A DNA stretch of 64,000 bases from Gemmatimonadota bacterium (lineage in GTDB: Bacteria; Gemmatimonadota; Gemmatimonadetes; Longimicrobiales; Gaopeijiaceae), in NCBI GenBank assembly GCA_022826005.1, contig JAJDVT010000027.1:1-64000 (forward strand), given 5' to 3'. Of the stretch, positions 1 through 64,000 are shown piece after piece. The translations under genes and the position numbers were made by a program. The first letter of the stretch is position 1, and the number at the start of each line of letters is the position of its first letter. Under the pieces are notes generated by a model. That model was not told the DNA's origin. It made no database searches and saw only the letters and a program-made list of their open reading frames with translations.

Positions 1-1
1 C

Positions 2-148
2 GCCAGCGACCTGATGGATCAGCCGCTCAAGGTGCTCTGCGAGCTTGGCGGCTGGCGGGACATCAAGACCGTGCTGCGCTGCTATCAGCGTGCCGACACG
101 GTGCAACTCAGGAAGGCCTTGGACAACCGCCCGAGGGTCCGCGGCTGA
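2..148 (+). CDS. Tyrosine recombinase, C-terminal 48 residues (cut by window edge)
   Basis: Reading from base 2, this frame encodes the last 48 residues of a phage-type integrase and stops at TGA 146-148. The end matches the C-terminus of the recombinase that ends at 3214: both have the block ASDLMDQPLKVLC, then LGGW and the catalytic-tyrosine segment (RCYQR here, ECYQR there). Family knowledge places the nucleophilic tyrosine of tyrosine recombinases in this position. The 5' part lies outside the window, so whether the gene is intact cannot be judged. It is the first of three integrase traces within 3.2 kb. Confidence 0.8.
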   Translation, partial: ASDLMDQPLKVLCELGGWRDIKTVLRCYQRADTVQLRKALDNRPRVRG

Positions 149-199
149 GTCCCAAGTCGATTCGGCGGGAACCGAACAACGGGAACCCGTCCGGCGAAC

Positions 200-223
200 C
201 TCCTAAGTTCAGCATTCACAACG
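200..223 (+). repeat. Motif downstream of integrase, copy 1 (possible att core)
   Basis: About 50 nt after the stop of the first integrase lies a 24-nt motif beginning CTCCTAAGTTCA and ending CACAACG. The same motif, matching at about 19 of 24 positions, lies at 3262-3285 about the same distance after the other integrase stop. A shared sequence at the 3' side of two recombinase genes could be an attachment core, or simply homologous 3' flank carried with each gene. Confidence 0.4.
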
Positions 224-352
224 AGATGTGAATCCGTTAGCATCTATCCCCCGGCCAGAGGTTTTCGTGAAGCGAAAACACATCTGGCTCCCCTGAAACC
301 CGCAAACTGCGGGCTAGCGAGCTGCGACCGGCCGCTCACCGCCCGAGGCGGC

Positions 353-521
353 GACGGCGGCTGCCCCGGGAGCCATGATCGCGCACTCGGCGCGCGGAGC
401 GGGCCAAGATCCTGCGGACCGCCCGAGTCATCTGTACGCACGCGCCGGGAAGACGGTTTCGCGCCACTCCGTGGGCAGCGAGGGCGGCTGCCCCGGACGC
501 CATGATCGCGCACTCGGCACG
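353..521 (+). repeat. Pair of direct repeats of about 42 nt
   Basis: Positions 353-394 and 480-521 are near copies. Both contain GGCGGCTGCCCCGG followed by GCCATGATCGCGCACTCGGC, with only a few differences, and are 85 nt apart. Weaker similarity continues downstream of each copy. No function is apparent. They may be recombinase accessory sites or decayed duplication. Confidence 0.6.
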
Positions 522-580
522 GAAGCCCGACGCGCAGAATCCGGGTCGTCTGAATCGCCATGACGTACAGTCAGGGAACT

Positions 581-610
581 GTTTCGGGCGGTGTCAATAA
601 CCGCCGAAAC
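581..610. other. Inverted repeat / hairpin
   Basis: GTTTCGGgCGG at 581-591 faces CCGCCGAAAC at 601-610 across a 9-nt loop. This gives a ten-pair stem with one bulged G. It lies in gene-free DNA of the integrase region and has no T-run after it, so a structural or recombination role is as likely as termination. Confidence 0.45.
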
Positions 611-902
611 GGCGATGTCCAACGGGTTCCAGAGCCGTCCCGAAGGGGAACCGGCCTCCGCCAGCGGCGCATCCGCCGCCACCCGTCCAATTGGTGCTCT
701 ATGCGGTCGGCCCGGAGGCCCAGCCCACCTCGTCCAGAGTCGAGCGCGCCATCGCCCGGAATTCGTGAAGGGGTCATCCGAATCGCTCGGGATGCCCAGC
801 ACCCGAAACGCGCCTATGGAGCGGTGTCCCGCATGACCTCGGATCGCCCGGCACCGACAGAGACGCGCCATCGACTGCGACTGGCAGAATCACCCTCCCA
901 GG

Positions 903-978
903 GCGAGGTTTTGTTCGCGCAGATCGTGCAGTCCGTCGATCGAGAGAGGAATCGAATGGTGGCACGCACGAAACGAAG
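903..978 (+). repeat. Integrase leader repeat, copy 1
   Basis: These 76 nt recur almost unchanged at 1998-2073. They span the leader GCGAGGTTT, the segment CGCGCAGATCGTGCAGTCC, the ribosome-binding stretch GAGAGAGGAATCGA, and the first codons of an integrase (MV-RTKR). The repeat shows that two recombinase genes of one family once stood in tandem here. Confidence 0.8.
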
Positions 979-1009
979 GGCTGGCCCTGAAGACGCTGTT
1001 GACATCTGA
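956..1009 (+). pseudogene. 5' stub of a tyrosine recombinase gene
   Basis: ATG 956 opens a 17-codon frame that begins MVARTKRR, like the start (MVRTKRSRR) of the recombinase at 2054. It then diverges and ends at TGA 1007-1009. Together with the duplicated leader, this reads as the decapitated start of an integrase, with the rest replaced by the cargo gene that follows. It could be translated into a short peptide, but I infer no function. Confidence 0.6.
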
Positions 1010-1041
1010 GGTGACTCGGAAGATGGGGACCGATAAATAAG

Positions 1042-1854
1042 GTGGCGAGTCGAAGAGCACGGAAGGCCCGGCGGCGACGGAAGCGCTCATCGCCGAAATC
1101 CAAGACCCCGGCGGAGACTGCCCCGACACCGAAGGCGAAGGTTGCCGGGCCGAGACCAGGACCACCCCGATGGTTCCGGATTCTCCTCGATGGCCCCTCA
1201 GTGATTGCTAGAGCTAGAGCGGCTGGTGCGATGCTGGCTCTGTCGTTTACGATGCCACCCGAGGTGATGGCCGAAATGCCTTGGTTTCGCATCCTGCAGC
1301 GCCTTGACCCTGGGCTGAGTGCGTGGTTTCTCCTCGAGTTCTGTGTCCGCGCGGGAGCTATCAAGCCATGGCGTTCGTACGTCTTCAGTGCCAAGGGCAT
1401 CTTCTGTTTCCTGGCAGCGCTTCCTCCAACAGCCGTCGCTCCAATCGAGGCGCTCAGACATTTAGGCAGATTCCTGATGGCGGCAAGTACGCAGTTTTTT
1501 GTGGAGGCCGTCCAGGAAGTCCTTGATGCCGTCAAGCTGGTAGTCACCCAGAACAAGAAGAGCTTGGGCAACATGGTTACCCTGGTACTGCTCTCCATGT
1601 TGGCTGGTGACATCACGCTCGGGATAGTAGAGCAGGATGCTGACCACGCTCAGCGTATGGGTTGGGTGACCAACCAGGTCCTTCCCTTCCTTGGGATTCC
1701 GGTTGACTTCTCGCCCACCACAGTTACCGGACAAGCTCTGGAAAGGCTTCTCACTTTGGTACGCTACGCGGCCTTGACCTGGCTCGGTGCGTTAGTGCTC
1801 AGAACCTGGCGGGTCGCGGTCGGCGACCCGCCGGTCGATTCCACCAAGAAATGA
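1042..1854 (+). CDS. Hypothetical membrane protein, cargo between integrase remnants
   Basis: I do not recognise this 270-residue protein. The N-terminus (residues 1-40) is very basic (RRARKARRRRKR) and proline/lysine rich. After it come several hydrophobic stretches, around residues 58-75 (ARAAGAMLALSFTM), 118-132 (GIFCFLAALPPTAVA), 176-192 (MVTLVLLSMLAGDITLG) and 240-256 (YAALTWLGALVLRTW). These suggest an integral membrane protein with a cytoplasmic basic head. The proposed start is GTG 1042, just after the stop of the integrase stub. Its codon use looks less GC-biased than that of its neighbours (for example TTGGGCAACATGGTTACC), which fits acquired cargo. It sits exactly between two copies of the integrase leader, so it may have moved with them. 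Confidence 0.6.
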   Translation: MASRRARKARRRRKRSSPKSKTPAETAPTPKAKVAGPRPGPPRWFRILLDGPSVIARARAAGAMLALSFTMPPEVMAEMPWFRILQRLDPGLSAWFLLEFCVRAGAIKPWRSYVFSAKGIFCFLAALPPTAVAPIEALRHLGRFLMAASTQFFVEAVQEVLDAVKLVVTQNKKSLGNMVTLVLLSMLAGDITLGIVEQDADHAQRMGWVTNQVLPFLGIPVDFSPTTVTGQALERLLTLVRYAALTWLGALVLRTWRVAVGDPPVDSTKK

Positions 1855-1997
1855 ATCGCAGCCTCCCGACGACGAGCGCGTCTACATTCACGATTCTGCC
1901 GCCAAGAATCGGGGGAGTTTCCGATGTGGCGGGAAGCAACGGATCCGAACATGCCGCCGAGTCGAGGGGCAAGGTCTGGTGGAGACGCTCGCCCACC

Positions 1998-2073
1998 GCG
2001 AGGTTTCGGGCGCGCAGATCGTGCAGTCCATCGATCGAGAGAGGAATCGAACGATGGTACGCACGAAACGAAG
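1998..2073 (+). repeat. Integrase leader repeat, copy 2
   Basis: This is the second copy of the 76-nt segment at 903-978, here placed directly before the longer recombinase gene. The likely Shine-Dalgarno stretch GAGAGAGG lies about 10 nt upstream of ATG 2054. The repeats are in direct orientation and about 1.1 kb apart. Confidence 0.8.
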
Positions 2074-3214
2074 CCGGCGGAGCTACGGCGCCGGCGAGTG
2101 GGGCCGGAACAGGGTCCGGGTGTTTCCCGACCCGAAAACCGGCCTTTACCAGATGGAGTGGCGCGAGGACGGGCGCAGGCTCACCCGGTCGCTGGGACAC
2201 CGCGAATGGGTGAGGGCGAAGAAGCAGGCGGACGAGTTCGCCGCCGGATTCGCCAGCCCGGACCTGAACGGCAAGGCGGAAGCCGAGCCCGAGCCGCTCA
2301 CGCTGGGGGGGCTGTTTGACATTTACGGTGAGGAGGTGACGCCCACCAAGGGCGAGCACACCCGGCAGCACGACCGGACCACGATGGCGATGTTCCTCCG
2401 CTTCTTCGGACGGAACCGCGACCCGGCGACCCTGTCCCAACGGGACTGGGACCGCTTCATCCGCGAGCGTCGGGCGGGAAGGATCGGACCGAGCGGAAGG
2501 CCGGTATCCGACCGGACGGTCGAATACGACCTCAAGTTCCTGATCGCGGTTCTGAATTGAGCCGCGAGGTCGAGGGACGAGCGGGGCCGCCCGCTTCTCG
2601 ACAGGAACCCGCTCAAGGGCTTCAGAAAGCCCACAGAGAAGAACCCGACCCGGGTGGTGCTCACCGAGGACGAGTACCGGGCGCTCCTGAAGGTGGCGGG
2701 CCGGTTGGACTGGCGGTTTGGCGTCGCACTCGTGCTCGCGCATGAGACGGGCCACCGGATCGGAGCCATACGCCAGCTTCGGTGGTGCGACATCGACTTC
2801 GAGGGCGGGACGATCCTCTGGCGTGCCGAGCACGACAAGTCGGGCCACGAACACGCCACGCCCGTCACTGGCGACGCGCTCGCCGCTCTCGATGAGGCAC
2901 GGAGAAGGAACCCCGGAATCGGAGAAACACCGGTGCTGCCCGCGCCCAGGAATCCGCTGGCGTGTCTCGGGGCTGCCCGGTTGCACGCTTGGTGGAGCAA
3001 GGCCCAGATTCTTGCGGGGCTGGATCCGATGCCCGGAAGAGGCTGGCATTCGCTGAGGCGGAAGTTCGCGAGCGACCTGATGGACCAGCCGCTGAAGGTG
3101 CTTTGCGCTCTGGGAGGCTGGAAGACCGCCAAGACGGTTCTCGAATGCTACCAGCGCCCCGATGCGGGACAGCTTCGGACGGCTCTGGAAGCTCGTCGGC
3201 GGTCTCGCGGCTGA
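2054..3214 (+). pseudogene. Tyrosine recombinase/integrase interrupted by in-frame TGA
   Basis: From ATG 2054 the frame encodes a SAM-like core-binding domain. It stops at TGA 2558-2560 and continues in the same frame, without an indel, to TGA 3212-3214. The TGA replaces a codon in FLIAVLN-x-AARSRDERGRPLL, where related integrases carry tryptophan (LNWA). The likeliest cause is therefore a TGG-to-TGA change. Downstream, the catalytic domain looks intact: the first arginine in HETGHRIGAIRQLRW, HSLRRKF for the H-x-x-R motif, and the nucleophile in ECYQR. Full length would be 386 residues, normal for the family. Unless the stop is read through or is a sequencing error, the enzyme is split. ATG 2654 could start a C-terminal fragment (186 residues) alone. 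Confidence 0.8.
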
Positions 3215-3261
3215 GGCCGCCAATCGGCGGGAGTCAATTGGCGGGAATCGGGCCTGTCAGA

Positions 3262-3285
3262 CTCCCAAGTTCAATACCCGCAACG
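3262..3285 (+). repeat. Motif downstream of integrase, copy 2 (possible att core)
   Basis: This is the partner of the motif at 200-223. It begins CTCCCAAGTTCAATACCCG and lies about 50 nt after the integrase stop. The surrounding sequence (TCGGCGGGA, CGGGAA) is also shared with the first copy, so it may be common 3' flank of this integrase family rather than an att site. Confidence 0.4.
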
Positions 3286-3343
3286 GATTGCGAGCATGCA
3301 ACCACCTGCCAGGCTGGCAGGGCGCGACGAGAGGGGAATAGCA

Positions 3344-3508
3344 GAGCTGTTCGCCCGAGGAGCAACGCAGAGCGGAGCCTTGGAGTGACGAAATGTATCG
3401 TCAACATGACATTATGTGATGTTGTCTTTACATCGTGAACAGGTGAAGCGACGCGTCCAGCGCGGATGCATCGCCTCTCGAATGCCGGGGGGATTTTGTC
3501 CACGGGCT
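3344..3508. repeat. 165-nt dispersed repeat, copy 1
   Basis: This segment aligns without net gap to 18278-18442. The outer parts are strongly conserved (GCAACG-AGAGCGGAGCCTTGG at one end, GCGGATGCATCG and TTTTGTCCACGGGCT at the other). The middle 60-70 nt has diverged. In this copy the middle holds a dyad at 3402-3424 (CAACAT/ATGTTG outside, ACAT/ATGT inside). The minus strand is open in both copies and reads similar peptides (VDKxPxAFExRCIR), but the differences are not biased to third codon positions. I therefore favour a non-coding mobile or RNA element. The repeat ends at the stop codon of the dehydrogenase gene at 3507. Confidence 0.7.
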
Positions 3509-4769
3509 AGTCCCCGCCGGGCCGCAACGCCACCTTGACCGCACCGCTTCGCCGGTGGTCGTCCGCGGCGCGGAGCGCGTCGCGGTACTGCTTCAGCGGG
3601 AAGACATGCGTCACCAGGTCACCCAGGGCGCGGGGATCGGCCGCCATCCGTTGGAGCGTGATTGCGAAGGTGTGCAGCCCGCCCCCGCCCCACTCTTCGG
3701 CCCCGTACCCCACATGGCCCTGGACCTGCAGCTCACGTGCCCACACAAAGGTAAGGTCCAGCTTGCGCATCTCTCCGGCGCAGCCCAGCAGCAGCACCCG
3801 GCCGCGCGGGGACGTGTACCGCAGCGCCTGGGACATGCTGCCCTGGCTCCCCACGCAGTCGAAGACGACCTCGAACCCGCCACCGGCGTACACCTCTTCG
3901 CCGACCACGGGGATGTAGGCGCGGGCGCCCGTCCCGATCAGCACCTTGCGCGCTTCCGCTCCCGGCGCGACCGTCTCATCCGCGCCCAGAGCCGCCGCCA
4001 GCGCCGCCTCGTGCGCACGCTTCATTTGTGCCACCACGCGACCGGTGTAACCCAGCGTGCGCAGCGCCCAGATCGTCCCGAACGCAATCGCTCCGCTCCC
4101 GATCACCAGGACCGGCCCCCGGGCCCGCAGCGCGCCGCTCCGCAGCACTCCGTGAACCCCGATCGAGAGCGGCTCCGCGAGCACGGCCACCCGGTCCGGG
4201 ACCCCCTTCGGCACCGCAAACACCTGGCGCCGGTGGGCCACCATCTGCTCCCCCCAGCCCCCTGGCAGGTCCTTGTGGTATCCGATTGTGCTCCCGGGGG
4301 ACAATCCGCCATCCCACGGGCCACCGTCCGGCCCCCGCTCCCCGGCCAGCTCGCAGGTGGCATGCGTCCCGCCCACGCAGGAACGACACCAGGAATCCAC
4401 CCCCCAACCCCGGGCCTCGCAATGGAGCATCGGGTCGACTACCACGCGGTCGCCGGCCTTCACGTGAGTCACCCCCGGGCCCGCCTCGACCACCCGGCCC
4501 AGGATCTCGTGACCCAGAACCGCCGGGAATGACCCGAACGGCTCCATCGCCGGGCTGGACCGGTAGGCGACATTCCCCAGGTCGCTGCCACAGATCCCGC
4601 ACAGCAGGATTTCGATCCGCACCCAATCGTCACCCGGAAGCGCGGGCGGCGCCCGGTCTACCAGGCCCAGCCGGGAGGGCCGGCCATACACGAAGGCGTC
4701 GCTGAGACGTCCCATGCTCCTCGCCAGGAGATACCCCGGGATCGTTACGTTGAATTCAACTGCTTTCAA
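3507..4769 (-). CDS. Zinc-binding MDR-family dehydrogenase
   Basis: This 420-residue protein belongs to the medium-chain dehydrogenase/reductase superfamily (threonine/alcohol dehydrogenase-like), NAD(P)-dependent cytoplasmic oxidoreductases. The catalytic zinc site appears as CGICGSD (residues 57-63) and GHE (86-88). A four-cysteine structural-zinc lobe follows (HCEARGWGVDSWCRSC and a later THATC). The Rossmann fold carries VLVIGSGAIAFG. The substrate cannot be told from sequence. The longest frame starts at TTG 4769 and gives an N-terminus (MKAVEFNVTIPGYLLARSMG) that looks like a genuine part of the family; ATG 4715 is the alternative. The gene is divergent from the thiolase at 4981, and the 211-nt gap between them holds no obvious operator. 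Confidence 0.85.
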   Translation of the reverse strand: MKAVEFNVTIPGYLLARSMGRLSDAFVYGRPSRLGLVDRAPPALPGDDWVRIEILLCGICGSDLGNVAYRSSPAMEPFGSFPAVLGHEILGRVVEAGPGVTHVKAGDRVVVDPMLHCEARGWGVDSWCRSCVGGTHATCELAGERGPDGGPWDGGLSPGSTIGYHKDLPGGWGEQMVAHRRQVFAVPKGVPDRVAVLAEPLSIGVHGVLRSGALRARGPVLVIGSGAIAFGTIWALRTLGYTGRVVAQMKRAHEAALAAALGADETVAPGAEARKVLIGTGARAYIPVVGEEVYAGGGFEVVFDCVGSQGSMSQALRYTSPRGRVLLLGCAGEMRKLDLTFVWARELQVQGHVGYGAEEWGGGGLHTFAITLQRMAADPRALGDLVTHVFPLKQYRDALRAADDHRRSGAVKVALRPGGD

Positions 4770-4980
4770 TGGCGTGTGCGGCTTTCATGGCGGGTCCGTT
4801 CTGGTGCGGCACGCGGCGCAACGTGGTAAAGTGGCGTGACGGGACGCGGGCGGGAAGGTAGGGCCGTTCTCGATGCCGCGCGCGGCCCACCCAGCGCTGC
4901 CGACACCCCCCGACTGTCCGGCCGGGCTCGCCGAGCGTCGCCCGCCCACCCAATCCAGGCCCCAGACACGAGTTTCCCGA

Positions 4981-6255
4981 ATGAAGACTGCCATCATCGC
5001 CGGCTGCCGAACGCCCTTCGTCAGGTCCGGCACCCACTTCAGCCGCCTGACGGCGATCGACCTCGGCCGCCACGCGGTCACCGAACTGATGGCCAGGTCG
5101 GAGATCCCTCCCGGCGAGGTCGATCAGATCGTCTACGGGACCGTCGTGCACGACCCACAGGCGCCAAATATCGCCCGCGAAGTCGGGCTCGCCACGCTGC
5201 CGAAGGACGTCCCCGCGGTGACCGTGTCGCGCGCCTGCGCGTCGGCCAACCAGGCCATCTCCGATGGCGTGAACCTCATCGAGAGCGGCCAGGCCGATGT
5301 CGTGGTCGCGGGCGGGGCCGAATGCCTCTCGCGCATCCCCATCCTCGTCTCCGACCGGCTTTCCCGAACCCTGGTCGCGGCATCGCGGGCGAAGACCCTG
5401 GGCGCGCGGCTCCGCACCTTCGCCCGCACCCGCCCGCGCGACCTGGTGCCGGTGGCCCCGGCGATCGCCGAATACTCGACGGGCGAGTCAATGGGCGAAG
5501 CGGCCGAGAGGATGGCGAAGGAGAACGGGATCGGGCGCGAGGAACAGGACCGCTGGGCGCTCGGGTCTCACCTGAAGGCCCACGCCGGAACGGAAGACGG
5601 GCGTCTCACGGCGGAGATCGCCCCGCTCTACGTGCCGCCGAAGTACACGACGACAGTCGAGAAGGACAACGGGATCCGTCCCGACACATCGATGGAGGCG
5701 CTGTCGGGGTTGAGGCCCGTCTTCGACCGCAAGTTCGGCTCGGTGACCGCGGGGAACTCGTCGCCACTCACCGACGGCGCCTCGGCGGTCCTGCTCGCGT
5801 CGCCCGAGCGGGCGAAAGATCTCGGCATGGAACCGCTGGGGTACGTGCGCGCCTACGCCCTCACCGCCCTGGATCCTGCCGCCCAGCTCCTCCAGGGACC
5901 GGCCTACGCCGCACCGCTCGCACTTGACCGCGCCGGCCTCACCATGGCCGACATCGACTTGCTGGAAATGCACGAGGCCTTTTCGGCCCAGGTGCTGTCC
6001 AACCTGCAGGCGTGGGACTCCGACCGCTTCTGTCGCGAGGAACTCGGCCGCGCCCGGAAGCTGGGCCACCCGGACCCGGACCGGATCAACGTGATGGGCG
6101 GCTCGATCGCCATCGGGCACCCGTTCGGCGCCACCGGGGGCCGTTTGACCACGACGCTCCTCAACGAACTGCACCGGCGGGACGGCCAGTTCGGTCTGGT
6201 CACCGTCTGCGCGGCCGGCGGAATGGGGTTCGCCATGGTGCTGGAGCGGGGGTAG
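4981..6255 (+). CDS. Thiolase (acetyl-CoA acyltransferase, FadI-like)
   Basis: This 424-residue enzyme should catalyse thiolytic cleavage of 3-ketoacyl-CoA in beta-oxidation, or the reverse condensation. The nucleophilic cysteine lies in SRACASANQA (C86). The other active-site blocks are EMHEAFSAQ, GHPFGATGGR and the C-terminal CAAGGMG, all expected in thiolases. Length and motif spacing resemble FadI-type rather than the shorter biosynthetic thiolases. I chose ATG 4981, which begins MKTAIIAGCRTPF as in the family; the frame is open further upstream but non-conserved. No hydratase/dehydrogenase partner is adjacent, so it acts with enzymes encoded elsewhere. Confidence 0.92.
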   Translation: MKTAIIAGCRTPFVRSGTHFSRLTAIDLGRHAVTELMARSEIPPGEVDQIVYGTVVHDPQAPNIAREVGLATLPKDVPAVTVSRACASANQAISDGVNLIESGQADVVVAGGAECLSRIPILVSDRLSRTLVAASRAKTLGARLRTFARTRPRDLVPVAPAIAEYSTGESMGEAAERMAKENGIGREEQDRWALGSHLKAHAGTEDGRLTAEIAPLYVPPKYTTTVEKDNGIRPDTSMEALSGLRPVFDRKFGSVTAGNSSPLTDGASAVLLASPERAKDLGMEPLGYVRAYALTALDPAAQLLQGPAYAAPLALDRAGLTMADIDLLEMHEAFSAQVLSNLQAWDSDRFCREELGRARKLGHPDPDRINVMGGSIAIGHPFGATGGRLTTTLLNELHRRDGQFGLVTVCAAGGMGFAMVLERG

Positions 6256-6283
6256 GCGAGGCCGGGGCCCCCGGCAGACACTC

Positions 6284-6308
6284 TCAGCGAGTCGCAACGT
6301 TGCGCTGA
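6284..6308. terminator. Possible bidirectional terminator hairpin
   Basis: TCAGCG (6284-6289) pairs with CGCTGA (6303-6308) around an inner GCAACGTTGC palindrome. It lies between the convergent ends of the thiolase and the TolB-like gene. A 15-nt palindrome (6261-6275, GCCGGGGCCCCCGGC) lies just before it. No T-run follows, so this is a weak call. Confidence 0.35.
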
Positions 6309-7676
6309 CTACCGGTGCCCTCTCTCGGAAAGGTCCACCAGGCAGATGCCTGAATTGCAGTCGAAAACAATCTTCTGACCATCGGGAGACCACGTAGGAC
6401 CATTTGCACCAAGAGCCAGGCTTGCCTCGCCGCTTCCGTCCGCGTTCACCACTGACACGGAGAGTCGGGGGTAATCGTTTCTGCGCAGAGACCTGAAGGC
6501 GATTCGCGCGCCATCGGGGGACCACACTGGACCAAAACCCTGGGCGAAGTCTTTCGTCAGGCGGCTGCTCGCGCCGCTCCCATCGGCGTTCATCGCATAG
6601 ATGTCGCCGTATGTATCGGCGAGGGGGCCGAAGGCGAGTCGCTTGCCGTCGGGGGACCACGCAGGGTACGCTTCGGAACGGGGGTGGCTGGTCAAGCGTG
6701 TCACGCCGCTCCCGTCCGCGTTCATCACGTAGATGTCGCTATTCCCGGCGGGGAAAGCATTGTAGGCGATTCGTGCGCCGGCGGGGGACCACGCGGGATT
6801 CATCTCGTTACCGGGGTTGTTCGTCAGGTTCGTCGCGCCGCTCCCGTCCGCGTTCATCACGTAGATCTCGTAGTTGCCGTCGCGCTGGGACATGAAGGCG
6901 ATTCGGCTGCCGTCGGGAGACCACGCGGGCCTACCATCGAATCCGGGGTTGTCGGTCAGGTTTGTCGCGCCACTCCCGTCCGCGTTCACCAGGTAGATAT
7001 CCGAGCTGTCGCGCTGGCCGGACATGAAGGCGATTCGGCTGCCGTCGGGGGACCACACAGGGTATTGGTCACCTATTGAATTCGTCAGGCGCGTCACGCC
7101 GCCCCTGTCCACGTTCATTACGAAGATCGAGCCGTCATCGGCCCCGGGGGGACGGGACATGAAGGCGATCCGGGATCCGTCGGGGGACCACGCGGGATTG
7201 TAGCCGTCCGCCAACGGCACCACTCTCGGAACCCACACCGAGAACGACACCGTCCCCGACAGCCCGCCCGGGTCCCTGGCCATCACCGTCACCGTTGTCG
7301 TGCCGGGATACACACCCTTCAACGTCACCGTGCTGTCGTCCGCCACAAAGGCCGCCACCGCGCCACGGGACGAACTCGCCGACAGAGACACCGGGTCGCC
7401 GTTCTCGTCGCTGAAGCACACTCGCACGCTCACCGACCCCCCAACAGGGACCGTCTGCTCCGGAACCGGGCCGCACGATGTGGGCGCAAGGGGGTGCGCG
7501 TCGGGCGGAAGGAGGTTCCCGTCGGGCGTAAGTGGGTTTCCGCAGGCGCCGGAAACCGCCGCGAGGAGAACCGCCAGAGCCGACGGTCCCTGGACGAACT
7601 TCGGCGCGCACAGAAAGCGGCGAATCGTCCCGTTGGCAAGGCGCTTGGAAGCGCGCACAGAAGAGCTATCCTGCAT
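6309..7676 (-). CDS. TolB-like WD/PD40 beta-propeller lipoprotein
   Basis: This 455-residue protein has a lipobox-like AAVSGAC near residue 45. An Ig-like segment (about 70-150, with VPVGGSVSVRVCFSDENGDPV) follows. The rest is built from PD40 repeats with the signature WSPDGSRIAF, at least seven copies, alternating with IYVMNADGSG. It is probably anchored in the outer or inner membrane facing the periplasm. Related proteins serve as protein-binding scaffolds; the partner is unknown. ATG 7676 is used, though the lipobox is rather far in and a downstream start is possible. It is convergent with the thiolase. Confidence 0.85.
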   Translation of the reverse strand: MQDSSSVRASKRLANGTIRRFLCAPKFVQGPSALAVLLAAVSGACGNPLTPDGNLLPPDAHPLAPTSCGPVPEQTVPVGGSVSVRVCFSDENGDPVSLSASSSRGAVAAFVADDSTVTLKGVYPGTTTVTVMARDPGGLSGTVSFSVWVPRVVPLADGYNPAWSPDGSRIAFMSRPPGADDGSIFVMNVDRGGVTRLTNSIGDQYPVWSPDGSRIAFMSGQRDSSDIYLVNADGSGATNLTDNPGFDGRPAWSPDGSRIAFMSQRDGNYEIYVMNADGSGATNLTNNPGNEMNPAWSPAGARIAYNAFPAGNSDIYVMNADGSGVTRLTSHPRSEAYPAWSPDGKRLAFGPLADTYGDIYAMNADGSGASSRLTKDFAQGFGPVWSPDGARIAFRSLRRNDYPRLSVSVVNADGSGEASLALGANGPTWSPDGQKIVFDCNSGICLVDLSERGHR

Positions 7677-7750
7677 ATTTCACTTCCCGTTGGGTTCGGG
7701 GCCTGGAGGGAATGACAGGTTAGGGTTACCGGTCCTGCCTGGCAAGAGAT

Positions 7751-9001
7751 TCAGCCCGGGCGAACGATGTCCAGGCGCACCACGTAGTCCACGTCCAGTT
7801 CATCGTCGTCGGTCGCGTAGATCGCGGCGTCGGTGATCGACCTGATCCACATCCTTTCCACGCCTGGCGGAAGCTCCGGCTGCCCGAGATACCTTCCCTC
7901 CCGGTCGAAGACATCGAATGCCACTCCGCCGGGTCCGGATTTCCGCAACCAGAGGGTGCCGTCGCCCGATATCCGGAATCCCCTCTCGAAGGGCGGGTAC
8001 ACCCGGGGAACATCATTCACGCTGAGGCGCGGAGTAATCCGGCTGGCTCCCTCGACGTACATCTCAAGGGGTTCGAGGGCGGCGGCGCGGTCGGAATCGG
8101 GGATCGCGACAGGCTCGTAGTGGCGCCGGATCGTCAGGAGCGTGTCTCCCTCCGTGCTCATCCGGATGATGTCGTAGCTGCTCTCGCCGCAGTGTCCACA
8201 GAGCAGCCACCAATCGGTTCCCCGGCCGCGCGAAAACCACGATGAACGAGCAAGCGGCAATAGTTCCTCGATCCGGACGTTGCCGGGGTACTCGAACACG
8301 ATCAACTGCCTCTCAGGGAGTTCCATCTGCGGCGGTTCGACCACCCCGGCAGGAATGAGCAGCCCTTCGGAATCGAGGCGGAAGGCCCTGGTGAAAAAAC
8401 GCTCACTGTCCCGGTCGTATTCCGACACGAGAAAGCGCCCGTCCTCCGTCCACCCACTGAATCCGCCGCGGTTCATGGATACGCCCCGGTGCCCGCCGAT
8501 CCTCGTCCCCGTCGTGTCGAATACCTCGAAGCGACCGAGTTGGGTGTCCTCAACCCAGATCTCTCCGTTCGGCGCCATGTGTGCCTGGCCGATGGACCCG
8601 AATTCGCCCGGGCCCTCGCCCGACCGTCCGACAGTGCGTACGAATTCGCCGTCCGCATCGAACACCCGGATCTCGTTCGCATAGCGGTCCACGATCCAGA
8701 GGCTGCCGGCTTCGGTCACCACAACCGATCCGACGCTACCGAAACTCTCCGGCCCCTCCCCCGACACGGTCCCGATCCGCAGTCCCTCCACCACTCGCCA
8801 CCGCTCCTCCGGGTTTGCGTCCCATAACCCCTCCGCCGGATTGGTCACGAGAACGGACCCGTTCGCGAGTGTGTCGAAGGACGGGCCCGCCGAGGCGGGT
8901 GGCGCGGCGTCGCCCGCGCAGGCAAGTAGCCAGAGGCCGGGAATGACGGTGAGGAGGCCTCTCTTCGTCGGACATCCAAAGCGCATCGAGAGCATCGACA
9001 T
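7751..9001 (-). CDS. Six-bladed beta-propeller lipoprotein
   Basis: This 416-residue secreted protein has a signal peptide ending in LLACAGD (lipobox). The NHL/6-bladed propeller repeats show SLWIVDRYANEIRVFDADG and GRSGEGPGEFGSIG, the hallmark of a family greatly expanded in this window. It is likely membrane-anchored and extracytoplasmic. Ligand and role are unknown. ATG 9001 is the longest start; two more ATGs follow within six codons. It is the last gene of a minus-strand run, 25 nt after the PH-like membrane protein gene. Confidence 0.82.
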   Translation of the reverse strand: MSMLSMRFGCPTKRGLLTVIPGLWLLACAGDAAPPASAGPSFDTLANGSVLVTNPAEGLWDANPEERWRVVEGLRIGTVSGEGPESFGSVGSVVVTEAGSLWIVDRYANEIRVFDADGEFVRTVGRSGEGPGEFGSIGQAHMAPNGEIWVEDTQLGRFEVFDTTGTRIGGHRGVSMNRGGFSGWTEDGRFLVSEYDRDSERFFTRAFRLDSEGLLIPAGVVEPPQMELPERQLIVFEYPGNVRIEELLPLARSSWFSRGRGTDWWLLCGHCGESSYDIIRMSTEGDTLLTIRRHYEPVAIPDSDRAAALEPLEMYVEGASRITPRLSVNDVPRVYPPFERGFRISGDGTLWLRKSGPGGVAFDVFDREGRYLGQPELPPGVERMWIRSITDAAIYATDDDELDVDYVVRLDIVRPG

Positions 9002-9026
9002 CGTTGTCGGCCTTCCTCGGCGGGCC

Positions 9027-9584
9027 CTACTCGCCCGCCCCCGCCGTCCGCATCGCCGTATGGATCGCTCCCGCCAGCCTCTGCGGATGCTCCGATCCCA
9101 CGTAGATCTGCCTGCCGCTGCGCAGCGTGACCGCCGCCGCCTGGTTTCCCCTGATCGTCCAGGCGGTTCGATTGGGCCGCCACCTGATTCCCCAGCCGCC
9201 GAACTCGACTAGCGGGCGGTAGGTCAGGCCGCGCACGGACTCGATCTCGGAGAGATGGATGCGCTTGCGGATCAAGTGGACCGGACCGAACGCGATGAAG
9301 ATGTGATCGGCGCGGACTTCGACATCCAGGCGCATGAACGCCGCGGTCAGGGCCAGAACAAGCAGCATTACAACACCGACGGAGACCAGCGGGAGGACCG
9401 TGGACCAGGACATCCCCTGGTCGTACCGGCCGAGAATCTCCACGCTCTTCATCAAGGGGGTGATCGTCGCGATCACGCCCGCAAGGCACGCGCCCCAAAT
9501 GAGCCCGATCACCCACAGCGGTGCCCACGTCTTTTGGCGATAGTGCACGCGGTCGCAACCCACTCCGCGACTTCGGTTCGCCAT
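9027..9584 (-). CDS. Membrane protein with PH-like domain
   Basis: This 185-residue protein has two membrane spans near the N-terminus (about residues 23-43, LWVIGLIWGACLAGVIATI, and 62-84, TVLPLVSVGVVMLLVLALTAAF). A cytoplasmic domain follows with the pattern of bacterial PH domains (VRADHIFIAFGPVHLIRKRIHL, then RPNRTAWTIRG and VTLRSGRQIYVGSEHP). ATG 9584 lies one base after the stop of the FAD-subunit gene, so it is cotranscribed with the molybdenum hydroxylase operon. Its contribution to that operon is unclear, and a functional link is only suggested by position. Confidence 0.7.
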   Translation of the reverse strand: MANRSRGVGCDRVHYRQKTWAPLWVIGLIWGACLAGVIATITPLMKSVEILGRYDQGMSWSTVLPLVSVGVVMLLVLALTAAFMRLDVEVRADHIFIAFGPVHLIRKRIHLSEIESVRGLTYRPLVEFGGWGIRWRPNRTAWTIRGNQAAAVTLRSGRQIYVGSEHPQRLAGAIHTAMRTAGAGE

Positions 9585-9585
9585 T

Positions 9586-10704
9586 TCAGCCTCCGGCCAG
9601 TTCCTCGAGCGCGCGCCGGACCTGGACGGGAACCATCGCCCGGCGCCATTCGGCATCCACGATAATGTTGTCGAGGGGGCGGCACTGCGCACGGGCCCGG
9701 TCCGCCAATGCCTCGATCACATGCGGGCGGAGACGCTCGCCCGCCGCGATCTCGTCCCAACCGGCCAGCACCCGCGGCCTGGCGCCCAGCGCCGACACGA
9801 CGCCGGTGAGACCGGCCATGCTTCCGTCCTGCCCGAAGTCGCCCACCACCGCCACGGACAGCAACGGGAAGTCGATCGAGTTGCGCTGACGGAGTTTGCG
9901 GTAGGCGCTCCGACGCTGGAGCCCGCCCGCACCCGGCCCGAGCCGGTCGTCGTCCGGCCCGCCCCGCTGCCCATTTGAGACAGGCCCCATTAAGGGAATA
10001 CGAATCTCGGTAAGGATTTCATCACTCGCCCGGCGGGTGTTCCAGATCCCGTCGGTTATGAAGAAGTCGGAGGCGGCGATCTCGCGGGTGCCGGTCGGGC
10101 CGGCCAGCGTGAAGGTGGCGCCGAGCGCGATCAGGTTCGGGGGCGTGTCGGCCGAGTGGGCCGCGACGCACTTCTTGCCGACCTTCGTCACGTGGCAGAC
10201 CTCTCCGTCCTTCTTGAGGCAATACCCGAGCGCGCCCCGCCAGAATACGGTCTGGTTGTAGTAGGTGCAGCGGGTGTCGAGGCAGACGTTGCCGCCGATC
10301 GTTCCCATGTTGCGCAACTGCGGGCCGGCGACGAGGCCGGCGGCGGTGGCGAGGCCGGTGAAGTGGCGGCGGACGAGGGGGTTGGCGGAGATGTCGGCGA
10401 GCGTTTCGAGGGCGCCGATGCGGAGGGCGTGGGCAGATGGGCCGTCGCCGGATGCAGGGCTGCCGGATGATGCGCTGCCGCCGCCGGTCGTGCCGCGGTC
10501 AGTGGCGACCTCGATGCCGCGCATGGCGTCGATGCCATTGAGCGAGACGACATGTGCCGGGGTGAAGAGCCGGTGCTTCATGTTCGGCATCAGGTCGGTG
10601 CCGCCGGCGATCGGCATGGCATCGGGGCCGTGCTCGTGGAGGAGCGACACCGCTTCTTCGATGGTGCGGGGGCGGTGGTATTGGAAGGGTGGGAGCCGGA
10701 GCAT
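9586..10704 (-). CDS. Molybdenum hydroxylase FAD subunit, HcrB-like
   Basis: This 372-residue protein is the FAD-binding (CoxM/XdhB-type) subunit of a molybdopterin hydroxylase. The FAD motifs are AGGTDLMPNMK and NMGTIGGNVC. A cysteine-rich insert follows (CLDTRC, GYCLKKDG, CHV, KCVAA). In 4-hydroxybenzoyl-CoA reductase the beta subunit carries such an insert binding an extra [4Fe-4S] cluster, which marks this enzyme as that type rather than a plain xanthine dehydrogenase. That enzyme removes the ring hydroxyl of 4-hydroxybenzoyl-CoA. A glycine/serine-rich low-complexity insert (about residues 70-90) is unusual. It is separated from its partner subunits by the DUF1460 gene. Confidence 0.85.
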   Translation of the reverse strand: MLRLPPFQYHRPRTIEEAVSLLHEHGPDAMPIAGGTDLMPNMKHRLFTPAHVVSLNGIDAMRGIEVATDRGTTGGGSASSGSPASGDGPSAHALRIGALETLADISANPLVRRHFTGLATAAGLVAGPQLRNMGTIGGNVCLDTRCTYYNQTVFWRGALGYCLKKDGEVCHVTKVGKKCVAAHSADTPPNLIALGATFTLAGPTGTREIAASDFFITDGIWNTRRASDEILTEIRIPLMGPVSNGQRGGPDDDRLGPGAGGLQRRSAYRKLRQRNSIDFPLLSVAVVGDFGQDGSMAGLTGVVSALGARPRVLAGWDEIAAGERLRPHVIEALADRARAQCRPLDNIIVDAEWRRAMVPVQVRRALEELAGG

Positions 10705-10708
10705 GGGA

Positions 10709-11782
10709 CTAGCGGGGTGGGAAGGGACCGCCCGGCGGCAGGGGCCGCGCGACCATGATCCCGTCCTGGCCCTCGATGCGCCGGATCCGCTCGGCGAGGG
10801 AACCGTCGCTTAGCTGAACGTGGGAGCCGACCAGGGGGGCGTGCAGGAGGCGCAGCACACCGCCGCGCCGGACGGCGATGCCGGTGTGGGCGACGTCGAG
10901 GCCGGGCACGGTGCTGGTCGCCGCGATGATGTCCCCGTCCTGGATGAGGTGTTCCCGGGCGGGGATGTCGGGGGCGGGGATGTAGTGGCGGGGGGTGGGG
11001 CGGAGCCGCGTCTCCATGTCGGTGATCGCCTGCAGTACTCCAGGGTCCGCCAACTGCCGGTACGCATCCGGATGGGTCGACATGAAGTCGATCGGGGACG
11101 GGTCGGCAACGCCGCCCAGTTCCTCCGAGATGCCGTCGACCAGCCCCATCGCCTCGTTGTCGGCGATCCACTCGCTGAAGTAGTGGAGGCGGCTGGGATA
11201 GCCGTCGAGCACGCCGCTCCGGTAGCGAACGCCGGTCAGTTCGCGGCGGTAGGCGACCTTGAACCGGTCCAGGTCCTCGAGCGCCTCCGGCGGCCGGGAC
11301 CAGGCCAGGCGGGCCAGCACCAGCACGTTCTCGACGAAGGTGACGCAGTCGAGCGTCTCGAGGTTGATGACCAGCCGTTCGGGTCCGGAAAGTTCCAGCG
11401 TGTGGGGTTCGTAGGGGGTGTCGATGAAGCGTTCGCCGATGCGCGCGAGGGCGTGGCCGAATCGGGGGAGGGTGTCCAGTCGCTGCTCCAGCGCCCAGGA
11501 AAACTGAGCGCGGGCAATCTCCCAGTCGCGGGCGGTGCCTTCGGCGGGCCGTTCCTGACTTGCTTGCGCCGCCTGCCCGTCCGGGGCCCGGGTCGTGCGC
11601 TCCTGCCTTGCCTGCGCCCCGCTCGCTTCCGCGGCTGGAGCCCCTCGATACTGTCCGGCTCCGTCCCGGCCTTCCGGCGCACCCGCCCCGGCTCCGTCCG
11701 CTTCCGTGCACGCGGCCGCAACGAGAAACCCTGTCACGCATCCCGCGAATACCCGCCGGTACCTCCACATTCGACCGCTCAT
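10709..11782 (-). CDS. DUF1460 amidase-like lipoprotein
   Basis: This protein of about 357 residues has a signal ending in LVAAACTEADG. A low-complexity Ala/Gly/Gln linker follows, then a DUF1460 domain: RFIDTPYEPHTLEL, LDCVTFVENVL with the likely catalytic cysteine, YPSRLHYFSEWI, and DVAHTGIAVRR with the histidine. Members are NlpC/P60-fold N-acetylmuramoyl-L-alanine amidase-like enzymes acting on peptidoglycan fragments. I chose ATG 11782, which overlaps the TGA of the large-subunit gene as ATGA; ATG 11770 also works. A cell-wall enzyme inside a molybdenum hydroxylase operon is unexpected. Confidence 0.82.
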   Translation of the reverse strand: MSGRMWRYRRVFAGCVTGFLVAAACTEADGAGAGAPEGRDGAGQYRGAPAAEASGAQARQERTTRAPDGQAAQASQERPAEGTARDWEIARAQFSWALEQRLDTLPRFGHALARIGERFIDTPYEPHTLELSGPERLVINLETLDCVTFVENVLVLARLAWSRPPEALEDLDRFKVAYRRELTGVRYRSGVLDGYPSRLHYFSEWIADNEAMGLVDGISEELGGVADPSPIDFMSTHPDAYRQLADPGVLQAITDMETRLRPTPRHYIPAPDIPAREHLIQDGDIIAATSTVPGLDVAHTGIAVRRGGVLRLLHAPLVGSHVQLSDGSLAERIRRIEGQDGIMVARPLPPGGPFPPR

Positions 11783-14235
11783 TTCACGCCGGCCGCGACA
11801 GCTGCCCGCGACACCGGAGCCGCCCGCCGCCGCCCGTCCTCCGCCTCCCGAATCGCCCGCCACACCCGCGGCGGCGAAAACGGCAGCGTGTTCATCCGCA
11901 CGCCCACCGCATCGTGAATCGCATTCGCAATCGCCGGAATCGACGGATGCAGCGGTCCTTCCCCCGCCTCCTTCGCCCCGTACGGCCCTTCGGGGTCGAT
12001 CGACTCGATGATCAGCGACTCGAGCTCCGGCGTGTCGAGGCTCGTCGGGATGCGGTAATCGAGCAGTGACGGTGCGTTGTGCAGGCCCGCGCGCCCCTGG
12101 TCCGCCGACTTGAAGATCTGTTCCTCCATCAGCGCCTCGGCGAAGCCCATGTACGCCGAGCCCTCCATCTGCCCCGCGACCAGCACCGGGTTCAGCGCCC
12201 GCCCGCAGTCATGCGCGATCCAGATCTTCTCCACATTCACGAACCCCGTCTCGGGATCGACCTCGACCTCGGCCACGTGTGCCGTGAACGAGTACGCCGG
12301 CGAGGCCCCGATCGTCGCGCCCCGGTAGTCGCCGTGCACGTCCTTGGGCGTGTTGTAGGACCCTGTCGCGCCCAGCGTGCCGAACTTCGCCTCGGCCAGG
12401 TTGAAGGCCTCGCGCAACGGCATGCTCGTCGCGGTGTCCCCGGCCCGCACCGCCCACCCCCCCGCCAGCAGCACCTCACCCGGTTTCGCGTCCCACGCCT
12501 CCGCCACCGCGTCCTGCACCATCACCTTGATCCGCTTCGCGGCCTCGATGCAGGCGTTCCCCAGCATGAACGTCACCCGGGAGGAATACGCGCCCAGGTC
12601 GACCGGCGTGAAGTCGGTGTCCCCGGCGAGCACCCGGATGTGGTCGAGCGGCACGCCCAGCTCCTCGGCCACGATGTACGTCACCATCGAGTCCACCCCC
12701 TGCCCGATCTCCGACGCGCCCGAGAAGACCGACACCCTCCCGGAGCGGTCCACCTGCAGCTGGATCCCGGACTGCGGCATCTCGTTCGGGTAGATCGGGT
12801 AGTTGGTGCCGGTGATGTAGGTGGACCCCGCGACGCCGACGCCCCGCCCGTAGGGGAGCCTGCGGTGCTTCCGCTTCCAGTCGCTGGCCTGCTCCACCGC
12901 GTCCAGGCATTCCAAGAAGCCGTTGGAGGTGACGCGCAGGTCGTTGACGGTGCGGGTGTTGGGGCCGATGAAGTTGCGGCGGCGAAGCTCGATGGGATCG
13001 ATGGACAGCGCCTCGGCGATGCGGTCGAGCTGCACCTCGAAGGCGAAGCGGGGCTGGACCGACCCGTGGCCGCGCTTCGGTCCGCAAGCCGGCTTGTTGG
13101 TGTAGGCGCGCGTGGAGTGGAAGCGGTAGGCCGGCATCCGGTAGGGGGCCGTCAGCAGCTGTCCGGAGTAGTAGGTGGTGACGAGCCCGAAGGACGCGTA
13201 CGCCCCGCCGTCCAGGACGATCTCGGCGTCGACCGAGGTGAGGAGGCCCTCGCGGGTGGCGCCGGTGCGGTAGTGCATGTGGAAGGGGTGGCGGCCCCGG
13301 TGGGCGTAGAAGACCTCTTCCCGGGTGTAGAGGATCTTGACCGGACGGCCCGTCATCATCGACAGCTTCGCGACGCAGAACTCCAGGTCGAAGGGCTCGG
13401 ACTTGCCGCCGAAGGCGCCGCCGACCGGGGGCTGGATGACCCGCACCTTCGCCGGATCGACCTCCAGCACCCGGGCCAGCTCGCGGTGCAGGTAGTGGGG
13501 GACCTGGGTCGCCGACCACACGGTGAGTTTGCCGTCGCCCTCGGCGAGCCCGATCGCGCAGTGGGGCTCGATCGGCGTGTGAGTGGTCCCCTCGAAGAGG
13601 TAGTCCCCCTCCACCACCAGATCCGCCTCCGCGAACCCGTCCTCCACCTCGCCGAACTCGAGCTTCACCACCTTGGTGACGTTCCCGTTCCACCCCGGCT
13701 TGCGCGGCTCGTGGATGTACGGCCCGGCCTCGGCCGCGATGGCCTCGTGCGGGTCCAGGTACGCGGGCAGCTCCTCGTAGGTGACGTCGATGAGGTCGAG
13801 CGCCGCGATGGCCGTGTCCTCGTCCAGCGCGGCCACCGCCGCCACCCCGTCCCCGATGTAGCGCACCCTGTCGACGCAGAGCGGATACTCGTCGGGAGTC
13901 CAGGGGATGATCCCGAATGTCGTGGGCATGTCGCGGCCGGTCACGACCGCGTGGACGCCCTCCAGCGCCTCGGCGCGCGACGTGTCGATGGCCTCGATGC
14001 GCGCGTGCGGGTGCGGGCTGCGCAGGATCTTGCCGTGCAGCATGCCGGGAAGCCGGATGTCGTCGGTGTAGCGGGCCCGCCCGGTGGCCTTTGCCAGCCC
14101 GTCCACCTTCCGCATGGGGCGGCCGATGGTGGTGAGGCCTCCACCCGCAGCCGCCGCGGCCCGCGCGGATCCATTCGCGGACGCATCGCGCGGGCTCCCG
14201 GTCCCTGGCCCGGCCCTGGTCCCGTCGCGCGCCAC
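11779..14235 (-). CDS. Molybdenum hydroxylase large (Mo-binding) subunit, HcrA-like
   Basis: This 818-residue protein carries the molybdopterin cytosine dinucleotide cofactor in xanthine-oxidase-family enzymes. Landmarks are GRARYTDDIRLPGMLHGK near the N-terminus, the cofactor loop GGAFGGKSEPFD, SGASEIGQGVDSMV, and GAKEAGEGPLHPS near the C-terminus, which contains the catalytic glutamate. With the HcrB-like and 2Fe-2S partners it forms an alpha/beta/gamma enzyme, probably for an aromatic acyl-CoA. The start GTG 14235 shares one base with the TAG of the 2Fe-2S subunit gene. The first 35 residues are low complexity and may not be conserved. Confidence 0.88.
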   Translation of the reverse strand: MARDGTRAGPGTGSPRDASANGSARAAAAAGGGLTTIGRPMRKVDGLAKATGRARYTDDIRLPGMLHGKILRSPHPHARIEAIDTSRAEALEGVHAVVTGRDMPTTFGIIPWTPDEYPLCVDRVRYIGDGVAAVAALDEDTAIAALDLIDVTYEELPAYLDPHEAIAAEAGPYIHEPRKPGWNGNVTKVVKLEFGEVEDGFAEADLVVEGDYLFEGTTHTPIEPHCAIGLAEGDGKLTVWSATQVPHYLHRELARVLEVDPAKVRVIQPPVGGAFGGKSEPFDLEFCVAKLSMMTGRPVKILYTREEVFYAHRGRHPFHMHYRTGATREGLLTSVDAEIVLDGGAYASFGLVTTYYSGQLLTAPYRMPAYRFHSTRAYTNKPACGPKRGHGSVQPRFAFEVQLDRIAEALSIDPIELRRRNFIGPNTRTVNDLRVTSNGFLECLDAVEQASDWKRKHRRLPYGRGVGVAGSTYITGTNYPIYPNEMPQSGIQLQVDRSGRVSVFSGASEIGQGVDSMVTYIVAEELGVPLDHIRVLAGDTDFTPVDLGAYSSRVTFMLGNACIEAAKRIKVMVQDAVAEAWDAKPGEVLLAGGWAVRAGDTATSMPLREAFNLAEAKFGTLGATGSYNTPKDVHGDYRGATIGASPAYSFTAHVAEVEVDPETGFVNVEKIWIAHDCGRALNPVLVAGQMEGSAYMGFAEALMEEQIFKSADQGRAGLHNAPSLLDYRIPTSLDTPELESLIIESIDPEGPYGAKEAGEGPLHPSIPAIANAIHDAVGVRMNTLPFSPPRVWRAIREAEDGRRRAAPVSRAAVAAGVK

Positions 14236-14702
14236 TATTCGCCCAGCCTCGCTGCCGCGGCCTCAACCGCGTCGTAGATCTTCGCGTAGCCTGTGCACCG
14301 ACAGAGATTGCCGGCCAGCGCGGTGCGGATCTCCTCCCGCGTGGGCGACGGGTTCCGGTCCAGCAGCGCCACCGAGCTGCACAGGATGCCCGGCGTGCAG
14401 AACCCGCACTGCGCGGCCCCGTTCAGGTCGAATTCGTCCTGTACCGGATGCGTCTCCGTGCCGCTGGCGAGCCCCTCCACGGTGCGCACGTCCTTCCCCT
14501 CGGCCTCCCACACCGGCGTGATGCACGACAGCACCGCGCGGCCGTCCACGATCACCGTGCAGGCCCCGCAGTCCCCCTTGTCGCACCCCTGCTTGGACCC
14601 GGTCAACCCGAGCCCGTAGCGCAGCGTCTCCAGCAATGTGTAGTGGGCCGGTACCCCACACGCCCGATCGTCCCCGTTGACCCTGAGTCTCACCACTTCC
14701 AT
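14235..14702 (-). CDS. Molybdenum hydroxylase 2Fe-2S subunit, HcrC-like
   Basis: This 155-residue subunit holds two [2Fe-2S] clusters. The plant-ferredoxin-type one is in GCDKGDCGACTVIVDG plus a later cysteine (LSCIT), and the helical one is in CGFCTPG and NLCRCTGY. It passes electrons between the Mo site and the FAD subunit. ATG 14702 is chosen over the longer frame because AGGAGG stands about 6 nt upstream. It is the first gene of the operon, followed by the large subunit with a one-base overlap. It is divergent from the bacilliredoxin gene; no clear promoter is seen in the 110-nt gap. Confidence 0.9.
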   Translation of the reverse strand: MEVVRLRVNGDDRACGVPAHYTLLETLRYGLGLTGSKQGCDKGDCGACTVIVDGRAVLSCITPVWEAEGKDVRTVEGLASGTETHPVQDEFDLNGAAQCGFCTPGILCSSVALLDRNPSPTREEIRTALAGNLCRCTGYAKIYDAVEAAAARLGE

Positions 14703-14812
14703 CCGGAACCTCCTCGTCACCCTGGAATATCGGTTCCGGGATGGGTTTGGTGCCAGTGGGGTGTATACTTGATGGGCAGAGGATTCCTTCCAACCAGCCA
14801 GGACGAAGCAGC

Positions 14813-15229
14813 ATGCCCTACCCGGAGATGATGGTCGCGCCGATGCGGGGCGACATGGTACGAATCGGATTTCAGGAACTTCGCGACGCGGAACAGGTCG
14901 AGCAGGCGATGGACGCCATGGAGGGGACCGTGCTCATGGCGGTCAACTCGGTGTGCGGCTGCGCGGCCGGGATCTTCCGCCCGGCCGTGGCGATGGCGCT
15001 ACAGGGCGAGAAGCAGCCGGACCACAAGGTCACGGTCTTCGCCGGACAGGACCTCGACGCCACCGCGGCCGCGCGCACGCGCCTCGTCGGCTATCCGCCC
15101 TCGTCGCCCTCGATCGCGCTGCTCAAGGACGGCGACGTGGTCTTCATGCTGGAACGCTTCCAGATCGAAGGGCGCTCGGCACCGGCGATCGCCACGGACC
15201 TGCAGGCGGCCTTCGACGAGCACTGCTGA
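14813..15229 (+). CDS. BrxA/BrxB-family bacilliredoxin
   Basis: This 138-residue thioredoxin-fold protein has the CGC active site (C48-G-C50 in NSVCGCAAG) typical of bacilliredoxins. It begins MPYPEMMVAPMR and ends in a cysteine (DEHC), both as in the YphP/YqiW family. In Firmicutes these proteins remove bacillithiol from oxidised cysteines. Its presence suggests the host makes bacillithiol or uses the protein with another thiol. It is a single-gene unit divergent from the molybdenum hydroxylase operon. Together with MsrA and OsmC nearby it adds to a thiol-repair theme. Confidence 0.88.
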   Translation: MPYPEMMVAPMRGDMVRIGFQELRDAEQVEQAMDAMEGTVLMAVNSVCGCAAGIFRPAVAMALQGEKQPDHKVTVFAGQDLDATAAARTRLVGYPPSSPSIALLKDGDVVFMLERFQIEGRSAPAIATDLQAAFDEHC

Positions 15230-15301
15230 GGGGCCCCGCACAACCGGGGATTGCCGGCCAGGAGCCGTTGGCGCCGGGCGGGCCAGCCTCTCCCTCGTCC
15301 C

Positions 15302-15703
15302 CTACTCGGCCTTCCTGCTTGCCAGCCAGCCGTCCACCGAGAACTTGCCCGGCCCGGTCGCGAAGAAGTAGAGCCAGGTGAAGCTGTAGAAGGCCGCGAG
15401 TTCGCCGCGGTTCACGATGGGCCAGAAGGCGTTCGGGGCGTGGCGCCAGAAGTAGGCGACCGCCATCTGTCCTGCCAGGAGGAAGGCAACGGGCCCGGTG
15501 AGCAGTCCGGCCATCATCAGGAGTCCACCGAAGAACTCCAGGATCCCCGCGATCCCCATTACGCTCATCAGGTCCTCGACCTGGTTGCCCCCCATCGCCC
15601 CGAAGAGCTTCTGGGCCCCGTGCTGCATGAAGAGGAAGCCGGCGACGATGCGCAACGCGTTGTGGGTCAGCTCCTTGAGACCGGCGTGATCGTGTCTGAA
15701 CAT
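15302..15703 (-). CDS. DoxX-family membrane protein
   Basis: This 133-residue protein has four hydrophobic spans and the DoxX signature FLFMQHGAQKLFG near residue 25, followed by GGLLMMAGLLTGPVAFLLAGQM and YFWRHAPNAFWP. DoxX proteins are small membrane components linked to quinone or thiosulfate redox and to detoxification, but their biochemistry is poorly fixed. It is a lone gene, with about 190 nt of gene-free DNA between it and the next minus-strand gene upstream. Confidence 0.85.
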   Translation of the reverse strand: MFRHDHAGLKELTHNALRIVAGFLFMQHGAQKLFGAMGGNQVEDLMSVMGIAGILEFFGGLLMMAGLLTGPVAFLLAGQMAVAYFWRHAPNAFWPIVNRGELAAFYSFTWLYFFATGPGKFSVDGWLASRKAE

Positions 15704-15892
15704 GTTCCGACTTCCTCCTCGCGGGTGGGTTGACTTCGCGGACTGCGGGACCCCGTCAGCTTACGGTCCGAGCGGCGCGGGCGCAAAGGACGTGGCAGGG
15801 GTTGAAGGGCGCGTGCGGCGCACCCGGCCGACCATCCCGACGCCCGGCACCGTCCGGGGGAGCCCCGCCGGGGATTCCGCCGGGAATCGGCC

Positions 15893-16651
15893 CTATCGAA
15901 GCCGCCGCCTGGCCTCCCGCTCCGCAAGCTTCCGGGCCCGCCGGGCGTCTTTCTTCTCGCGCTTCAGCCTGCGTCTGGCCTGCTTCTTCGATTCGCCCGG
16001 GCGGCGGCAATTCACCTCCACCGATCCGAGCACTGCGAGGCCGTCGATTCGCACCATCGGCGCGTCCGCGTCGAGCGTAGCCGAACCATCGCCGGGCTGT
16101 TCGCCGAAGGAGCCCAGGATGGCGGAACCCGCGCACTGAACATGGAGCCCGGGCGGCACCAGGATCTCCACTGATCCCATGAACGCAATCGCCTGGATGC
16201 GGCACTCTCCGGGACCGAGCAGGGCCTCGCGCAGGTCGATGACGGCCGAACCCAGCGCCGCCACAAAGGTGTTCTGCCGGGCGGGGATCCACCGGCCCAC
16301 CCGCTTCGTCTCCCCGAACAGGGCGACGGCACGGTCGCTGGCCCGCACGCGGCCGGCCGCAACGTCCGGGGTCATGCGTTGAAGCGCCTGCACCGATGCG
16401 CTCCGGGGAGCCTGGGCGGCTGGTCCCCCGGTCCGGATCCCGTCAACCGCCTTCGCCAGTTCCGGCATCGTTCCGGCAGCGTGGACGATGCTCACCCGCC
16501 GCTCGAAGTCCTCGACCGTCAACATGTCTCGGGCGTAGCATTCCGCGAGCACGTCGATCGACTCTTCCTTGGCTTCGGCGAGTGCGGTCTGGGGGTCCGG
16601 CGCCGCCCCGGGCCCGCTCACCGCACCCCCGCCCCGCTTCCTCGCGCTCAT
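15893..16651 (-). CDS. DUF1707 / LiaF-like envelope protein
   Basis: This 252-residue protein has a DUF1707-type segment at about residues 25-70 (EESIDVLAECYARDMLTVEDFERRVSIV). A beta-rich domain follows (VALFGETKRVGRW, GSAVIDLREALL, AIAFMGSVEILVPPGLHV, AVLGSVEV), resembling the cell-wall-active antibiotic response (LiaF C-terminal) domain. The tail (about 225-252) is extremely basic (KKQARRRLKREKK). There is no signal peptide or membrane span, so it is probably cytoplasmic or membrane-peripheral. LiaF-type proteins tune envelope stress responses; the specific role here is unknown. It lies 19 nt downstream of the channel gene, likely cotranscribed. Confidence 0.75.
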   Translation of the reverse strand: MSARKRGGGAVSGPGAAPDPQTALAEAKEESIDVLAECYARDMLTVEDFERRVSIVHAAGTMPELAKAVDGIRTGGPAAQAPRSASVQALQRMTPDVAAGRVRASDRAVALFGETKRVGRWIPARQNTFVAALGSAVIDLREALLGPGECRIQAIAFMGSVEILVPPGLHVQCAGSAILGSFGEQPGDGSATLDADAPMVRIDGLAVLGSVEVNCRRPGESKKQARRRLKREKKDARRARKLAEREARRRLR

Positions 16652-16670
16652 CTCGCGAACCTCCTCATCC

Positions 16671-17549
16671 TCATTCCAGCTTGACTTCGATCACGGTCCC
16701 GCCACAGGTCTTGCAGAAGCGCGCGTCGGGGTCGTGTTCGGCAGCCCGGCACGAGGAGCACACCATGTCACCGGCCGTCCCCGGAACCACCGCGCCAGTC
16801 CTTCCCGCGGCGCGCGCTGCATACACCATCTCCACGCTTACTATCCCGGTGGGCACGGCAATCATCCCGTATCCCAGCAGCATGATGACCACCGCCAGCA
16901 ACTGCCCGACCGGGGTGTTCGGCGTGATATCTCCGAAGCCGACCGTGGTCAGCGTGACCACCGCCCAGTAGACGGACACGGGGATCGATGTGAAGCCGGC
17001 GTCGGGGCCCTCGATCAGATACATGAAGGAGCCCAGGATCACGACCAGCGTCAGCACCGTGATCAGGAAGACGATGATCCGGTAGCGGCTGGCCGCCATC
17101 GCCCGCGCCAGCGTCCGCGCTTCGCCCAGATACCGTACGAGCTTCAGGACACGGAAAACGCGCAGCACGCGGAGCACGCGAATGATCACGAGGAAGCGGG
17201 TGCCCGGCAGGAGGAGGCTGAGGTAGGTGGGGATGATCGCCAGAAGGTCGATGATGCCGAAGAAGCTCAGCGCGTAGCGGCGTTTCGACTCGACCGACGC
17301 CAGCCTGCCCGCGTACTCCAGGGTGAAGAGGATCGTGAAGACCCATTCGGCGGCGAGCAGCAGCAGCCCGTGGCGCAGCATGATCGACTCCACGGAATCG
17401 AGCATGACCACCAGAACGCTCGCGAGGATCGCCACGATGAGGACGATGTCGAACGCCCTGGCGCCCCGGGTGTCCGTCTCGAAGAGGATGTCGTAGAGTT
17501 GGCCTCGCCATGCCGGGCCGTTCTTCGCGCGACTGATCGGGCTGGCCAC
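16671..17549 (-). CDS. Voltage-gated-type potassium channel with zinc-ribbon tail
   Basis: This 292-residue, six-span ion channel of the Kv-like family has an S4 voltage-sensor-like helix with regularly spaced arginines ([15 protein letters not shown], residues 122-136). The pore filter TLTTVGFGD is at 199-207, and this filter sequence is potassium-selective. After the last span the short cytoplasmic tail carries a C-x2-C ... C-x2-C zinc ribbon (C264, C267, C279, C282). That tail is not the usual RCK or cyclic-nucleotide domain and may mediate assembly or redox/zinc sensing. It is followed closely by the DUF1707 gene and preceded by msrA. Confidence 0.9.
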   Translation of the reverse strand: MASPISRAKNGPAWRGQLYDILFETDTRGARAFDIVLIVAILASVLVVMLDSVESIMLRHGLLLLAAEWVFTILFTLEYAGRLASVESKRRYALSFFGIIDLLAIIPTYLSLLLPGTRFLVIIRVLRVLRVFRVLKLVRYLGEARTLARAMAASRYRIIVFLITVLTLVVILGSFMYLIEGPDAGFTSIPVSVYWAVVTLTTVGFGDITPNTPVGQLLAVVIMLLGYGMIAVPTGIVSVEMVYAARAAGRTGAVVPGTAGDMVCSSCRAAEHDPDARFCKTCGGTVIEVKLE

Positions 17550-17555
17550 GGGCGG

Positions 17556-18185
17556 CTACTCGGCGTGCTCCGGAATCCCGCTCGGGCAGGACACTCCGGT
17601 CCCGCCGAGCCCGCAGTATCCGCCCGGGTTCTTTGCGAGGTACTGCTGGTGATAGTCCTCGGCGTAGTAGAAGGGGGGTGCTTCGGCGATCTCCGTCGTG
17701 ATCCGCCCGTAGCCGGCGGCATCCAACTCCTTCTGATAGCGCGTGCGCGAGGCTTCGGCGAGTCGCTGTTGCCGATCGCCGATGGTGTAGATTGCTGAAC
17801 GGTACTGGGTCCCGATGTCGGCTCCCTGCCGCATCCCCTGCGTGGGGTCGTGTCCCTCCCAGAACGCGGCGAGGAGCGACTCGTACGCGATCACATCCGG
17901 ATCGAAGACGACCAGGACCACTTCCGTATGGCCGGTGCGGCCGGAGCAGACCTCACGGTAGGTGGGGTTGGGCGTAAGGCCGCCCTGGTAGCCGACCGCC
18001 GTCGAATAGACGCCCGGAAGCTCCCAGAACTGGCGTTCCGCCCCCCAGAAGCAACCCATGGCGAAGTAGGCTCGCTGGAAGCCGTCGGGTAGGGGGGGCT
18101 GGATCCGGTTCCCGTTCACATGGTGGGACTCCGGCACCACGAGCGGCTCCTGCCGTCCGGGAAGATGCTCGCCGCGCTCAGGCAT
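17556..18185 (-). CDS. msrA: Peptide methionine (S)-S-oxide reductase MsrA
   Basis: This 209-residue cytoplasmic enzyme repairs oxidised methionine. The catalytic cysteine is C45 in AMGCFWGAE, followed by [17 protein letters not shown] and [15 protein letters not shown] with a resolving cysteine. The C-terminus adds a further CPSG. The frame is open much further upstream through the dispersed repeat, but only the part from ATG 18185 ([14 protein letters not shown]) is family-like. It is 6 nt upstream of the potassium channel gene, so the two are probably cotranscribed. Confidence 0.92.
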
Positions 18186-18277
18186 GCGCGGACCGAGCGG
18201 AAGCCTGGACCTGTAACTTGCGAACATGGCCCAAGGAAGGTAATAGAGTTGGCCGGATTTTTCCGAAATGCCGCCAT

Positions 18278-18442
18278 GAGCTATTCGTCCGAAGGGCAAC
18301 GAAGAGCGGAGCCTTGGGGATGCGATATGTAAGGAGAACACGACAATGTGTAAAGCAGACACTACAGTGGGAGCCAGGTCGGCAAAGCGTCCAACGCGGA
18401 TGCATCGTGGTTCGAATGCCGCGGGGGTTTTGTCCACGGGCT
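18278..18442. repeat. 165-nt dispersed repeat, copy 2
   Basis: This partner of the repeat at 3344-3508 has the same length and the same conserved ends (GCAACGAAGAGCGGAGCC and TTTTGTCCACGGGCTG). The middle is diverged. It sits between the divergent msrA and ammonia-lyase genes, about 90 nt from the msrA start and 20 nt before the proposed start of the lyase gene. It could therefore carry or disturb their promoters. Confidence 0.7.
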
Positions 18443-18462
18443 GCTGGACATTGAACAGGGAT

Positions 18463-19638
18463 GTGGTGGGAGCGGGCCCGTATCCGGCTCGTCTCAGACG
18501 GGTCGTCGGAATTGGTGCGCACCGGGCCGCGAGGGCGGAGATCGCTTCGTGGCCGGGATACCGGGCGACGCCGTTGCGGTCGGCGCACCGGCTGGCGGGG
18601 AGGCTGGGGGTGGAGGCGGTCCGGGTGAAGGACGAGAGCGGGCGTTTCGGGCTCGGGAGCTTCAAGGCGCTGGGGGGCGGGTATGGGGTGCGTTGTGTGG
18701 TGGGGGACGGGGGCCGGGGTGGCCCGGCGGGTGGTGCCCGGAGTGGGGACACCGGGGACGGGATCACCGTCACCTGCGCCTCGGATGGGAACCATGGGCG
18801 GGCGGTGGCGTGGGGCGCCCGAATGTTCGGGTGCGACGCGGTGGTATACCTGCCGGCGCACGTGACCGAGGCGCGGGCCGGGGCGATTCGGTCGTTGGGG
18901 GCGCGGGTGGTGCGGGTGGATGGCGAGTATGACGACGCCGTGGCCCGGGCCGACCGGGACGCCCGCGAGCGGGGATGGACGGTGATCTCGGACACGTCCT
19001 ACAAGGGGTACATGGAGATCCCGCGTGTGGTGATGGTGGGATACACGGTCATGGCGGAGGAGGTATTGGATACCCTCAGCAGTCCGGGGATGAATACGCG
19101 TGAGCACCGAGAGCGGCGAGGCGGGCTTTGGCCCACCCACGTGTTCATCCAGGGTGGGGTGGGGGGGCTGGCCGCGGCGGTGATCGGGCACTTTTGGGCA
19201 CGGTTGGGGCCGGATCGGCCGGTGGCGGTGATCGTCGAGCCGGAGGAGGCCGACGGGCTGCTGCGCAGCGCGCGTGCCGGGCGGCCGGCAGCGAGCCGGG
19301 GCAGCCTTCACACCATCATGGCGGGGCTGAGCTGCCGGGAGATCTCGCCGCTGGCGTGGGAGGTGGTGGGGGCGGGGGCGCACGCCTTCGTCACGGTGGC
19401 GGACGAGGGCGTTCCCGGAGTGATGAGGGAAGCCGCAAGGGGCGAGCTCGGGGAGCCGTTCGAGGGGGGGGAGTCGGGGGTGGCGGGGTTGCTGGGCCTG
19501 ATCGAGGTCGCGCGGGACGGGGACCGGCGCCGGGCGATCGGGCTGGATGAGCGCTCGCGCGTACTCGTGTTCAATACGGAGGGCGCGACCGACCCGGGCC
19601 GGTATGCGTGGATCGTGCAGGGTGGGAAGTCGGAGTAG
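18463..19638 (+). CDS. PLP-dependent diaminopropionate ammonia-lyase-like enzyme
   Basis: This 391-residue fold-type II PLP enzyme resembles diaminopropionate ammonia-lyase, which converts 2,3-diaminopropionate to pyruvate and ammonia. The PLP lysine is in [10 protein letters not shown] (K68). [18 protein letters not shown] and the glycine-rich phosphate loop [11 protein letters not shown] follow, as does the lyase-typical [13 protein letters not shown] chose GTG 18463 (MVGAGPYP when read as a start) because the family begins there. An open extension back to 18346 would run into the dispersed repeat. The gene uses many GTG/GGG codons in guanine-rich runs and is unusually glycine-rich around residues 80-95. 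Alternative: a related threonine dehydratase-like enzyme. Confidence 0.82.
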
Positions 19639-19748
19639 GCGCGGCGGTCGTGCCGTGTGGGGTGGTGCGTCAACACCTGCTCCGGCGGCGGCCGCCTGAT
19701 TACCTTCCGGAAGCCGCCATCCCCAACCAATCGACGAGGCAGCACCCA

Positions 19749-20207
19749 ATGAGCGACCCCTTCTACACCGCCCGCGCCAGCGTGGCCAAGGTGGACGGCA
19801 TCCACCGCCGCGCCACCCTCGAAGACGGCACGGAAATCGACTTCGGCGTTCACGGCCCGATCAAGTCGTACTTCCGCCTGGACGCCGAGCCGGACCGCCC
19901 CCTCCCCGTCGACTACCTTGTCGCGGCCGCCGCCGGCTGACTACTCGGGACCCTCAACGGCGCACTGGAGGTGCGCGGGATCCCGATGGCAAACGACGCG
20001 ATCACCGTCACGGCGGAAGGCACCAACGAGGTGGTGGACCGGGTCGTCACCCTGACCAGGATTCATGTCCACTACACGATCAGGCTGCCCAAGGGGGCAC
20101 CGCGCGACAAGGTGGACCGGGCGCTGGAGACCCATGTGGCCAAGTGTCCTACGGCCGCCAGTCTCAAGGGAGCGGTGGAGGTGACCTGGTCGGCGGATGT
20201 GACGTAG
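19749..20207 (+). CDS. OsmC-family protein, candidate selenoprotein (TGA = Sec64)
   Basis: Read through TGA 19938-19940, this is one 152-residue OsmC/Ohr-type peroxide reductase. Before the TGA comes FGVHGPIKSYFRLD, then PVDYLVAAAAG. After it, in the same frame with no other stop for 88 codons, come LLGTLNGALEVRG, IHVHYTI and HVAKCPTAASL. OsmC proteins have their peroxidatic cysteine in AAxxxC followed by LxxT, and the TGA falls on exactly that residue; C133 is the partner cysteine. OsmC-like selenoproteins have been reported from marine metagenomes. A SECIS-like hairpin directly follows. The alternative is a TGC-to-TGA nonsense mutation. ATG 19749 has no strong Shine-Dalgarno sequence. The gene ends about 160 nt before the BlaI-type gene. 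Confidence 0.75.
19946..19985 (+). promoter_or_regulatory. Candidate bacterial SECIS element
   Basis: The element starts 5 nt after the in-frame TGA. CGGGA (19946-19950) pairs with TCCCG (19981-19985). CCC (19951-19953) pairs with GGG (19977-19979). After a 6-nt bulge, GCGCAC (19960-19965) pairs with GTGCGC (19971-19976), closing a 5-nt loop, UGGAG. The loop begins 25 nt after the TGA and has G at its second position. This fits the published bacterial SECIS rule of a small G-containing apical loop 16-37 nt downstream. Such hairpins recruit SelB with Sec-tRNA. Confidence 0.65.
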
Positions 20208-20288
20208 GGGGATTGGTAGGCGGTGGCGGCGTTGCCATCCCCGCACCACAATCGGCCATCTGGTCGAGGCGTACCCCAACGGCTGATC

Positions 20289-20336
20289 TTGACAGGATAC
20301 GGCACGATGCATTAACGTTACGGCTGATTGCCGTAT
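20289..20336 (+). promoter_or_regulatory. Promoter -35 and 40-bp dyad operator before the BlaI-type gene
   Basis: A consensus -35 box TTGACA lies at 20289-20294; the -10 region (around 20312-20317) is weak. Overlapping it is a dyad: ATACGGCA (20297-20304) faces TGCCGTAT (20329-20336), and the palindrome TAACGTTA (20313-20320) lies exactly at the common centre. Three 8-bp blocks spaced by 8 bp suit cooperative dimer binding. BlaI/MecI repressors bind dyads over their own promoters, so autorepression of the regulator/peptidase operon is the natural reading. Confidence 0.65.
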
Positions 20337-20366
20337 CGCTGATTCGTCCCGGAGAGAGGCCGCTTA

Positions 20367-20738
20367 ATGGGAATGCCGAAACTGCCCAACGCCGAACTGG
20401 CCATCATGCAACTGCTCTGGCGAGAGCCGCGCTTGTCGGCACGCCAGATCCAGGAGCAGCTCTACCCGACCTCGCCGCGGTCGCAGCATGGTGCCGTCCA
20501 GAGCCTGCTGCAGCGTCTCATGGAGAAAGGGTTCGTAGTCCGCAACCGTGACGTGGGTGTCTACCTGTTCTCTCCCGTCCCGAGCCGGGAGGAATACGCG
20601 AGCGACCAGCTGGAGGTGCTGGCAGAACGGATCACCGACGGATCGGTGGTGCCGATCATCACGCAATTGCTCGAGGCGGACAGGCTGCCGAAGGAGGAGA
20701 TCGAGAGGCTTCGCGGGATTCTGGAGGAGTGGAGATGA
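20367..20738 (+). CDS. BlaI/MecI/CopY-family transcriptional repressor
   Basis: This 123-residue winged-helix regulator has the family pattern: LPNAELAIMQLLWREPRLSARQIQEQL, then SRSQHGAVQSLLQRLMEKGFV-type recognition helix and wing, and a helical dimerisation tail (ITQLLEADRLPKEEIERL). The tail is where BlaI-type proteins are cleaved when the partner M56 peptidase is activated. GGAGAGAGG stands 7 nt before ATG 20367. The stop codon overlaps the start of the M56 gene (ATGA), so both proteins are made from one message. The dyad upstream is its likely operator. Confidence 0.9.
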   Translation: MGMPKLPNAELAIMQLLWREPRLSARQIQEQLYPTSPRSQHGAVQSLLQRLMEKGFVVRNRDVGVYLFSPVPSREEYASDQLEVLAERITDGSVVPIITQLLEADRLPKEEIERLRGILEEWR

Positions 20739-23125
20739 CCGATATCCTGCTGCAGATCGGCGCCACGAAGCTGGCCCTCGCGATCGCCTTGGCCGGGATG
20801 GCTTGGATGGTCCAGCAGCGCGTGAAGCGACCGGCCACTGTCCATGCTCTGTGGCTTATGGTCCTCGTCGCCATGCTGGTGCCCGCGGTGGTGCCGCTTC
20901 GGATTCTGCCGGAGGGGGCGGCGGTGGAGGTTGCGGCGCAGTCCGAGTTGGCGGTGCAGTCCGAGGTCGTGGCGCAGTCCGAGGTCGTGGCGCAGTCCGA
21001 CATCGTGGCGCAGCCCACAGCCGGCCCGTCTCCCGTTCCGCCGGAGGGCGTGGCGGAGGAGGTTGTGGTGCAATCCGAGGTCGCCCCGTCGGTGGTGGTT
21101 GCCGACGCCGGAGCGAGCCGGGGTGGCATGGCCCCCAGGGGTTGGCTGAGGCAGAACGGAAAGCCCCTGGCCGCTCTCCTGTGGTTTCTGGGCTCCGCCG
21201 GGTTCCTCGGGTGGACCGTGGTGCGGACGGTACGTTTTCAGCGAACGCTTGCCAGTGCCGCCCGCCCGGCACCGCAGCTTCAACGGGTCGCGGCCGAGAT
21301 CGGCGACACGCTGGGCTTGCCGCGAGTGCCGCGGGTCTACACCACGGGTGCGCGGGTGCGCCCAATGGTGTGGTGGGCGGGCGGGCGCGTCCGGATCCTG
21401 ATTCCGGCGGTGTTCGTCGACGAGCTCGACGAAACGGAGCTTCGCGCGGTGCTCGCCCATGAACTGGCCCACGTTCGCCGCCGGGACTACCTGGTGCGCG
21501 TGGTGGAGCTGCTGGCGTGCTCGGCCTACTGGTGGAATCCGTTCGTCTGGTGGGCCAAGCGCCGGATGAGGTCGGCGGAGGAGTCGAGCTGCGATATCCT
21601 CGCCGTCGCCGCGGCGAGGCTGACGCGGGATCGCTACGCCGAGTCACTGCTCCGTGTAGTCGAGATCATGTCGGCGGTGCCGATCCCGCGGGCACCGGCC
21701 CTGGCGAGCACGGCCGGCAGGTGCCGGGATTCGCGGCGGCTGGAGCAGCGGCTGTGGACGGTTATGGCAACCTCTTCGGTTTCGCCCACGCCCGGAGGGC
21801 TTCGGGTGGCAGGTGCGGCCGCGCTGGCGTGCGGGCTGACCCTGGGCCTCGTGTATTGCACCCCCGGCGAGCGGCAGGCCTTTGACCCGCCCTTATTCAC
21901 CGTCACCGACAGCGCGGGAGTGCGCGTGGTGGTCAATTCGGGACCGCAGTGGGGTGAAGGGGAAGGATGGCCGGTCACCGCGGAACCGCTCGTGACCTTG
22001 GGGGTCAGGGACTATCCACTTGAACAGCAATTCGAGCGGCTGGGCGAGGCGACGCGGTTGAGCGACGGCACGATCGTCATTCTCGAGCTGCGAAACATGG
22101 AACTCAGGGCCTTTGACGCCTCCGGAACCCTCCTGTGGACCGCCGGAGGAATCGGGGATGGTCCCGGGGAGACGAGGCCGTACCCCGATACGCGCGGGGT
22201 CCTAACGCGGCTCCCGGGCGATACCCTGCAGCTGCAGAACGGCCAGGACCGCGTGCGCTACACTCCCACTGGCGACGTGCACGAGCACCGGAAGGTCGAC
22301 TACGCACGATTCCGCCGCTGGGGGCGGATCTTCCTCCAATACTGCCCGTTCGAGTCCTATTTCGTACAGGATCAGATCGTGGTCTGCCACACAGTGATGC
22401 CTGACCCGAGGCCCGACATCTTCACTCGCGAACAGACCATCATGCGGACCACCTGGGATCTGGAAGGACTCGACACGCTCGGCGCCTTTTTCGAGACGGC
22501 CTGGACGGTGGACGACAACCGCTGGCGTACACCGATTCGCTCCCCGCTGGGGCTGAAGGGAATCTACAGGGTCACCGGCCGTCCCCGGCCCACACTTCTG
22601 TTCGCCCGCAACGACAACTACCGGATCGAGTTCTGGGACATCGCGGCCGCCGGGCTGATAATGGTGGTCGAGCGGCAGACTCCGCGCCGCGCCCGCACGG
22701 CGGAAGAGGCCGACTTCCGGGTGAAATGGTCAGTGTCAGCGGGCCTCGGCGCGGACCGCTCCGGAAGGGATCCGCACGATGACCGCTGGTCCGCACTCGA
22801 TTCGCTGTCGATCGCCGAGGGCTTCCTGCTGGACGAACTCGGCTATCTGTGGGTCCGCCGGGGGCCATCCCCGACCGAGGGTGACGAGGGGATGCTTCGC
22901 GAGATCACTACGCCGGACGGTGAGGAATGGGCAATACAGGTTTCTTCGGGATTACACGATGTGTTTCGCCCTGACGGCGTGTACCTCGGGACCGTGAAGC
23001 TGCCCACCGACCTAATGATCACCGAGATCGGCGCGGACTACATCCTGGGGATCGTCCGGGACGAGGTCGATATCCAGTACGTGTGGATGTACGGGCTGGA
23101 CCGGGGTGGGGGAGGATCGGGATGA
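20735..23125 (+). CDS. M56 (BlaR1-like) metallopeptidase fused to beta-propeller
   Basis: This 796-residue protein has two N-terminal spans (about residues 5-55), a linker with three near-identical QSEVVA repeats (about 68-92), and another span (about 150-170). The M56 zinc-peptidase domain has HELAH (242-246) and the EESSCD helix. A last span (about 355-377) is followed by a roughly 420-residue extracytoplasmic six-bladed propeller beginning at the family motif DSAGVRVVVNSG. BlaR1 itself has a penicillin-binding sensor in that place, so here the propeller is the probable sensor. Signal binding would activate the peptidase to cleave the BlaI-type repressor encoded just upstream. The ATG overlaps the repressor stop. 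Confidence 0.85.
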   Translation: MTDILLQIGATKLALAIALAGMAWMVQQRVKRPATVHALWLMVLVAMLVPAVVPLRILPEGAAVEVAAQSELAVQSEVVAQSEVVAQSDIVAQPTAGPSPVPPEGVAEEVVVQSEVAPSVVVADAGASRGGMAPRGWLRQNGKPLAALLWFLGSAGFLGWTVVRTVRFQRTLASAARPAPQLQRVAAEIGDTLGLPRVPRVYTTGARVRPMVWWAGGRVRILIPAVFVDELDETELRAVLAHELAHVRRRDYLVRVVELLACSAYWWNPFVWWAKRRMRSAEESSCDILAVAAARLTRDRYAESLLRVVEIMSAVPIPRAPALASTAGRCRDSRRLEQRLWTVMATSSVSPTPGGLRVAGAAALACGLTLGLVYCTPGERQAFDPPLFTVTDSAGVRVVVNSGPQWGEGEGWPVTAEPLVTLGVRDYPLEQQFERLGEATRLSDGTIVILELRNMELRAFDASGTLLWTAGGIGDGPGETRPYPDTRGVLTRLPGDTLQLQNGQDRVRYTPTGDVHEHRKVDYARFRRWGRIFLQYCPFESYFVQDQIVVCHTVMPDPRPDIFTREQTIMRTTWDLEGLDTLGAFFETAWTVDDNRWRTPIRSPLGLKGIYRVTGRPRPTLLFARNDNYRIEFWDIAAAGLIMVVERQTPRRARTAEEADFRVKWSVSAGLGADRSGRDPHDDRWSALDSLSIAEGFLLDELGYLWVRRGPSPTEGDEGMLREITTPDGEEWAIQVSSGLHDVFRPDGVYLGTVKLPTDLMITEIGADYILGIVRDEVDIQYVWMYGLDRGGGGSG

Positions 23126-23138
23126 TTCGGGGACCGTG

Positions 23139-23723
23139 CGCCATCGCGAAGACGGCGTGGGTGCTTCGACCTCGGTTGGCAGGCTGGGCCTATCTGCCGT
23201 GGCCTGCTCGGTAGCACCGCTGGAACCCCCATTGACCTGCCGCACTCTCCAACTCCCGTGATGTCACGGGACAGCGCCGGCATTCGCAACGTTGAACACG
23301 CCGACGCGCCGGACAGAAGAGCGCCATTCGCCCTGGCGGCCGATCCGCGATACCGACATGACGACGACCCGGGCGACTACCGGTTCCGCTATGTCTACAA
23401 GGGTGCGCTGCTCGCGGACGGCAGCGCCGTTGTAACCGATGCGATCAACAACGAGACAATCGCGTTGAGTTCGGATGGCACAATGCACGATGTGCTGGCC
23501 AGCGGACAGGCGAGACCGGGTATGGCTGCCGAGGAATGTGACGGGCGGTCCGCCCCATGGCTCGCCGTATACCGTCGTGGCACACGATGGGGAGTGGCTG
23601 GGCATTGTGGATGCCCCGTTGGGGTTGCAGACTCTCGATGTTGCGCACGCGCACGTCCTGGGTGTGCAGAAAGACGAGACGCGTCGGGAGAGCGTCGTCG
23701 TCTACGAGCTGATCGAGCGATAG
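23139..23723 (+). pseudogene. Decayed six-bladed propeller lipoprotein
   Basis: Three pieces in different frames resemble the intact propeller gene just downstream. A signal-like stretch (GLSAVACSV) lies near 23190. DSAGIRNVEHADAPDRRAPF to SDGTMHDVLASG, about 23270-23510, matches the first blade of the neighbour. Then, in another frame and without the middle blades, comes RVWLPRN to VVVYELIER, ending at 23723, which matches the neighbour's last blade (RVWLPSYQ, VVVYELVG). About 250 residues of the middle are missing and the frame is shifted. It is a tandem duplicate that lost its core. No product is expected. Confidence 0.75.
23255..23270. promoter_or_regulatory. 16-bp palindrome CCCGTGA-TG-TCACGGG
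   Basis: A perfect 7-bp inverted repeat around a 2-nt centre lies just before the first-blade piece of the decayed propeller gene. It could be an operator half-site or a chance palindrome within old coding sequence, because it overlaps the codons before DSAGIR. Confidence 0.3.
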
Positions 23724-23737
23724 GAGACTGCGGACCA

Positions 23738-24985
23738 ATGCGAAACGGACCCCGACTCAGCCCGGTGCCGACGGCATTCCGATCCCCGCATGGCACCCTC
23801 CTCGGCACGTCATTGGTCGCGGCGGCACTCTCAGCCTGCCAGCCCGATATCCGCGAGACCGCGGGCATCGCCGTCCAGATCGATGACAGCGCCGGCGTGC
23901 GGATCGTCGAGTACGCCGGGAAGCCGGAAACCGAAGCACCCTTCCGGTTCCCGCCCGAGCCACGCTACCGCCACGGCACCAACCCCGGCGACTACGCCTT
24001 CCAGGGAGTCCAGCCCGGCAGCCTCTTCCCGGACGGCAGCGCCGTGGTTTCGGATGTGCTCAACGAGGAACTGGTCGTGTTGAGTCCCGACGGATCTTCG
24101 CACGAGGTGATTGCCGGGCCCGGCGAGGGACCGGGAGACGTGAGCTACGTGGGGGCCACGTTCGCGCTGGGACAGGACAGATTCCTGGCGGTCGATTTCC
24201 AGCTGAACCGCCTGACCATCTTCGATGGCGGCTCGGTCGAACGCACGGTGGACATCCGGAACGCCGATCCGCTGAACGTCCTGGGAATCGGCGCGCCCGG
24301 ACAACTGCTGGGAACCGCGAGTACACTCATGCCCGACTTCGAGGAGGAATGGCTTACCGGCCACATGGCCCGGTTCGACATGGAGACCGGCACCCTCGAC
24401 ACGGTCGCTTCCTACGACTTGCTCGCGCGGGCTCCTCCGGGAATCCGGTGGAACCCGATCGGAGCGGCCGGCTGGGTTGCGGTCGTCGCGGGTCAGTTCG
24501 TGTATGCACGCACCGACCGGCCGCAGGTCGCCTGGCACCGTCCCGATGGTGCCGTCACGCAGATCGTGCGGTGGCAGGCCGAGGCGGCTCCCCTGACAGA
24601 GGAGTTGCTCGAAGGTATCGAGGCCGGGCTCCGGGCCAGAAACCAGATCGCCAACCCGGGCGCGTCGGATGCCGACATCGATCGGATGACCAGTGACAAC
24701 ATGGCCACCCGCCGGGCCGTCCTTGGCGACCCGATGCCCCTCTTCTCGATCCCCATCGGGGATTCGGAGGGCCGGGTGTGGCTGCCCTCCTACCAGCCGG
24801 CAGTCCGGGCCGAGGGAGCACCGCAGTACACCATCATCTCCGGCGACGGGGAGTGGCTGGGCACGGTGGAGGCCCCGCCGCGGTTCCGCATTCTTGACGT
24901 GGCCGGTAGGCTCGTATTCGGAGTCCAGCTTGACGAAATGGATGTGGAGAATGTCGTGGTGTACGAGTTGGTGGGAACCGGGTGA
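23738..24985 (+). CDS. Six-bladed beta-propeller lipoprotein
   Basis: This 415-residue protein has a signal peptide ending in VAAALSACQPD (lipobox). It then has the family entry motif DSAGVRIVEYAGKPE, blades with FPDGSAVVSDVLNEELVVLSPDG and GPGEGPGDVSYVG, and a closing VVVYELVG. It should be a membrane-anchored periplasmic or surface protein of unknown ligand. ATG 23738 has GGAG about 10 nt upstream. It directly follows the decayed duplicate and lies in the same direction as the M56/propeller fusion, so it may belong to the same transcription unit. Confidence 0.82.
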   Translation: MRNGPRLSPVPTAFRSPHGTLLGTSLVAAALSACQPDIRETAGIAVQIDDSAGVRIVEYAGKPETEAPFRFPPEPRYRHGTNPGDYAFQGVQPGSLFPDGSAVVSDVLNEELVVLSPDGSSHEVIAGPGEGPGDVSYVGATFALGQDRFLAVDFQLNRLTIFDGGSVERTVDIRNADPLNVLGIGAPGQLLGTASTLMPDFEEEWLTGHMARFDMETGTLDTVASYDLLARAPPGIRWNPIGAAGWVAVVAGQFVYARTDRPQVAWHRPDGAVTQIVRWQAEAAPLTEELLEGIEAGLRARNQIANPGASDADIDRMTSDNMATRRAVLGDPMPLFSIPIGDSEGRVWLPSYQPAVRAEGAPQYTIISGDGEWLGTVEAPPRFRILDVAGRLVFGVQLDEMDVENVVVYELVGTG

Positions 24986-25016
24986 GGTAGTTGTGCGGCG
25001 TCAGGCTGCATGAGGG

Positions 25017-25754
25017 CTACTCCGGAACCCCGCCCAGCCGAATCCCGTACCGCACCACCCGCTGGACACCCAGCGCGTCGACGGTCACACACCACACGTG
25101 GTCGCGGCCGAAGACGGGTTCCACGTAGATGGAATAGTCGTCCGGTGACACGACTGCTCCCAGGTAGGTGCCGTCCTCGTCGAAGACGTCGAAGCGGGTA
25201 GCTTCTTCCCAGGTCACCGCTTCTGGACGCGGTTGGTCCTGATCCTGGTCCTCGTTTCCGGCGTCCCGTCCCTCACCAATCCCAGTCCGGCACCAGACTT
25301 CGCATGCGCCGCATGATCCGTTCGCGCTCCTGGTCCCGCTCACCGGCCGCGACCGCAACGGGCTCGACGTCGCGCTCGATCCGCAGAACCCCGTCGCCTC
25401 GGGCGAGGTCGATGCGGTAGTCGGCGGATAACCCCGCCACCGGACGGCCGCTCGGGTGAATCGTCCAGTGGAAGTCGGGCGTGAAGGGGACGTACTCATT
25501 CACCGATGCCGTCCCTCCTCCCTCAAGTTCACGTTGGGCGACAGCAGCTCCGCCGGTCCGTCCACTTCGCCGATCGAGAGTTCGGGAACCAGGGTTGCGT
25601 CCGCCTCCCACTCGCTGCCGGACAGGGTGCGTACGATGGTGGTGTCGCCGCGGGTCTCCACAGAGGTTGCGGGCGCGTCGCCGACGGCATCCGTTCCGGG
25701 GCCGCAGGCGGCCAGCGCGGTTGCGGTGAAGACGACGGCCAGCTTCCTCGTCAT
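25017..25754 (-). pseudogene. Decayed six-bladed propeller lipoprotein
   Basis: The 5' piece (25754 down to 25500) encodes a good lipoprotein signal (MTRKLAVVFTATALAACGPG) and a first blade (DTTIVRTLSGSEWE), then hits a stop. A second piece in another frame has DFHWTIHPSGRPVAGLS and LVPDWDW. A third, in yet another frame down to 25017, has the terminal blade FDVFDEDGTYLGAV to VVRYGIRLGG. The central blades are gone and at least one frameshift is present. It lies directly downstream of the intact propeller gene at 25765 on the same strand, so it is probably a dead tandem copy. Confidence 0.72.
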
Positions 25755-25764
25755 CGTGCTACAT

Positions 25765-26973
25765 CTACGGCAGGTCCAACCGGTACAGTTGCACCGTCTG
25801 CACCCCCAGCTCCGACTCGTGCCGCAGCAGCACGTAGTCCGAGCCGAATTCCAGGACCGACCCGGCCGGCGGCGCCATGTGGCACCGGAACTCCCCATCG
25901 GGGTCGAAGGCCAGCCATCCACGCTGTTCCCTGGGTCTGTCGTACCGGCGGACCCAGATGCGACCATCGCGACCGACCATCAAGGCAGAGATGGCCGGAA
26001 AGAGGTCGGCCACCGGACGGCCGTCGCTGATGTTGGCGTCATAGGCCTCGGCCATGGGCGAAGAGGTGGGCCGGTCATAGTCCCTGGTGTAGTCCTCGCG
26101 CCAGGCGCTGACGTCGGCGCCGGTCACCTCGCGCCCGGGCTCTGTCCACCGCACAATGAGGCGGAGGTTGAAACCGTCGTCGAGGACGCGAACCTCGGCG
26201 TTCAGCCCGTGACCCAGCGCCACCGCGGATCCGCCCGCGTCGACCACGGCGCCCGCATCGAACAAACGGGGGAGCCAGTAGGTGCGCAGCGCTTCGTGGT
26301 TGTCCTGCCCCCAGCTCCCATGGGGGATGCTGGCCAGCGTGTCGACGAGCTGTCCGCCGGGGCCGTGCCCCTCCACGACCATGGAGTCGGCGACGCTGTA
26401 GTCCGCCTTGCGAAACCATGTGACGGTGGAGTTCACGCTGTAGCCGTTGTCGAGCACACCCCCTGCCCTGGACGGGTTGATGAACAAAGGTGTGAGACGG
26501 ACCACACGCACGAATCCCCCATCCGGCGCGAAGAGGTTGTAGCGCCACGGGGAGTAGTCGCCGACCCAGATCGTGTCGCCGGGGACGACCCAGATCTGGT
26601 AGGGGTCCTGGAACTCGCCGGGTCCTTCACCGTGCCTGCCCATCGTGCGCAGGTGCTCGCCGACCGAATCGTAGATCCGGATCTCCCCCCACGCCTGATC
26701 GACCGCCGCGATCGAGCCATCGGACAGCCGGGCCGCATCCCTGACGGAGGAGAACCACTGGTTCTCGTCGCTGTCGTCGTCGCCGATGACGACCGTCGGC
26801 TCCTCGCCGATGGTGCAGGTGGCGCCGGAGGACGCGGGATCGCTGTAGACGATCCTGACGCCCGCGCTGTCGGTGGCGGTAGTGGCGGGGCCGGGTCGGG
26901 AGCCGGCGTCGCAGGCGAAGAGGAGAGGGAGGGCGGCGGCAGTGGCGGTGATCCTGGTTCTGATTGGGCTCAT
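25765..26973 (-). CDS. Six-bladed beta-propeller lipoprotein
   Basis: This 402-residue protein has a lipobox in ALPLLFACDAG, then DSAGVRIVYSDPAS. Blades show LSDGSIAAVDQAWGEIRIYDSVG and GRHGEGPGEFQDP, and VQLYRLDLP closes the propeller. ATG 26973 (MSPIRTRIT) puts the signal peptide at the N-terminus; the open frame continues upstream into the thioredoxin-family gene but without conserved sequence. Location is extracytoplasmic and the function is unknown. It is 71 nt downstream of the first TlpA-like gene on the same strand. Confidence 0.82.
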   Translation of the reverse strand: MSPIRTRITATAAALPLLFACDAGSRPGPATTATDSAGVRIVYSDPASSGATCTIGEEPTVVIGDDDSDENQWFSSVRDAARLSDGSIAAVDQAWGEIRIYDSVGEHLRTMGRHGEGPGEFQDPYQIWVVPGDTIWVGDYSPWRYNLFAPDGGFVRVVRLTPLFINPSRAGGVLDNGYSVNSTVTWFRKADYSVADSMVVEGHGPGGQLVDTLASIPHGSWGQDNHEALRTYWLPRLFDAGAVVDAGGSAVALGHGLNAEVRVLDDGFNLRLIVRWTEPGREVTGADVSAWREDYTRDYDRPTSSPMAEAYDANISDGRPVADLFPAISALMVGRDGRIWVRRYDRPREQRGWLAFDPDGEFRCHMAPPAGSVLEFGSDYVLLRHESELGVQTVQLYRLDLP

Positions 26974-27044
26974 GGTGTTCCTGGCGCCGGTTGGGCTCCT
27001 GGTGTTGCCGCTACCCCTTGGACTGCTCCGGGTGTGGAAGGCGC

Positions 27045-28262
27045 TTACCGGTATTCCGCCAGCAGCTCGTCCACCGCGACGATGGTGTTCCCACGCTGCG
27101 CCCCCGACGACACCTTCCGGATCACGCCTTCCTTGTCCAGGATGAAGGTGGTCGGCCACGCGTTGACCCTCCAGGCCGATGTGATCGGACCATCCGTGTT
27201 TGCCCCTTCCACATGACCGTCCCACCAGGCCCGGTGGGTGAGGCCTTCCTGCTCCTTCATGGCAATCAGGGTGTCGAGCGACTCGTCGGAATTCACCTCC
27301 AGCAGGGCGACGGGCTGGTCCGCATACAGCTCCATCATGGCGCGCTGGTAAGGATACTCCGCGTGGCACGGCCCGCACCAGTATCCCGAGAATACCAGGA
27401 CGACGATCTTCCCGCGGTACTCCTCCAGCGAGAACTCGACCCCTGTGGCGTCCTTCCCCACGATGTTCTGCGCAACCTGCCCGGGCAGGAGATTCGCGAT
27501 CTGATAGCGATGCTCGTCCAGGAAATCCGTCTCTTCAGGGTACCGTTCCTTCCACTCGTCGAACCAGGTGACGACGAGCTCGGTCTGTTGGGGCGTGAGT
27601 CGTCCCCTCCGCAGGATGTGGACCATGTGGAAAAACGGAATCGACCCGTCCCGCTCAAAGCGCCGGACGGCTTCCGGATGGTTGAGAAGCGCTTCGATTC
27701 GTGCGACGATCTCCTCCACCTGGCCGTCCTCGAACAACTCGCCCTCCGGATCCAGATGCCCCGCATCGTTATTGAATGGCTGCGTCCACATTGACAGGCC
27801 CATGATGCGGTCGGCGGGACGGGCTTCCATCGAGAGCAGAATCCTCTGCTGGTCGATCATCGCCCGGTGATCCGGGTAGTCGTCGCCGAGGGCCGAGAAG
27901 TACCCGGTGACGTGCTCCTGCTGCTCCGCCGTGAGTTCGGCAATGACCAGGCGTTGAGCGAAGTTGGACAAATGCAGCACCGCTTCCTGCCCGAAGTTGG
28001 TTTGCGTTTCCTCGGCGTTCATGGCCACGTCGAGGTCCTCCATCAGCCGCTCGAAGAGTTCGTCGTCAAGTAGCTCTCCACCGTTGTCGTAGTCCTCCAG
28101 CGGAGGGAACCACTCGCCGCTCAGCGCCGCGGGCAGGAAGGTACCGGCTCCTTTCTCCGGCGCCTGGCGGGAGAAGCTGGGCCATCCCGCCGCCTCGGAG
28201 ATGAAGGCTCCCGCGACGAGCGAGAGAACGACTGCCGCGATGATCGTAAAGCGTTTTTGCAT
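27045..28262 (-). CDS. TlpA-like thioredoxin-family lipid/periplasmic protein, copy A
   Basis: This 405-residue protein has an N-terminal signal or anchor (FTIIAAVVLSLVAGAFISEA) and a helical domain of about 240 residues of unknown fold (ERLMEDLDVAMNAEE, AELTAEQQEHV). A C-terminal TlpA/ResA-type thioredoxin domain has the active site YWCGPCHAEYP at about residue 300 and a cis-proline region NAWPTTFILD. Such proteins reduce or shuffle disulfides outside the cytoplasm. It is about 89% identical by eye to the gene at 30243, with one extra codon. The C-terminal third is nearly identical and the N-terminal part more diverged, suggesting recent gene conversion. Confidence 0.85.
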   Translation of the reverse strand: MQKRFTIIAAVVLSLVAGAFISEAAGWPSFSRQAPEKGAGTFLPAALSGEWFPPLEDYDNGGELLDDELFERLMEDLDVAMNAEETQTNFGQEAVLHLSNFAQRLVIAELTAEQQEHVTGYFSALGDDYPDHRAMIDQQRILLSMEARPADRIMGLSMWTQPFNNDAGHLDPEGELFEDGQVEEIVARIEALLNHPEAVRRFERDGSIPFFHMVHILRRGRLTPQQTELVVTWFDEWKERYPEETDFLDEHRYQIANLLPGQVAQNIVGKDATGVEFSLEEYRGKIVVLVFSGYWCGPCHAEYPYQRAMMELYADQPVALLEVNSDESLDTLIAMKEQEGLTHRAWWDGHVEGANTDGPITSAWRVNAWPTTFILDKEGVIRKVSSGAQRGNTIVAVDELLAEYR

Positions 28263-28281
28263 GGTGCTGTCCTCTGTGTCG

Positions 28282-28316
28282 GGAGGTGGCCTGGTCGGCG
28301 GATGTGACGTAGCGGG
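28282..28316 (+). repeat. Orphan copy of the OsmC gene's 3' end
   Basis: These 35 nt match 20177-20211, the last codons and stop of the OsmC-family gene, at 33 of 35 positions (GGAGGTG-CCTGGTCGGCGG, then ATGTGACGTAG). They lie on the plus strand in the short gap between two minus-strand thioredoxin-family genes. It is the scar of a rearrangement or of a lost second osmC copy. Confidence 0.7.
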
Positions 28317-28319
28317 CGG

Positions 28320-30155
28320 TTAACGCATCAACGCCTCCACCTGACGCGCGATGTCGACGAGTTCGGATCGGGCGAATCGCACGCGGCCCTCGGCGTCGAT
28401 TACGAAGTTCGTCTGGATAGCAAACACCCCGAACGCGTCCGTCGCCGAGTCGACCAGGTCATGGTACACCGGATAGTCGATCCCGTGCTCCTCGATGAAC
28501 GCATCCATGTCGGGACCGGGCGGATCTCTCCACGCGATGGACAGTACCTGTGCGCCCAGGGTCCCCAGGGTCTCCTGAAGACGAACGACATCGGGGATCT
28601 TCTCGATGCACGGCCCGCACCACCGGGCCCAGAAGACGAGAACGGTGGGCTTGCCCGCGGTCAGGTCGGCCAGGGCGTGGCGCTCTCCGGTCGCGTCGGT
28701 CACATGGCTGGCTGCGGGAGTCCACGCCTCGGCTTGCGAGAGGACCAGCGCCAGCGTTTCCGCGCGAGCGGTTTCCAGCAACGCACCCCATTCCGGGCTG
28801 TCCGGGGTGTGGCCGACCAGTCCCGCCAGCGAATCGGCCCGGTTCCGGGGAGTGTTGGGATCGGACGCCACGACCGCGTAAGCGCGGGCGGCACCCTCGA
28901 TGTCTCCTTGGCCCAGCTTCAACTCTCCGAGTGCTTCGTAGAGGTCGGGACTCGCCGATTGGGCCGTCGCTTCCTCCACGACCGCGAGGGCCTCCTCCGC
29001 GCTTGCGTATTGGCTCAACAACCTTGCGTAGCGCTTCAAGAGGACGGCGCGCTCAAGCGCGAGCCACTGAGCGTGTTCATCGACGGTGCGGCCCAGCGGA
29101 CGGATGGCATTCGTCTGCTCGAACTCCTCCCGCGCGATCTCCAAGGCGCGGTCGCGGCGCTCGGGGATTAAGGCAAGTTTTTCGCCGACGACGAAATCAA
29201 TCCAGCCGCCGGGGCCGAGGTTGCGCTCAACCCATAGGTCCACGGCCTCCAGGTTCTTCGACTCGATGGCCATGTCCAACGCAAAAGTCGACATCTGACC
29301 CCGCTCCGCTTCCGGCCAAAACCGTTCGAACGCTTCTAATGCCGTCTCAGCCGCTTCTAATGGCTCAGCAACCCGATCCGTGATCCACTGATTCAAGATC
29401 GGTATCGCGACGGACTGAGACCACGAGAATGAGCCGACCGTTTCGTCTACCCTTGCCTGCCAATAGGCTTCCTCGGTGTCCACCTCGTCGGCATAGTCGA
29501 AGATCGCTTCCACAGTCGCCAGCGGGAGGGTCGTCCGATCCCGGTAGCGCTCGTGAATCGCCGCGAAGTTCTTCTGGTGCCGGGCGAACAGACTGTCGCT
29601 GCTGCTCGATCCCATAGCGCGGCTCTCAAGCGAGCGGAGACGGCCCCATCCGTACAGTGAATCGGGGTAGAGTTCCATGGCGCGTTGGAGCGCCTCCAGT
29701 GACGTAAGCAGGTTCCGGTCTTCGAACTCGTCGGCCCGCCCCAGGAGCGCATGGTAGAGGGGCGTTCCATCCGCGCCTTGAATCAGTAGATCGAAGAGTC
29801 GGCCACCGTTCGCGTCGAGGCGCTGACCGGAGACATCCTCGACCACGAACGCAGCGTATACGGCGCCTTCCGGCAGGGTGAACCGAGTGGTAAACGTGCC
29901 GCCGGATCCCGGTCGCATGTTGCGGATGCTGATCGGCTCTGCCTCCGCTCCAGCGGTCCGGTATGTGCCGCGCAGCACAAGCTCGGTCTCGCCCGCAAGT
30001 GTCTCGCTCGGCGAATAGCTGACGGTGACCTCGGAGCCCGCGGACGGGCTTTCAGGGGTGAAGCGAAGCCCGGTTTCCCGTGAGCAGGCCAGCATCGGCA
30101 CGAGGGCGAGAGCCATGCCAACGGCTTCGAGAGTCGACAGGCGATGCTTGACCAT
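28320..30155 (-). CDS. Large thioredoxin-domain lipoprotein with helical repeats
   Basis: This 611-residue protein has a lipobox in ALVPMLACSRE. A beta domain (about residues 28-130, FTPESPSAGSEVTVSYSPSE) resembles the N-terminal segment of TlpA-like disulfide reductases with DUF-type immunoglobulin folds. A long alpha-helical, TPR-like middle (about 150-450) follows. The C-terminal TlpA-type thioredoxin domain has WARWCGPCIEKIPDVV and a cis-proline region AIQTNFVID. ATG 30155 is preceded by a purine-rich GAAAGGA. It is sandwiched between the two near-identical thioredoxin genes, all on one strand, so the three probably work on related envelope substrates. Confidence 0.82.
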   Translation of the reverse strand: MVKHRLSTLEAVGMALALVPMLACSRETGLRFTPESPSAGSEVTVSYSPSETLAGETELVLRGTYRTAGAEAEPISIRNMRPGSGGTFTTRFTLPEGAVYAAFVVEDVSGQRLDANGGRLFDLLIQGADGTPLYHALLGRADEFEDRNLLTSLEALQRAMELYPDSLYGWGRLRSLESRAMGSSSSDSLFARHQKNFAAIHERYRDRTTLPLATVEAIFDYADEVDTEEAYWQARVDETVGSFSWSQSVAIPILNQWITDRVAEPLEAAETALEAFERFWPEAERGQMSTFALDMAIESKNLEAVDLWVERNLGPGGWIDFVVGEKLALIPERRDRALEIAREEFEQTNAIRPLGRTVDEHAQWLALERAVLLKRYARLLSQYASAEEALAVVEEATAQSASPDLYEALGELKLGQGDIEGAARAYAVVASDPNTPRNRADSLAGLVGHTPDSPEWGALLETARAETLALVLSQAEAWTPAASHVTDATGERHALADLTAGKPTVLVFWARWCGPCIEKIPDVVRLQETLGTLGAQVLSIAWRDPPGPDMDAFIEEHGIDYPVYHDLVDSATDAFGVFAIQTNFVIDAEGRVRFARSELVDIARQVEALMR

Positions 30156-30242
30156 GTCGGGGGTCCTTTCCGTTGCGATTCCCTTGAGCGTGGGGCAGAT
30201 GCCGCGCGAGGTCAAATGGCGGTCCGGCGGCGTCGAAGTCGC

Positions 30243-31457
30243 CTACCGGTATTCCAGCAGCAGCTCGTCCACCGCCACAATCGTTTTCCCCCGCTGCGCC
30301 CCCGACGACACCTTCCGGATCACGCCTTCCTTGTCCAGGATGAATGTGGTCGGCCACGCGTTGACCCTCCAGGCCGATGTGATCGGACCATCCGTGTTTG
30401 CCCCTTCCACATGACCGTCCCACCAGGCCCGGTGGGTGAGGCCTTCCTGCTCTTTCATGGCAATCAGGGTGTCGAGCGACTCGTCGGAATTCACCTCCAG
30501 CAGGGCGATGGGCTGGTCCGCATACAGCTCCATCATGGCGCGCTGGTAGGGATACTCCGCGTGGCAGGGCCCGCACCAGTATCCCGAGAAGACCAGGACG
30601 ACGACCTTCCCGCGGTACTCCTCCAGCGAGAACTCGACCCCCGCGGCGTCCTTCCCCGCGATACTCTGCGCCACCTGCCCGGGCAGGAGATTCGCGATCT
30701 GATAGCGATGCTCGTCCAGGAACTCCGTCCCTTCGGGGTGCCGCTCCTTCCACTCGTCGAACCAGGTGACGACGCGCTCGGTCTGTTGGGGCGTGAGGCG
30801 TCCCCTCCGCAGGATGTGGACCATATGGTAAAACGGAATCGATCCGTCCCGCTCAAAGCGCCGGACGGCTTCCGGATGGTTGAGAATCGCGTCGACACGC
30901 CCGATGATCTCCTCCACCTGGCGGTCCTCGAACAACTCGCCCTCCGGATCCAGATGCCCCGCGTCGTTGAACGGCTGCATCCACATCGACAAACCCATTA
31001 TGCGGTCAGCGGGGCGGGCGTTCATCGCAAGCAGAATCCTCTGCTGGCCGATCATGTCGCGGTGTTCCGGGTAATTCTCGTCAAGGGCCGCTAAGTACCC
31101 GGTGACGCGCTCCTGCTGCTCCGCCGTGAGTTCGGCAATGACCAGGCGCTGGGCGAAATTGGACAGATGCAACACCGCTTCTCGCCCGAAGTTGGCCTGA
31201 GTTTCCTCGGCATTCATGGCCACGTCGAGGTCCTCCATCAGCCGCTCGAAGAGTTCGTCGGCAAGCAGCTCTCCACCGTTGTCGTAGTCCTCCAGCGGAG
31301 GAAACCACTCGCCGCTCAGCGCCGCGGGCAGGAAGGAATCGTCTCCTTCCTCTAGTGCCTGGCGGGAGAAGTCGGGCCATCCAGCCGCCTCGGAGATGAA
31401 GGCCCCCGCGAGGAGAGAAAGAACGACTATCCCGATGATCGTAAAGTGCTTCTGCAT
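30243..31457 (-). CDS. TlpA-like thioredoxin-family protein, copy B
   Basis: This 404-residue paralog of the gene at 27045 has the same signal segment, helical domain and CGPC thioredoxin domain (YWCGPCHAEYP). It lacks one asparagine codon found in copy A (QPFN-DAGHLD). Similarity extends about 20 nt upstream of the ATG (shared leader GACACAGAGGACAGCACC), then stops, so the duplicated block was close to one gene plus its ribosome-binding region. Nothing suggests decay; both copies keep all active-site residues. Confidence 0.85.
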   Translation of the reverse strand: MQKHFTIIGIVVLSLLAGAFISEAAGWPDFSRQALEEGDDSFLPAALSGEWFPPLEDYDNGGELLADELFERLMEDLDVAMNAEETQANFGREAVLHLSNFAQRLVIAELTAEQQERVTGYLAALDENYPEHRDMIGQQRILLAMNARPADRIMGLSMWMQPFNDAGHLDPEGELFEDRQVEEIIGRVDAILNHPEAVRRFERDGSIPFYHMVHILRRGRLTPQQTERVVTWFDEWKERHPEGTEFLDEHRYQIANLLPGQVAQSIAGKDAAGVEFSLEEYRGKVVVLVFSGYWCGPCHAEYPYQRAMMELYADQPIALLEVNSDESLDTLIAMKEQEGLTHRAWWDGHVEGANTDGPITSAWRVNAWPTTFILDKEGVIRKVSSGAQRGKTIVAVDELLLEYR

Positions 31458-31489
31458 GGTGCTGTCCTCTGTGTCAGGGCAGATGTCTC

Positions 31490-32692
31490 CTACCTGTCCA
31501 ATCGGTACATCCGGACCGTCTCAACGCCGAGGGAATCCGCATGCACTCCGAGGACGAACTGTGCGTCGACATGAGTGATCCGGAAGCCGCCGGGCGTCGT
31601 CAGAAAGCCGATGAGTCTGCCCTCGGCGTCGAAGACGTCCCACTCCCGCCCAACGGAATCCTCGATCGGTGTGCTTCGATACCGTTCCACCCACAGGTTG
31701 CCTGCTTGGTCGGAAAGGATTCCACCGTGGACCGGATGGTCGCTCGCAAACTCGGTCGCCCGAATTCGTTCCACGGCAGGTCCCGACATTCCCCGGAGGC
31801 TTTCCTCGGCTGCGGCCCGCGATTCGTCGATCTCAGCTTGTGTCACCGCCACCGGGATCCGATCCGCGCGCACGATTCTGCGCACCGACCCCGATCGGTC
31901 ATGGCCGACCAACTCCAATCGGCTCGAATGGCCGTACCAGGCCAACTCGCCGCCTGCCGCGAACTCTGCCCGCCCGCCAAACGCCACTGCATAGCCGTTG
32001 CGGCCCAGCTGCTGGCCCGCAAACTCGCCGAGGGTACCCAGAACCTCCCCGTCACGTCCAACCGCGTACAGGAAGTGAGTGGACTGGTCGCGCGTGTCCC
32101 GTGAGGGAGATCGAGTGAGGGCGTCGATGAGCAGCGTGCCGTCGTCCAGCCAGCCGATCACGTTCGGGGCGGACGCGCCCGGAAGCCGGGGAATGGGAAA
32201 TGACCGAGCGAACGCTCCAGAGGAAGTGAAGAGGGAAGCCCGTCCGCCACGGGGATCGACCGCCACAATCGTATCGCCCGGCAATTCCGCAATCGTCCAG
32301 AGGGTTGTGAACTCTCCAGGTCCTTCGCCGCTTCGCCCGAACGTGCGCTGATGCCCTCCGCCAGCGTCAAAAATGCGAATCTCGTTGGCCAGGCCTTCCG
32401 CCACGGCTATGTCCCCGCTCGACAGCCGGATGACCTGCATGATGCGTCCGAAGATGTCCGGTCCGTCATCCCCTCCACCCGTTCGGCCGATCTGCAGGAC
32501 GGGGGGAAGCTGAAGCCGCCATTCCTCGCCCGAGGCTTCGAGGGGGCTCTCGGCGATCCTGACGCCGGCGCTGTCGCGAACAATGGTCGAGGACGGGTTG
32601 TCGGGCGAGACGCACGATGCGAAGAGGAGTCCGACCGCCGCGGGGCTGAGGGGACGAGAGGCCTTTGCGAGCCTTCCGACGGCGTGGCGCAT
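31490..32692 (-). CDS. Six-bladed beta-propeller lipoprotein
   Basis: This 400-residue protein has a hydrophobic signal ending in LLFASCVSPD. Then come RDSAGVRIAESP, LSSGDIAVAEGLANEIRIFDAGG, GRSGEGPGEFTTL and a closing VRMYRLDR. It is extracytoplasmic with an unknown ligand. I use ATG 32692. A TTG at 32716 would overlap the stop of the HEAT-repeat gene by 4 nt and add eight residues (translational coupling), so either start is possible. It is the distal gene of a probable unit with the HEAT-repeat gene. Confidence 0.8.
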   Translation of the reverse strand: MRHAVGRLAKASRPLSPAAVGLLFASCVSPDNPSSTIVRDSAGVRIAESPLEASGEEWRLQLPPVLQIGRTGGGDDGPDIFGRIMQVIRLSSGDIAVAEGLANEIRIFDAGGGHQRTFGRSGEGPGEFTTLWTIAELPGDTIVAVDPRGGRASLFTSSGAFARSFPIPRLPGASAPNVIGWLDDGTLLIDALTRSPSRDTRDQSTHFLYAVGRDGEVLGTLGEFAGQQLGRNGYAVAFGGRAEFAAGGELAWYGHSSRLELVGHDRSGSVRRIVRADRIPVAVTQAEIDESRAAAEESLRGMSGPAVERIRATEFASDHPVHGGILSDQAGNLWVERYRSTPIEDSVGREWDVFDAEGRLIGFLTTPGGFRITHVDAQFVLGVHADSLGVETVRMYRLDR

Positions 32693-32712
32693 GCTCCTGC
32701 GTGCCCGCTGCT

Positions 32713-34563
32713 TCAATTCGCCGGGTGCGCCGGCCAGCCGGAACCCTCCCGCAGAATCTCCATCAGAAAAGCCGCTGCACGCTCCGATCCCGTGCGGCCC
32801 AGCCAGTAGATTGCCCGCTTGCGGACCTCCGGGTCCGTTTCCTGGCGGGCCAGTTCGATCATGGTGTCGATGACCGCGTCCGCGTTCTCCTCGTCGGATT
32901 CGGCGTTCTGGTAGAGGGCATAGAGAAACTGATCGCGCATCTCGGCGCTCCCCAGCATCCCGTACGTGCGCACGACCTGCTCCAGGTCGAGCGACGGCTG
33001 TCTGGACCAGGCCCGCAACGCCGCGGAACGGACGGTTTCCGACTGTTCCCCATCAACGACCACGGTCAGGAGCCAGCTTGCGATTCCCTGCTCTCCGCTC
33101 TCGATCCGAGCGCCCACCACCCCGAGGTACGCACGCTTGACGACGTCGGAATCGAGTCTGTTGAAGGTCTGCCATAGCGCCCCGCCGGCCACGCGCTCGG
33201 CAACCAGCACGGCGGCCGTCTGACGAGGCAGGTCCGGCTTGGAACCGTCGGCGGCAAAAGCGATCAAAGCCTCATTCGCTTCGGGGCTGTCCTGGCGGTA
33301 GAGTCCGTAGATTGCCGCATCCTGCACCGAGCCGTCGTCCGAATCCCTCAGGAAGTTCACCAGGACATCGGCAATCTCCAGAGACTCGAAGTTCGCGAGT
33401 CTGGTTACCGCCCACTGCCGGGTTCGGGAGTCCGGATGTTCCCCTGCGACCTCGGTCAACAGGTCCCGGGCCTCGTCGTCGGTCTCTTCTCCACCCAGCC
33501 AGTTCACGGCCATGTAGCGCAGGTGCGCCGAACAGTCGTCGTCGCGATCGAGTATGTCGCGGACTGTCGGCATCACGTCGACTTCCAACCGCAGCAGCGA
33601 GGTGAGAGCTTCCTGTTGAGCCAGCGCGTCAACGCACTCCGGATGGATGTCGATTCCGGCCAGGATCGGGTCGTACCCGGGGAAGTCCAGGACCCTGACG
33701 CCGCCGTCACCGGTGATCACCATTGGCGGGTACCCGCGGTTAAAGACAGTGACACCCGAATGCCCCAGCGAGTCCTGTTGCCGTTGCAGAGCTTGAAACG
33801 CTTCAAGTTGGAGGAGTTCGGCGTCATAAACCTGCATACGGAGGGCCTCCTGCCAGTCCGTCGTATCCGCCTGCGTGCGATACCGGTCAATCGCCTCCTG
33901 CACCGCCCTCCGCATCCTCTCCTGCTCTGCCGCCCACTGCTCCTGCGCCTGGCTTATCTGCTCCTCGTACTCCTGCCTCATCTCGCGGATGGCCGCCGTG
34001 TCCCTTGCCAGTACCCTCTCCGCGTCGCGAAGCGCTTCCTCGGCCGCGTCGGGGTCGCCCTGTTCGGCGAGCTGCCGCTGGACACGGGCGCGGAGGTTTC
34101 GGATGTCTCCGGAGAGGCGGCCCGTTCTGTACATTCTGCCATCGTGGTAGTTGGACTTGGCCTCATCGAAGACCATCACCAGGTCCAATAGTAGCTGCGC
34201 CTCGCCCAGATTCCCTTGCCGATAGCGGGCGAACGCTTCCCAGTAGTAGGAGTCGGGCGCGAACCGCCCCAACCTGACATTGCCACCAGGTCCGCGACTG
34301 TATCCGCCACCCGCAGGGTATTTTTCCCGCAGGGCCTGGAAGAGTTCCGCAGCCAGATCGTACTCCCCGCGGTTGAGGGCGCGCCGGGCTTCCATGAACA
34401 TCCGTTCTTCGTCGTAGCCGCTGCGCACCTCCGTTTCCTGCGCCACCAGGCGCTTGGCTTCCGAACCGGGCAGGAAATCCGCCGTCATCACGGCGGCGTC
34501 CCACGCCAGCAGGGCGGTGAGGGCGAGAAGCGCCCAACCGGGATTGCGTGTTCGATTCCTCAT
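32713..34563 (-). CDS. Secreted TPR / coiled-coil / HEAT-repeat protein
   Basis: This 616-residue protein has an N-terminal signal or anchor (WALLALTALLAWDAAVM). A TPR-like pair follows at about 50-130 (MEARRALNRGEYDLAAELFQALREKYP). A charged coiled coil lies at about 165-235 (AEEALRDAERVLARD, EQWAAEQERMRRAVQEA). A C-terminal array of HEAT-like repeats runs from about 340-605 (LRYMAVNWLGGEE, TRQWAVTRLANFE, VRSAALRAWSRQ, VRKRAIYWLGRTG). It is a likely scaffold in the envelope; no enzyme motif is seen. The ribosome-binding site GGAGATATAAG stands before ATG 34563, and an AT-rich stretch upstream looks like its promoter. Confidence 0.78.
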   Translation of the reverse strand: MRNRTRNPGWALLALTALLAWDAAVMTADFLPGSEAKRLVAQETEVRSGYDEERMFMEARRALNRGEYDLAAELFQALREKYPAGGGYSRGPGGNVRLGRFAPDSYYWEAFARYRQGNLGEAQLLLDLVMVFDEAKSNYHDGRMYRTGRLSGDIRNLRARVQRQLAEQGDPDAAEEALRDAERVLARDTAAIREMRQEYEEQISQAQEQWAAEQERMRRAVQEAIDRYRTQADTTDWQEALRMQVYDAELLQLEAFQALQRQQDSLGHSGVTVFNRGYPPMVITGDGGVRVLDFPGYDPILAGIDIHPECVDALAQQEALTSLLRLEVDVMPTVRDILDRDDDCSAHLRYMAVNWLGGEETDDEARDLLTEVAGEHPDSRTRQWAVTRLANFESLEIADVLVNFLRDSDDGSVQDAAIYGLYRQDSPEANEALIAFAADGSKPDLPRQTAAVLVAERVAGGALWQTFNRLDSDVVKRAYLGVVGARIESGEQGIASWLLTVVVDGEQSETVRSAALRAWSRQPSLDLEQVVRTYGMLGSAEMRDQFLYALYQNAESDEENADAVIDTMIELARQETDPEVRKRAIYWLGRTGSERAAAFLMEILREGSGWPAHPAN

Positions 34564-34566
34564 CTT

Positions 34567-34633
34567 ATATCTCCAAGTATATGGGTGATATCTTTTGCTA
34601 TATTTTCGATTGTCGGATATATGCTATTTGATA
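34567..34633 (-). promoter_or_regulatory. AT-rich promoter region of the HEAT-repeat gene
   Basis: This 67-nt gap between the anti-sigma gene and the HEAT-repeat gene is strikingly AT-rich against its GC-rich surroundings. It contains GATATC twice and runs such as GCTATATTTTCG and TATATGC. On the minus strand it gives several candidate -10 boxes (TATAAT-like). It most likely separates two transcription units and might be read by the ECF sigma factor encoded upstream. No clear -35/-10 pair can be fixed. Confidence 0.5.
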
Positions 34634-35719
34634 TCATAGTCCGTCCGTGACCGCGACCGCACGCAGTCTGGGCAGGGCGTTCTTGCTCTCCATGCTCTCC
34701 CGGGCCAGCTGCCATTCCACATCCGGTGCGCCGGAGCCCAGGCGGGAGATCTGGAGCATGAGCAATTCCAGATCCTCGAGCAGCTTCGGATCATCGAGCA
34801 GGGCGAGCTCCATGGGGGTCCGCGACCCCTGCAGATCGAGGTGCATGCGGGTCTCGGCGAGGAGTTCCCGGCCCCATGCGGCAAGGTCCCTCTCGGTGAG
34901 GGGCGTCCGCTGGTCGGTCCGCAACGCGGTGAGCAGGGTTTCGGCCCGGCCGAAGAAGCGGAGCTGCTCGCGGTCCCTGTGGAATGTGTTCCTGCTCGGA
35001 AGGCGAGCTGGTCGCACCGCGAGCGTGGCGTCGGTGAACCGCACCGCTTGCGGCTCGAACTCGGACGGGGTCACCGGGGCTTGCAGATCGACCGACGCGC
35101 TGGGCACCGGCAGGATGCTCGCTGTGAGGACCGGCGGTTCCGGCTCTGCGGGCGGTACTGGTTGGGGAGGCTCCACGGCAACTGGCGATGGGCCTGCCGC
35201 TTCGGTGGGAACCGTCGCGAAGATGGGATCGACCCCCACCTCACCCGGCTGCGATTCCCGCGCATCCCGGCCGAGCACCAGGCCCAGCACGAGAGAAGCC
35301 GCCGCGGCGAGCGCTGCGGCCCAACCGGCCACCCTGCGCCGCGCCGGCGACCGCTGCCGCGAAGGCCACCGCCGCGTCCCAATCCGCTCGGCCGGCAACC
35401 CGGCGACCACCCCCTCGGCGCCAGCCCCGCTCGCACTCTGCCCTTCGGCCCCGGTCCCGCCCCGGCCCACCCCCACCCCCCCACCCCTCAACCCCCACGC
35501 GGCCTCGATCCGTCCCCACATCTCCTCCCGGGGCGCGCGCGGCGCCTCGTTATATCCCAGCGCGTCGACCGCCTGCCCGTCCACCGCGCGGTCAGCGGCA
35601 CCCTCCCCCAGCCCAGCGTCCACCCCCCGCCACATCACCTCCACGGGCACGCGCGGCGCCTCGTTGTACCCCCACGCCTCGCGGCGCAGAAACTCGGCGA
35701 ATCTCTCGGAGTCGCTCAC
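34634..35719 (-). CDS. Probable membrane anti-sigma factor
   Basis: This protein of about 361 residues is cotranscribed with the ECF sigma gene. GTG 35719 overlaps the sigma stop codon as GTGA; an upstream GTG at 35728 is also open. The cytoplasmic head contains the motif YNEAPRxPxExMW twice (GYNEAPRVPVEVMW and GYNEAPRAPREEMW), an internal duplication. A glycine-rich linker, a single span (about 137-155, AGWAAALAAAASLVLGLVLG), a proline-rich region and an extracytoplasmic helical domain follow (REQLRFFGRAETLLTALR, LLEDLELLMLQISRL). The overall plan fits a sigma-sequestering membrane protein. No zinc-binding HxxxCxxC motif is seen. Confidence 0.75.
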   Translation of the reverse strand: MSDSERFAEFLRREAWGYNEAPRVPVEVMWRGVDAGLGEGAADRAVDGQAVDALGYNEAPRAPREEMWGRIEAAWGLRGGGVGVGRGGTGAEGQSASGAGAEGVVAGLPAERIGTRRWPSRQRSPARRRVAGWAAALAAAASLVLGLVLGRDARESQPGEVGVDPIFATVPTEAAGPSPVAVEPPQPVPPAEPEPPVLTASILPVPSASVDLQAPVTPSEFEPQAVRFTDATLAVRPARLPSRNTFHRDREQLRFFGRAETLLTALRTDQRTPLTERDLAAWGRELLAETRMHLDLQGSRTPMELALLDDPKLLEDLELLMLQISRLGSGAPDVEWQLARESMESKNALPRLRAVAVTDGL

Positions 35720-36393
35720 GACGCCCACTCCCCCGCGTGCACGGCCAGCGCTTCCCGCAACCGGCGCCGCGCCCGAAACAGCTGCGACTTCGACGTGCCG
35801 ACCTCGACCCCCAGAATGGCGCCGATCTCGGCGTGCGTGTAGCCCTCCACGTCGTGCAGGATGAACACGGTGCGGCAGCCCTCGGGAAGCGCGTCGATCG
35901 CGCGGTGAAGATCCTCACGCAGGTCGGGCTCGATCCGCCTGGACGGGTTCGCCACATGCAGGCGCTCATCGAGCTCCGTCTGCCGGTCGCGGAACCGCTT
36001 CACCTTGCGGAGCTGGTTCAGCGACACGTTGGTCGCGATCGCCGTGATCCACGTGCCGAACTTCGCCTCGCCGCGGAAGCTGCCGATCTTCGTGAACGCC
36101 TGCACGAACGTCTCCTGCGTGAAATCCTGGGCGAGGTCGTACTCGCCCGCAAAGCGGTAGCACAGGCGGAAGATCCGGTCGACGTGCGCCTCGTACAGCG
36201 TTCGCGCGACCGTCTGATCCCCGTCCTTCAACCGCTGTACGAGTTCTGTTTCCGTCACCGAGCCGAGTCTCCGGTCACCCGCCCCTTCCGCCCTGGCCGC
36301 CGCCTCCGGTTCGATGACACCGGCAATGTGCGAATTGGTTGCATTGGGGCCGGGGCCCTCCACGCGAGCGGAATCAGCCGATGGCATCGTCAT
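35716..36393 (-). CDS. ECF RNA polymerase sigma factor
   Basis: This 225-residue sigma-70-family factor has region 2 with YRFAGEYDLAQDFTQETFVQAF and GEAKFGTWITAIATN. Region 4 has LPEGCRTVFILHDVEGYTHAEIGAILG and VGTSKSQLFRARRRL. The first 45 residues are a low-complexity, acidic/alanine-rich extension. ATG 36393 overlaps the stop of the upstream propeller gene (4 nt), and its own stop overlaps the anti-sigma start. Promoter targets are not identifiable from the window. The AT-rich element at 34567-34633 is one candidate. Confidence 0.9.
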   Translation of the reverse strand: MTMPSADSARVEGPGPNATNSHIAGVIEPEAAARAEGAGDRRLGSVTETELVQRLKDGDQTVARTLYEAHVDRIFRLCYRFAGEYDLAQDFTQETFVQAFTKIGSFRGEAKFGTWITAIATNVSLNQLRKVKRFRDRQTELDERLHVANPSRRIEPDLREDLHRAIDALPEGCRTVFILHDVEGYTHAEIGAILGVEVGTSKSQLFRARRRLREALAVHAGEWAS

Positions 36394-37643
36394 CGCCGAA
36401 TCCTCAGCCGGGTCACATAGGGTTCGCCCGCGTCGCTCTCGCCCGCGAACAGGAGGTAGTCCCCGGTCGCGTAGGCCCTGCCGGGGTTGATCCTGACCGC
36501 CTCCGGCACCGCAGCCCGCCCCAGGAAGACCCCGTCTTCGCGGAATACGTCGATGGCTGTGCCCGCGTCGACCCGCGAGGTTTCCGGAACCACGAAGACG
36601 TGACCCGCGCCATCCACGAAGAGACCGGCAATGACCGGCTTGTTCTCCGGCAGGGCTCGCAGGTGGTCCGCCATCAACGCGGAAGCGGACGCAAGTTCGG
36701 GGTAGCGTTCAAACGTGGCCCGCACCTCGTCGCGGTCGTCCTCGTCGACCGCCGCCGGCCTGACTCCTTCCAGCGTGAACACCATGGTTGTGTCACCGGC
36801 CAGCGTGCGCCTGTAGACCCGGTACTCGCTGCTGGGTGCGAACCAGACATCGTCTCTGCAACCCAGGGCCTTCTGGAGGGTGGGTCCGAACCAGACCGGC
36901 CGCCGGCTGCCCACCGATGGCAGATCGGCCAGCTGTCGGGTGAACTCCAGGTACGGCAGCGTGTCCTGCTTCCCCCCGTCCGCCGATACCCGGATCGGAT
37001 GGTGATGGCGAAGGTCGTTGTTGTCCATGTCCTCGCTTCTCTCCACCCTCGGCAAACGCGTCCACCACTCCATGTAGCTGCCGCCCGGCGGGATCGTGCA
37101 ACGCTCCGTGAGCATGCCCGACGCCAACCGGCGGACCCTCGTACGGATGAACGTACCGTCCGGCGCGAAGATCGAATAGCGCGGCGCCAGCCCGTCCGCT
37201 ACCCACAGCGTGTCCCCCTGCGCGATGGCGGGTCCCAGCGCCTCCCGGAACTCCCCCGGCCCCTGTCCCCGTCCACCGAGCGTCCGCAAGTAACCGCCGT
37301 CGGTGTCGAAGACCTGGATCTCCTGCGACGTGCCGTCCAGGATGTAGATGTTGCCCCGGGAATCGGCCGCCACGGCGTCGACATCGCCCAGATACCCGTC
37401 GGGCGGCCCCCAGATCCGCAGATCCTCTTCGAGGGTCCACTCGGGAGTGGTCGTCCAGGCAGACGCGAGCGCGTTTTCGACGACGGCCTGCGCGCGCGCA
37501 TCCGCCGGCACTGCGCCGGTGGCCAGAAGCGCGGCAGCGGTGATTGCGCACGGCAGGTGTCGCGCCGGTTGCGGAAGTGCGGGTCGCCGCCATGTCGGGA
37601 AGCGGCTCCGGTTGTCGCTGGAGAGCCCGGTCAGCGTGAGCAT
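36390..37643 (-). CDS. Six-bladed beta-propeller secreted protein
   Basis: This 417-residue protein has a long basic N-region and a signal ending in ADARAQA, so it is secreted, without an obvious lipobox. Blades show DAVAADSRGNIYILDGTSQEIQVF, GRGQGPGEFREALG and a closing PYVTRLRIRR. Its last codons overlap the sigma-factor start by 4 nt. A propeller is thus translationally coupled to the sigma/anti-sigma pair and may be the sensor or a regulated partner. It is divergent from the symporter gene at 37832. Confidence 0.82.
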   Translation of the reverse strand: MLTLTGLSSDNRSRFPTWRRPALPQPARHLPCAITAAALLATGAVPADARAQAVVENALASAWTTTPEWTLEEDLRIWGPPDGYLGDVDAVAADSRGNIYILDGTSQEIQVFDTDGGYLRTLGGRGQGPGEFREALGPAIAQGDTLWVADGLAPRYSIFAPDGTFIRTRVRRLASGMLTERCTIPPGGSYMEWWTRLPRVERSEDMDNNDLRHHHPIRVSADGGKQDTLPYLEFTRQLADLPSVGSRRPVWFGPTLQKALGCRDDVWFAPSSEYRVYRRTLAGDTTMVFTLEGVRPAAVDEDDRDEVRATFERYPELASASALMADHLRALPENKPVIAGLFVDGAGHVFVVPETSRVDAGTAIDVFREDGVFLGRAAVPEAVRINPGRAYATGDYLLFAGESDAGEPYVTRLRIRR

Positions 37644-37720
37644 TCATCGTTGGGGTTGAGTGAGCTTCCGCCGTCTGAATGACGGTGGACTACATCGCTG
37701 ACACTAGGAAGGGCGGAAGG

Positions 37721-37764
37721 GTTGCCGGGTGGGTCATCCCGCACCCACCGGGCACTCTGGCAAC
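37721..37764 (+). promoter_or_regulatory. Nested hairpin in the symporter leader
   Basis: GTTGCC (37721-37726) pairs with GGCAAC (37759-37764). Inside it, GGTGGGT (37728-37734) pairs with ACCCACC (37743-37749) over an 8-nt loop. The structure ends about 67 nt before the symporter ATG in the divergent intergenic region. It could be a leader RNA control element or a protein-binding site. It matches no riboswitch class I can recognise. Confidence 0.4.
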
Positions 37765-37831
37765 ACCCCCCGCCTCGGGGCTATCCTACCAGCGCTTTTC
37801 GCCGATCACGTCACACCCCGAACCCGCCCCC

Positions 37832-39360
37832 ATGTCCTTCCAGCCCCTCGACATCGCCGCCTTCATCGGCTTCCTTGCGATCGTCGTCGGCGTTTCCCTG
37901 TACGCCTCCCGCGGCAAGCACGACGCCGCCGACTACTTCCTCGCCGGCCGCAACCTCCCCTGGTGGCTGATCGGGTTCTCGCTGATCGCGTCCAACATTT
38001 CCACGGAGCACTTCGTGGGGATGGCGGGCCGCGGATACGACCTGGGTCTCGCGATCGCCAGCTACGAGTGGATGGCCGCGGTCACCCTCGTTCTGGTCGG
38101 GCTCTTCTTCCTGCCCCGGTTCCTGCAGGCGGGCATCTACACGATCCCGGAGTACCTCGAGTTCCGCTACGACCTGCGCACCCGCACGCTCATGGCCGCC
38201 TCATCATGGCGGCGTACGTCTTCGTCGCGCTGGCGACCGTCCTCTACTCGGGGGCCCTCGCGCTGGAGTCGATCTTCGGGATCGACCTGAATCTGGGGAT
38301 CTGGCTGATCGGGATCCTCGCCGGGGGCTACACGATCTACGGGGGGCTGAAGGCGGTGGTCTGGTCGGACCTGATCCAGGGCGTGGCGCTGCTGCTGGGC
38401 GGGGTTGTGGTGACGGTGCTGGGGTTCCGCGAGATCGGCGGGGTCGGGCCGTTCCTCGAGGTCGCCGACGGCAAGCTGCACACCGTCCTGCCGTGGAACC
38501 ACCCGGAGATGCCGTGGCTGGCCGTCTTCATCGGCGGCTTGTGGATCCCCAACATCTTCTACTGGGGACTGAACCAGTTCATCACGCAACGCACCCTTGC
38601 GGCGCGCAGCCTGGCGGACGGCCAGCGGGGGATCTTCCTGGCCGGCTTCATCAAGCTGGCGATCCCGTTCATCATCGTGTTCCCCGGGATCATGGCGGCC
38701 GAGCTCTTTGCCGACCAGGTGACGAACCCCGACCAGGCCTACCCGGTCATGATGCGCGAACTGCTCCCCGCGGGGCTCACCGGCGCGATGTTCGCCGCGC
38801 TGTTCGGCGCCGTGATGAGCTCGCTCGACTCGATGCTCAATTCGGCCGCGACCATCTTCAGCGTCGACCTGTACAAGCGGCATCTGCGCCCGGAGGCGTC
38901 GTCGCGGCGGCTGATGACCGTGGGGCGGGTGACGACGGGCGTGCTCGTCCTGGTGGGCTGCCTGTGGGCGCCGCTGGTCGCCCGCGCCGGGAGCGTTTTC
39001 GAGTACATCCAGATGTTCTGGGGGTTCATCTCGCCCGGGATCGTTGCGGCGTTCCTCTTCGGGATCTTCGTGCCGCGGACGCCGCCGGTCGCGGCCTTCG
39101 GCGGGATGATCCTGGGGATTCCGGTCTACGGATTGCTGCTCTGGCTGCTGCCCGAGGTCGCGTTCCTGCACCACATGGCGATTACCTTTCTGGTGATCAG
39201 TGCCTTCATGGCGACCCTAACGTTACGTCAGGGTTTGGACGAACCGCGCCGGCTGCCGCGCGCGGAAGGCGGCGTGGATCTCACGCCTGCGCCGGGGGCG
39301 AAGTGGTGGGCGGGGGCGGTGATCGGGGGGGCGGCGGTGTTGTATGTGGTGTTCTGGTGA
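37832..39360 (+). pseudogene. Sodium:solute symporter (SSS family), one-base frameshift
   Basis: From ATG 37832 the frame gives the first spans of an SSS/SLC5 transporter (FIGFLAIVVGVSLYASRG, DYFLAGRNLPWWLIGFSLIASNIS, EYLEFRYDLRTRTLMAA). Near 38198-38200 the family sequence jumps to another frame (IMAAYVFVALATVLYSG) and continues to the stop at 39360 with QFITQRTLAARSLADGQRG and many spans. One base, probably T of a phenylalanine codon, seems missing. With it restored the protein would have 509 residues, normal for the family. This is either a true inactivation or an assembly error; there is no other damage. Substrate unknown, probably a sugar or organic solute. Confidence 0.85.
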
Positions 39361-39383
39361 GAAGAGTCGCTGCCACAGAGAGT

Positions 39384-40271
39384 TCAAGCGGCGTACGATC
39401 GTGCGGCCGATTCGCTACCGTCTCCCCGCAACGCCGTTATCCGTTCACTCAGCTCGTCCAGGAACTCGGACACCGTCAGTCCGAACGCACCCGCAAATCT
39501 GGCCGCCGCCTCGACCGTGAGGCGTGCTCGCTCTTTTTCCAACCGGCGGACGTGCCTCTCGGACAGCCCCGGGATCTCGGTTTGCTTCAATTGCCGATCA
39601 TTCCTCATGTCGAGGAGTGCCAGTGAGACTCTCTCCATTTCGTAACGGCGAATCTCCACCTCCGCCAGGTACATGGGATCCACGGCCTGCAGCATCTGGG
39701 ACGGACCCAAATGCACGTCGCGGCAAGGCCAGTACAAGTAGGAACCGGCCGAGTCGATCTCGAAACGACCGAACTCCTCGCGCTCAAGCCTTCCTACCTT
39801 GGGAAGCCTTCTGATGGGGAATTCCCGGACGCTCATGTCGCCAAGGACCACCACGAGTGAATCCTCAAGGACATACGCGTCGAGGATACCCTCCCACGGG
39901 GCCGGTCGCGTGAGTGCGATGACCAGACGCTTCACGACCAACGGATCCCGGGACACTCGCAGCCGCTGATCCGGCTTGTGGAGTCGGAGGGTCGAAGCGA
40001 GGCAAAGTACTGCCGGCTCCGGCACGTCCAGAACAACCAGATAGCGCGTCTCCGTGTCCACCCAGTCCGGCAGCTTGATCCGGTCCGGGTCCATCAGCTC
40101 GCTTGCCAGACCCACGACGAGGCTAGCCTCTGCGTCAGTTGGTGCGGAACGCGACAGCTGATTCGCCAGAGAGCGAAAACCGGCGTCCGGCAAGCAATCT
40201 TCCACCGCCCCAAAGAAGAGAATATGGCTGAATGGCCTTGGGTCACTCATCGGCCTTGGACTCCGCTCCAT
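39384..40271 (-). CDS. HTH regulator with DUF2442-like domain
   Basis: In this 295-residue protein I do not recognise the first 120 residues (RPFSHILFFGAVEDCLPDAGF, RYLVVLDVPEPAVLCL). The middle (about 130-200) has a pattern like DUF2442 (VREFPIRRLPKVGRL, YLYWPCRDVHLGP). The C-terminus (about 210-275) is an XRE-type helix-turn-helix (LLDMRNDRQLKQTEIPGLSE, VEAAARFAGAFGLTVSEFLDEL). It is probably cytoplasmic and DNA-binding. GGAA stands before ATG 40271. It is divergent from the galactosidase gene, with a dyad in the shared promoter region, suggesting control of itself and perhaps of that gene. Confidence 0.65.
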   Translation of the reverse strand: MERSPRPMSDPRPFSHILFFGAVEDCLPDAGFRSLANQLSRSAPTDAEASLVVGLASELMDPDRIKLPDWVDTETRYLVVLDVPEPAVLCLASTLRLHKPDQRLRVSRDPLVVKRLVIALTRPAPWEGILDAYVLEDSLVVVLGDMSVREFPIRRLPKVGRLEREEFGRFEIDSAGSYLYWPCRDVHLGPSQMLQAVDPMYLAEVEIRRYEMERVSLALLDMRNDRQLKQTEIPGLSERHVRRLEKERARLTVEAAARFAGAFGLTVSEFLDELSERITALRGDGSESAARSYAA

Positions 40272-40297
40272 TTGTTTCCTTGGCTCCCTCTGGTGTT

Positions 40298-40338
40298 ACC
40301 GGACATGCTTCAATGGTAACTTATCGTTAGTGTCCGGT
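40298..40338. promoter_or_regulatory. Inverted repeat in the HTH/galactosidase divergent promoter
   Basis: ACCGGACA (40298-40305) faces TGTCCGGT (40331-40338). A second pair, GTTACC (40295-40300) and GGTAAC (40315-40320), overlaps it. The site lies 25-70 nt upstream of the HTH regulator's start, a natural place for an autoregulatory operator. Confidence 0.45.
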
Positions 40339-40459
40339 CAAAGCATTAGGCCGATGCCCGATCCGGCAGTATCTTCGATGGCCGAACCGATCTGATCGGC
40401 ATCGTCGACGGGCAGGTGGTCTGGCCTGGGACGTTGCCTCTGGCGCGAACCCGGGGTGA

Positions 40460-44299
<3,840 letters not shown>

Positions 44300-44349
44300 C
44301 GTCGGGGCCCCTGCCGGCTCAGGGTGCAACCTATCAAGGAGACCGATTC

Positions 44350-44880
44350 ATGAGACGACTCGCCACAGCCCTGCTGCCCCCCCTCGCTCTCGCTGCATGC
44401 ACGTACGGGGATCCCCCCTCTGAACCGGCCGTCGCCACATCGGAATCGGCCCACATGCCCACCGACGCCGACCACGCGGCCATCCTGGCCACCGTCCAGT
44501 CCCTCTTCGACGCGCTCGCATCGGGCGACGGCCAGGTTCTGCGCGACATCATGCACCCGAACGTCGTCATGCACTCCGTGGAGCGCGCAGCCGACGGCAC
44601 CCGGTCCAGCTCGACCTCGACCCTGGATCAGCTGGTGGCGCGCGTGGAAGGCAGCGAAGCCGTCCTGACCGAACGCATGTGGGACCCAGAGGTACGCGTC
44701 AGCGGCGACCTCGCCATGGTCTGGACGCCATATGACTTCTACGTCGGCGACGAGTTCAGCCACTGCGGCGCCGATGCGTTCGTGCTCGCACGGTCCGGAG
44801 AGTCGTGGACGGTCGTGGCGCTCTCCTGGACCCGGCTACAGCCCCCGGAGTGCCAGTTGCACCCGGACGGGCCGCCCTAA
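44350..44880 (+). CDS. NTF2/SnoaL-like lipoprotein
   Basis: This 176-residue protein has a lipobox in LALAACTYG and then an NTF2-like fold domain: DHAAILATVQSLFDALASGD, LRDIMHPNVVMHS, DLAMVWTPYDFYVGDEFSHCG and WTVVALSWTR. DUF4440/SnoaL-like members bind small molecules or act as accessory proteins; no catalytic set can be named. AAGGAG stands 10 nt before the ATG. It follows the galactosidase gene in the same direction and overlaps the end of the convergent thioesterase gene by 4 nt. Confidence 0.78.
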   Translation: MRRLATALLPPLALAACTYGDPPSEPAVATSESAHMPTDADHAAILATVQSLFDALASGDGQVLRDIMHPNVVMHSVERAADGTRSSSTSTLDQLVARVEGSEAVLTERMWDPEVRVSGDLAMVWTPYDFYVGDEFSHCGADAFVLARSGESWTVVALSWTRLQPPECQLHPDGPP

Positions 44881-45419
44881 CCCCCCACCACCCCCGCGAA
44901 CTCCCCCTCGTCGATCACCACGAAGGTGGCGTTCGCGATGGCCACCATCTCCCCGTCCGACGCCCGCTTGGCGATCCCCTCCATCTCCACCAGCTTCCGC
45001 TTCCTCGCCGTCTGGCGCCCCACCAGCTCCAGCTTCTCCCCCTCCCGGGCAGGTGTACGGTAGCGGATCTCGCACTTCGCGGTGTAGGCGCGGGCGCCGC
45101 GCAGGTACAGCCAGTTGGCCATGACATCGTCGAGCGCGCTGTAGAGCATCCCTCCATGAATCACGCCCGGATAGCCCTCGTGGTTTTCTCCCGGCGTGAA
45201 CTCGGAGACGCAGACCCCGTCCTCCAGCCGGAACGTCAGATGCAGCCCGATGGGGTTGTCCGGTCCGCAGACGAAGCACTTGTTGGCGGCGACACCGCGC
45301 TCCGGGGGATTGACGCCTCGCCTGCTTTCAGCGGAGGCTCTGCCGGATACGCCCACCTCGATTGCGCCGTCACCACCACCGGCCGGAGTCCTTCCGGCTT
45401 TTTCGCGCTCTCCCGTCAC
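44877..45419 (-). CDS. PaaI-type hotdog thioesterase
   Basis: This protein of about 180 residues has a hotdog fold with NPIGLHLTFRLEDGVCVSEF, the conserved GVIHGGMLYSALDDVM helix and ARAYTAKCEIRYRTPAREGE. Such enzymes hydrolyse acyl-CoA thioesters in the cytoplasm. The CFVCGPDNPIG segment before the domain is common in this subgroup. GTG 45419 overlaps the stop of the upstream gene (GTGA). The first 35 residues are low complexity, and a later start is possible. Confidence 0.85.
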   Translation of the reverse strand: MTGEREKAGRTPAGGGDGAIEVGVSGRASAESRRGVNPPERGVAANKCFVCGPDNPIGLHLTFRLEDGVCVSEFTPGENHEGYPGVIHGGMLYSALDDVMANWLYLRGARAYTAKCEIRYRTPAREGEKLELVGRQTARKRKLVEMEGIAKRASDGEMVAIANATFVVIDEGEFAGVVGG

Positions 45420-45970
45420 TCGCTCTCCCAATACTCGTCGATGATCTCGTCTTCCGATGCGCTATGGAAGGTAACGGTGGCCCAGTCGGCGTCGGCCCCG
45501 GCCTCCGGATAGTGCCACATGCCGGCCGGCACGATGTCCCAGCAGCGCTCGATGGGGATTGCCTGAAGTTCGCCGCGGTCAGGGCTGTCAATCGTCCTGG
45601 CCGCAAGGTTCCGGGGACCGCGCCGAGTGTCCCCTTCCCCGGCAACTGCAGCGTGGATCCGACCCCACCCACGATACGAGACCAGCCGCTGCACGCTGTT
45701 GTGGTGCACCTCCGGCACGGCCATCCGGCTCCCGCGGCGAAGCAAAAAGGCCCGGCACAATCGCACCTTTTTCGCCAATGCCGGTGCCAACCCGTCTGTA
45801 AACAGTGCAATGGGAATCACGCGCGCGGCGTGTGGCGGTTCGGCCCGCTCACGCAACTCCTCGGCAAGCACCTCGAAGGCCACGTCCAGCGTCGCTCGAA
45901 CCTCCGGGCCGCCGAACACCCGCTGGTGCAACTCCCGTAGGAGCGGCAACGAACCGGTGTCAGGCCTCAC
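45416..45970 (-). CDS. Uncharacterised protein, coupled to UDG and thioesterase genes
   Basis: I do not recognise this 184-residue protein. It has two parts: an N-terminal helical half (LPLLRELHQRVFGGPEVRAT, FEVLAEELRERAEPP) and a C-terminal half with RCWDIVPAGMWHYPEAG and WATVTFHSASEDEIIDEYWE, whose histidines and acidic residues look metal-site-like. It has no signal peptide. The frame is open further upstream, but there it only shadows the uracil-DNA glycosylase. GTG 45970, 11 nt inside that gene's end, is the likely start. It overlaps the thioesterase start by 4 nt, so three genes are translationally coupled. Confidence 0.6.
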   Translation of the reverse strand: MRPDTGSLPLLRELHQRVFGGPEVRATLDVAFEVLAEELRERAEPPHAARVIPIALFTDGLAPALAKKVRLCRAFLLRRGSRMAVPEVHHNSVQRLVSYRGWGRIHAAVAGEGDTRRGPRNLAARTIDSPDRGELQAIPIERCWDIVPAGMWHYPEAGADADWATVTFHSASEDEIIDEYWESE

Positions 45971-46649
45971 GTCTCTCCGCCGCCCGGCCCCACACCGCGT
46001 CGAACATCGGCTCGGTGAGCTTCCCGGTGAAGGTGTTCTGCTGGCTGGGATGATACGACGCCAGGACCGCGACCCGGCCCAGGTCCACCTCCACCCCGTG
46101 CCCGAAGCGGGGACGCGGCCGGGGAATCGGCAGCCCCCGCTCGGCGAGCATCCCGAGGACCACACTGAACGCGAAGCCGCCCAACGCCACGACCGTGTGA
46201 AGACCCGGCCACAGCAGCTCCAGCTCACGCTGCAGGAACGGCGCACACCGGTCCCGTTCCCCCGTCGTCGGCCGGTTCTTCGGCGGCGCGCACCGCACCC
46301 CGGCCGTCACGTACGCCCCGCGTAGTTTCAGCCCATCGTCCCGGTCCCGGCTCAACGGCTGGTTCGCGAACCCGGCACGGTGCATCGCGCGGTACAGCCA
46401 GTCGCCGGCTCGGTCTCCGGTGAACATCCGCCCGGTGCGGTTGGCCCCGTGCGCGGCAGGTGCCAGTCCTACCACCAGCACTCCGGCCCCGGGATCGCCG
46501 AAACCCGGTACGGGCCGGCCCCAGTACTCGTCGTCCCGAAACGCCGCCCGCTTCTCCCGCGCGATCTCCTCCCGCCACGCCACCAGCCTCGGACACCGCC
46601 GGCACTGCACCAGCTCGTCCTGCAGGGCGGCGAGTTCGACTCGGGTCAT
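45960..46649 (-). CDS. Family 5 uracil-DNA glycosylase (UdgB-type)
   Basis: This 229-residue DNA repair enzyme removes uracil (and in family 5 also other deaminated bases) from DNA. Motif 1 is GLAPAAHGANRTGR (residues 61-74), the family 5 form lacking the usual catalytic aspartate. Cysteines at C16 and C19 (QCRRCPRL) and later in VRCAPPKN and DRCAPF suit the [4Fe-4S] cluster. ASYHPSQQNTFTG is the second motif. ATG 46649 (MTRVELAALQ) is chosen over the longer frame. It is divergent from the DUF2461 gene. Confidence 0.9.
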   Translation of the reverse strand: MTRVELAALQDELVQCRRCPRLVAWREEIAREKRAAFRDDEYWGRPVPGFGDPGAGVLVVGLAPAAHGANRTGRMFTGDRAGDWLYRAMHRAGFANQPLSRDRDDGLKLRGAYVTAGVRCAPPKNRPTTGERDRCAPFLQRELELLWPGLHTVVALGGFAFSVVLGMLAERGLPIPRPRPRFGHGVEVDLGRVAVLASYHPSQQNTFTGKLTEPMFDAVWGRAAERREA

Positions 46650-46782
46650 CAGGGGCGCTCGTAGAAGTGTTATCGTCGCATACGGAATCTGCGGATCCGT
46701 GCGCAAGATACATGTTCCCCATGGGCGGGCAACGGTGCGCGGAGCGCAGCGAGACGAGCATACCCGCAACCGGAAACAACCC

Positions 46783-47469
46783 ATGACCAACCCCTACTTC
46801 ACCGACGCCACCTTCGACTTCCTCGTGGAGCTGGCCGCCAACAACGACCGCACCTGGTTCAAGGCCAACAAGCCCCGCTACGACGAGCACGTGAAGGAGC
46901 CCGCGCTCCGGTTCATCACCGACTTCGGTCCCATTCTCAAGGAGATCAGTCCCCACTTCCGCGCGGATCCCAGGGCCAGCGGCGGCTCCCTGTTCCGGAT
47001 CTACCGGGACACGCGCTTCTCGAAGGACAAGAGCCCCTACAAGACCCACACCGGCATCCACTTCCGCCACGATGCCGCCAGGGACGCCCACGCGCCCGGC
47101 TTCTACCTGCACATCCAGCCGGGGAACTGCTTCGCGGGGTGCGGCGTCTGGCGTCCGGGCGGCCCCGCCCTGCGGAAGATCCGCGAGTCGATCGACGAAG
47201 ACCCCGCGGCCTGGAAGCAGGCCTCCCGGAATGCCCGCTACCGCAAGACCTTCGAACTCACCGGCGATTCCCTGATCCGCGCCCCGAAAGGCTACAGCCC
47301 GGACCATCCGCTCATCGAGGACATGAGGCGCAAGGACTTCATCGGCGTGGCCCGGTTGACCGCACAGACGCTGATTGCGGAGGATTTCCTGGAGACCTAT
47401 TCGAGCCTCTGCAGGGATGGAGCTACCTTCCAGCGCTGGCTGTGCGGCGCGTTGGGGGTGCCGTACTGA
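46783..47469 (+). CDS. DUF2461 family protein
   Basis: This 228-residue protein matches the TIGR02453/DUF2461 pattern: FLVELAANNDRTWFKANKPRYDE, GGSLFRIYRDTRFSKDKSPYKTH, GFYLHIQPGNCFAGCGVWRP and KDFIGVARL. It is cytoplasmic, widespread and of unknown biochemical role. ATG 46783 begins at the family N-terminus (NPYFTDATFDFL). It is convergent with the DUF4340 gene, with a hairpin between them. Confidence 0.88.
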   Translation: MTNPYFTDATFDFLVELAANNDRTWFKANKPRYDEHVKEPALRFITDFGPILKEISPHFRADPRASGGSLFRIYRDTRFSKDKSPYKTHTGIHFRHDAARDAHAPGFYLHIQPGNCFAGCGVWRPGGPALRKIRESIDEDPAAWKQASRNARYRKTFELTGDSLIRAPKGYSPDHPLIEDMRRKDFIGVARLTAQTLIAEDFLETYSSLCRDGATFQRWLCGALGVPY

Positions 47470-47479
47470 AACCGCGTCG

Positions 47480-47502
47480 ACCGGGCAGCGACTCCTCCCG
47501 GT
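47480..47502. terminator. Hairpin between convergent genes
   Basis: ACCGGG (47480-47485) pairs with CCCGGT (47497-47502) over an 11-nt loop in the 40-nt gap between the convergent DUF2461 and DUF4340 genes. It is a plausible bidirectional terminator, though without a T-run. Confidence 0.4.
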
Positions 47503-47509
47503 GGATCCG

Positions 47510-48520
47510 CTACGACTCCGGCAGCTCCGAGCGCGCTCCAGCCGCCCCCGAGAGAGCGCCCGCCAACCCTTCCTCAGCCCGTACAGCCAGGAAGGTCATG
47601 GCCTGCGCCGGGACGCGGGTGGTCTCGGTCACGATGAAGTAGGGATCAGCCTCCCGGCCGTCGTCGCGCAGCAGCTCCATGAATCCCAGCGGTTCGTCGG
47701 CGGTGTCCAGGTACACGATCCTGACGAGCATCCGGGCAGCGGGACCGGGGCGCTCGGCGAATCCCTGGATCGCCACCTCGGCGACCCGCTGCATGAAGGT
47801 TCCGAAGGCCACGTCCGGGGTGAGGCTTCCGGGCTCTCCCCATTCGCCGGTGTCACCGAAGCGCGACATGGTGCGAACGGCACCGCCCACTTCCACGCGC
47901 ACCCCGGCCACATCGTCATCGGGAAAACTGTGCAGCCAGCGCTCGCGGATCGCGCCCTGTCCGTTGGACAGCGTCGATATGACATCCCTCGGCAGGACAT
48001 ACCCCGTTCCCGTTGCCGGCTCATAGGCATACCGTTGCTGGACACCGTAAACCTGATCCCCCAGGATCAATTCGCGCTGCTCGTCCCGGAACTGCACCAC
48101 CAGCCGGTCGGTGGACCCTGCGATACCGAACCGGGTCATCATCTCGGTCGACAGCGGGCCCAGGTCCCGCGCCGTCGGCAGGCCGGCAATCCGCCCGAGG
48201 AGGACGTGGCCCTGCGACCCGACGGGGAATTCCGTGGTAAGGGATTCCTCCCCACCGATGGTCTCGGTGCCCCACAGGTAGTCCCCGGCCTGGTCGGTGC
48301 GGCGTTCGATCCGAACCTCCACCCCCGCAATCCGGTAGTTGACGGCCAGGATATCGGTGGTGTCGCGGTCCCAGATACGCGCGACATTCTCCTCGTCGTC
48401 GTAGGAGACGTCCCGGGTCCAGGTGAAGATGGTGGCGATCAGCGCCGCTACGAAGAGGACTGCGTGAAACCGCAGGTCCGTCGCCCCACCCGCTCCGCGC
48501 AAGCTTGTGAAACCTTTCAC
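47510..48520 (-). CDS. DUF4340 protein of the Gld-type ABC cassette
   Basis: This 336-residue protein has an N-terminal membrane anchor (FHAVLFVAALIATIFTW). A DUF4340-like extracytoplasmic beta domain follows: DILAVNYRIAGVEVRIERR, GRIAGLPTARDLGPL, RYAYEPATGTGYVLPRDVI. DUF4340 genes commonly accompany GldG-like proteins and ABC-2 permeases in one operon, as here. Its start overlaps the GldG-like stop by 4 nt. The substrate moved by the cassette is unknown. It is the last gene of the operon. Confidence 0.78.
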   Translation of the reverse strand: MKGFTSLRGAGGATDLRFHAVLFVAALIATIFTWTRDVSYDDEENVARIWDRDTTDILAVNYRIAGVEVRIERRTDQAGDYLWGTETIGGEESLTTEFPVGSQGHVLLGRIAGLPTARDLGPLSTEMMTRFGIAGSTDRLVVQFRDEQRELILGDQVYGVQQRYAYEPATGTGYVLPRDVISTLSNGQGAIRERWLHSFPDDDVAGVRVEVGGAVRTMSRFGDTGEWGEPGSLTPDVAFGTFMQRVAEVAIQGFAERPGPAARMLVRIVYLDTADEPLGFMELLRDDGREADPYFIVTETTRVPAQAMTFLAVRAEEGLAGALSGAAGARSELPES

Positions 48521-50457
48521 GATGTCCTCGCTTCCGGCTCGTCGGCGGCCCGCTGCCTGCTGCGTGCGTACAGCAGACCGAGGCCCAGCGCCAGGAGGGC
48601 CGCCGGCGCCCCGAAGATGATCGCGTAGAACCAGACCACGTTCTCTGCACGCGTGTGGAGGACCGGCACGTCCTCTTCGGACACGATGCCGCCGATAAAC
48701 GCCTCCTCCTGGTCGAGCCAGCGCACCGCGTCCTCGATCACGTCACCGTTCAGGGGCCAGATGACCTGCATCTGGTCGAGGAAGATCTCGGCATCCGCCA
48801 GGAGCAGCGCGCGCATTCCCGCGCCCGCGGCGTCCGAGCCCGTTCCGCCCATTCCAGCCGTTCCTTCCCGCTCCACCGCGACGCCGAGTACGTAGCTTCC
48901 CCGCTCTTCGCTGTCTTCGTCAAAGGTGAAGTTGCCGTTGAGGTCGGCGTAGCTGTCCAACGCGGATTCGATGACCGCCTCGGTCACGATCCCGGGAATC
49001 GAGTCCCGCCACGCGAAGCTGCCGGCCCCCACGAAGTGCATGCCCAGGCCGCTCTGGCGCCCGGCGGTCCTTACCGATGGATGGGTCGTGAAGCGATTCG
49101 TGACGATCAGGCGCCGATCTGCCGGAGAAGGCCTCTGGCTCCTGAGGTGAAACTGATCGTGGAGAGTCATCGCCGGCTGGAAGTCGAAGGGGAAGTGGTC
49201 GCGCAGGCCATCGAGGGTGAACTGCGAACCGGCTTCCAGAGCCATCAGCACCGAACCTCCGCCGTCCAGATATCTCCGAACTGCAGCGATTTCGGATTCG
49301 TGGAACGGACGCTGCGGGCCGATAATCATGAGCATCGCCGCGTCGCCGGGAACCTCGTCGCCGAGCCCGCCTACAAGTCCGAGGTCCTGGACCTGGTAGT
49401 TGAGCACCCTCAGGTCGGCCCGCAGCGTCTGGAGCGGCAGCTGGTCCCCGGACAGCTCGCCGCGATACGGCCTGGGCTCGCCACCGAGTTCGGTACCCGC
49501 CAGCGGATCGTTCAGTTCGCCGTGGCCGGTGGTCAGGTAGACTACACGGCGTTCGCGGTTCAGCAGCAGGAGCTTCTCGTGGATCCGGCGGTCCAGCACC
49601 CTCAGTGTGCCGTCCGCCGTTGCCATGTCCAACCCCACGAAGATCGACTCCCTGGCGCTGTCGCCCCTGCCGAGGAAGACCTCTCCTTCGGCGCCCGCCC
49701 GCCACTCGGTCGCGGCCTCGATATCCACGAAGCGGTCGTACTCCTCGATCACGACCTTGCCCGTCACACGCTCCAGCTCGTTCAGGTAGACGAGCAGCTC
49801 GTCCTTGACCTCGTTGACGTCCGGGTAGAAGAGGGCCACGCGAAGCGGTCCGTCCATGTTCAGGACGATCTGGCGCACCGATTCGCCCGGGGTGGCCGTC
49901 TTGAAGTAGCTGAAGTCCGCGCTGCGGTTGAACTCCGTCGTGATGTAGCCTATGAAAATCAGGCTGAGGGCGAGCAGCGCGGTGCTCAAGGCCCCGCCGG
50001 CCGTATGGCGCACTCGCAGCGTGTCGACGCGGGCCGCGCCGGCGCTTCCGCCCTTGCTCACCGCCCATTGGGCCGCGAGCACGGGCAGCAGGGAACAGAC
50101 CAGCAGGATTAGCGAAGAGACGAGGAAGAAGCGCTTGAAGCGCAGCTCCGGCCGCGCCGCCTCGAATTCGAGCCCCAGCAGGTTCACACCGAATTCGGTG
50201 GCCGGCACGAAACCGACCAGCGCCAGGGCGCACCCGGCGTATCCCAGCATGAAGACGGCTTCCATGCCCCTGGTCTCTTTAGCCGCCCCTCGCCATGCGA
50301 CGAACCGGAGTGCCTTCGCAACACCCACCGCCGCGAGGCCGGCCACGACCAGCGCGGTGTCGAGCACCGCCACAGCGTTGAACACCCGCGCGCCTGCGAA
50401 GACGGTGACAAGCCCGCCCACGAGCACCCAGGTCAGCCAGGGACGCTTCACTCCCAT
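48517..50457 (-). CDS. GldG-like membrane protein of ABC cassette
   Basis: This 646-residue protein has several N-terminal spans (about 8-185) and then a large extracytoplasmic ABC-type-uncharacterised (GldG/DUF4350) domain: LRVALFYPDVNEVKDELLVYLNE, VVYLTTGHGELNDP, LMIIGPQRPFHESEIAAVRRY, GGSVLMALEAGSQ. A C-terminal span follows (NVVWFYAIIFGAPAALLALGLG). GldG pairs with GldF and GldA in gliding/secretion of Bacteroidota, while homologs elsewhere serve undefined transport. ATG 50457 overlaps the permease gene by 10 nt. Confidence 0.83.
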   Translation of the reverse strand: MGVKRPWLTWVLVGGLVTVFAGARVFNAVAVLDTALVVAGLAAVGVAKALRFVAWRGAAKETRGMEAVFMLGYAGCALALVGFVPATEFGVNLLGLEFEAARPELRFKRFFLVSSLILLVCSLLPVLAAQWAVSKGGSAGAARVDTLRVRHTAGGALSTALLALSLIFIGYITTEFNRSADFSYFKTATPGESVRQIVLNMDGPLRVALFYPDVNEVKDELLVYLNELERVTGKVVIEEYDRFVDIEAATEWRAGAEGEVFLGRGDSARESIFVGLDMATADGTLRVLDRRIHEKLLLLNRERRVVYLTTGHGELNDPLAGTELGGEPRPYRGELSGDQLPLQTLRADLRVLNYQVQDLGLVGGLGDEVPGDAAMLMIIGPQRPFHESEIAAVRRYLDGGGSVLMALEAGSQFTLDGLRDHFPFDFQPAMTLHDQFHLRSQRPSPADRRLIVTNRFTTHPSVRTAGRQSGLGMHFVGAGSFAWRDSIPGIVTEAVIESALDSYADLNGNFTFDEDSEERGSYVLGVAVEREGTAGMGGTGSDAAGAGMRALLLADAEIFLDQMQVIWPLNGDVIEDAVRWLDQEEAFIGGIVSEEDVPVLHTRAENVVWFYAIIFGAPAALLALGLGLLYARSRQRAADEPEARTS

Positions 50458-51176
50458 CGTTTCGCCTCCATGACCCTGGTCGCCAGGTAGAGGAAGAACC
50501 ACATCAGGGACAGGTAGTAGACGATGTCGCGCAGGTGGAAGATCCCCTGCTGAAAGCCGACAAAGTGGCGCTGGTGGATGGCCAGCGCCGCAAGGAACCG
50601 GGAGAGCGGATACTCGACCGCCTCCGAAAGCTCCCAGAACAGGTAGAACATGGTGGTGATCACGGAGGTGACGACCGCGGCCACCAGCTGGCTGCGGCTC
50701 AGCGCGCTGCCGAAGAGGCCGATCGCGAGGACCGCCCCGCCGATCAGCGTCAGACCCGCGTACCCGGCGACGATCTGCCCGATTGCGATCTTGCCGTTGA
50801 CGAGGATCAGCAGCGGCATGTAGATCGTCGCCGCGTTGAGGGCTGACAGGAAGGCGAGCGCGGCGAGGAACTTGCCGAGCACGATCTCCCGGTCGCGGAC
50901 CGGCGACGTGTCCAGCAGGACCTGCGTGCCGGTCTGGCGCTCCTCGGCGATCAGGCGCAGCGAGAGGACCACCGCCGCGATCGTGGTCATGCCGCTCGCG
51001 AAGTAGAAGAAGACGCTGAGGATATCTCCGGATAGCCTCTCGGCGGTGGGCCCCAGAGCCACACCGAAGAAGAGGAGCCCATCGAGGAAGAGAACCACCG
51101 CTCCCACGATGTACCCGATCGGCGCCCGCACATAGGCGTTGAATTCGCGCCGGAAGATGATGCCGGTGGCACCCAT
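50448..51176 (-). CDS. ABC-2 type permease (GldF-like)
   Basis: This 242-residue protein has six predicted spans, starting MGATGIIFRREFNAYVRAPIGYIV, the usual GldF/NosY-like opening. The characteristic LRLIAEERQTGTQVLLDTSPVRDREIVLGK lies between spans 2 and 3. It is the membrane channel of the cassette. ATG 51176 lies 2 nt after the stop of the ATP-binding protein gene. Confidence 0.88.
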   Translation of the reverse strand: MGATGIIFRREFNAYVRAPIGYIVGAVVLFLDGLLFFGVALGPTAERLSGDILSVFFYFASGMTTIAAVVLSLRLIAEERQTGTQVLLDTSPVRDREIVLGKFLAALAFLSALNAATIYMPLLILVNGKIAIGQIVAGYAGLTLIGGAVLAIGLFGSALSRSQLVAAVVTSVITTMFYLFWELSEAVEYPLSRFLAALAIHQRHFVGFQQGIFHLRDIVYYLSLMWFFLYLATRVMEAKRWE

Positions 51177-51178
51177 CG

Positions 51179-52138
51179 TCAGTTGGCCCCTCCAGCCACG
51201 AGCCCGACGAAGACCCGCTCGAGCTGGCGTTCCGCGCGCGTGAGCGTGATCACGTCATGGCCGGCCTCGACCAGCGCCCGGCAGACCTCCGCCCGCACAT
51301 CCGAATCGCCCTCGATGCGGAAGGTCGCGCTGCCGGGCTCTTCGGCGATGCCGTCGGACGCACCCAGCGGCTTCACCTTCTTCACCCCGGCCAGCCCGGC
51401 GATCCGGGCGCGCGCGGCAGCGACACCGCTTGCGCCGGGCCGCACGGTCACGCGAATGCGGCGCGATAGGAAGAGCCGGTCCTCCAGCTCCGCCTCCGTG
51501 CCGGACGCAACGATCCGGCCGTCGTCGAGGATCAGCAGGCGGTCGCAGGTCTGGCTGATCTCCGGGAGGATGTGGCTGGAGATGAGGATGGTGTGCGAGT
51601 CCTTCAGCGCCCGGATCATGGCGCGCATCTCCACGATCTGCACCGGGTCGAGGTCGTGGGTGGGCTCGTCCAGGATGAGGAGGTCCGGCTCGTGGATGAT
51701 CGCCTGGGCGACGCCGACCCGCTGGCGGTACCCCTGGGAGAGGTGGCGCGCGGGCATGTCCCGCACCTCGGTGATGCGCGTGCTCTCCTCGACGACGGGC
51801 ATCCGCCCGGCCACCGCCTCTGCCGTCATCCCCTTGAGGCGCCCGGCGAAGGCGAGGTAATCGCGCACGGTCATGTCGCCGTACACTGGGGGAACTTCGG
51901 GGAGATAGCCGACGCGCTTCCGCACCTCGTGGGGGTTCTGCAGCACGTCGTGTCCGTCGATCCTCACCCTCCCGGACGAAGGACGCAGGCCGCAGGCGAG
52001 GATGCGCAGCAGCGTGGTCTTGCCCACCCCGTTGAGCCCCAGAATGCCCACCGTGTCGCCCTTCCCGATCTCGAAGGACACGGGGCCGAGGGCCCGCTTG
52101 GGGCCGTAGTACCGGGTGACTTTGGTCAGCTCAACCAT
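51179..52138 (-). CDS. ABC transporter ATP-binding protein (GldA-like)
   Basis: This 319-residue ATPase has Walker A GLNGVGKTT (residues 34-42), the signature LSQGYRQRVGVAQ and Walker B LLILDEPTHDLDP. The usual glycine of the D-loop region (TxGLDP) is replaced by histidine-aspartate (THDLDP). A C-terminal regulatory domain of about 90 residues follows (IRVTVRPGASGVAAARARIAGL). It is the first gene of the four-gene cassette, driving GldF/GldG-type transport. Confidence 0.92.
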   Translation of the reverse strand: MVELTKVTRYYGPKRALGPVSFEIGKGDTVGILGLNGVGKTTLLRILACGLRPSSGRVRIDGHDVLQNPHEVRKRVGYLPEVPPVYGDMTVRDYLAFAGRLKGMTAEAVAGRMPVVEESTRITEVRDMPARHLSQGYRQRVGVAQAIIHEPDLLILDEPTHDLDPVQIVEMRAMIRALKDSHTILISSHILPEISQTCDRLLILDDGRIVASGTEAELEDRLFLSRRIRVTVRPGASGVAAARARIAGLAGVKKVKPLGASDGIAEEPGSATFRIEGDSDVRAEVCRALVEAGHDVITLTRAERQLERVFVGLVAGGAN

Positions 52139-52265
52139 GCGGATCCGAAGGCGACGAGGCGGTTGACGGGGGGAACGTGTACGCGTGCAAAGCTAGATGG
52201 CGGCCGGATGGGGTCAAGTGCGGGTACGGCCCGGCAGAGCCGGGAAACCGTTCATCCTGGTTGGA

Positions 52266-52676
52266 CTATGAAGCCGTGGACGACAGTTGTCGGAGCGCCA
52301 TCGCCATGGAACAACACGCCGCTACCATGATCCCTGCAGGCCACCAACCAACCGAGCCGCGGATTCCCTCATACAGGCTGGCCGCGGCCGCAAGGATCGC
52401 CAGCGCGATGACTGCGCTATGGTTGCGGCGCAGCATCTGAATGATCCGAGACCCCTGGCCACCCTGCTCGACAACAGCCCCCGCGGTTGCCACCAGGTAG
52501 AGTGCCGGACCGAGAATCATCACCCCGAATCCGTGCGACCACCCCTGCCATCCGTCGACTATTCCGTAAGCAACCCCGCCTGCCCCGCTGACCATCATGA
52601 GCAGGACCCCAATGACCAAGACACTGTGGGCCCGCCCTTGTCGACGAGGATCCACCCGCTCATCCGATTCCTTCAT
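52266..52676 (-). CDS. Small membrane protein, unknown
   Basis: This 136-residue protein has a short polar head (MKESDERVDPRRQGR) and four hydrophobic stretches (VLVIGVLLMMVSGAGGVAYG, GFGVMILGPALYLVATAGAV, SAVIALAILAAAASLY, WPAGIMVAACCSMAMAL). I do not recognise a family. ATG 52676 is supported by GGAAGGAG about 10 nt upstream. It stands alone between the parvulin-like gene and the ABC cassette. Confidence 0.6.
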   Translation of the reverse strand: MKESDERVDPRRQGRAHSVLVIGVLLMMVSGAGGVAYGIVDGWQGWSHGFGVMILGPALYLVATAGAVVEQGGQGSRIIQMLRRNHSAVIALAILAAAASLYEGIRGSVGWWPAGIMVAACCSMAMALRQLSSTAS

Positions 52677-52750
52677 ACAAACCTGCTCCTTCCTTTCGAA
52701 TCGCTCCCTGCATTCGGCCATCCCGATAGCGTCACTGCCTCTGCTCCCGC

Positions 52751-54118
52751 CTACGGGTCACCCGCCTGTTCCAGCGCCGCCCGCGCCTGCACAATCGCCA
52801 CCAGCATGCCTCGCGTCCGCACCCGCGTGCCGACGCGGTCAAGCAGCCATGCCTCGAAGAGCGGCGGAATCACGCGCACCGGCTCCTCCCTCGACACGAC
52901 CCGTTCCATGTGCCCTGCGAGCGCCTCGCGGGCAGGGGCCCCCGCGCGGCCCAGCTCCAGGGCCCGGGACCAGTACTCCATCCGGTCGGCGTGGGCCGCG
53001 AAGAAGGACTCCTCGACCGCCGGGTCCAGGGACAATCCGCGCGCGGCGGCGTCCGCAATCCTCATTTCGCGGGTTCCCGCGTCGGCCAGGAGGTTGTCGA
53101 GCAGTTCCCGGTCGGCCTCCGCGAGTTGAGCACGCGCCTGGGGAGGTATGAAGAAGAAGTCGCGAGCGACTGCTCCAGCGGCAAGCGCTCCGGAGGGGTG
53201 GCCGGGAACCGGAGTGCCGGCAGCGTCCACCCGCCCGTCCCAGGTCACCAGCGGCAGCTGCGATTCCAGCCATGCGCCCGGATCTTCGGCGATCCTCGCC
53301 ACGGTCACCGAGCTTCCGGCCGCCACGGCGAAGTTGCGCGCTTCGCGTTCCGTCCGATTGACGGCCGCATCCGCCTCGGCCAGCCGCCTCTGCCGCAGGA
53401 AACCGATGAACTGGAACTCGACCTCGGGGAAGGTGGGGCGATAGAGGATGTGGAACCCCTCGCTGCTCTGGGTGACCGGTGACACATGGCCGACCTCCAG
53501 ACGGAAGGCGACACGGTCCAGGGTGGAAGGCAGCTCGCCCGGGGCGACGAGGCCCATCACCCCGCCCGATGGTTTCGAGGCCTCGTCCTCGCTCTCGGCG
53601 ACGGCATTGATCCATGAACCGCCGTCGACAAGATCCTGCAGCAGCCGGTCCGCCTTTCTCTGCTGCTGCAGACGCAGGGTCGACGACATCCCCGGGTCGG
53701 CCCGGCGCAGTACCTGCGCGACCAGGCGAAGCGCGCCCTCCTCGTGGACCGCCTCGGCTTCGGCCGCCGTCACCACGACCATGGCCCCCAGGCGCTGCTC
53801 CCGATCGGCGGCCAGGATCGCATCACGGCGCGCAGCCCACGCGACCGCCTCCAGCGCCTCGCGGCCCAGAAGCGAGTCGCCCGCCGCCGCGCGTTGCGAC
53901 ATGGCCGCCGCACCGACCCAGTGGTCCACCAGTTCGGCGACGGCCACCGTATCGAGCGGGAAAGGCTGAGCCATCACGAGCAGCTCGGCCAGCCGCTCCT
54001 CGGTAAGGGTCCAATCACCCGCGCGGGCCACCACCCCCCGGTCCAGGATGTCGCCGCACGCGGCCAGCGCCCCCAGCGACGCGAGCAGGAGGACCGGCGC
54101 GCCGACCCGGCCCCACAT
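52751..54118 (-). CDS. SurA/PrsA-like parvulin foldase lipoprotein
   Basis: This 455-residue protein has a lipobox in LGALAACGD. An N-terminal helical chaperone part follows (DWTLTEERLAELLVMAQPF). A parvulin-like PPIase domain at about 125-245 has VAQVLRRADPGMSSTLRLQQQRKA, SGGVMGLVAPGELPSTLDRVAF and SPVTQSSEGFHILYR. A long C-terminal helical part follows. Such proteins assist folding of outer-membrane or secreted proteins, which suits the many lipoproteins around. ATG 54118 (MWGRVGAPVLLL) gives the best signal peptide; the longer start at 54163 adds 15 residues. Confidence 0.8.
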   Translation of the reverse strand: MWGRVGAPVLLLASLGALAACGDILDRGVVARAGDWTLTEERLAELLVMAQPFPLDTVAVAELVDHWVGAAAMSQRAAAGDSLLGREALEAVAWAARRDAILAADREQRLGAMVVVTAAEAEAVHEEGALRLVAQVLRRADPGMSSTLRLQQQRKADRLLQDLVDGGSWINAVAESEDEASKPSGGVMGLVAPGELPSTLDRVAFRLEVGHVSPVTQSSEGFHILYRPTFPEVEFQFIGFLRQRRLAEADAAVNRTEREARNFAVAAGSSVTVARIAEDPGAWLESQLPLVTWDGRVDAAGTPVPGHPSGALAAGAVARDFFFIPPQARAQLAEADRELLDNLLADAGTREMRIADAAARGLSLDPAVEESFFAAHADRMEYWSRALELGRAGAPAREALAGHMERVVSREEPVRVIPPLFEAWLLDRVGTRVRTRGMLVAIVQARAALEQAGDP

Positions 54119-54166
54119 GCCTCGCCACCCTCGCGGATTCGGCCGCGGACCGCCTCCCACCACCGC

Positions 54167-54640
54167 CTACTTGATCGTCACCATGATGGTGTCGGCGACG
54201 GGGGGATCGAGCGGGATGTGAACGCCGTCGGCGACCACTGCGATGATCCGGTGCTCACCCGGCGGAAGGTCCTCCAGGGTGAACTCGGTCTGGGCGAGGC
54301 CCATGTGAAAGTGGACGCCGGGGTCGTTGGGGATGGGCAGCTCCCAGTCCACGTCGCCGTTCACGATCAGGTGGTGGTGGCCGGTGCCGGAATCCATGAC
54401 GCCAGCCTCCACGACCTGGAGGTTCTCGACCTCCATCACCACCAGCACCGGCCCGGCATCGAGCTCGGCGCCATCGGCCGGCGACACGATCGTCACGGTG
54501 GCCGGACCGGCCGCCGCCTCCATCGGCACCATGTCCGTCTCGTCCGCCTCGCCGCCCGCATCTCCGCCTCCGCACCCGGCCATCGCGGCCATGACCGCGG
54601 ACCCCACCATGAAGCGAAGCGTTCGCTCGATCTTTGCCAT
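54167..54640 (-). CDS. DUF4399 lipoprotein
   Basis: This 157-residue protein has a lipobox in MAAMAGCGGG and an acidic linker. A DUF4399 domain follows: VTIVSPADGAELDAGPVLVV, AGVMDSGTGHHHLIVNGD, NDPGVHFHMGLAQTEFTLEDL, PPGEHRIIAVVADGVHIPL. The histidine cluster hints at metal binding but is unproven. GGAGAAAAAG directly precedes ATG 54640. The same frame stays open for 1498 codons back to 58663, antisense to three real genes; that extension is not coding. Confidence 0.85.
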   Translation of the reverse strand: MAKIERTLRFMVGSAVMAAMAGCGGGDAGGEADETDMVPMEAAAGPATVTIVSPADGAELDAGPVLVVMEVENLQVVEAGVMDSGTGHHHLIVNGDVDWELPIPNDPGVHFHMGLAQTEFTLEDLPPGEHRIIAVVADGVHIPLDPPVADTIMVTIK

Positions 54641-54675
54641 CTTTTTCTCCCGTCTTCTACCACGGAGTGGACTGA

Positions 54676-54722
54676 ACCGGACTGGCAAACTGCCGCTTTG
54701 GGCGCCTGCGCGCCAGTCCGGT
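54676..54722. promoter_or_regulatory. 10-bp inverted repeat in divergent promoter region
   Basis: ACCGGACTGG (54676-54685) faces CCAGTCCGGT (54713-54722), a perfect 10-bp pair over 27 nt. Inside, GGCGC and GCGCC (54701-54714) form a further small stem. It lies between the divergent DUF4399 and DUF5916 genes, 36 nt from the former's start. It is an operator or a leader hairpin. Confidence 0.45.
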
Positions 54723-54829
54723 GCCGGGACGCACTTGATGATGGTGTTGCTCCGCCAACCGACTGCCGGACGGCTGGACCATCGCGCGGCGCTTGACACC
54801 CCCCCCGGCCAGCCGGATTCTTCCCGGCC

Positions 54830-57139
54830 ATGCCGACCCGAATCGTTCCTCTCCCTGCGCCGCTCTTCGTGGCGCTGGTGGCTCCGCTCACCACCCCCGA
54901 CCTCTCTGCCCAATCCCGCGCGGCTGCCCGCATCGACCCCGACACCATGCCCCGCCCTACGCTGGAGGCGAGGCGTACGGCCGGACCCATCACCCTCGAC
55001 GGCACCCTGGACGAAGCGGCCTGGGCGCTGGCCGACTCCACCCGGGGCACGTTCTATCAGTCGATCCCGGACCAGGGCGCGCCCGCCAGCGAGCGCACCG
55101 TCGTCCGCGTGCTCTATGACGACGACCGCCTCTACGTCGGCGCGGTCATGTACGACAGCCGCCCCGACCTGCTGGTGTCCGCCGGCATGGAGCAGGACTT
55201 TGCGACGCAGGACTCGGACATCTTCGGCTTCGCGCTCGACACCTACCTTGACCGGCAGAACGCGTTCCTCTTTGCGGTGAACCCGGCCGGGGCGCTCTTC
55301 GACGCGCAGGCGTTCAACGACCAGCAGTCGGTGAACCGGGCCTGGGAAGGCGAAGTCGAGGTGTCGACGCGGATCACGGACGACGGATGGGTGGCCGAGG
55401 TGGCCGTGCCGCTGACGACGCTGCGTTTCCGCGCCACCGAAGGCGCGCAGAGCTGGGGATTGAACTTTGCGCGCCGTATCCGGCGCATTGCAGAGGACTC
55501 GCAGTGGGCGCCGCTGACCCGGCAGTTCCGCATCTACAAGATGTCCCGGGCGGGGACGCTGACCTCGCTGGAGGGGCTCAGGCAGGGCCGGAACCTGTGG
55601 GTGAAGCCGTTCGTGAACGGGGTTCGCACGGACGGCGCGCGGGCTGCGTCGCCGGGTGAGGCGCTGGAGGGCGGGTTCGACTTGAAGTGGGGGGTTACCC
55701 CTCAGTTTACACTCGACCTTACAGCACTGACCGACTTCTCCCAGGTGGAAGTCGACGAGCAGCAGATCAACCTGACCCGCTTTTCCCTCTTCTTCCCCGA
55801 AAAGAGGGATTTCTTCCTGGAAAACGAGGGAATATTCGCCTTTCAGGATGCGCGGGTCCGCAATTTCCGCACCGGTTCCGGACCGCAGAACTTCAAGCTT
55901 TTCCACAGCCGGAGGATCGGGCTGTCGGCGGAGCGGACGCCGGTGCCGATCGCGGGCGGGGTGCGGCTCACGGGGCGCGCTGGCGGCTACGCGATAGGGC
56001 TCCTCAACATGCAGACGCTCGACGAGCCCGGCAGCCCGGGTGGGACGGGCGGCTCCCGCCAGACAGGCAGCCCGGGCGATATGGGAGGCCCCGCCCGGGC
56101 CGGGAGTCCGGGCGAGAACTTTTCCGTGGTCCGGCTGCGGAAGAACGTGCTTGGCAGCAGCGACATCGGGGTGATGTTCGTCAATCGGGCAGGCACGGGG
56201 CCGGAGGTCGCCGGCGACTACAACCGGTCGTTCGGCGCGGACGCCAACCTGAGGCTCGCCGGCGGGCGGATGCTGCTGAATTCGTACATCGCGCTCACCG
56301 ACGGGCCGGATGCGGACGGTGACCGTACGGCGGGTGCGCTGGAGGTCGCGTGGCGCGATCCGCTCTGGGACGCGTCCATGCTGCTCAAGACGGTGGGCGA
56401 CGACTTCAATCCCGGAGTCGGATTCGTGGCCCGGCGAGGCGTGCGGCAGGGGTTCGTGACCCTCGGCGCGCATCCCCAGCCGCCGATTCCACGGGTGCGC
56501 GAACTGAATCCCTACGTGGATGTCGACCTCTACACGGATCCGGGTTGGGTGCTGGAGACGCGGGAGATCACGCCCGGTCTCGGGGTGGCCTTCCTCGACA
56601 GCAGCATCCTGACGCTGGAGTACGCGGCGTCCCGCGAGCGGCTGGCGGAGGCGACTCGCATCGTCGGCGCCGACGTCCCTGCCGGCGAGTACGATTTCGG
56701 CTCCTTCACGGCCAGCTACCGGTCGAACCTGGGCCGGAAGGTGGGCGGAGAGGTGTCCATCACCCGGGGCGGGTTCTTCGACGGGGAACGGACCTCGGTG
56801 GGCGGGAGCGTCACGCTGCGTCCGAGCGCCCGCCTCTTCGTCGAGGGGACGGCCCAGCGCAACCGGCTCACGCTGGCGGGCCGGAGCTTCGACGCCAATC
56901 TGTTCGGCGCCCGCGTCCGGCTCGCCCGCGACACCCGCACCTTCCTGAGCGCCTTCGTCCAGTACAACGAGTCGGCCGACGAGCTGCAGACGAACATCCG
57001 TTTCAACCTCATCCACGCGCCCCTGAGCGACCTGTTCCTGGTGTACTCGGAGCGGAGGAACCCGGCTCCGCGGGGCGGCGAACCGGGGCTGACCGACCGC
57101 GCGATAACCGTGAAGTTCACGAAGCTGCTGGCGTTCTGA
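54830..57139 (+). CDS. DUF5916 outer-membrane protein with CBM9-like domain
   Basis: This 769-residue protein has a signal (LFVALVAPLTTPDLSAQ). A CBM9-like domain follows at about 45-210 (GPITLDGTLDEAAWALAD, VVRVLYDDDRLYVGAVMYDS, WVAEVAVPLTTLRF). The DUF5916 beta-barrel domain then runs to the end: FPEKRDFFLENEGIFAF, FHSRRIGLS and many amphipathic strands, ending in a phenylalanine (KLLAF) as outer-membrane barrels do. A 40-residue Gly/Ser/Pro insert (about 400-425) is low complexity. The family is common in Bacteroidota and Gemmatimonadota and may bind or import glycans; this is unproven. Confidence 0.87.
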   Translation: MPTRIVPLPAPLFVALVAPLTTPDLSAQSRAAARIDPDTMPRPTLEARRTAGPITLDGTLDEAAWALADSTRGTFYQSIPDQGAPASERTVVRVLYDDDRLYVGAVMYDSRPDLLVSAGMEQDFATQDSDIFGFALDTYLDRQNAFLFAVNPAGALFDAQAFNDQQSVNRAWEGEVEVSTRITDDGWVAEVAVPLTTLRFRATEGAQSWGLNFARRIRRIAEDSQWAPLTRQFRIYKMSRAGTLTSLEGLRQGRNLWVKPFVNGVRTDGARAASPGEALEGGFDLKWGVTPQFTLDLTALTDFSQVEVDEQQINLTRFSLFFPEKRDFFLENEGIFAFQDARVRNFRTGSGPQNFKLFHSRRIGLSAERTPVPIAGGVRLTGRAGGYAIGLLNMQTLDEPGSPGGTGGSRQTGSPGDMGGPARAGSPGENFSVVRLRKNVLGSSDIGVMFVNRAGTGPEVAGDYNRSFGADANLRLAGGRMLLNSYIALTDGPDADGDRTAGALEVAWRDPLWDASMLLKTVGDDFNPGVGFVARRGVRQGFVTLGAHPQPPIPRVRELNPYVDVDLYTDPGWVLETREITPGLGVAFLDSSILTLEYAASRERLAEATRIVGADVPAGEYDFGSFTASYRSNLGRKVGGEVSITRGGFFDGERTSVGGSVTLRPSARLFVEGTAQRNRLTLAGRSFDANLFGARVRLARDTRTFLSAFVQYNESADELQTNIRFNLIHAPLSDLFLVYSERRNPAPRGGEPGLTDRAITVKFTKLLAF

Positions 57140-57193
57140 GCGGGCCGCCCGGTCACCGGTAACGAAACCATCCGTTCGGTTGTCCTTGAATCG

Positions 57194-58084
57194 ATGAACG
57201 TTCACCTGATCGACGGCACCTATGAGCTCTTCCGGCACTACTACGGCGCGCCCGGCGCCACGGATCGCGCCGGCCGCGAGGTGGGGGGCCTGCGCGGCGT
57301 GCTCTACTCGCTGCTCACCATGTTCGATGCGGGGGTGACGCACATGGCCGTCGCCACCGACCACGTGATCGAGTCCTTCCGCAACCGGTTGTGGCCAGGC
57401 TACAAGACCGGTGCGGGGATCGATCCGCTCCTTCTGGCACAGTTCGGGCCGCTTGAAGACGGGCTGCGCACCATGGGCGTCCAGGTCTGGCCGATGGAGG
57501 AACTGGAGGCCGACGACGGGCTCGCGTCCGGTGCCGCGCTGGCGGCGCGCGACTCGCGGGTCGAGTGCATCTACCTGTGCACGCCCGACAAGGACCTCGC
57601 CCAGTGTGTGCGGGGCGGCCGCATCGTCCAGTGGGACCGGCGCAAGGGCGAGATCCGCGATGCCGAAGCGGTGGTCGGCAAGTTCGGGGTGCCGCCGCGC
57701 AGCATACCCGACTACCTCGCGCTGGTTGGCGACAGCGCCGACGGCTTCCCCGGTGTCCCGGGCTGGGGCGCCAAGTCGACCTCGGTGGTGCTGGCCCGGT
57801 ACCTGCGCCTGGAAGACATCCCGGCGAGGGCCGACGACTGGGACGTGACCGTCCGGGGGGCCGAGCGCCTGGCGGCGGCGCTGCGGGAACACCGCGCCAA
57901 CGCTTTTCTCTTCCGCGACCTGGCGACCCTGCGCGACGGCGCCGCCCTGTTCGAAGATGTGGACGAACTCGAGTGGCACGGGCCCACGCCCGCCTTCGAG
58001 AAGCTCGCCGAAGACCTCGGCGCGCCCGGCCTGTGGGAACGGGCCGGGCGAATTCACTACAAGTTGCAGAGCCTGACCGCGTGA
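57194..58084 (+). CDS. 5'-3' exonuclease / flap endonuclease-like protein
   Basis: This 296-residue protein resembles the 5'-nuclease domain of DNA polymerase I. It has NVHLIDGTYELFRHYYG at the N-terminus, DHVIESFRNRLWPGYKTG, ELEADDGLASGAALAA, CTPDKDLAQCV and the H3TH region YLALVGDSADGFPGVPGWGAKS. Metal-ligand aspartates are present in these motifs. It stands free of a polymerase domain, like other single-domain 5'-nucleases, and should act in flap or primer removal. It begins 55 nt after the DUF5916 gene. Confidence 0.88.
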   Translation: MNVHLIDGTYELFRHYYGAPGATDRAGREVGGLRGVLYSLLTMFDAGVTHMAVATDHVIESFRNRLWPGYKTGAGIDPLLLAQFGPLEDGLRTMGVQVWPMEELEADDGLASGAALAARDSRVECIYLCTPDKDLAQCVRGGRIVQWDRRKGEIRDAEAVVGKFGVPPRSIPDYLALVGDSADGFPGVPGWGAKSTSVVLARYLRLEDIPARADDWDVTVRGAERLAAALREHRANAFLFRDLATLRDGAALFEDVDELEWHGPTPAFEKLAEDLGAPGLWERAGRIHYKLQSLTA

Positions 58085-58123
58085 GGCGGGCCTGCAGTGT
58101 GCAACCACCAAGGAGATGAAGAC

Positions 58124-58621
58124 ATGAAGCACGCGACTTTCCATCGACGCATGACCGCCCTCGGAGTACTCGCCGTGGCGATCGCCCTCGTCCTGCCTGC
58201 GTCCCTGTCGGCGCAGCGCGGCGCGGGCGGAGGAGCCCGCGGGATGTTCAACAACCCCGCGATCAGGCTGTGGACCCAGTTCGACGAGAACAACGAGGAG
58301 TTCACCAAACAGCTCGCCCTCACGGAGGAGCAGACCGAAAGCATCGCCACACTCCTCAAGGACTTCCGCGAGAAGAACGAGCAGGGGCTCGAAGAGTACA
58401 CCGAGATACGCCAGAGCATGCGCAACCGCGGGGGCGGTGCCGGTGGTGGGGGCGGAGGGAATCGCCAGGCGATGCAAGCCACCTTCCAGCGGATGCAGAC
58501 GTTGCTTGAAAAGCTCGGGCCCGCCTTCGAGAAGCTGCACACCGATGTGGGTGAGCTGCTGACCGAGGATCAGAACAGGAAGCTGACCGAGTTGCTCCAG
58601 CCGCGGCGGCCGGGAGGCTGA
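58124..58621 (+). CDS. Spy/CpxP-like periplasmic protein
   Basis: This 165-residue protein has a signal ending in LPASLSAQ. A helical domain with LALTEEQTESIATLLKDF follows, and later LLTEDQNRKLTELLQP, the paired LTxxQ-type helices of Spy/CpxP proteins. A glycine-rich stretch separates the halves (RNRGGGAGGGGGGNRQ). It is probably a periplasmic chaperone or metal/envelope-stress protein. AAGGAG stands 8 nt before ATG 58124. An inverted repeat after the stop may end the message. Confidence 0.75.
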   Translation: MKHATFHRRMTALGVLAVAIALVLPASLSAQRGAGGGARGMFNNPAIRLWTQFDENNEEFTKQLALTEEQTESIATLLKDFREKNEQGLEEYTEIRQSMRNRGGGAGGGGGGNRQAMQATFQRMQTLLEKLGPAFEKLHTDVGELLTEDQNRKLTELLQPRRPGG

Positions 58622-58630
58622 TCGAAGGGG

Positions 58631-58682
58631 ATTCCCCGGGCGGTTCGCGTTCCGTAGTGACACGGCGGGTCGTCCGGGGAAT
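58631..58682 (+). terminator. Inverted repeat after the Spy-like gene
   Basis: ATTCCCCGG (58631-58639) faces CCGGGGAAT (58674-58682), a perfect 9-bp pair 10 nt after the stop codon. The 34-nt spacer is long for a simple terminator. The remaining gap to 58810 shows nothing else. Confidence 0.4.
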
Positions 58683-58810
58683 GCGGGATGGATCGTCCCG
58701 AAAGTGCAGCCCGCAAACGCCGGTCGTAGTCACTGACCGATCGATGATCTACAGTGTTTATGTTGTCGAGACACAGGCCCCACTGATCTGCCAACCAACC
58801 CGATCACCGA

Positions 58811-59840
58811 TTGGCCCATCAACGTCACCTCTCGAAAGCACCGATCCGCGAGGCTGTGCTGGATGTCGGCGTCGCGAGGGGAACACCCGTTGACCTGCGC
58901 CTTCTCCGCAATCCCTGGAATCGATGGACCGTTTCCCGGAGGTCCATGACCTCACTTCGGAATCGTCTCCCCAACACACCCCGAACGATCAGGATCTGGA
59001 GCATGGGCCTGAATCTGGTGGCGTGATCGGAGTGCGTGGATTTACCGAAGAGCGTGATTGGGCCGTTGACTTTCGCCAGGACGGGCTGACCTTCAGCCGC
59101 AGGTCCCCCTATCCGAGTTGGCGAGAGTACTCCGGTTTGGCCCGTCCCCTTGTCGAGAAGTTTCTCTCGATCACCATGCCGGCTCAAGTCGTTCGGCTCG
59201 GGCTCCGGTACGTCAATCACTTCCGGCTCCCTGACAGGGATCCCCGCGACTACTTCGTGTCCCTACCTTCGCTCCCGGATTCATTGAGTCTGTCCGTGGA
59301 CCGACTACTTACATCGACTACCGCCCGCGATTCGGAATCCGGGCTCTCGGTGCACGTCATGCATTCCTTCTTGACGATCTTGCGCCTGGGAGGATTGGGC
59401 ACCTGCTGGACATTGACGTGTTCTCGGAAAACCGGTTCGGTCCCGAAGAGGATCAGATCTGGGGAACTTTCGAGTCACTAAGGGATTTCAAGAACAGGAT
59501 CTTCTTCGAACTCATCACGGAGCGTAATCTCTTCGAGGAGTCCGAATCGATGGCGGAAGACGACATGCTTCCGGCCACGTTCGCGAGGGCACGCCGGCTC
59601 CTGGACACCATACCAAGCGGATTCCCGGTTCCAGACATCGGGCTTGATCCGGATGGCGAGGTGGCCTTCGATTGGATTCGTCGCGACCGTACAATGGTGT
59701 CCGTCAGCATCGGAACCGAGGGAGACCCGAGCTACGCGGCTGGGCTTGTGGATGGTACTGCCTACGGTTTCCTGCACTGGGATGACAGGTTCCCGGTGGC
59801 ACTGACGGACCTTCTAAGGCGTCTCTACCACCCCGCTTAG
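58811..59840 (+). pseudogene. Wrecked TIGR04255 gene fused to remnant of a companion gene
   Basis: Pieces of a TIGR04255-family protein follow each other in three frames. HLSKAPIREAVLDVGV, the family N-terminus, lies near 58830. WAVDFRQDGLTFSRRSPYPS to VVRLGLRYVNHF lies at about 59060-59230. FGIRALGARHAFLLDDL and LLDIDVFSEN to FFELITERNLFEE lies at about 59330-59545. Two frameshifts are needed, near 58910 and 59275. The last frame then runs without a stop into what looks like the end of a different protein (PDIGLDPDGEVAFDWIRRD, AAGLVDGTAYGFLHWDDRFP). Codons look less GC-rich than those of the neighbours. It is a dead or fused module. Confidence 0.7.
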
Positions 59841-59846
59841 CGGAAA

Positions 59847-60010
59847 ATGGGTGAAATCGCTCGGTTTCTCTTCCACCGGAGCCAATACGCTTCGACCAAG
59901 CAGGCCGTCAAGCCTGGGGCCTTTCTCCCAAAGAACGGACAGACCTCCGTCTTTGATATCATGGGGTTGACAGAAGAGGGAATTCGGAGAATCGGTATCG
60001 AGGTTGGCCC
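59847..60010 (+). pseudogene. Truncated third gene of the TIGR04255 module
   Basis: ATG 59847 starts ARFLFHRSQYASTKQAVKPG and continues PKNGQTSVFDIMGLTEEGI. This looks like the beginning of the hypothetical protein often found beside TIGR04255 genes, as I recall that gene neighbourhood. After about residue 54 the sequence becomes the antisense of the hydrolase gene's 3' end, so the gene is cut by a rearrangement near 60010. The open frame then runs into shadow sequence until 60128. Confidence 0.6.
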
Positions 60011-61464
60011 CCCGCCGTCTTCAGAATCCAGTCGGCGATCAGCTCCATCGCTTCGACCGACCAGGTCTCTTCGATCGACTGGTATTCGCTCGGGGCGCCG
60101 GTCTGCGCGTGCTGGAAGAGGTGGTTGAGGTCCGGGAGCGCGTGGGTCTCGTAGCGGGTGTTGCCGCCGCGCCGTAGTGCCGCCTCGATCTCGCGCAGGT
60201 TCTCCTGGTAGGGGACTTGCAGGTCCTTTTCGCCGTTGATCGCCAGAACGGGGACGGTCACCCTCTCGAGCATCGGGGCGGGTTCGTAGGTCAGGAAGTA
60301 GCGGAACCACGGGTTGTTGACCTGCCGGACCTGGGCCGCGACGGCCTGCCGCATCGCGTCATCGCCGGCAGTCTCCCCTCCGGCGTTGGCGCGCTCCAGT
60401 CCCGCCCTGATGATCGCCGTGATCTTCTCGCCCGCACGCCCGCGATCGGGCTCGCGCTTCAGGACGTCGAAGATGGCTCGCTGCTGCTCGCGGTTTGCCG
60501 CGATCGCCTCCTCGGGGGCGCCCGCCGCGCGCGCGATCAGCGCGGCCTGGGCGTAGAGGATGCGCTCGCCGTTCACGCCCGTCGCGGCCATCAGGACGAT
60601 GTAGCTGACGTCGCGGGATGCGACCGCCGCCATGGGCGCGATGATGCCGCCCTCCGAGTGGCCCGCGAGGCCGATCTTGCCGGGGTCGACGTCGTCGCGT
60701 GTCTTCAGGTAGGCGACGGCGGCCAGCGCGTCGGAGGCGAAGTCCTGCGAGGTCGCCGTGCCGAAGTCGCCGGTCGATTCGCCGACGCCGCGGTCGTCGT
60801 AGCGCAGGACGGCGATGCCTCGCCGGGTGAGGTGGTCGGCCAGCACGAGGAAAGGACGGTGCCCCATGAGGGCTTCGTCCCGGTCCTGGGGACCCGAACC
60901 AGAGATGAGGATCACGGCCGGGAAGGGGCCTCCGGACGCGGGCCGCGTAAAGGTGCCCGCCAGGGTGTGGCCGCCTTCCGGGTTGGCGTAGGCGACGTCC
61001 TCGGCGAGGTACGGGTAGGGCTCCTCGGGGTTCTGGGGGCGGCGCAGCGTGACTGCGCCTTCGTCGTCGGGCACGCGCTCAAGAACGAGCTCGAAGGACT
61101 GGCCCGCCTGGGTGAAGGTGCCGGTGATCTTGCCGTCTTCGGCGGAAAGTGTGCCGCGGAAGGATGCGCCGATCATCGGCATCGTCATGGAGATGGAGTC
61201 GCCGGACACGGTAGTCTCCGCGACCTGGATCTGCGCGTTGCCCTGGTCGACAGAATACAGGGTGGCGCCCGGCACGCCTTCGGTCTCGGCGATGACGAAG
61301 CGCAGGCGCAGCTGCGCCGCGCCTGCATCCAGGGTGCCCATCCAGGTTCCCACGAAGCCGGCGGTGTCGGGCTCGGGTGGTTCCTGGCCAGCGGCGGTTC
61401 CAGCACCAGCGCCGATGGCCAGGGGGATGAGAGTGAGGGTCATGCAGGCCAGCAGGGGTCTCAT
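59959..61464 (-). CDS. Alpha/beta hydrolase with N-terminal lipocalin-like domain, copy 1
   Basis: This 501-residue secreted protein has a signal ending in AAGQ. An N-terminal beta domain follows (about 38-130, GTWMGTLDAGAAQLRLRFVI). An S9/dienelactone-hydrolase-like serine hydrolase then has the nucleophile S270 in GLAGHSEGG, AVLRYDDRGVGESTGDF, and LPDLNHLFQHA with the histidine. It is probably a periplasmic esterase or peptidase. Compared with the paralog at 61508, which ends ADWIVRVTGG, it has about 15 extra residues after ADWILKTAGG. These read antisense through the truncated TIGR04255-module gene. Its native stop was lost at the rearrangement junction. Confidence 0.85.
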   Translation of the reverse strand: MRPLLACMTLTLIPLAIGAGAGTAAGQEPPEPDTAGFVGTWMGTLDAGAAQLRLRFVIAETEGVPGATLYSVDQGNAQIQVAETTVSGDSISMTMPMIGASFRGTLSAEDGKITGTFTQAGQSFELVLERVPDDEGAVTLRRPQNPEEPYPYLAEDVAYANPEGGHTLAGTFTRPASGGPFPAVILISGSGPQDRDEALMGHRPFLVLADHLTRRGIAVLRYDDRGVGESTGDFGTATSQDFASDALAAVAYLKTRDDVDPGKIGLAGHSEGGIIAPMAAVASRDVSYIVLMAATGVNGERILYAQAALIARAAGAPEEAIAANREQQRAIFDVLKREPDRGRAGEKITAIIRAGLERANAGGETAGDDAMRQAVAAQVRQVNNPWFRYFLTYEPAPMLERVTVPVLAINGEKDLQVPYQENLREIEAALRRGGNTRYETHALPDLNHLFQHAQTGAPSEYQSIEETWSVEAMELIADWILKTAGGQPRYRFSEFPLLSTP

Positions 61465-61507
61465 TGGTTGTTCCCGTTTGGGTGATTCGACATGTGTGGA
61501 TCGAGAT

Positions 61508-62995
61508 TCAACCGCCGGTCACCCGCACGATCCAGTCCGCGATCAGCTCCAGAACCTCTTCCGCGATGGTCTCTTCGATCATCTCGGCTTCACGCGCGGT
61601 GCCGGTCTCCGCAGGCTGGAGGAAGTGGTTGAGTCCCGGAACCGCGTGAATCTCGTAGCGGGTATTGCCGCCGCGTTTCAGTGCCGCCTCGATCTCGCGC
61701 AGGTTCTCCTCGTGGGGAACGTACAGGTCTTTCGTTCCGTTGAGCGCGAGGACCGGTACGGTGACCCTTTCGAGCGTTGATGCCGGTTCGTGTGTCAGGA
61801 AGTAGCGGCGCCAAGGGGTGTTGACCAACTGCACCTGCTCCGAGATGACCTGCGTTAGCGTGGCGTCGTGCGTGGTGCTGTACAACAGCCGTTCCTGCAT
61901 GCTCGCGTTCTCAAACCGAGTCCGAATGATCGCCTCGATCGCCTCGCGCGAACGTTCCGGATCGGTTTCGGACCTCAGGATCTCGTTAATGGCACCCTGC
62001 CGCTCCAGGATCTCGGCGACCGCCTCTTCGGAGGCACCGCCCGCACGGGCCCGCAACTCCATCTGCGCCCTCAAGATGCGTTCCCCGTTCACCCCCGGGC
62101 CAGCCAGGAGGACGATGTAGCTGACATCGGGGGACTGGGCCGCCGCCATCGGCGCAATCAGGCCGCCCTCCGACGCGCCGGCCAGGCCGATCTTGCCGGG
62201 GTCGACATCGTCGCGGGTCCCGAGGTACGCGACTCCGGCCAGCGCGTCGGTGGCAAAGTCCTCCGTGGTGGCGGCCGAAAAGTCCCCCGTCGATTCACCG
62301 ACGCCGCGGTCGTCGTAGAGCAGGACAGCGATCCCGCTCCGGGTCAGGTGATCGGCCAGCACAGCCAGAGGCTTGTGCCCGCTCCCGTTCCGGTCCCGCT
62401 TGTACGGACCCGAACCGGAGATCAGGATCACAGCCGGAAACGGGCCCCCGGTTGCGGGTCGTGTGAAGGTGGCTGCCAGCGTGTGGCCACCTTGCGGGTT
62501 CGGATAGGTGACATCATCGGCCAGGTAGGGAAAGGGCTCCCTGGGGGTCTGGGGCCATCTCGGCCCGGCCTCGTCCTCTGACTGGCGTTCAAGCACAAGC
62601 GGGAAGGTCTCGCCAGCCTGGGTGAAGGTACCGGTGATACTGCTGTCTTCCTGCGACCAGGTTCCCGAATAGGATGCTTCGAAATCCGGCAATGGAACCG
62701 AGATACTGTGGCCATTCACGGTCACAACGGGGGCACCGAGGCTGAATGACAACCTCTCACTCCTGTGATCCTTCCAGTTCCACCGTGTCAGCGAGTTCAC
62801 GGTGGCGCTCACTACGCCCTCCTCTACGGCCAGGACCAGGCGCAGCTCCAGTTGGACGTCGCCGGCATCCGCCGTGCCCGCCCAGTTCCCCACCAGGCCG
62901 GCGGGATCGGCAGCGGCTTCCCGTTGTTCCTGAGCGGCGCAACCGAGGGCGAACGCTGCAAGGACGGCGGACACGCAGACTCCCGGTGTTTTCAT
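61508..62995 (-). CDS. Alpha/beta hydrolase with N-terminal beta domain, copy 2
   Basis: This 495-residue lipoprotein has a lipobox in FALGCAAQ. It shares the architecture of the paralog downstream: beta domain (GNWAGTADAGDVQLELRLVL), FPAVILISGSGPYKRDRNG, AVLLYDDRGVGESTGDF and the catalytic serine in GLAGASEGG, where copy 1 has GHSEGG. The histidine lies in VPGLNHFLQPAE. ATG 62995 is 2 nt after the dnaE stop, so it may be cotranscribed with dnaE. The tandem pair arose by duplication and has diverged considerably. Confidence 0.86.
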   Translation of the reverse strand: MKTPGVCVSAVLAAFALGCAAQEQREAAADPAGLVGNWAGTADAGDVQLELRLVLAVEEGVVSATVNSLTRWNWKDHRSERLSFSLGAPVVTVNGHSISVPLPDFEASYSGTWSQEDSSITGTFTQAGETFPLVLERQSEDEAGPRWPQTPREPFPYLADDVTYPNPQGGHTLAATFTRPATGGPFPAVILISGSGPYKRDRNGSGHKPLAVLADHLTRSGIAVLLYDDRGVGESTGDFSAATTEDFATDALAGVAYLGTRDDVDPGKIGLAGASEGGLIAPMAAAQSPDVSYIVLLAGPGVNGERILRAQMELRARAGGASEEAVAEILERQGAINEILRSETDPERSREAIEAIIRTRFENASMQERLLYSTTHDATLTQVISEQVQLVNTPWRRYFLTHEPASTLERVTVPVLALNGTKDLYVPHEENLREIEAALKRGGNTRYEIHAVPGLNHFLQPAETGTAREAEMIEETIAEEVLELIADWIVRVTGG

Positions 62996-62997
62996 GA

Positions 62998-64000
62998 TCA
63001 AACCCTCACCAGCCCCACCCTGCCCTTCCCGAAGACCTCTTCGAGCGCGCGGATCGTGTCGCGGTCGGGGCTGACCTTGAGGCTGCGCGATCTGAGCCGG
63101 GGCAGCGCGGCCCCGTTCCCGTCGCCGACCGCCACTTCGACGGGGGCCTCCCCGGCGCGCGCGATCATCACCTCGCGGGCCCGCCCGAAGGCGTCGTCGG
63201 GGAGTTCGCCGTGCCATCCCACCGCGATCCTCACCGCGAGGCGGCCGCTCCCGCGGACCTCTTCCAGCGGCTCAGCCCCGTCGAGGAATACGGGGGGGTC
63301 CTCTTCGTCGCGCTCGCGGTCGCTCACTTTCCCGCGCAGGAGCACCACCGCGTCGGGGTGCAGCGCCTCCTTGTGGGACTGCCAGACGTCCTTGAAGGCG
63401 AGGACGGTGGCCGTGCCCTGGAAGCCCTCGATGGTGATCTTCGCCCACTCGGAGCCGTCACGCCTGGATACCTGGCGGGCCACCGCGGTCACCACGCACG
63501 CCATCTCCACCGAATCGCCCATCCGGGCCTTGAGCGCGTCCGAGCCCACCGGGTCGAAGGCGCGTACGACTTCGCGGTAGCGGTTGAGAGGGTGCCCCGA
63601 GATGAAGAACCCCAGCGCTTCCTTCTCGCGCTTGAGGCGTTCCCTGTCAGGCCATTCGGGCACGGTCGGAAGCTCCGGCGCAGGCCGCTCCACGCCACCC
63701 CCGCCGAAGAGCGAGTGCTGCCCCTGTTCGGCTTCCTGCATGCGCGCGACGGCCTCCCCGTACGCGGCGTCGAGCCCGGCCGCCATCTGCGCGCGGTGCC
63801 CGAACGAGTCCAGCGCTCCGGAGGTGATCAGCGCCTCGCAGGCCCGCTTGTTGAGGGCGCGCGTGTCCACCCGGTTCAGAAAGTTGAAGAGGCTCTCGAA
63901 GGGTCCGCCATCCGCGCGCGCCGCCAGGACCGACTGAACCGCCGCAGAGCCCACCCCCCGCACCGCCCCCAGCCCGAAGCGGATCGTCGTCGCGCCCACG
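62998..64000 (-). CDS. dnaE: DNA polymerase III alpha subunit, C-terminal part
   Basis: The frame is open to the window edge and gives at least 333 residues of the replicative polymerase. IRFGLGAVRGVGSAAVQSVLAAR and FNFLNRVDTRALNKRACEALITSGALDSFG are the helix-hairpin-helix/fingers region of DnaE. FISGHPLNRYREVVRAF follows, then an OB-fold segment (MACVVTAVARQVSRRDGSEWAKITIEGFQGTATV begins at about residue 185). The catalytic palm lies outside the window. The stop is at 62998, 2 nt before the downstream hydrolase start. Confidence 0.92.
   Translation of the reverse strand, partial: VGATTIRFGLGAVRGVGSAAVQSVLAARADGGPFESLFNFLNRVDTRALNKRACEALITSGALDSFGHRAQMAAGLDAAYGEAVARMQEAEQGQHSLFGGGGVERPAPELPTVPEWPDRERLKREKEALGFFISGHPLNRYREVVRAFDPVGSDALKARMGDSVEMACVVTAVARQVSRRDGSEWAKITIEGFQGTATVLAFKDVWQSHKEALHPDAVVLLRGKVSDRERDEEDPPVFLDGAEPLEEVRGSGRLAVRIAVGWHGELPDDAFGRAREVMIARAGEAPVEVAVGDGNGAALPRLRSRSLKVSPDRDTIRALEEVFGKGRVGLVRV

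Follow-up and report, generated by a model that had tools for sequence, protein, structure and literature searches.

A probable selenocysteine codon at the active-site position of an OsmC-family protein in Gemmatimonadota

Does an in-frame TGA codon within an OsmC-family gene of a Gemmatimonadota bacterium end translation, or is it read as selenocysteine (Sec)? The gene lies in a stretch of 64,000 nucleotides (the window; C69 among the contigs of a genome of 4.85 Mb), for which the initial annotation, made from the sequence alone, had proposed a selenoprotein with a SECIS-like hairpin directly downstream of the TGA. Among named organisms, MAGs of Gemmatimonadetes/Gemmatimonadota and of Longimicrobiales come nearest to this genome. 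Taken together, our data make it very probable that the product of the gene is a selenoprotein with the OsmC/Ohr fold, in which UGA 64 is recoded by SelB and the hairpin and for which the family suggests the reaction and substrate.

Reading frame, fold and active-site position

The two halves of the gene do lie in one frame around a single TGA at residue 64, and with this codon read as Sec the frame continues to its TAG stop (table 1). The Pfam domain OsmC (PF02566) spans the TGA, covering residues 49-147 with 58.7 bits against a gathering cut-off of 27.5, and an AlphaFold model with 27 orthologues as input (pLDDT 95.8) has the OsmC/Ohr fold, with OsmC/Ohr proteins being its top Foldseek matches as well as its highest-Z VIA-align matches. 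In the alignment with the Thermus thermophilus OsmC protein 1ukk, residue 64 falls on the peroxidatic Cys and Cys133 on the second Cys, and distant OsmC homologues of the phylum carry Cys in the column of residue 64. Sec64 and Cys133 are both invariant, i.e. the protein has the two redox residues of the OsmC/Ohr superfamily. Family membership, the partner cysteine and the position of the TGA at the active-site cysteine, all of which had been claimed initially, are thus confirmed by the domain match and the alignments.

Table 1. Coordinates of the gene, its two putative redox residues and the hairpin in the window.
Feature	Position	Strand	Remarks
OsmC-family gene, very probably encoding a selenoprotein	19749..20207	+	152 aa with TGA as Sec; TAG stop
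UGA codon, Sec64, peroxidatic-cysteine position	19938..19940	+	aligned to the active-site Cys of 1ukk; TGA in 101/101 distinct homologues
Cys133 codon, KCPTA motif, partner cysteine	20145..20147	+	invariant in a 27-row alignment; CP in 101/101 distinct proteins
Bacterial SECIS core hairpin	19960..19976	+	6-bp stem GCGCAC/GUGCGC; loop UGGAG at 19966-19970; 25 nt after UGA
Longer stem flanking the SECIS core	19946..19985	+	strong fold in the window, mainly same genus

The hairpin and the selenocysteine machinery

Bacterial SECIS (bSECIS) elements are described by a loop of 3-9 nt with a G within loop positions 1-2, an upper stem of 4-16 bp, a distance of 16-37 nt from the UGA and an MFE of at most -7.5 (PMC13188914). 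With its 5-nt loop UGGAG, 6-bp stem, spacing of 25 nt and folding energy of -9.7 kcal/mol (z -3.5), the core hairpin of the window lies inside all of these limits, just as had been anticipated for its loop and spacing. The longer stem-loop of the initial annotation is also real, folding in the window at about -22 to -25 kcal/mol, but it is the core that is conserved: the full 40-nt stem is stable mainly within the genus, and other genera keep the 17-nt tip only.

All six core pairs are kept in 79 of 79 distinct orthologues (group A) and in 20 of the 21 genes of a second group (B), paralogous to the first, i.e. in 99 of 100 genes. The null model, synonymous recoding at family codon usage in 1000 trials, left on average 7.2 of 100 hairpins intact (maximum 16), or 6.4 of 79 (maximum 15) for group A alone. 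Paired positions undergo double changes: among 73 aligned sequences, pair 27/35 reads A-U 43 times and G-C 28 times, while pair 26/36 reads C-G 69 times and U-A 3 times. At the codon level, ALEVR is usually encoded as GCA.CTG.GAG.GTG.CGC, ALEAR as GCG.CTG.GAG.GCG.CGC and VLEAR as GTG.CTG.GAG.GCA.CGC; the codon of one residue tracks the identity of another residue, and selection therefore acts on RNA pairing. The folding z-score of the 57 nt 3' of the TGA against synonymous recoding (mean -0.7 for A, +0.1 for B) is near the null, since conservation does not extend to the outer stem; this leaves the six core pairs as the informative test. A SECIS covariance model gave convincing matches in this genome at the A and B genes only. 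Among its weaker matches, one on contig C62 sits at the apparent end of a fumarase gene, and for the others with a hairpin no Sec frame was seen.

A genome lacking Sec machinery had been named as something that would speak against a selenoprotein. The genome of the window contains selA (414 bits), selB (297 bits over cut-off, with the C-terminal, SECIS-binding winged-helix domains SelB-wing_2 and SelB-wing_3), tRNA-Sec (77.9 bits, anticodon TCA (UCA)) and selD (377 bits, with one TGA of its own). Selenocysteine is used widely among these Gemmatimonadota, with SelA in 105 of the 148 genomes examined, and the TGA-containing OsmC gene is distributed along with SelA: 79 genomes have both, 3 the OsmC gene alone, 26 SelA alone and 40 neither (Fisher test, 4e-15). 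SelA thus accompanies the gene in 79 of 82 cases, and two of the three genomes in which it was not detected are under 90% complete. Where SelA is missing, the gene is almost always absent, not replaced by a Cys version.

Since other kinds of UGA recoding occur in nature, a variant tRNA might also decode the codon as Cys or Trp, or programmed readthrough might pass it without SelB. We consider this very improbable, because the site is exactly the catalytic Cys column, all four components of the Sec machinery are encoded in the genome, the hairpin conforms to the bSECIS rules and is under selection, and the gene tracks SelA. Recoding of UGA 64 by SelB and a SECIS element is strongly supported by these genomic data.

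Conservation of the TGA across the class

Re-translation of the DNA of 80 distinct group A orthologues and 21 distinct group B paralogues gave one U per protein, and none of these relatives has Cys at the Sec64 column; the UxxGT motif and the downstream Cys-Pro are present in all 101. In the set of 148 genomes, each full-length orthologue and each group B member has a single stop, which is TGA, and when 395 genomes of the whole phylum were searched with a profile, a single TGA stood in every one of the matches listed. Cys forms in other phyla were searched for by scanning contigs with exact 8-residue patterns, and a search of plasmids found no homologue. The genome of the window has one A gene, that of the window itself, and one B gene (C51:59136-59585; L098), which is 33% identical to it and has the same SECIS core. 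In a tree of the phylum's OsmC proteins, the long branches of which render deeper joins uncertain, A and B join each other separately from Cys-type OsmC (support 99/87). The initial annotation would have been called into question by close relatives with TGC and an unconserved hairpin; what the alignment of homologues reveals is TGA in all A and B relatives, with the hairpin kept, and Cys in the distant OsmC proteins of the phylum. The TGA is almost certainly read as Sec at the active site, here and in all relatives found across the Gemmatimonadota.

When a draft MAG shows one in-frame stop within a gene, this frequently stems from a sequencing error or marks a pseudogene, yet the identical TGA, with no further stop, occurs in more than 100 independently assembled genomes across the class, and pN/pS is still low 3' of the TGA (0.25, compared to 0.17 upstream), pointing to purifying selection on both sides, so that error or gene decay is extremely unlikely. 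Equally negligible is the chance of two products, i.e. a 63-aa protein ending at the TGA and a second one starting at GTG 19971, where an ORF of 78 aa indeed exists, since 31 of 100 relatives have GCG, GCA or GCC in place of this GTG, the stretch from TGA to GTG is conserved as protein and a single helix (residues 53-75) in the AlphaFold model is continuous across residue 64.

Most selenoprotein families are chiefly families of cysteine proteins with few Sec members. The branch described here looks Sec-only throughout the class, and many genomes, that of the window among them, have two copies; it thus offers a clean case for the role of selenium. Sec-OsmC genes also run the risk of being annotated as broken or truncated.

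In one MAG with the label Deltaproteobacteria, two contigs (L068 and L069) have a Sec-OsmC gene each, 85% identical to that of the window; this MAG is probably a mixed or mislabelled bin. In another assembly (G211), an OsmC gene is apparently divided at the TGA between contigs C145 and C53 (L208, L207).

Potential chemistry, known relatives and gene neighbourhood

In the mechanism that we propose, SelB would bring Sec-tRNA(Sec) to UGA 64, directed by the hairpin 25 nt downstream, and Sec would be put in where the peroxidatic cysteine would otherwise stand. By analogy with the family, Sec64 would then most probably attack a peroxide or other oxidised substrate to yield a selenenic acid, which Cys133 would resolve as an Se-S bond that a thiol system would subsequently reduce. 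Such peroxidase chemistry, with an attacking Sec64 and a resolving Cys133, is what the family would predict. In Ohr/OsmC enzymes the NPEE motif contains a catalytic Glu that directly follows its Pro. In the alignment this column is occupied by Val54, where 1ukk has Glu, and therefore classical Ohr chemistry may not apply and the substrate may differ.

OsmC-like selenoproteins are indeed known from marine metagenomes, as the initial annotation had stated, with three UXXT sequences from the Sargasso Sea in 2005 (PMC1088965), a further report from GOS in 2008 (PMC2398784) and one entry with the motif UxxT in a 2026 catalogue (PMC13188914). Like the protein of the window, the marine one (COG1765 / PF02566) has Sec where the peroxidatic Cys would be, with a bacterial SECIS a short way 3' in its gene, but its motif is UxxT and not the U-x-x-G-T of all 101 proteins here; moreover, the marine set comprises few sequences and has Cys homologues, whereas no relative found for the A/B clade is a Cys form. 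NCBIfam NF041052 (OsmC_like_Se) is likewise OsmC-related and named a (seleno)protein, but the protein of the window scores 33.4 bits against its cut-off of 95, the B paralogue of this genome gave no match at E 0.001 and the cut-off was exceeded in none of 119 genomes of the class. The Cys-type OsmC/Ohr reductases (E. coli OsmC 1nye/1qwi, T. thermophilus 1ukk) share the fold, with a VIA Z of about 14, and can be aligned to it at both redox positions; the protein of the window differs from them in having Sec at the first of these positions, in Val54 compared to the Glu of 1ukk, and in belonging to a clade of its own in the tree of the phylum's OsmC proteins.

In the open literature, our search turned up no study of selenocysteine use in Gemmatimonadota OsmC proteins. 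While the kind is already known, the A/B branch, apparently Sec-only and consisting of two paralogous groups, appears to be uncatalogued. A bolder reading, which we regard as rather doubtful, is that of an obligately selenium-dependent, class-wide and never Cys-containing branch, whose active site, being unlike that of hydroperoxide reductases, would suggest a selenium-only reaction.

Two OsmC-like genes in other genomes (G140:C118:3470-3847 and G123:C87:461616-461987) match NF041052 at 38-45 bits and have one internal TGA each; they could possibly represent a third Sec-OsmC group.

MsrA and bacilliredoxin genes do lie near the gene, but the functional fit that had been seen in this finds little backing, as neighbours mostly differ in the other genera inspected. 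Among 14 loci, the order channel-MsrA-PLP enzyme is common to the genus and one other genus; elsewhere the neighbours differ, and no functional inference is therefore drawn from the neighbourhood. Upstream of MsrA, at 18396-18446, the window contains a repeat of roughly 40-60 bp that is dispersed in the genome: related copies occur at five further sites, one of them beside selD.
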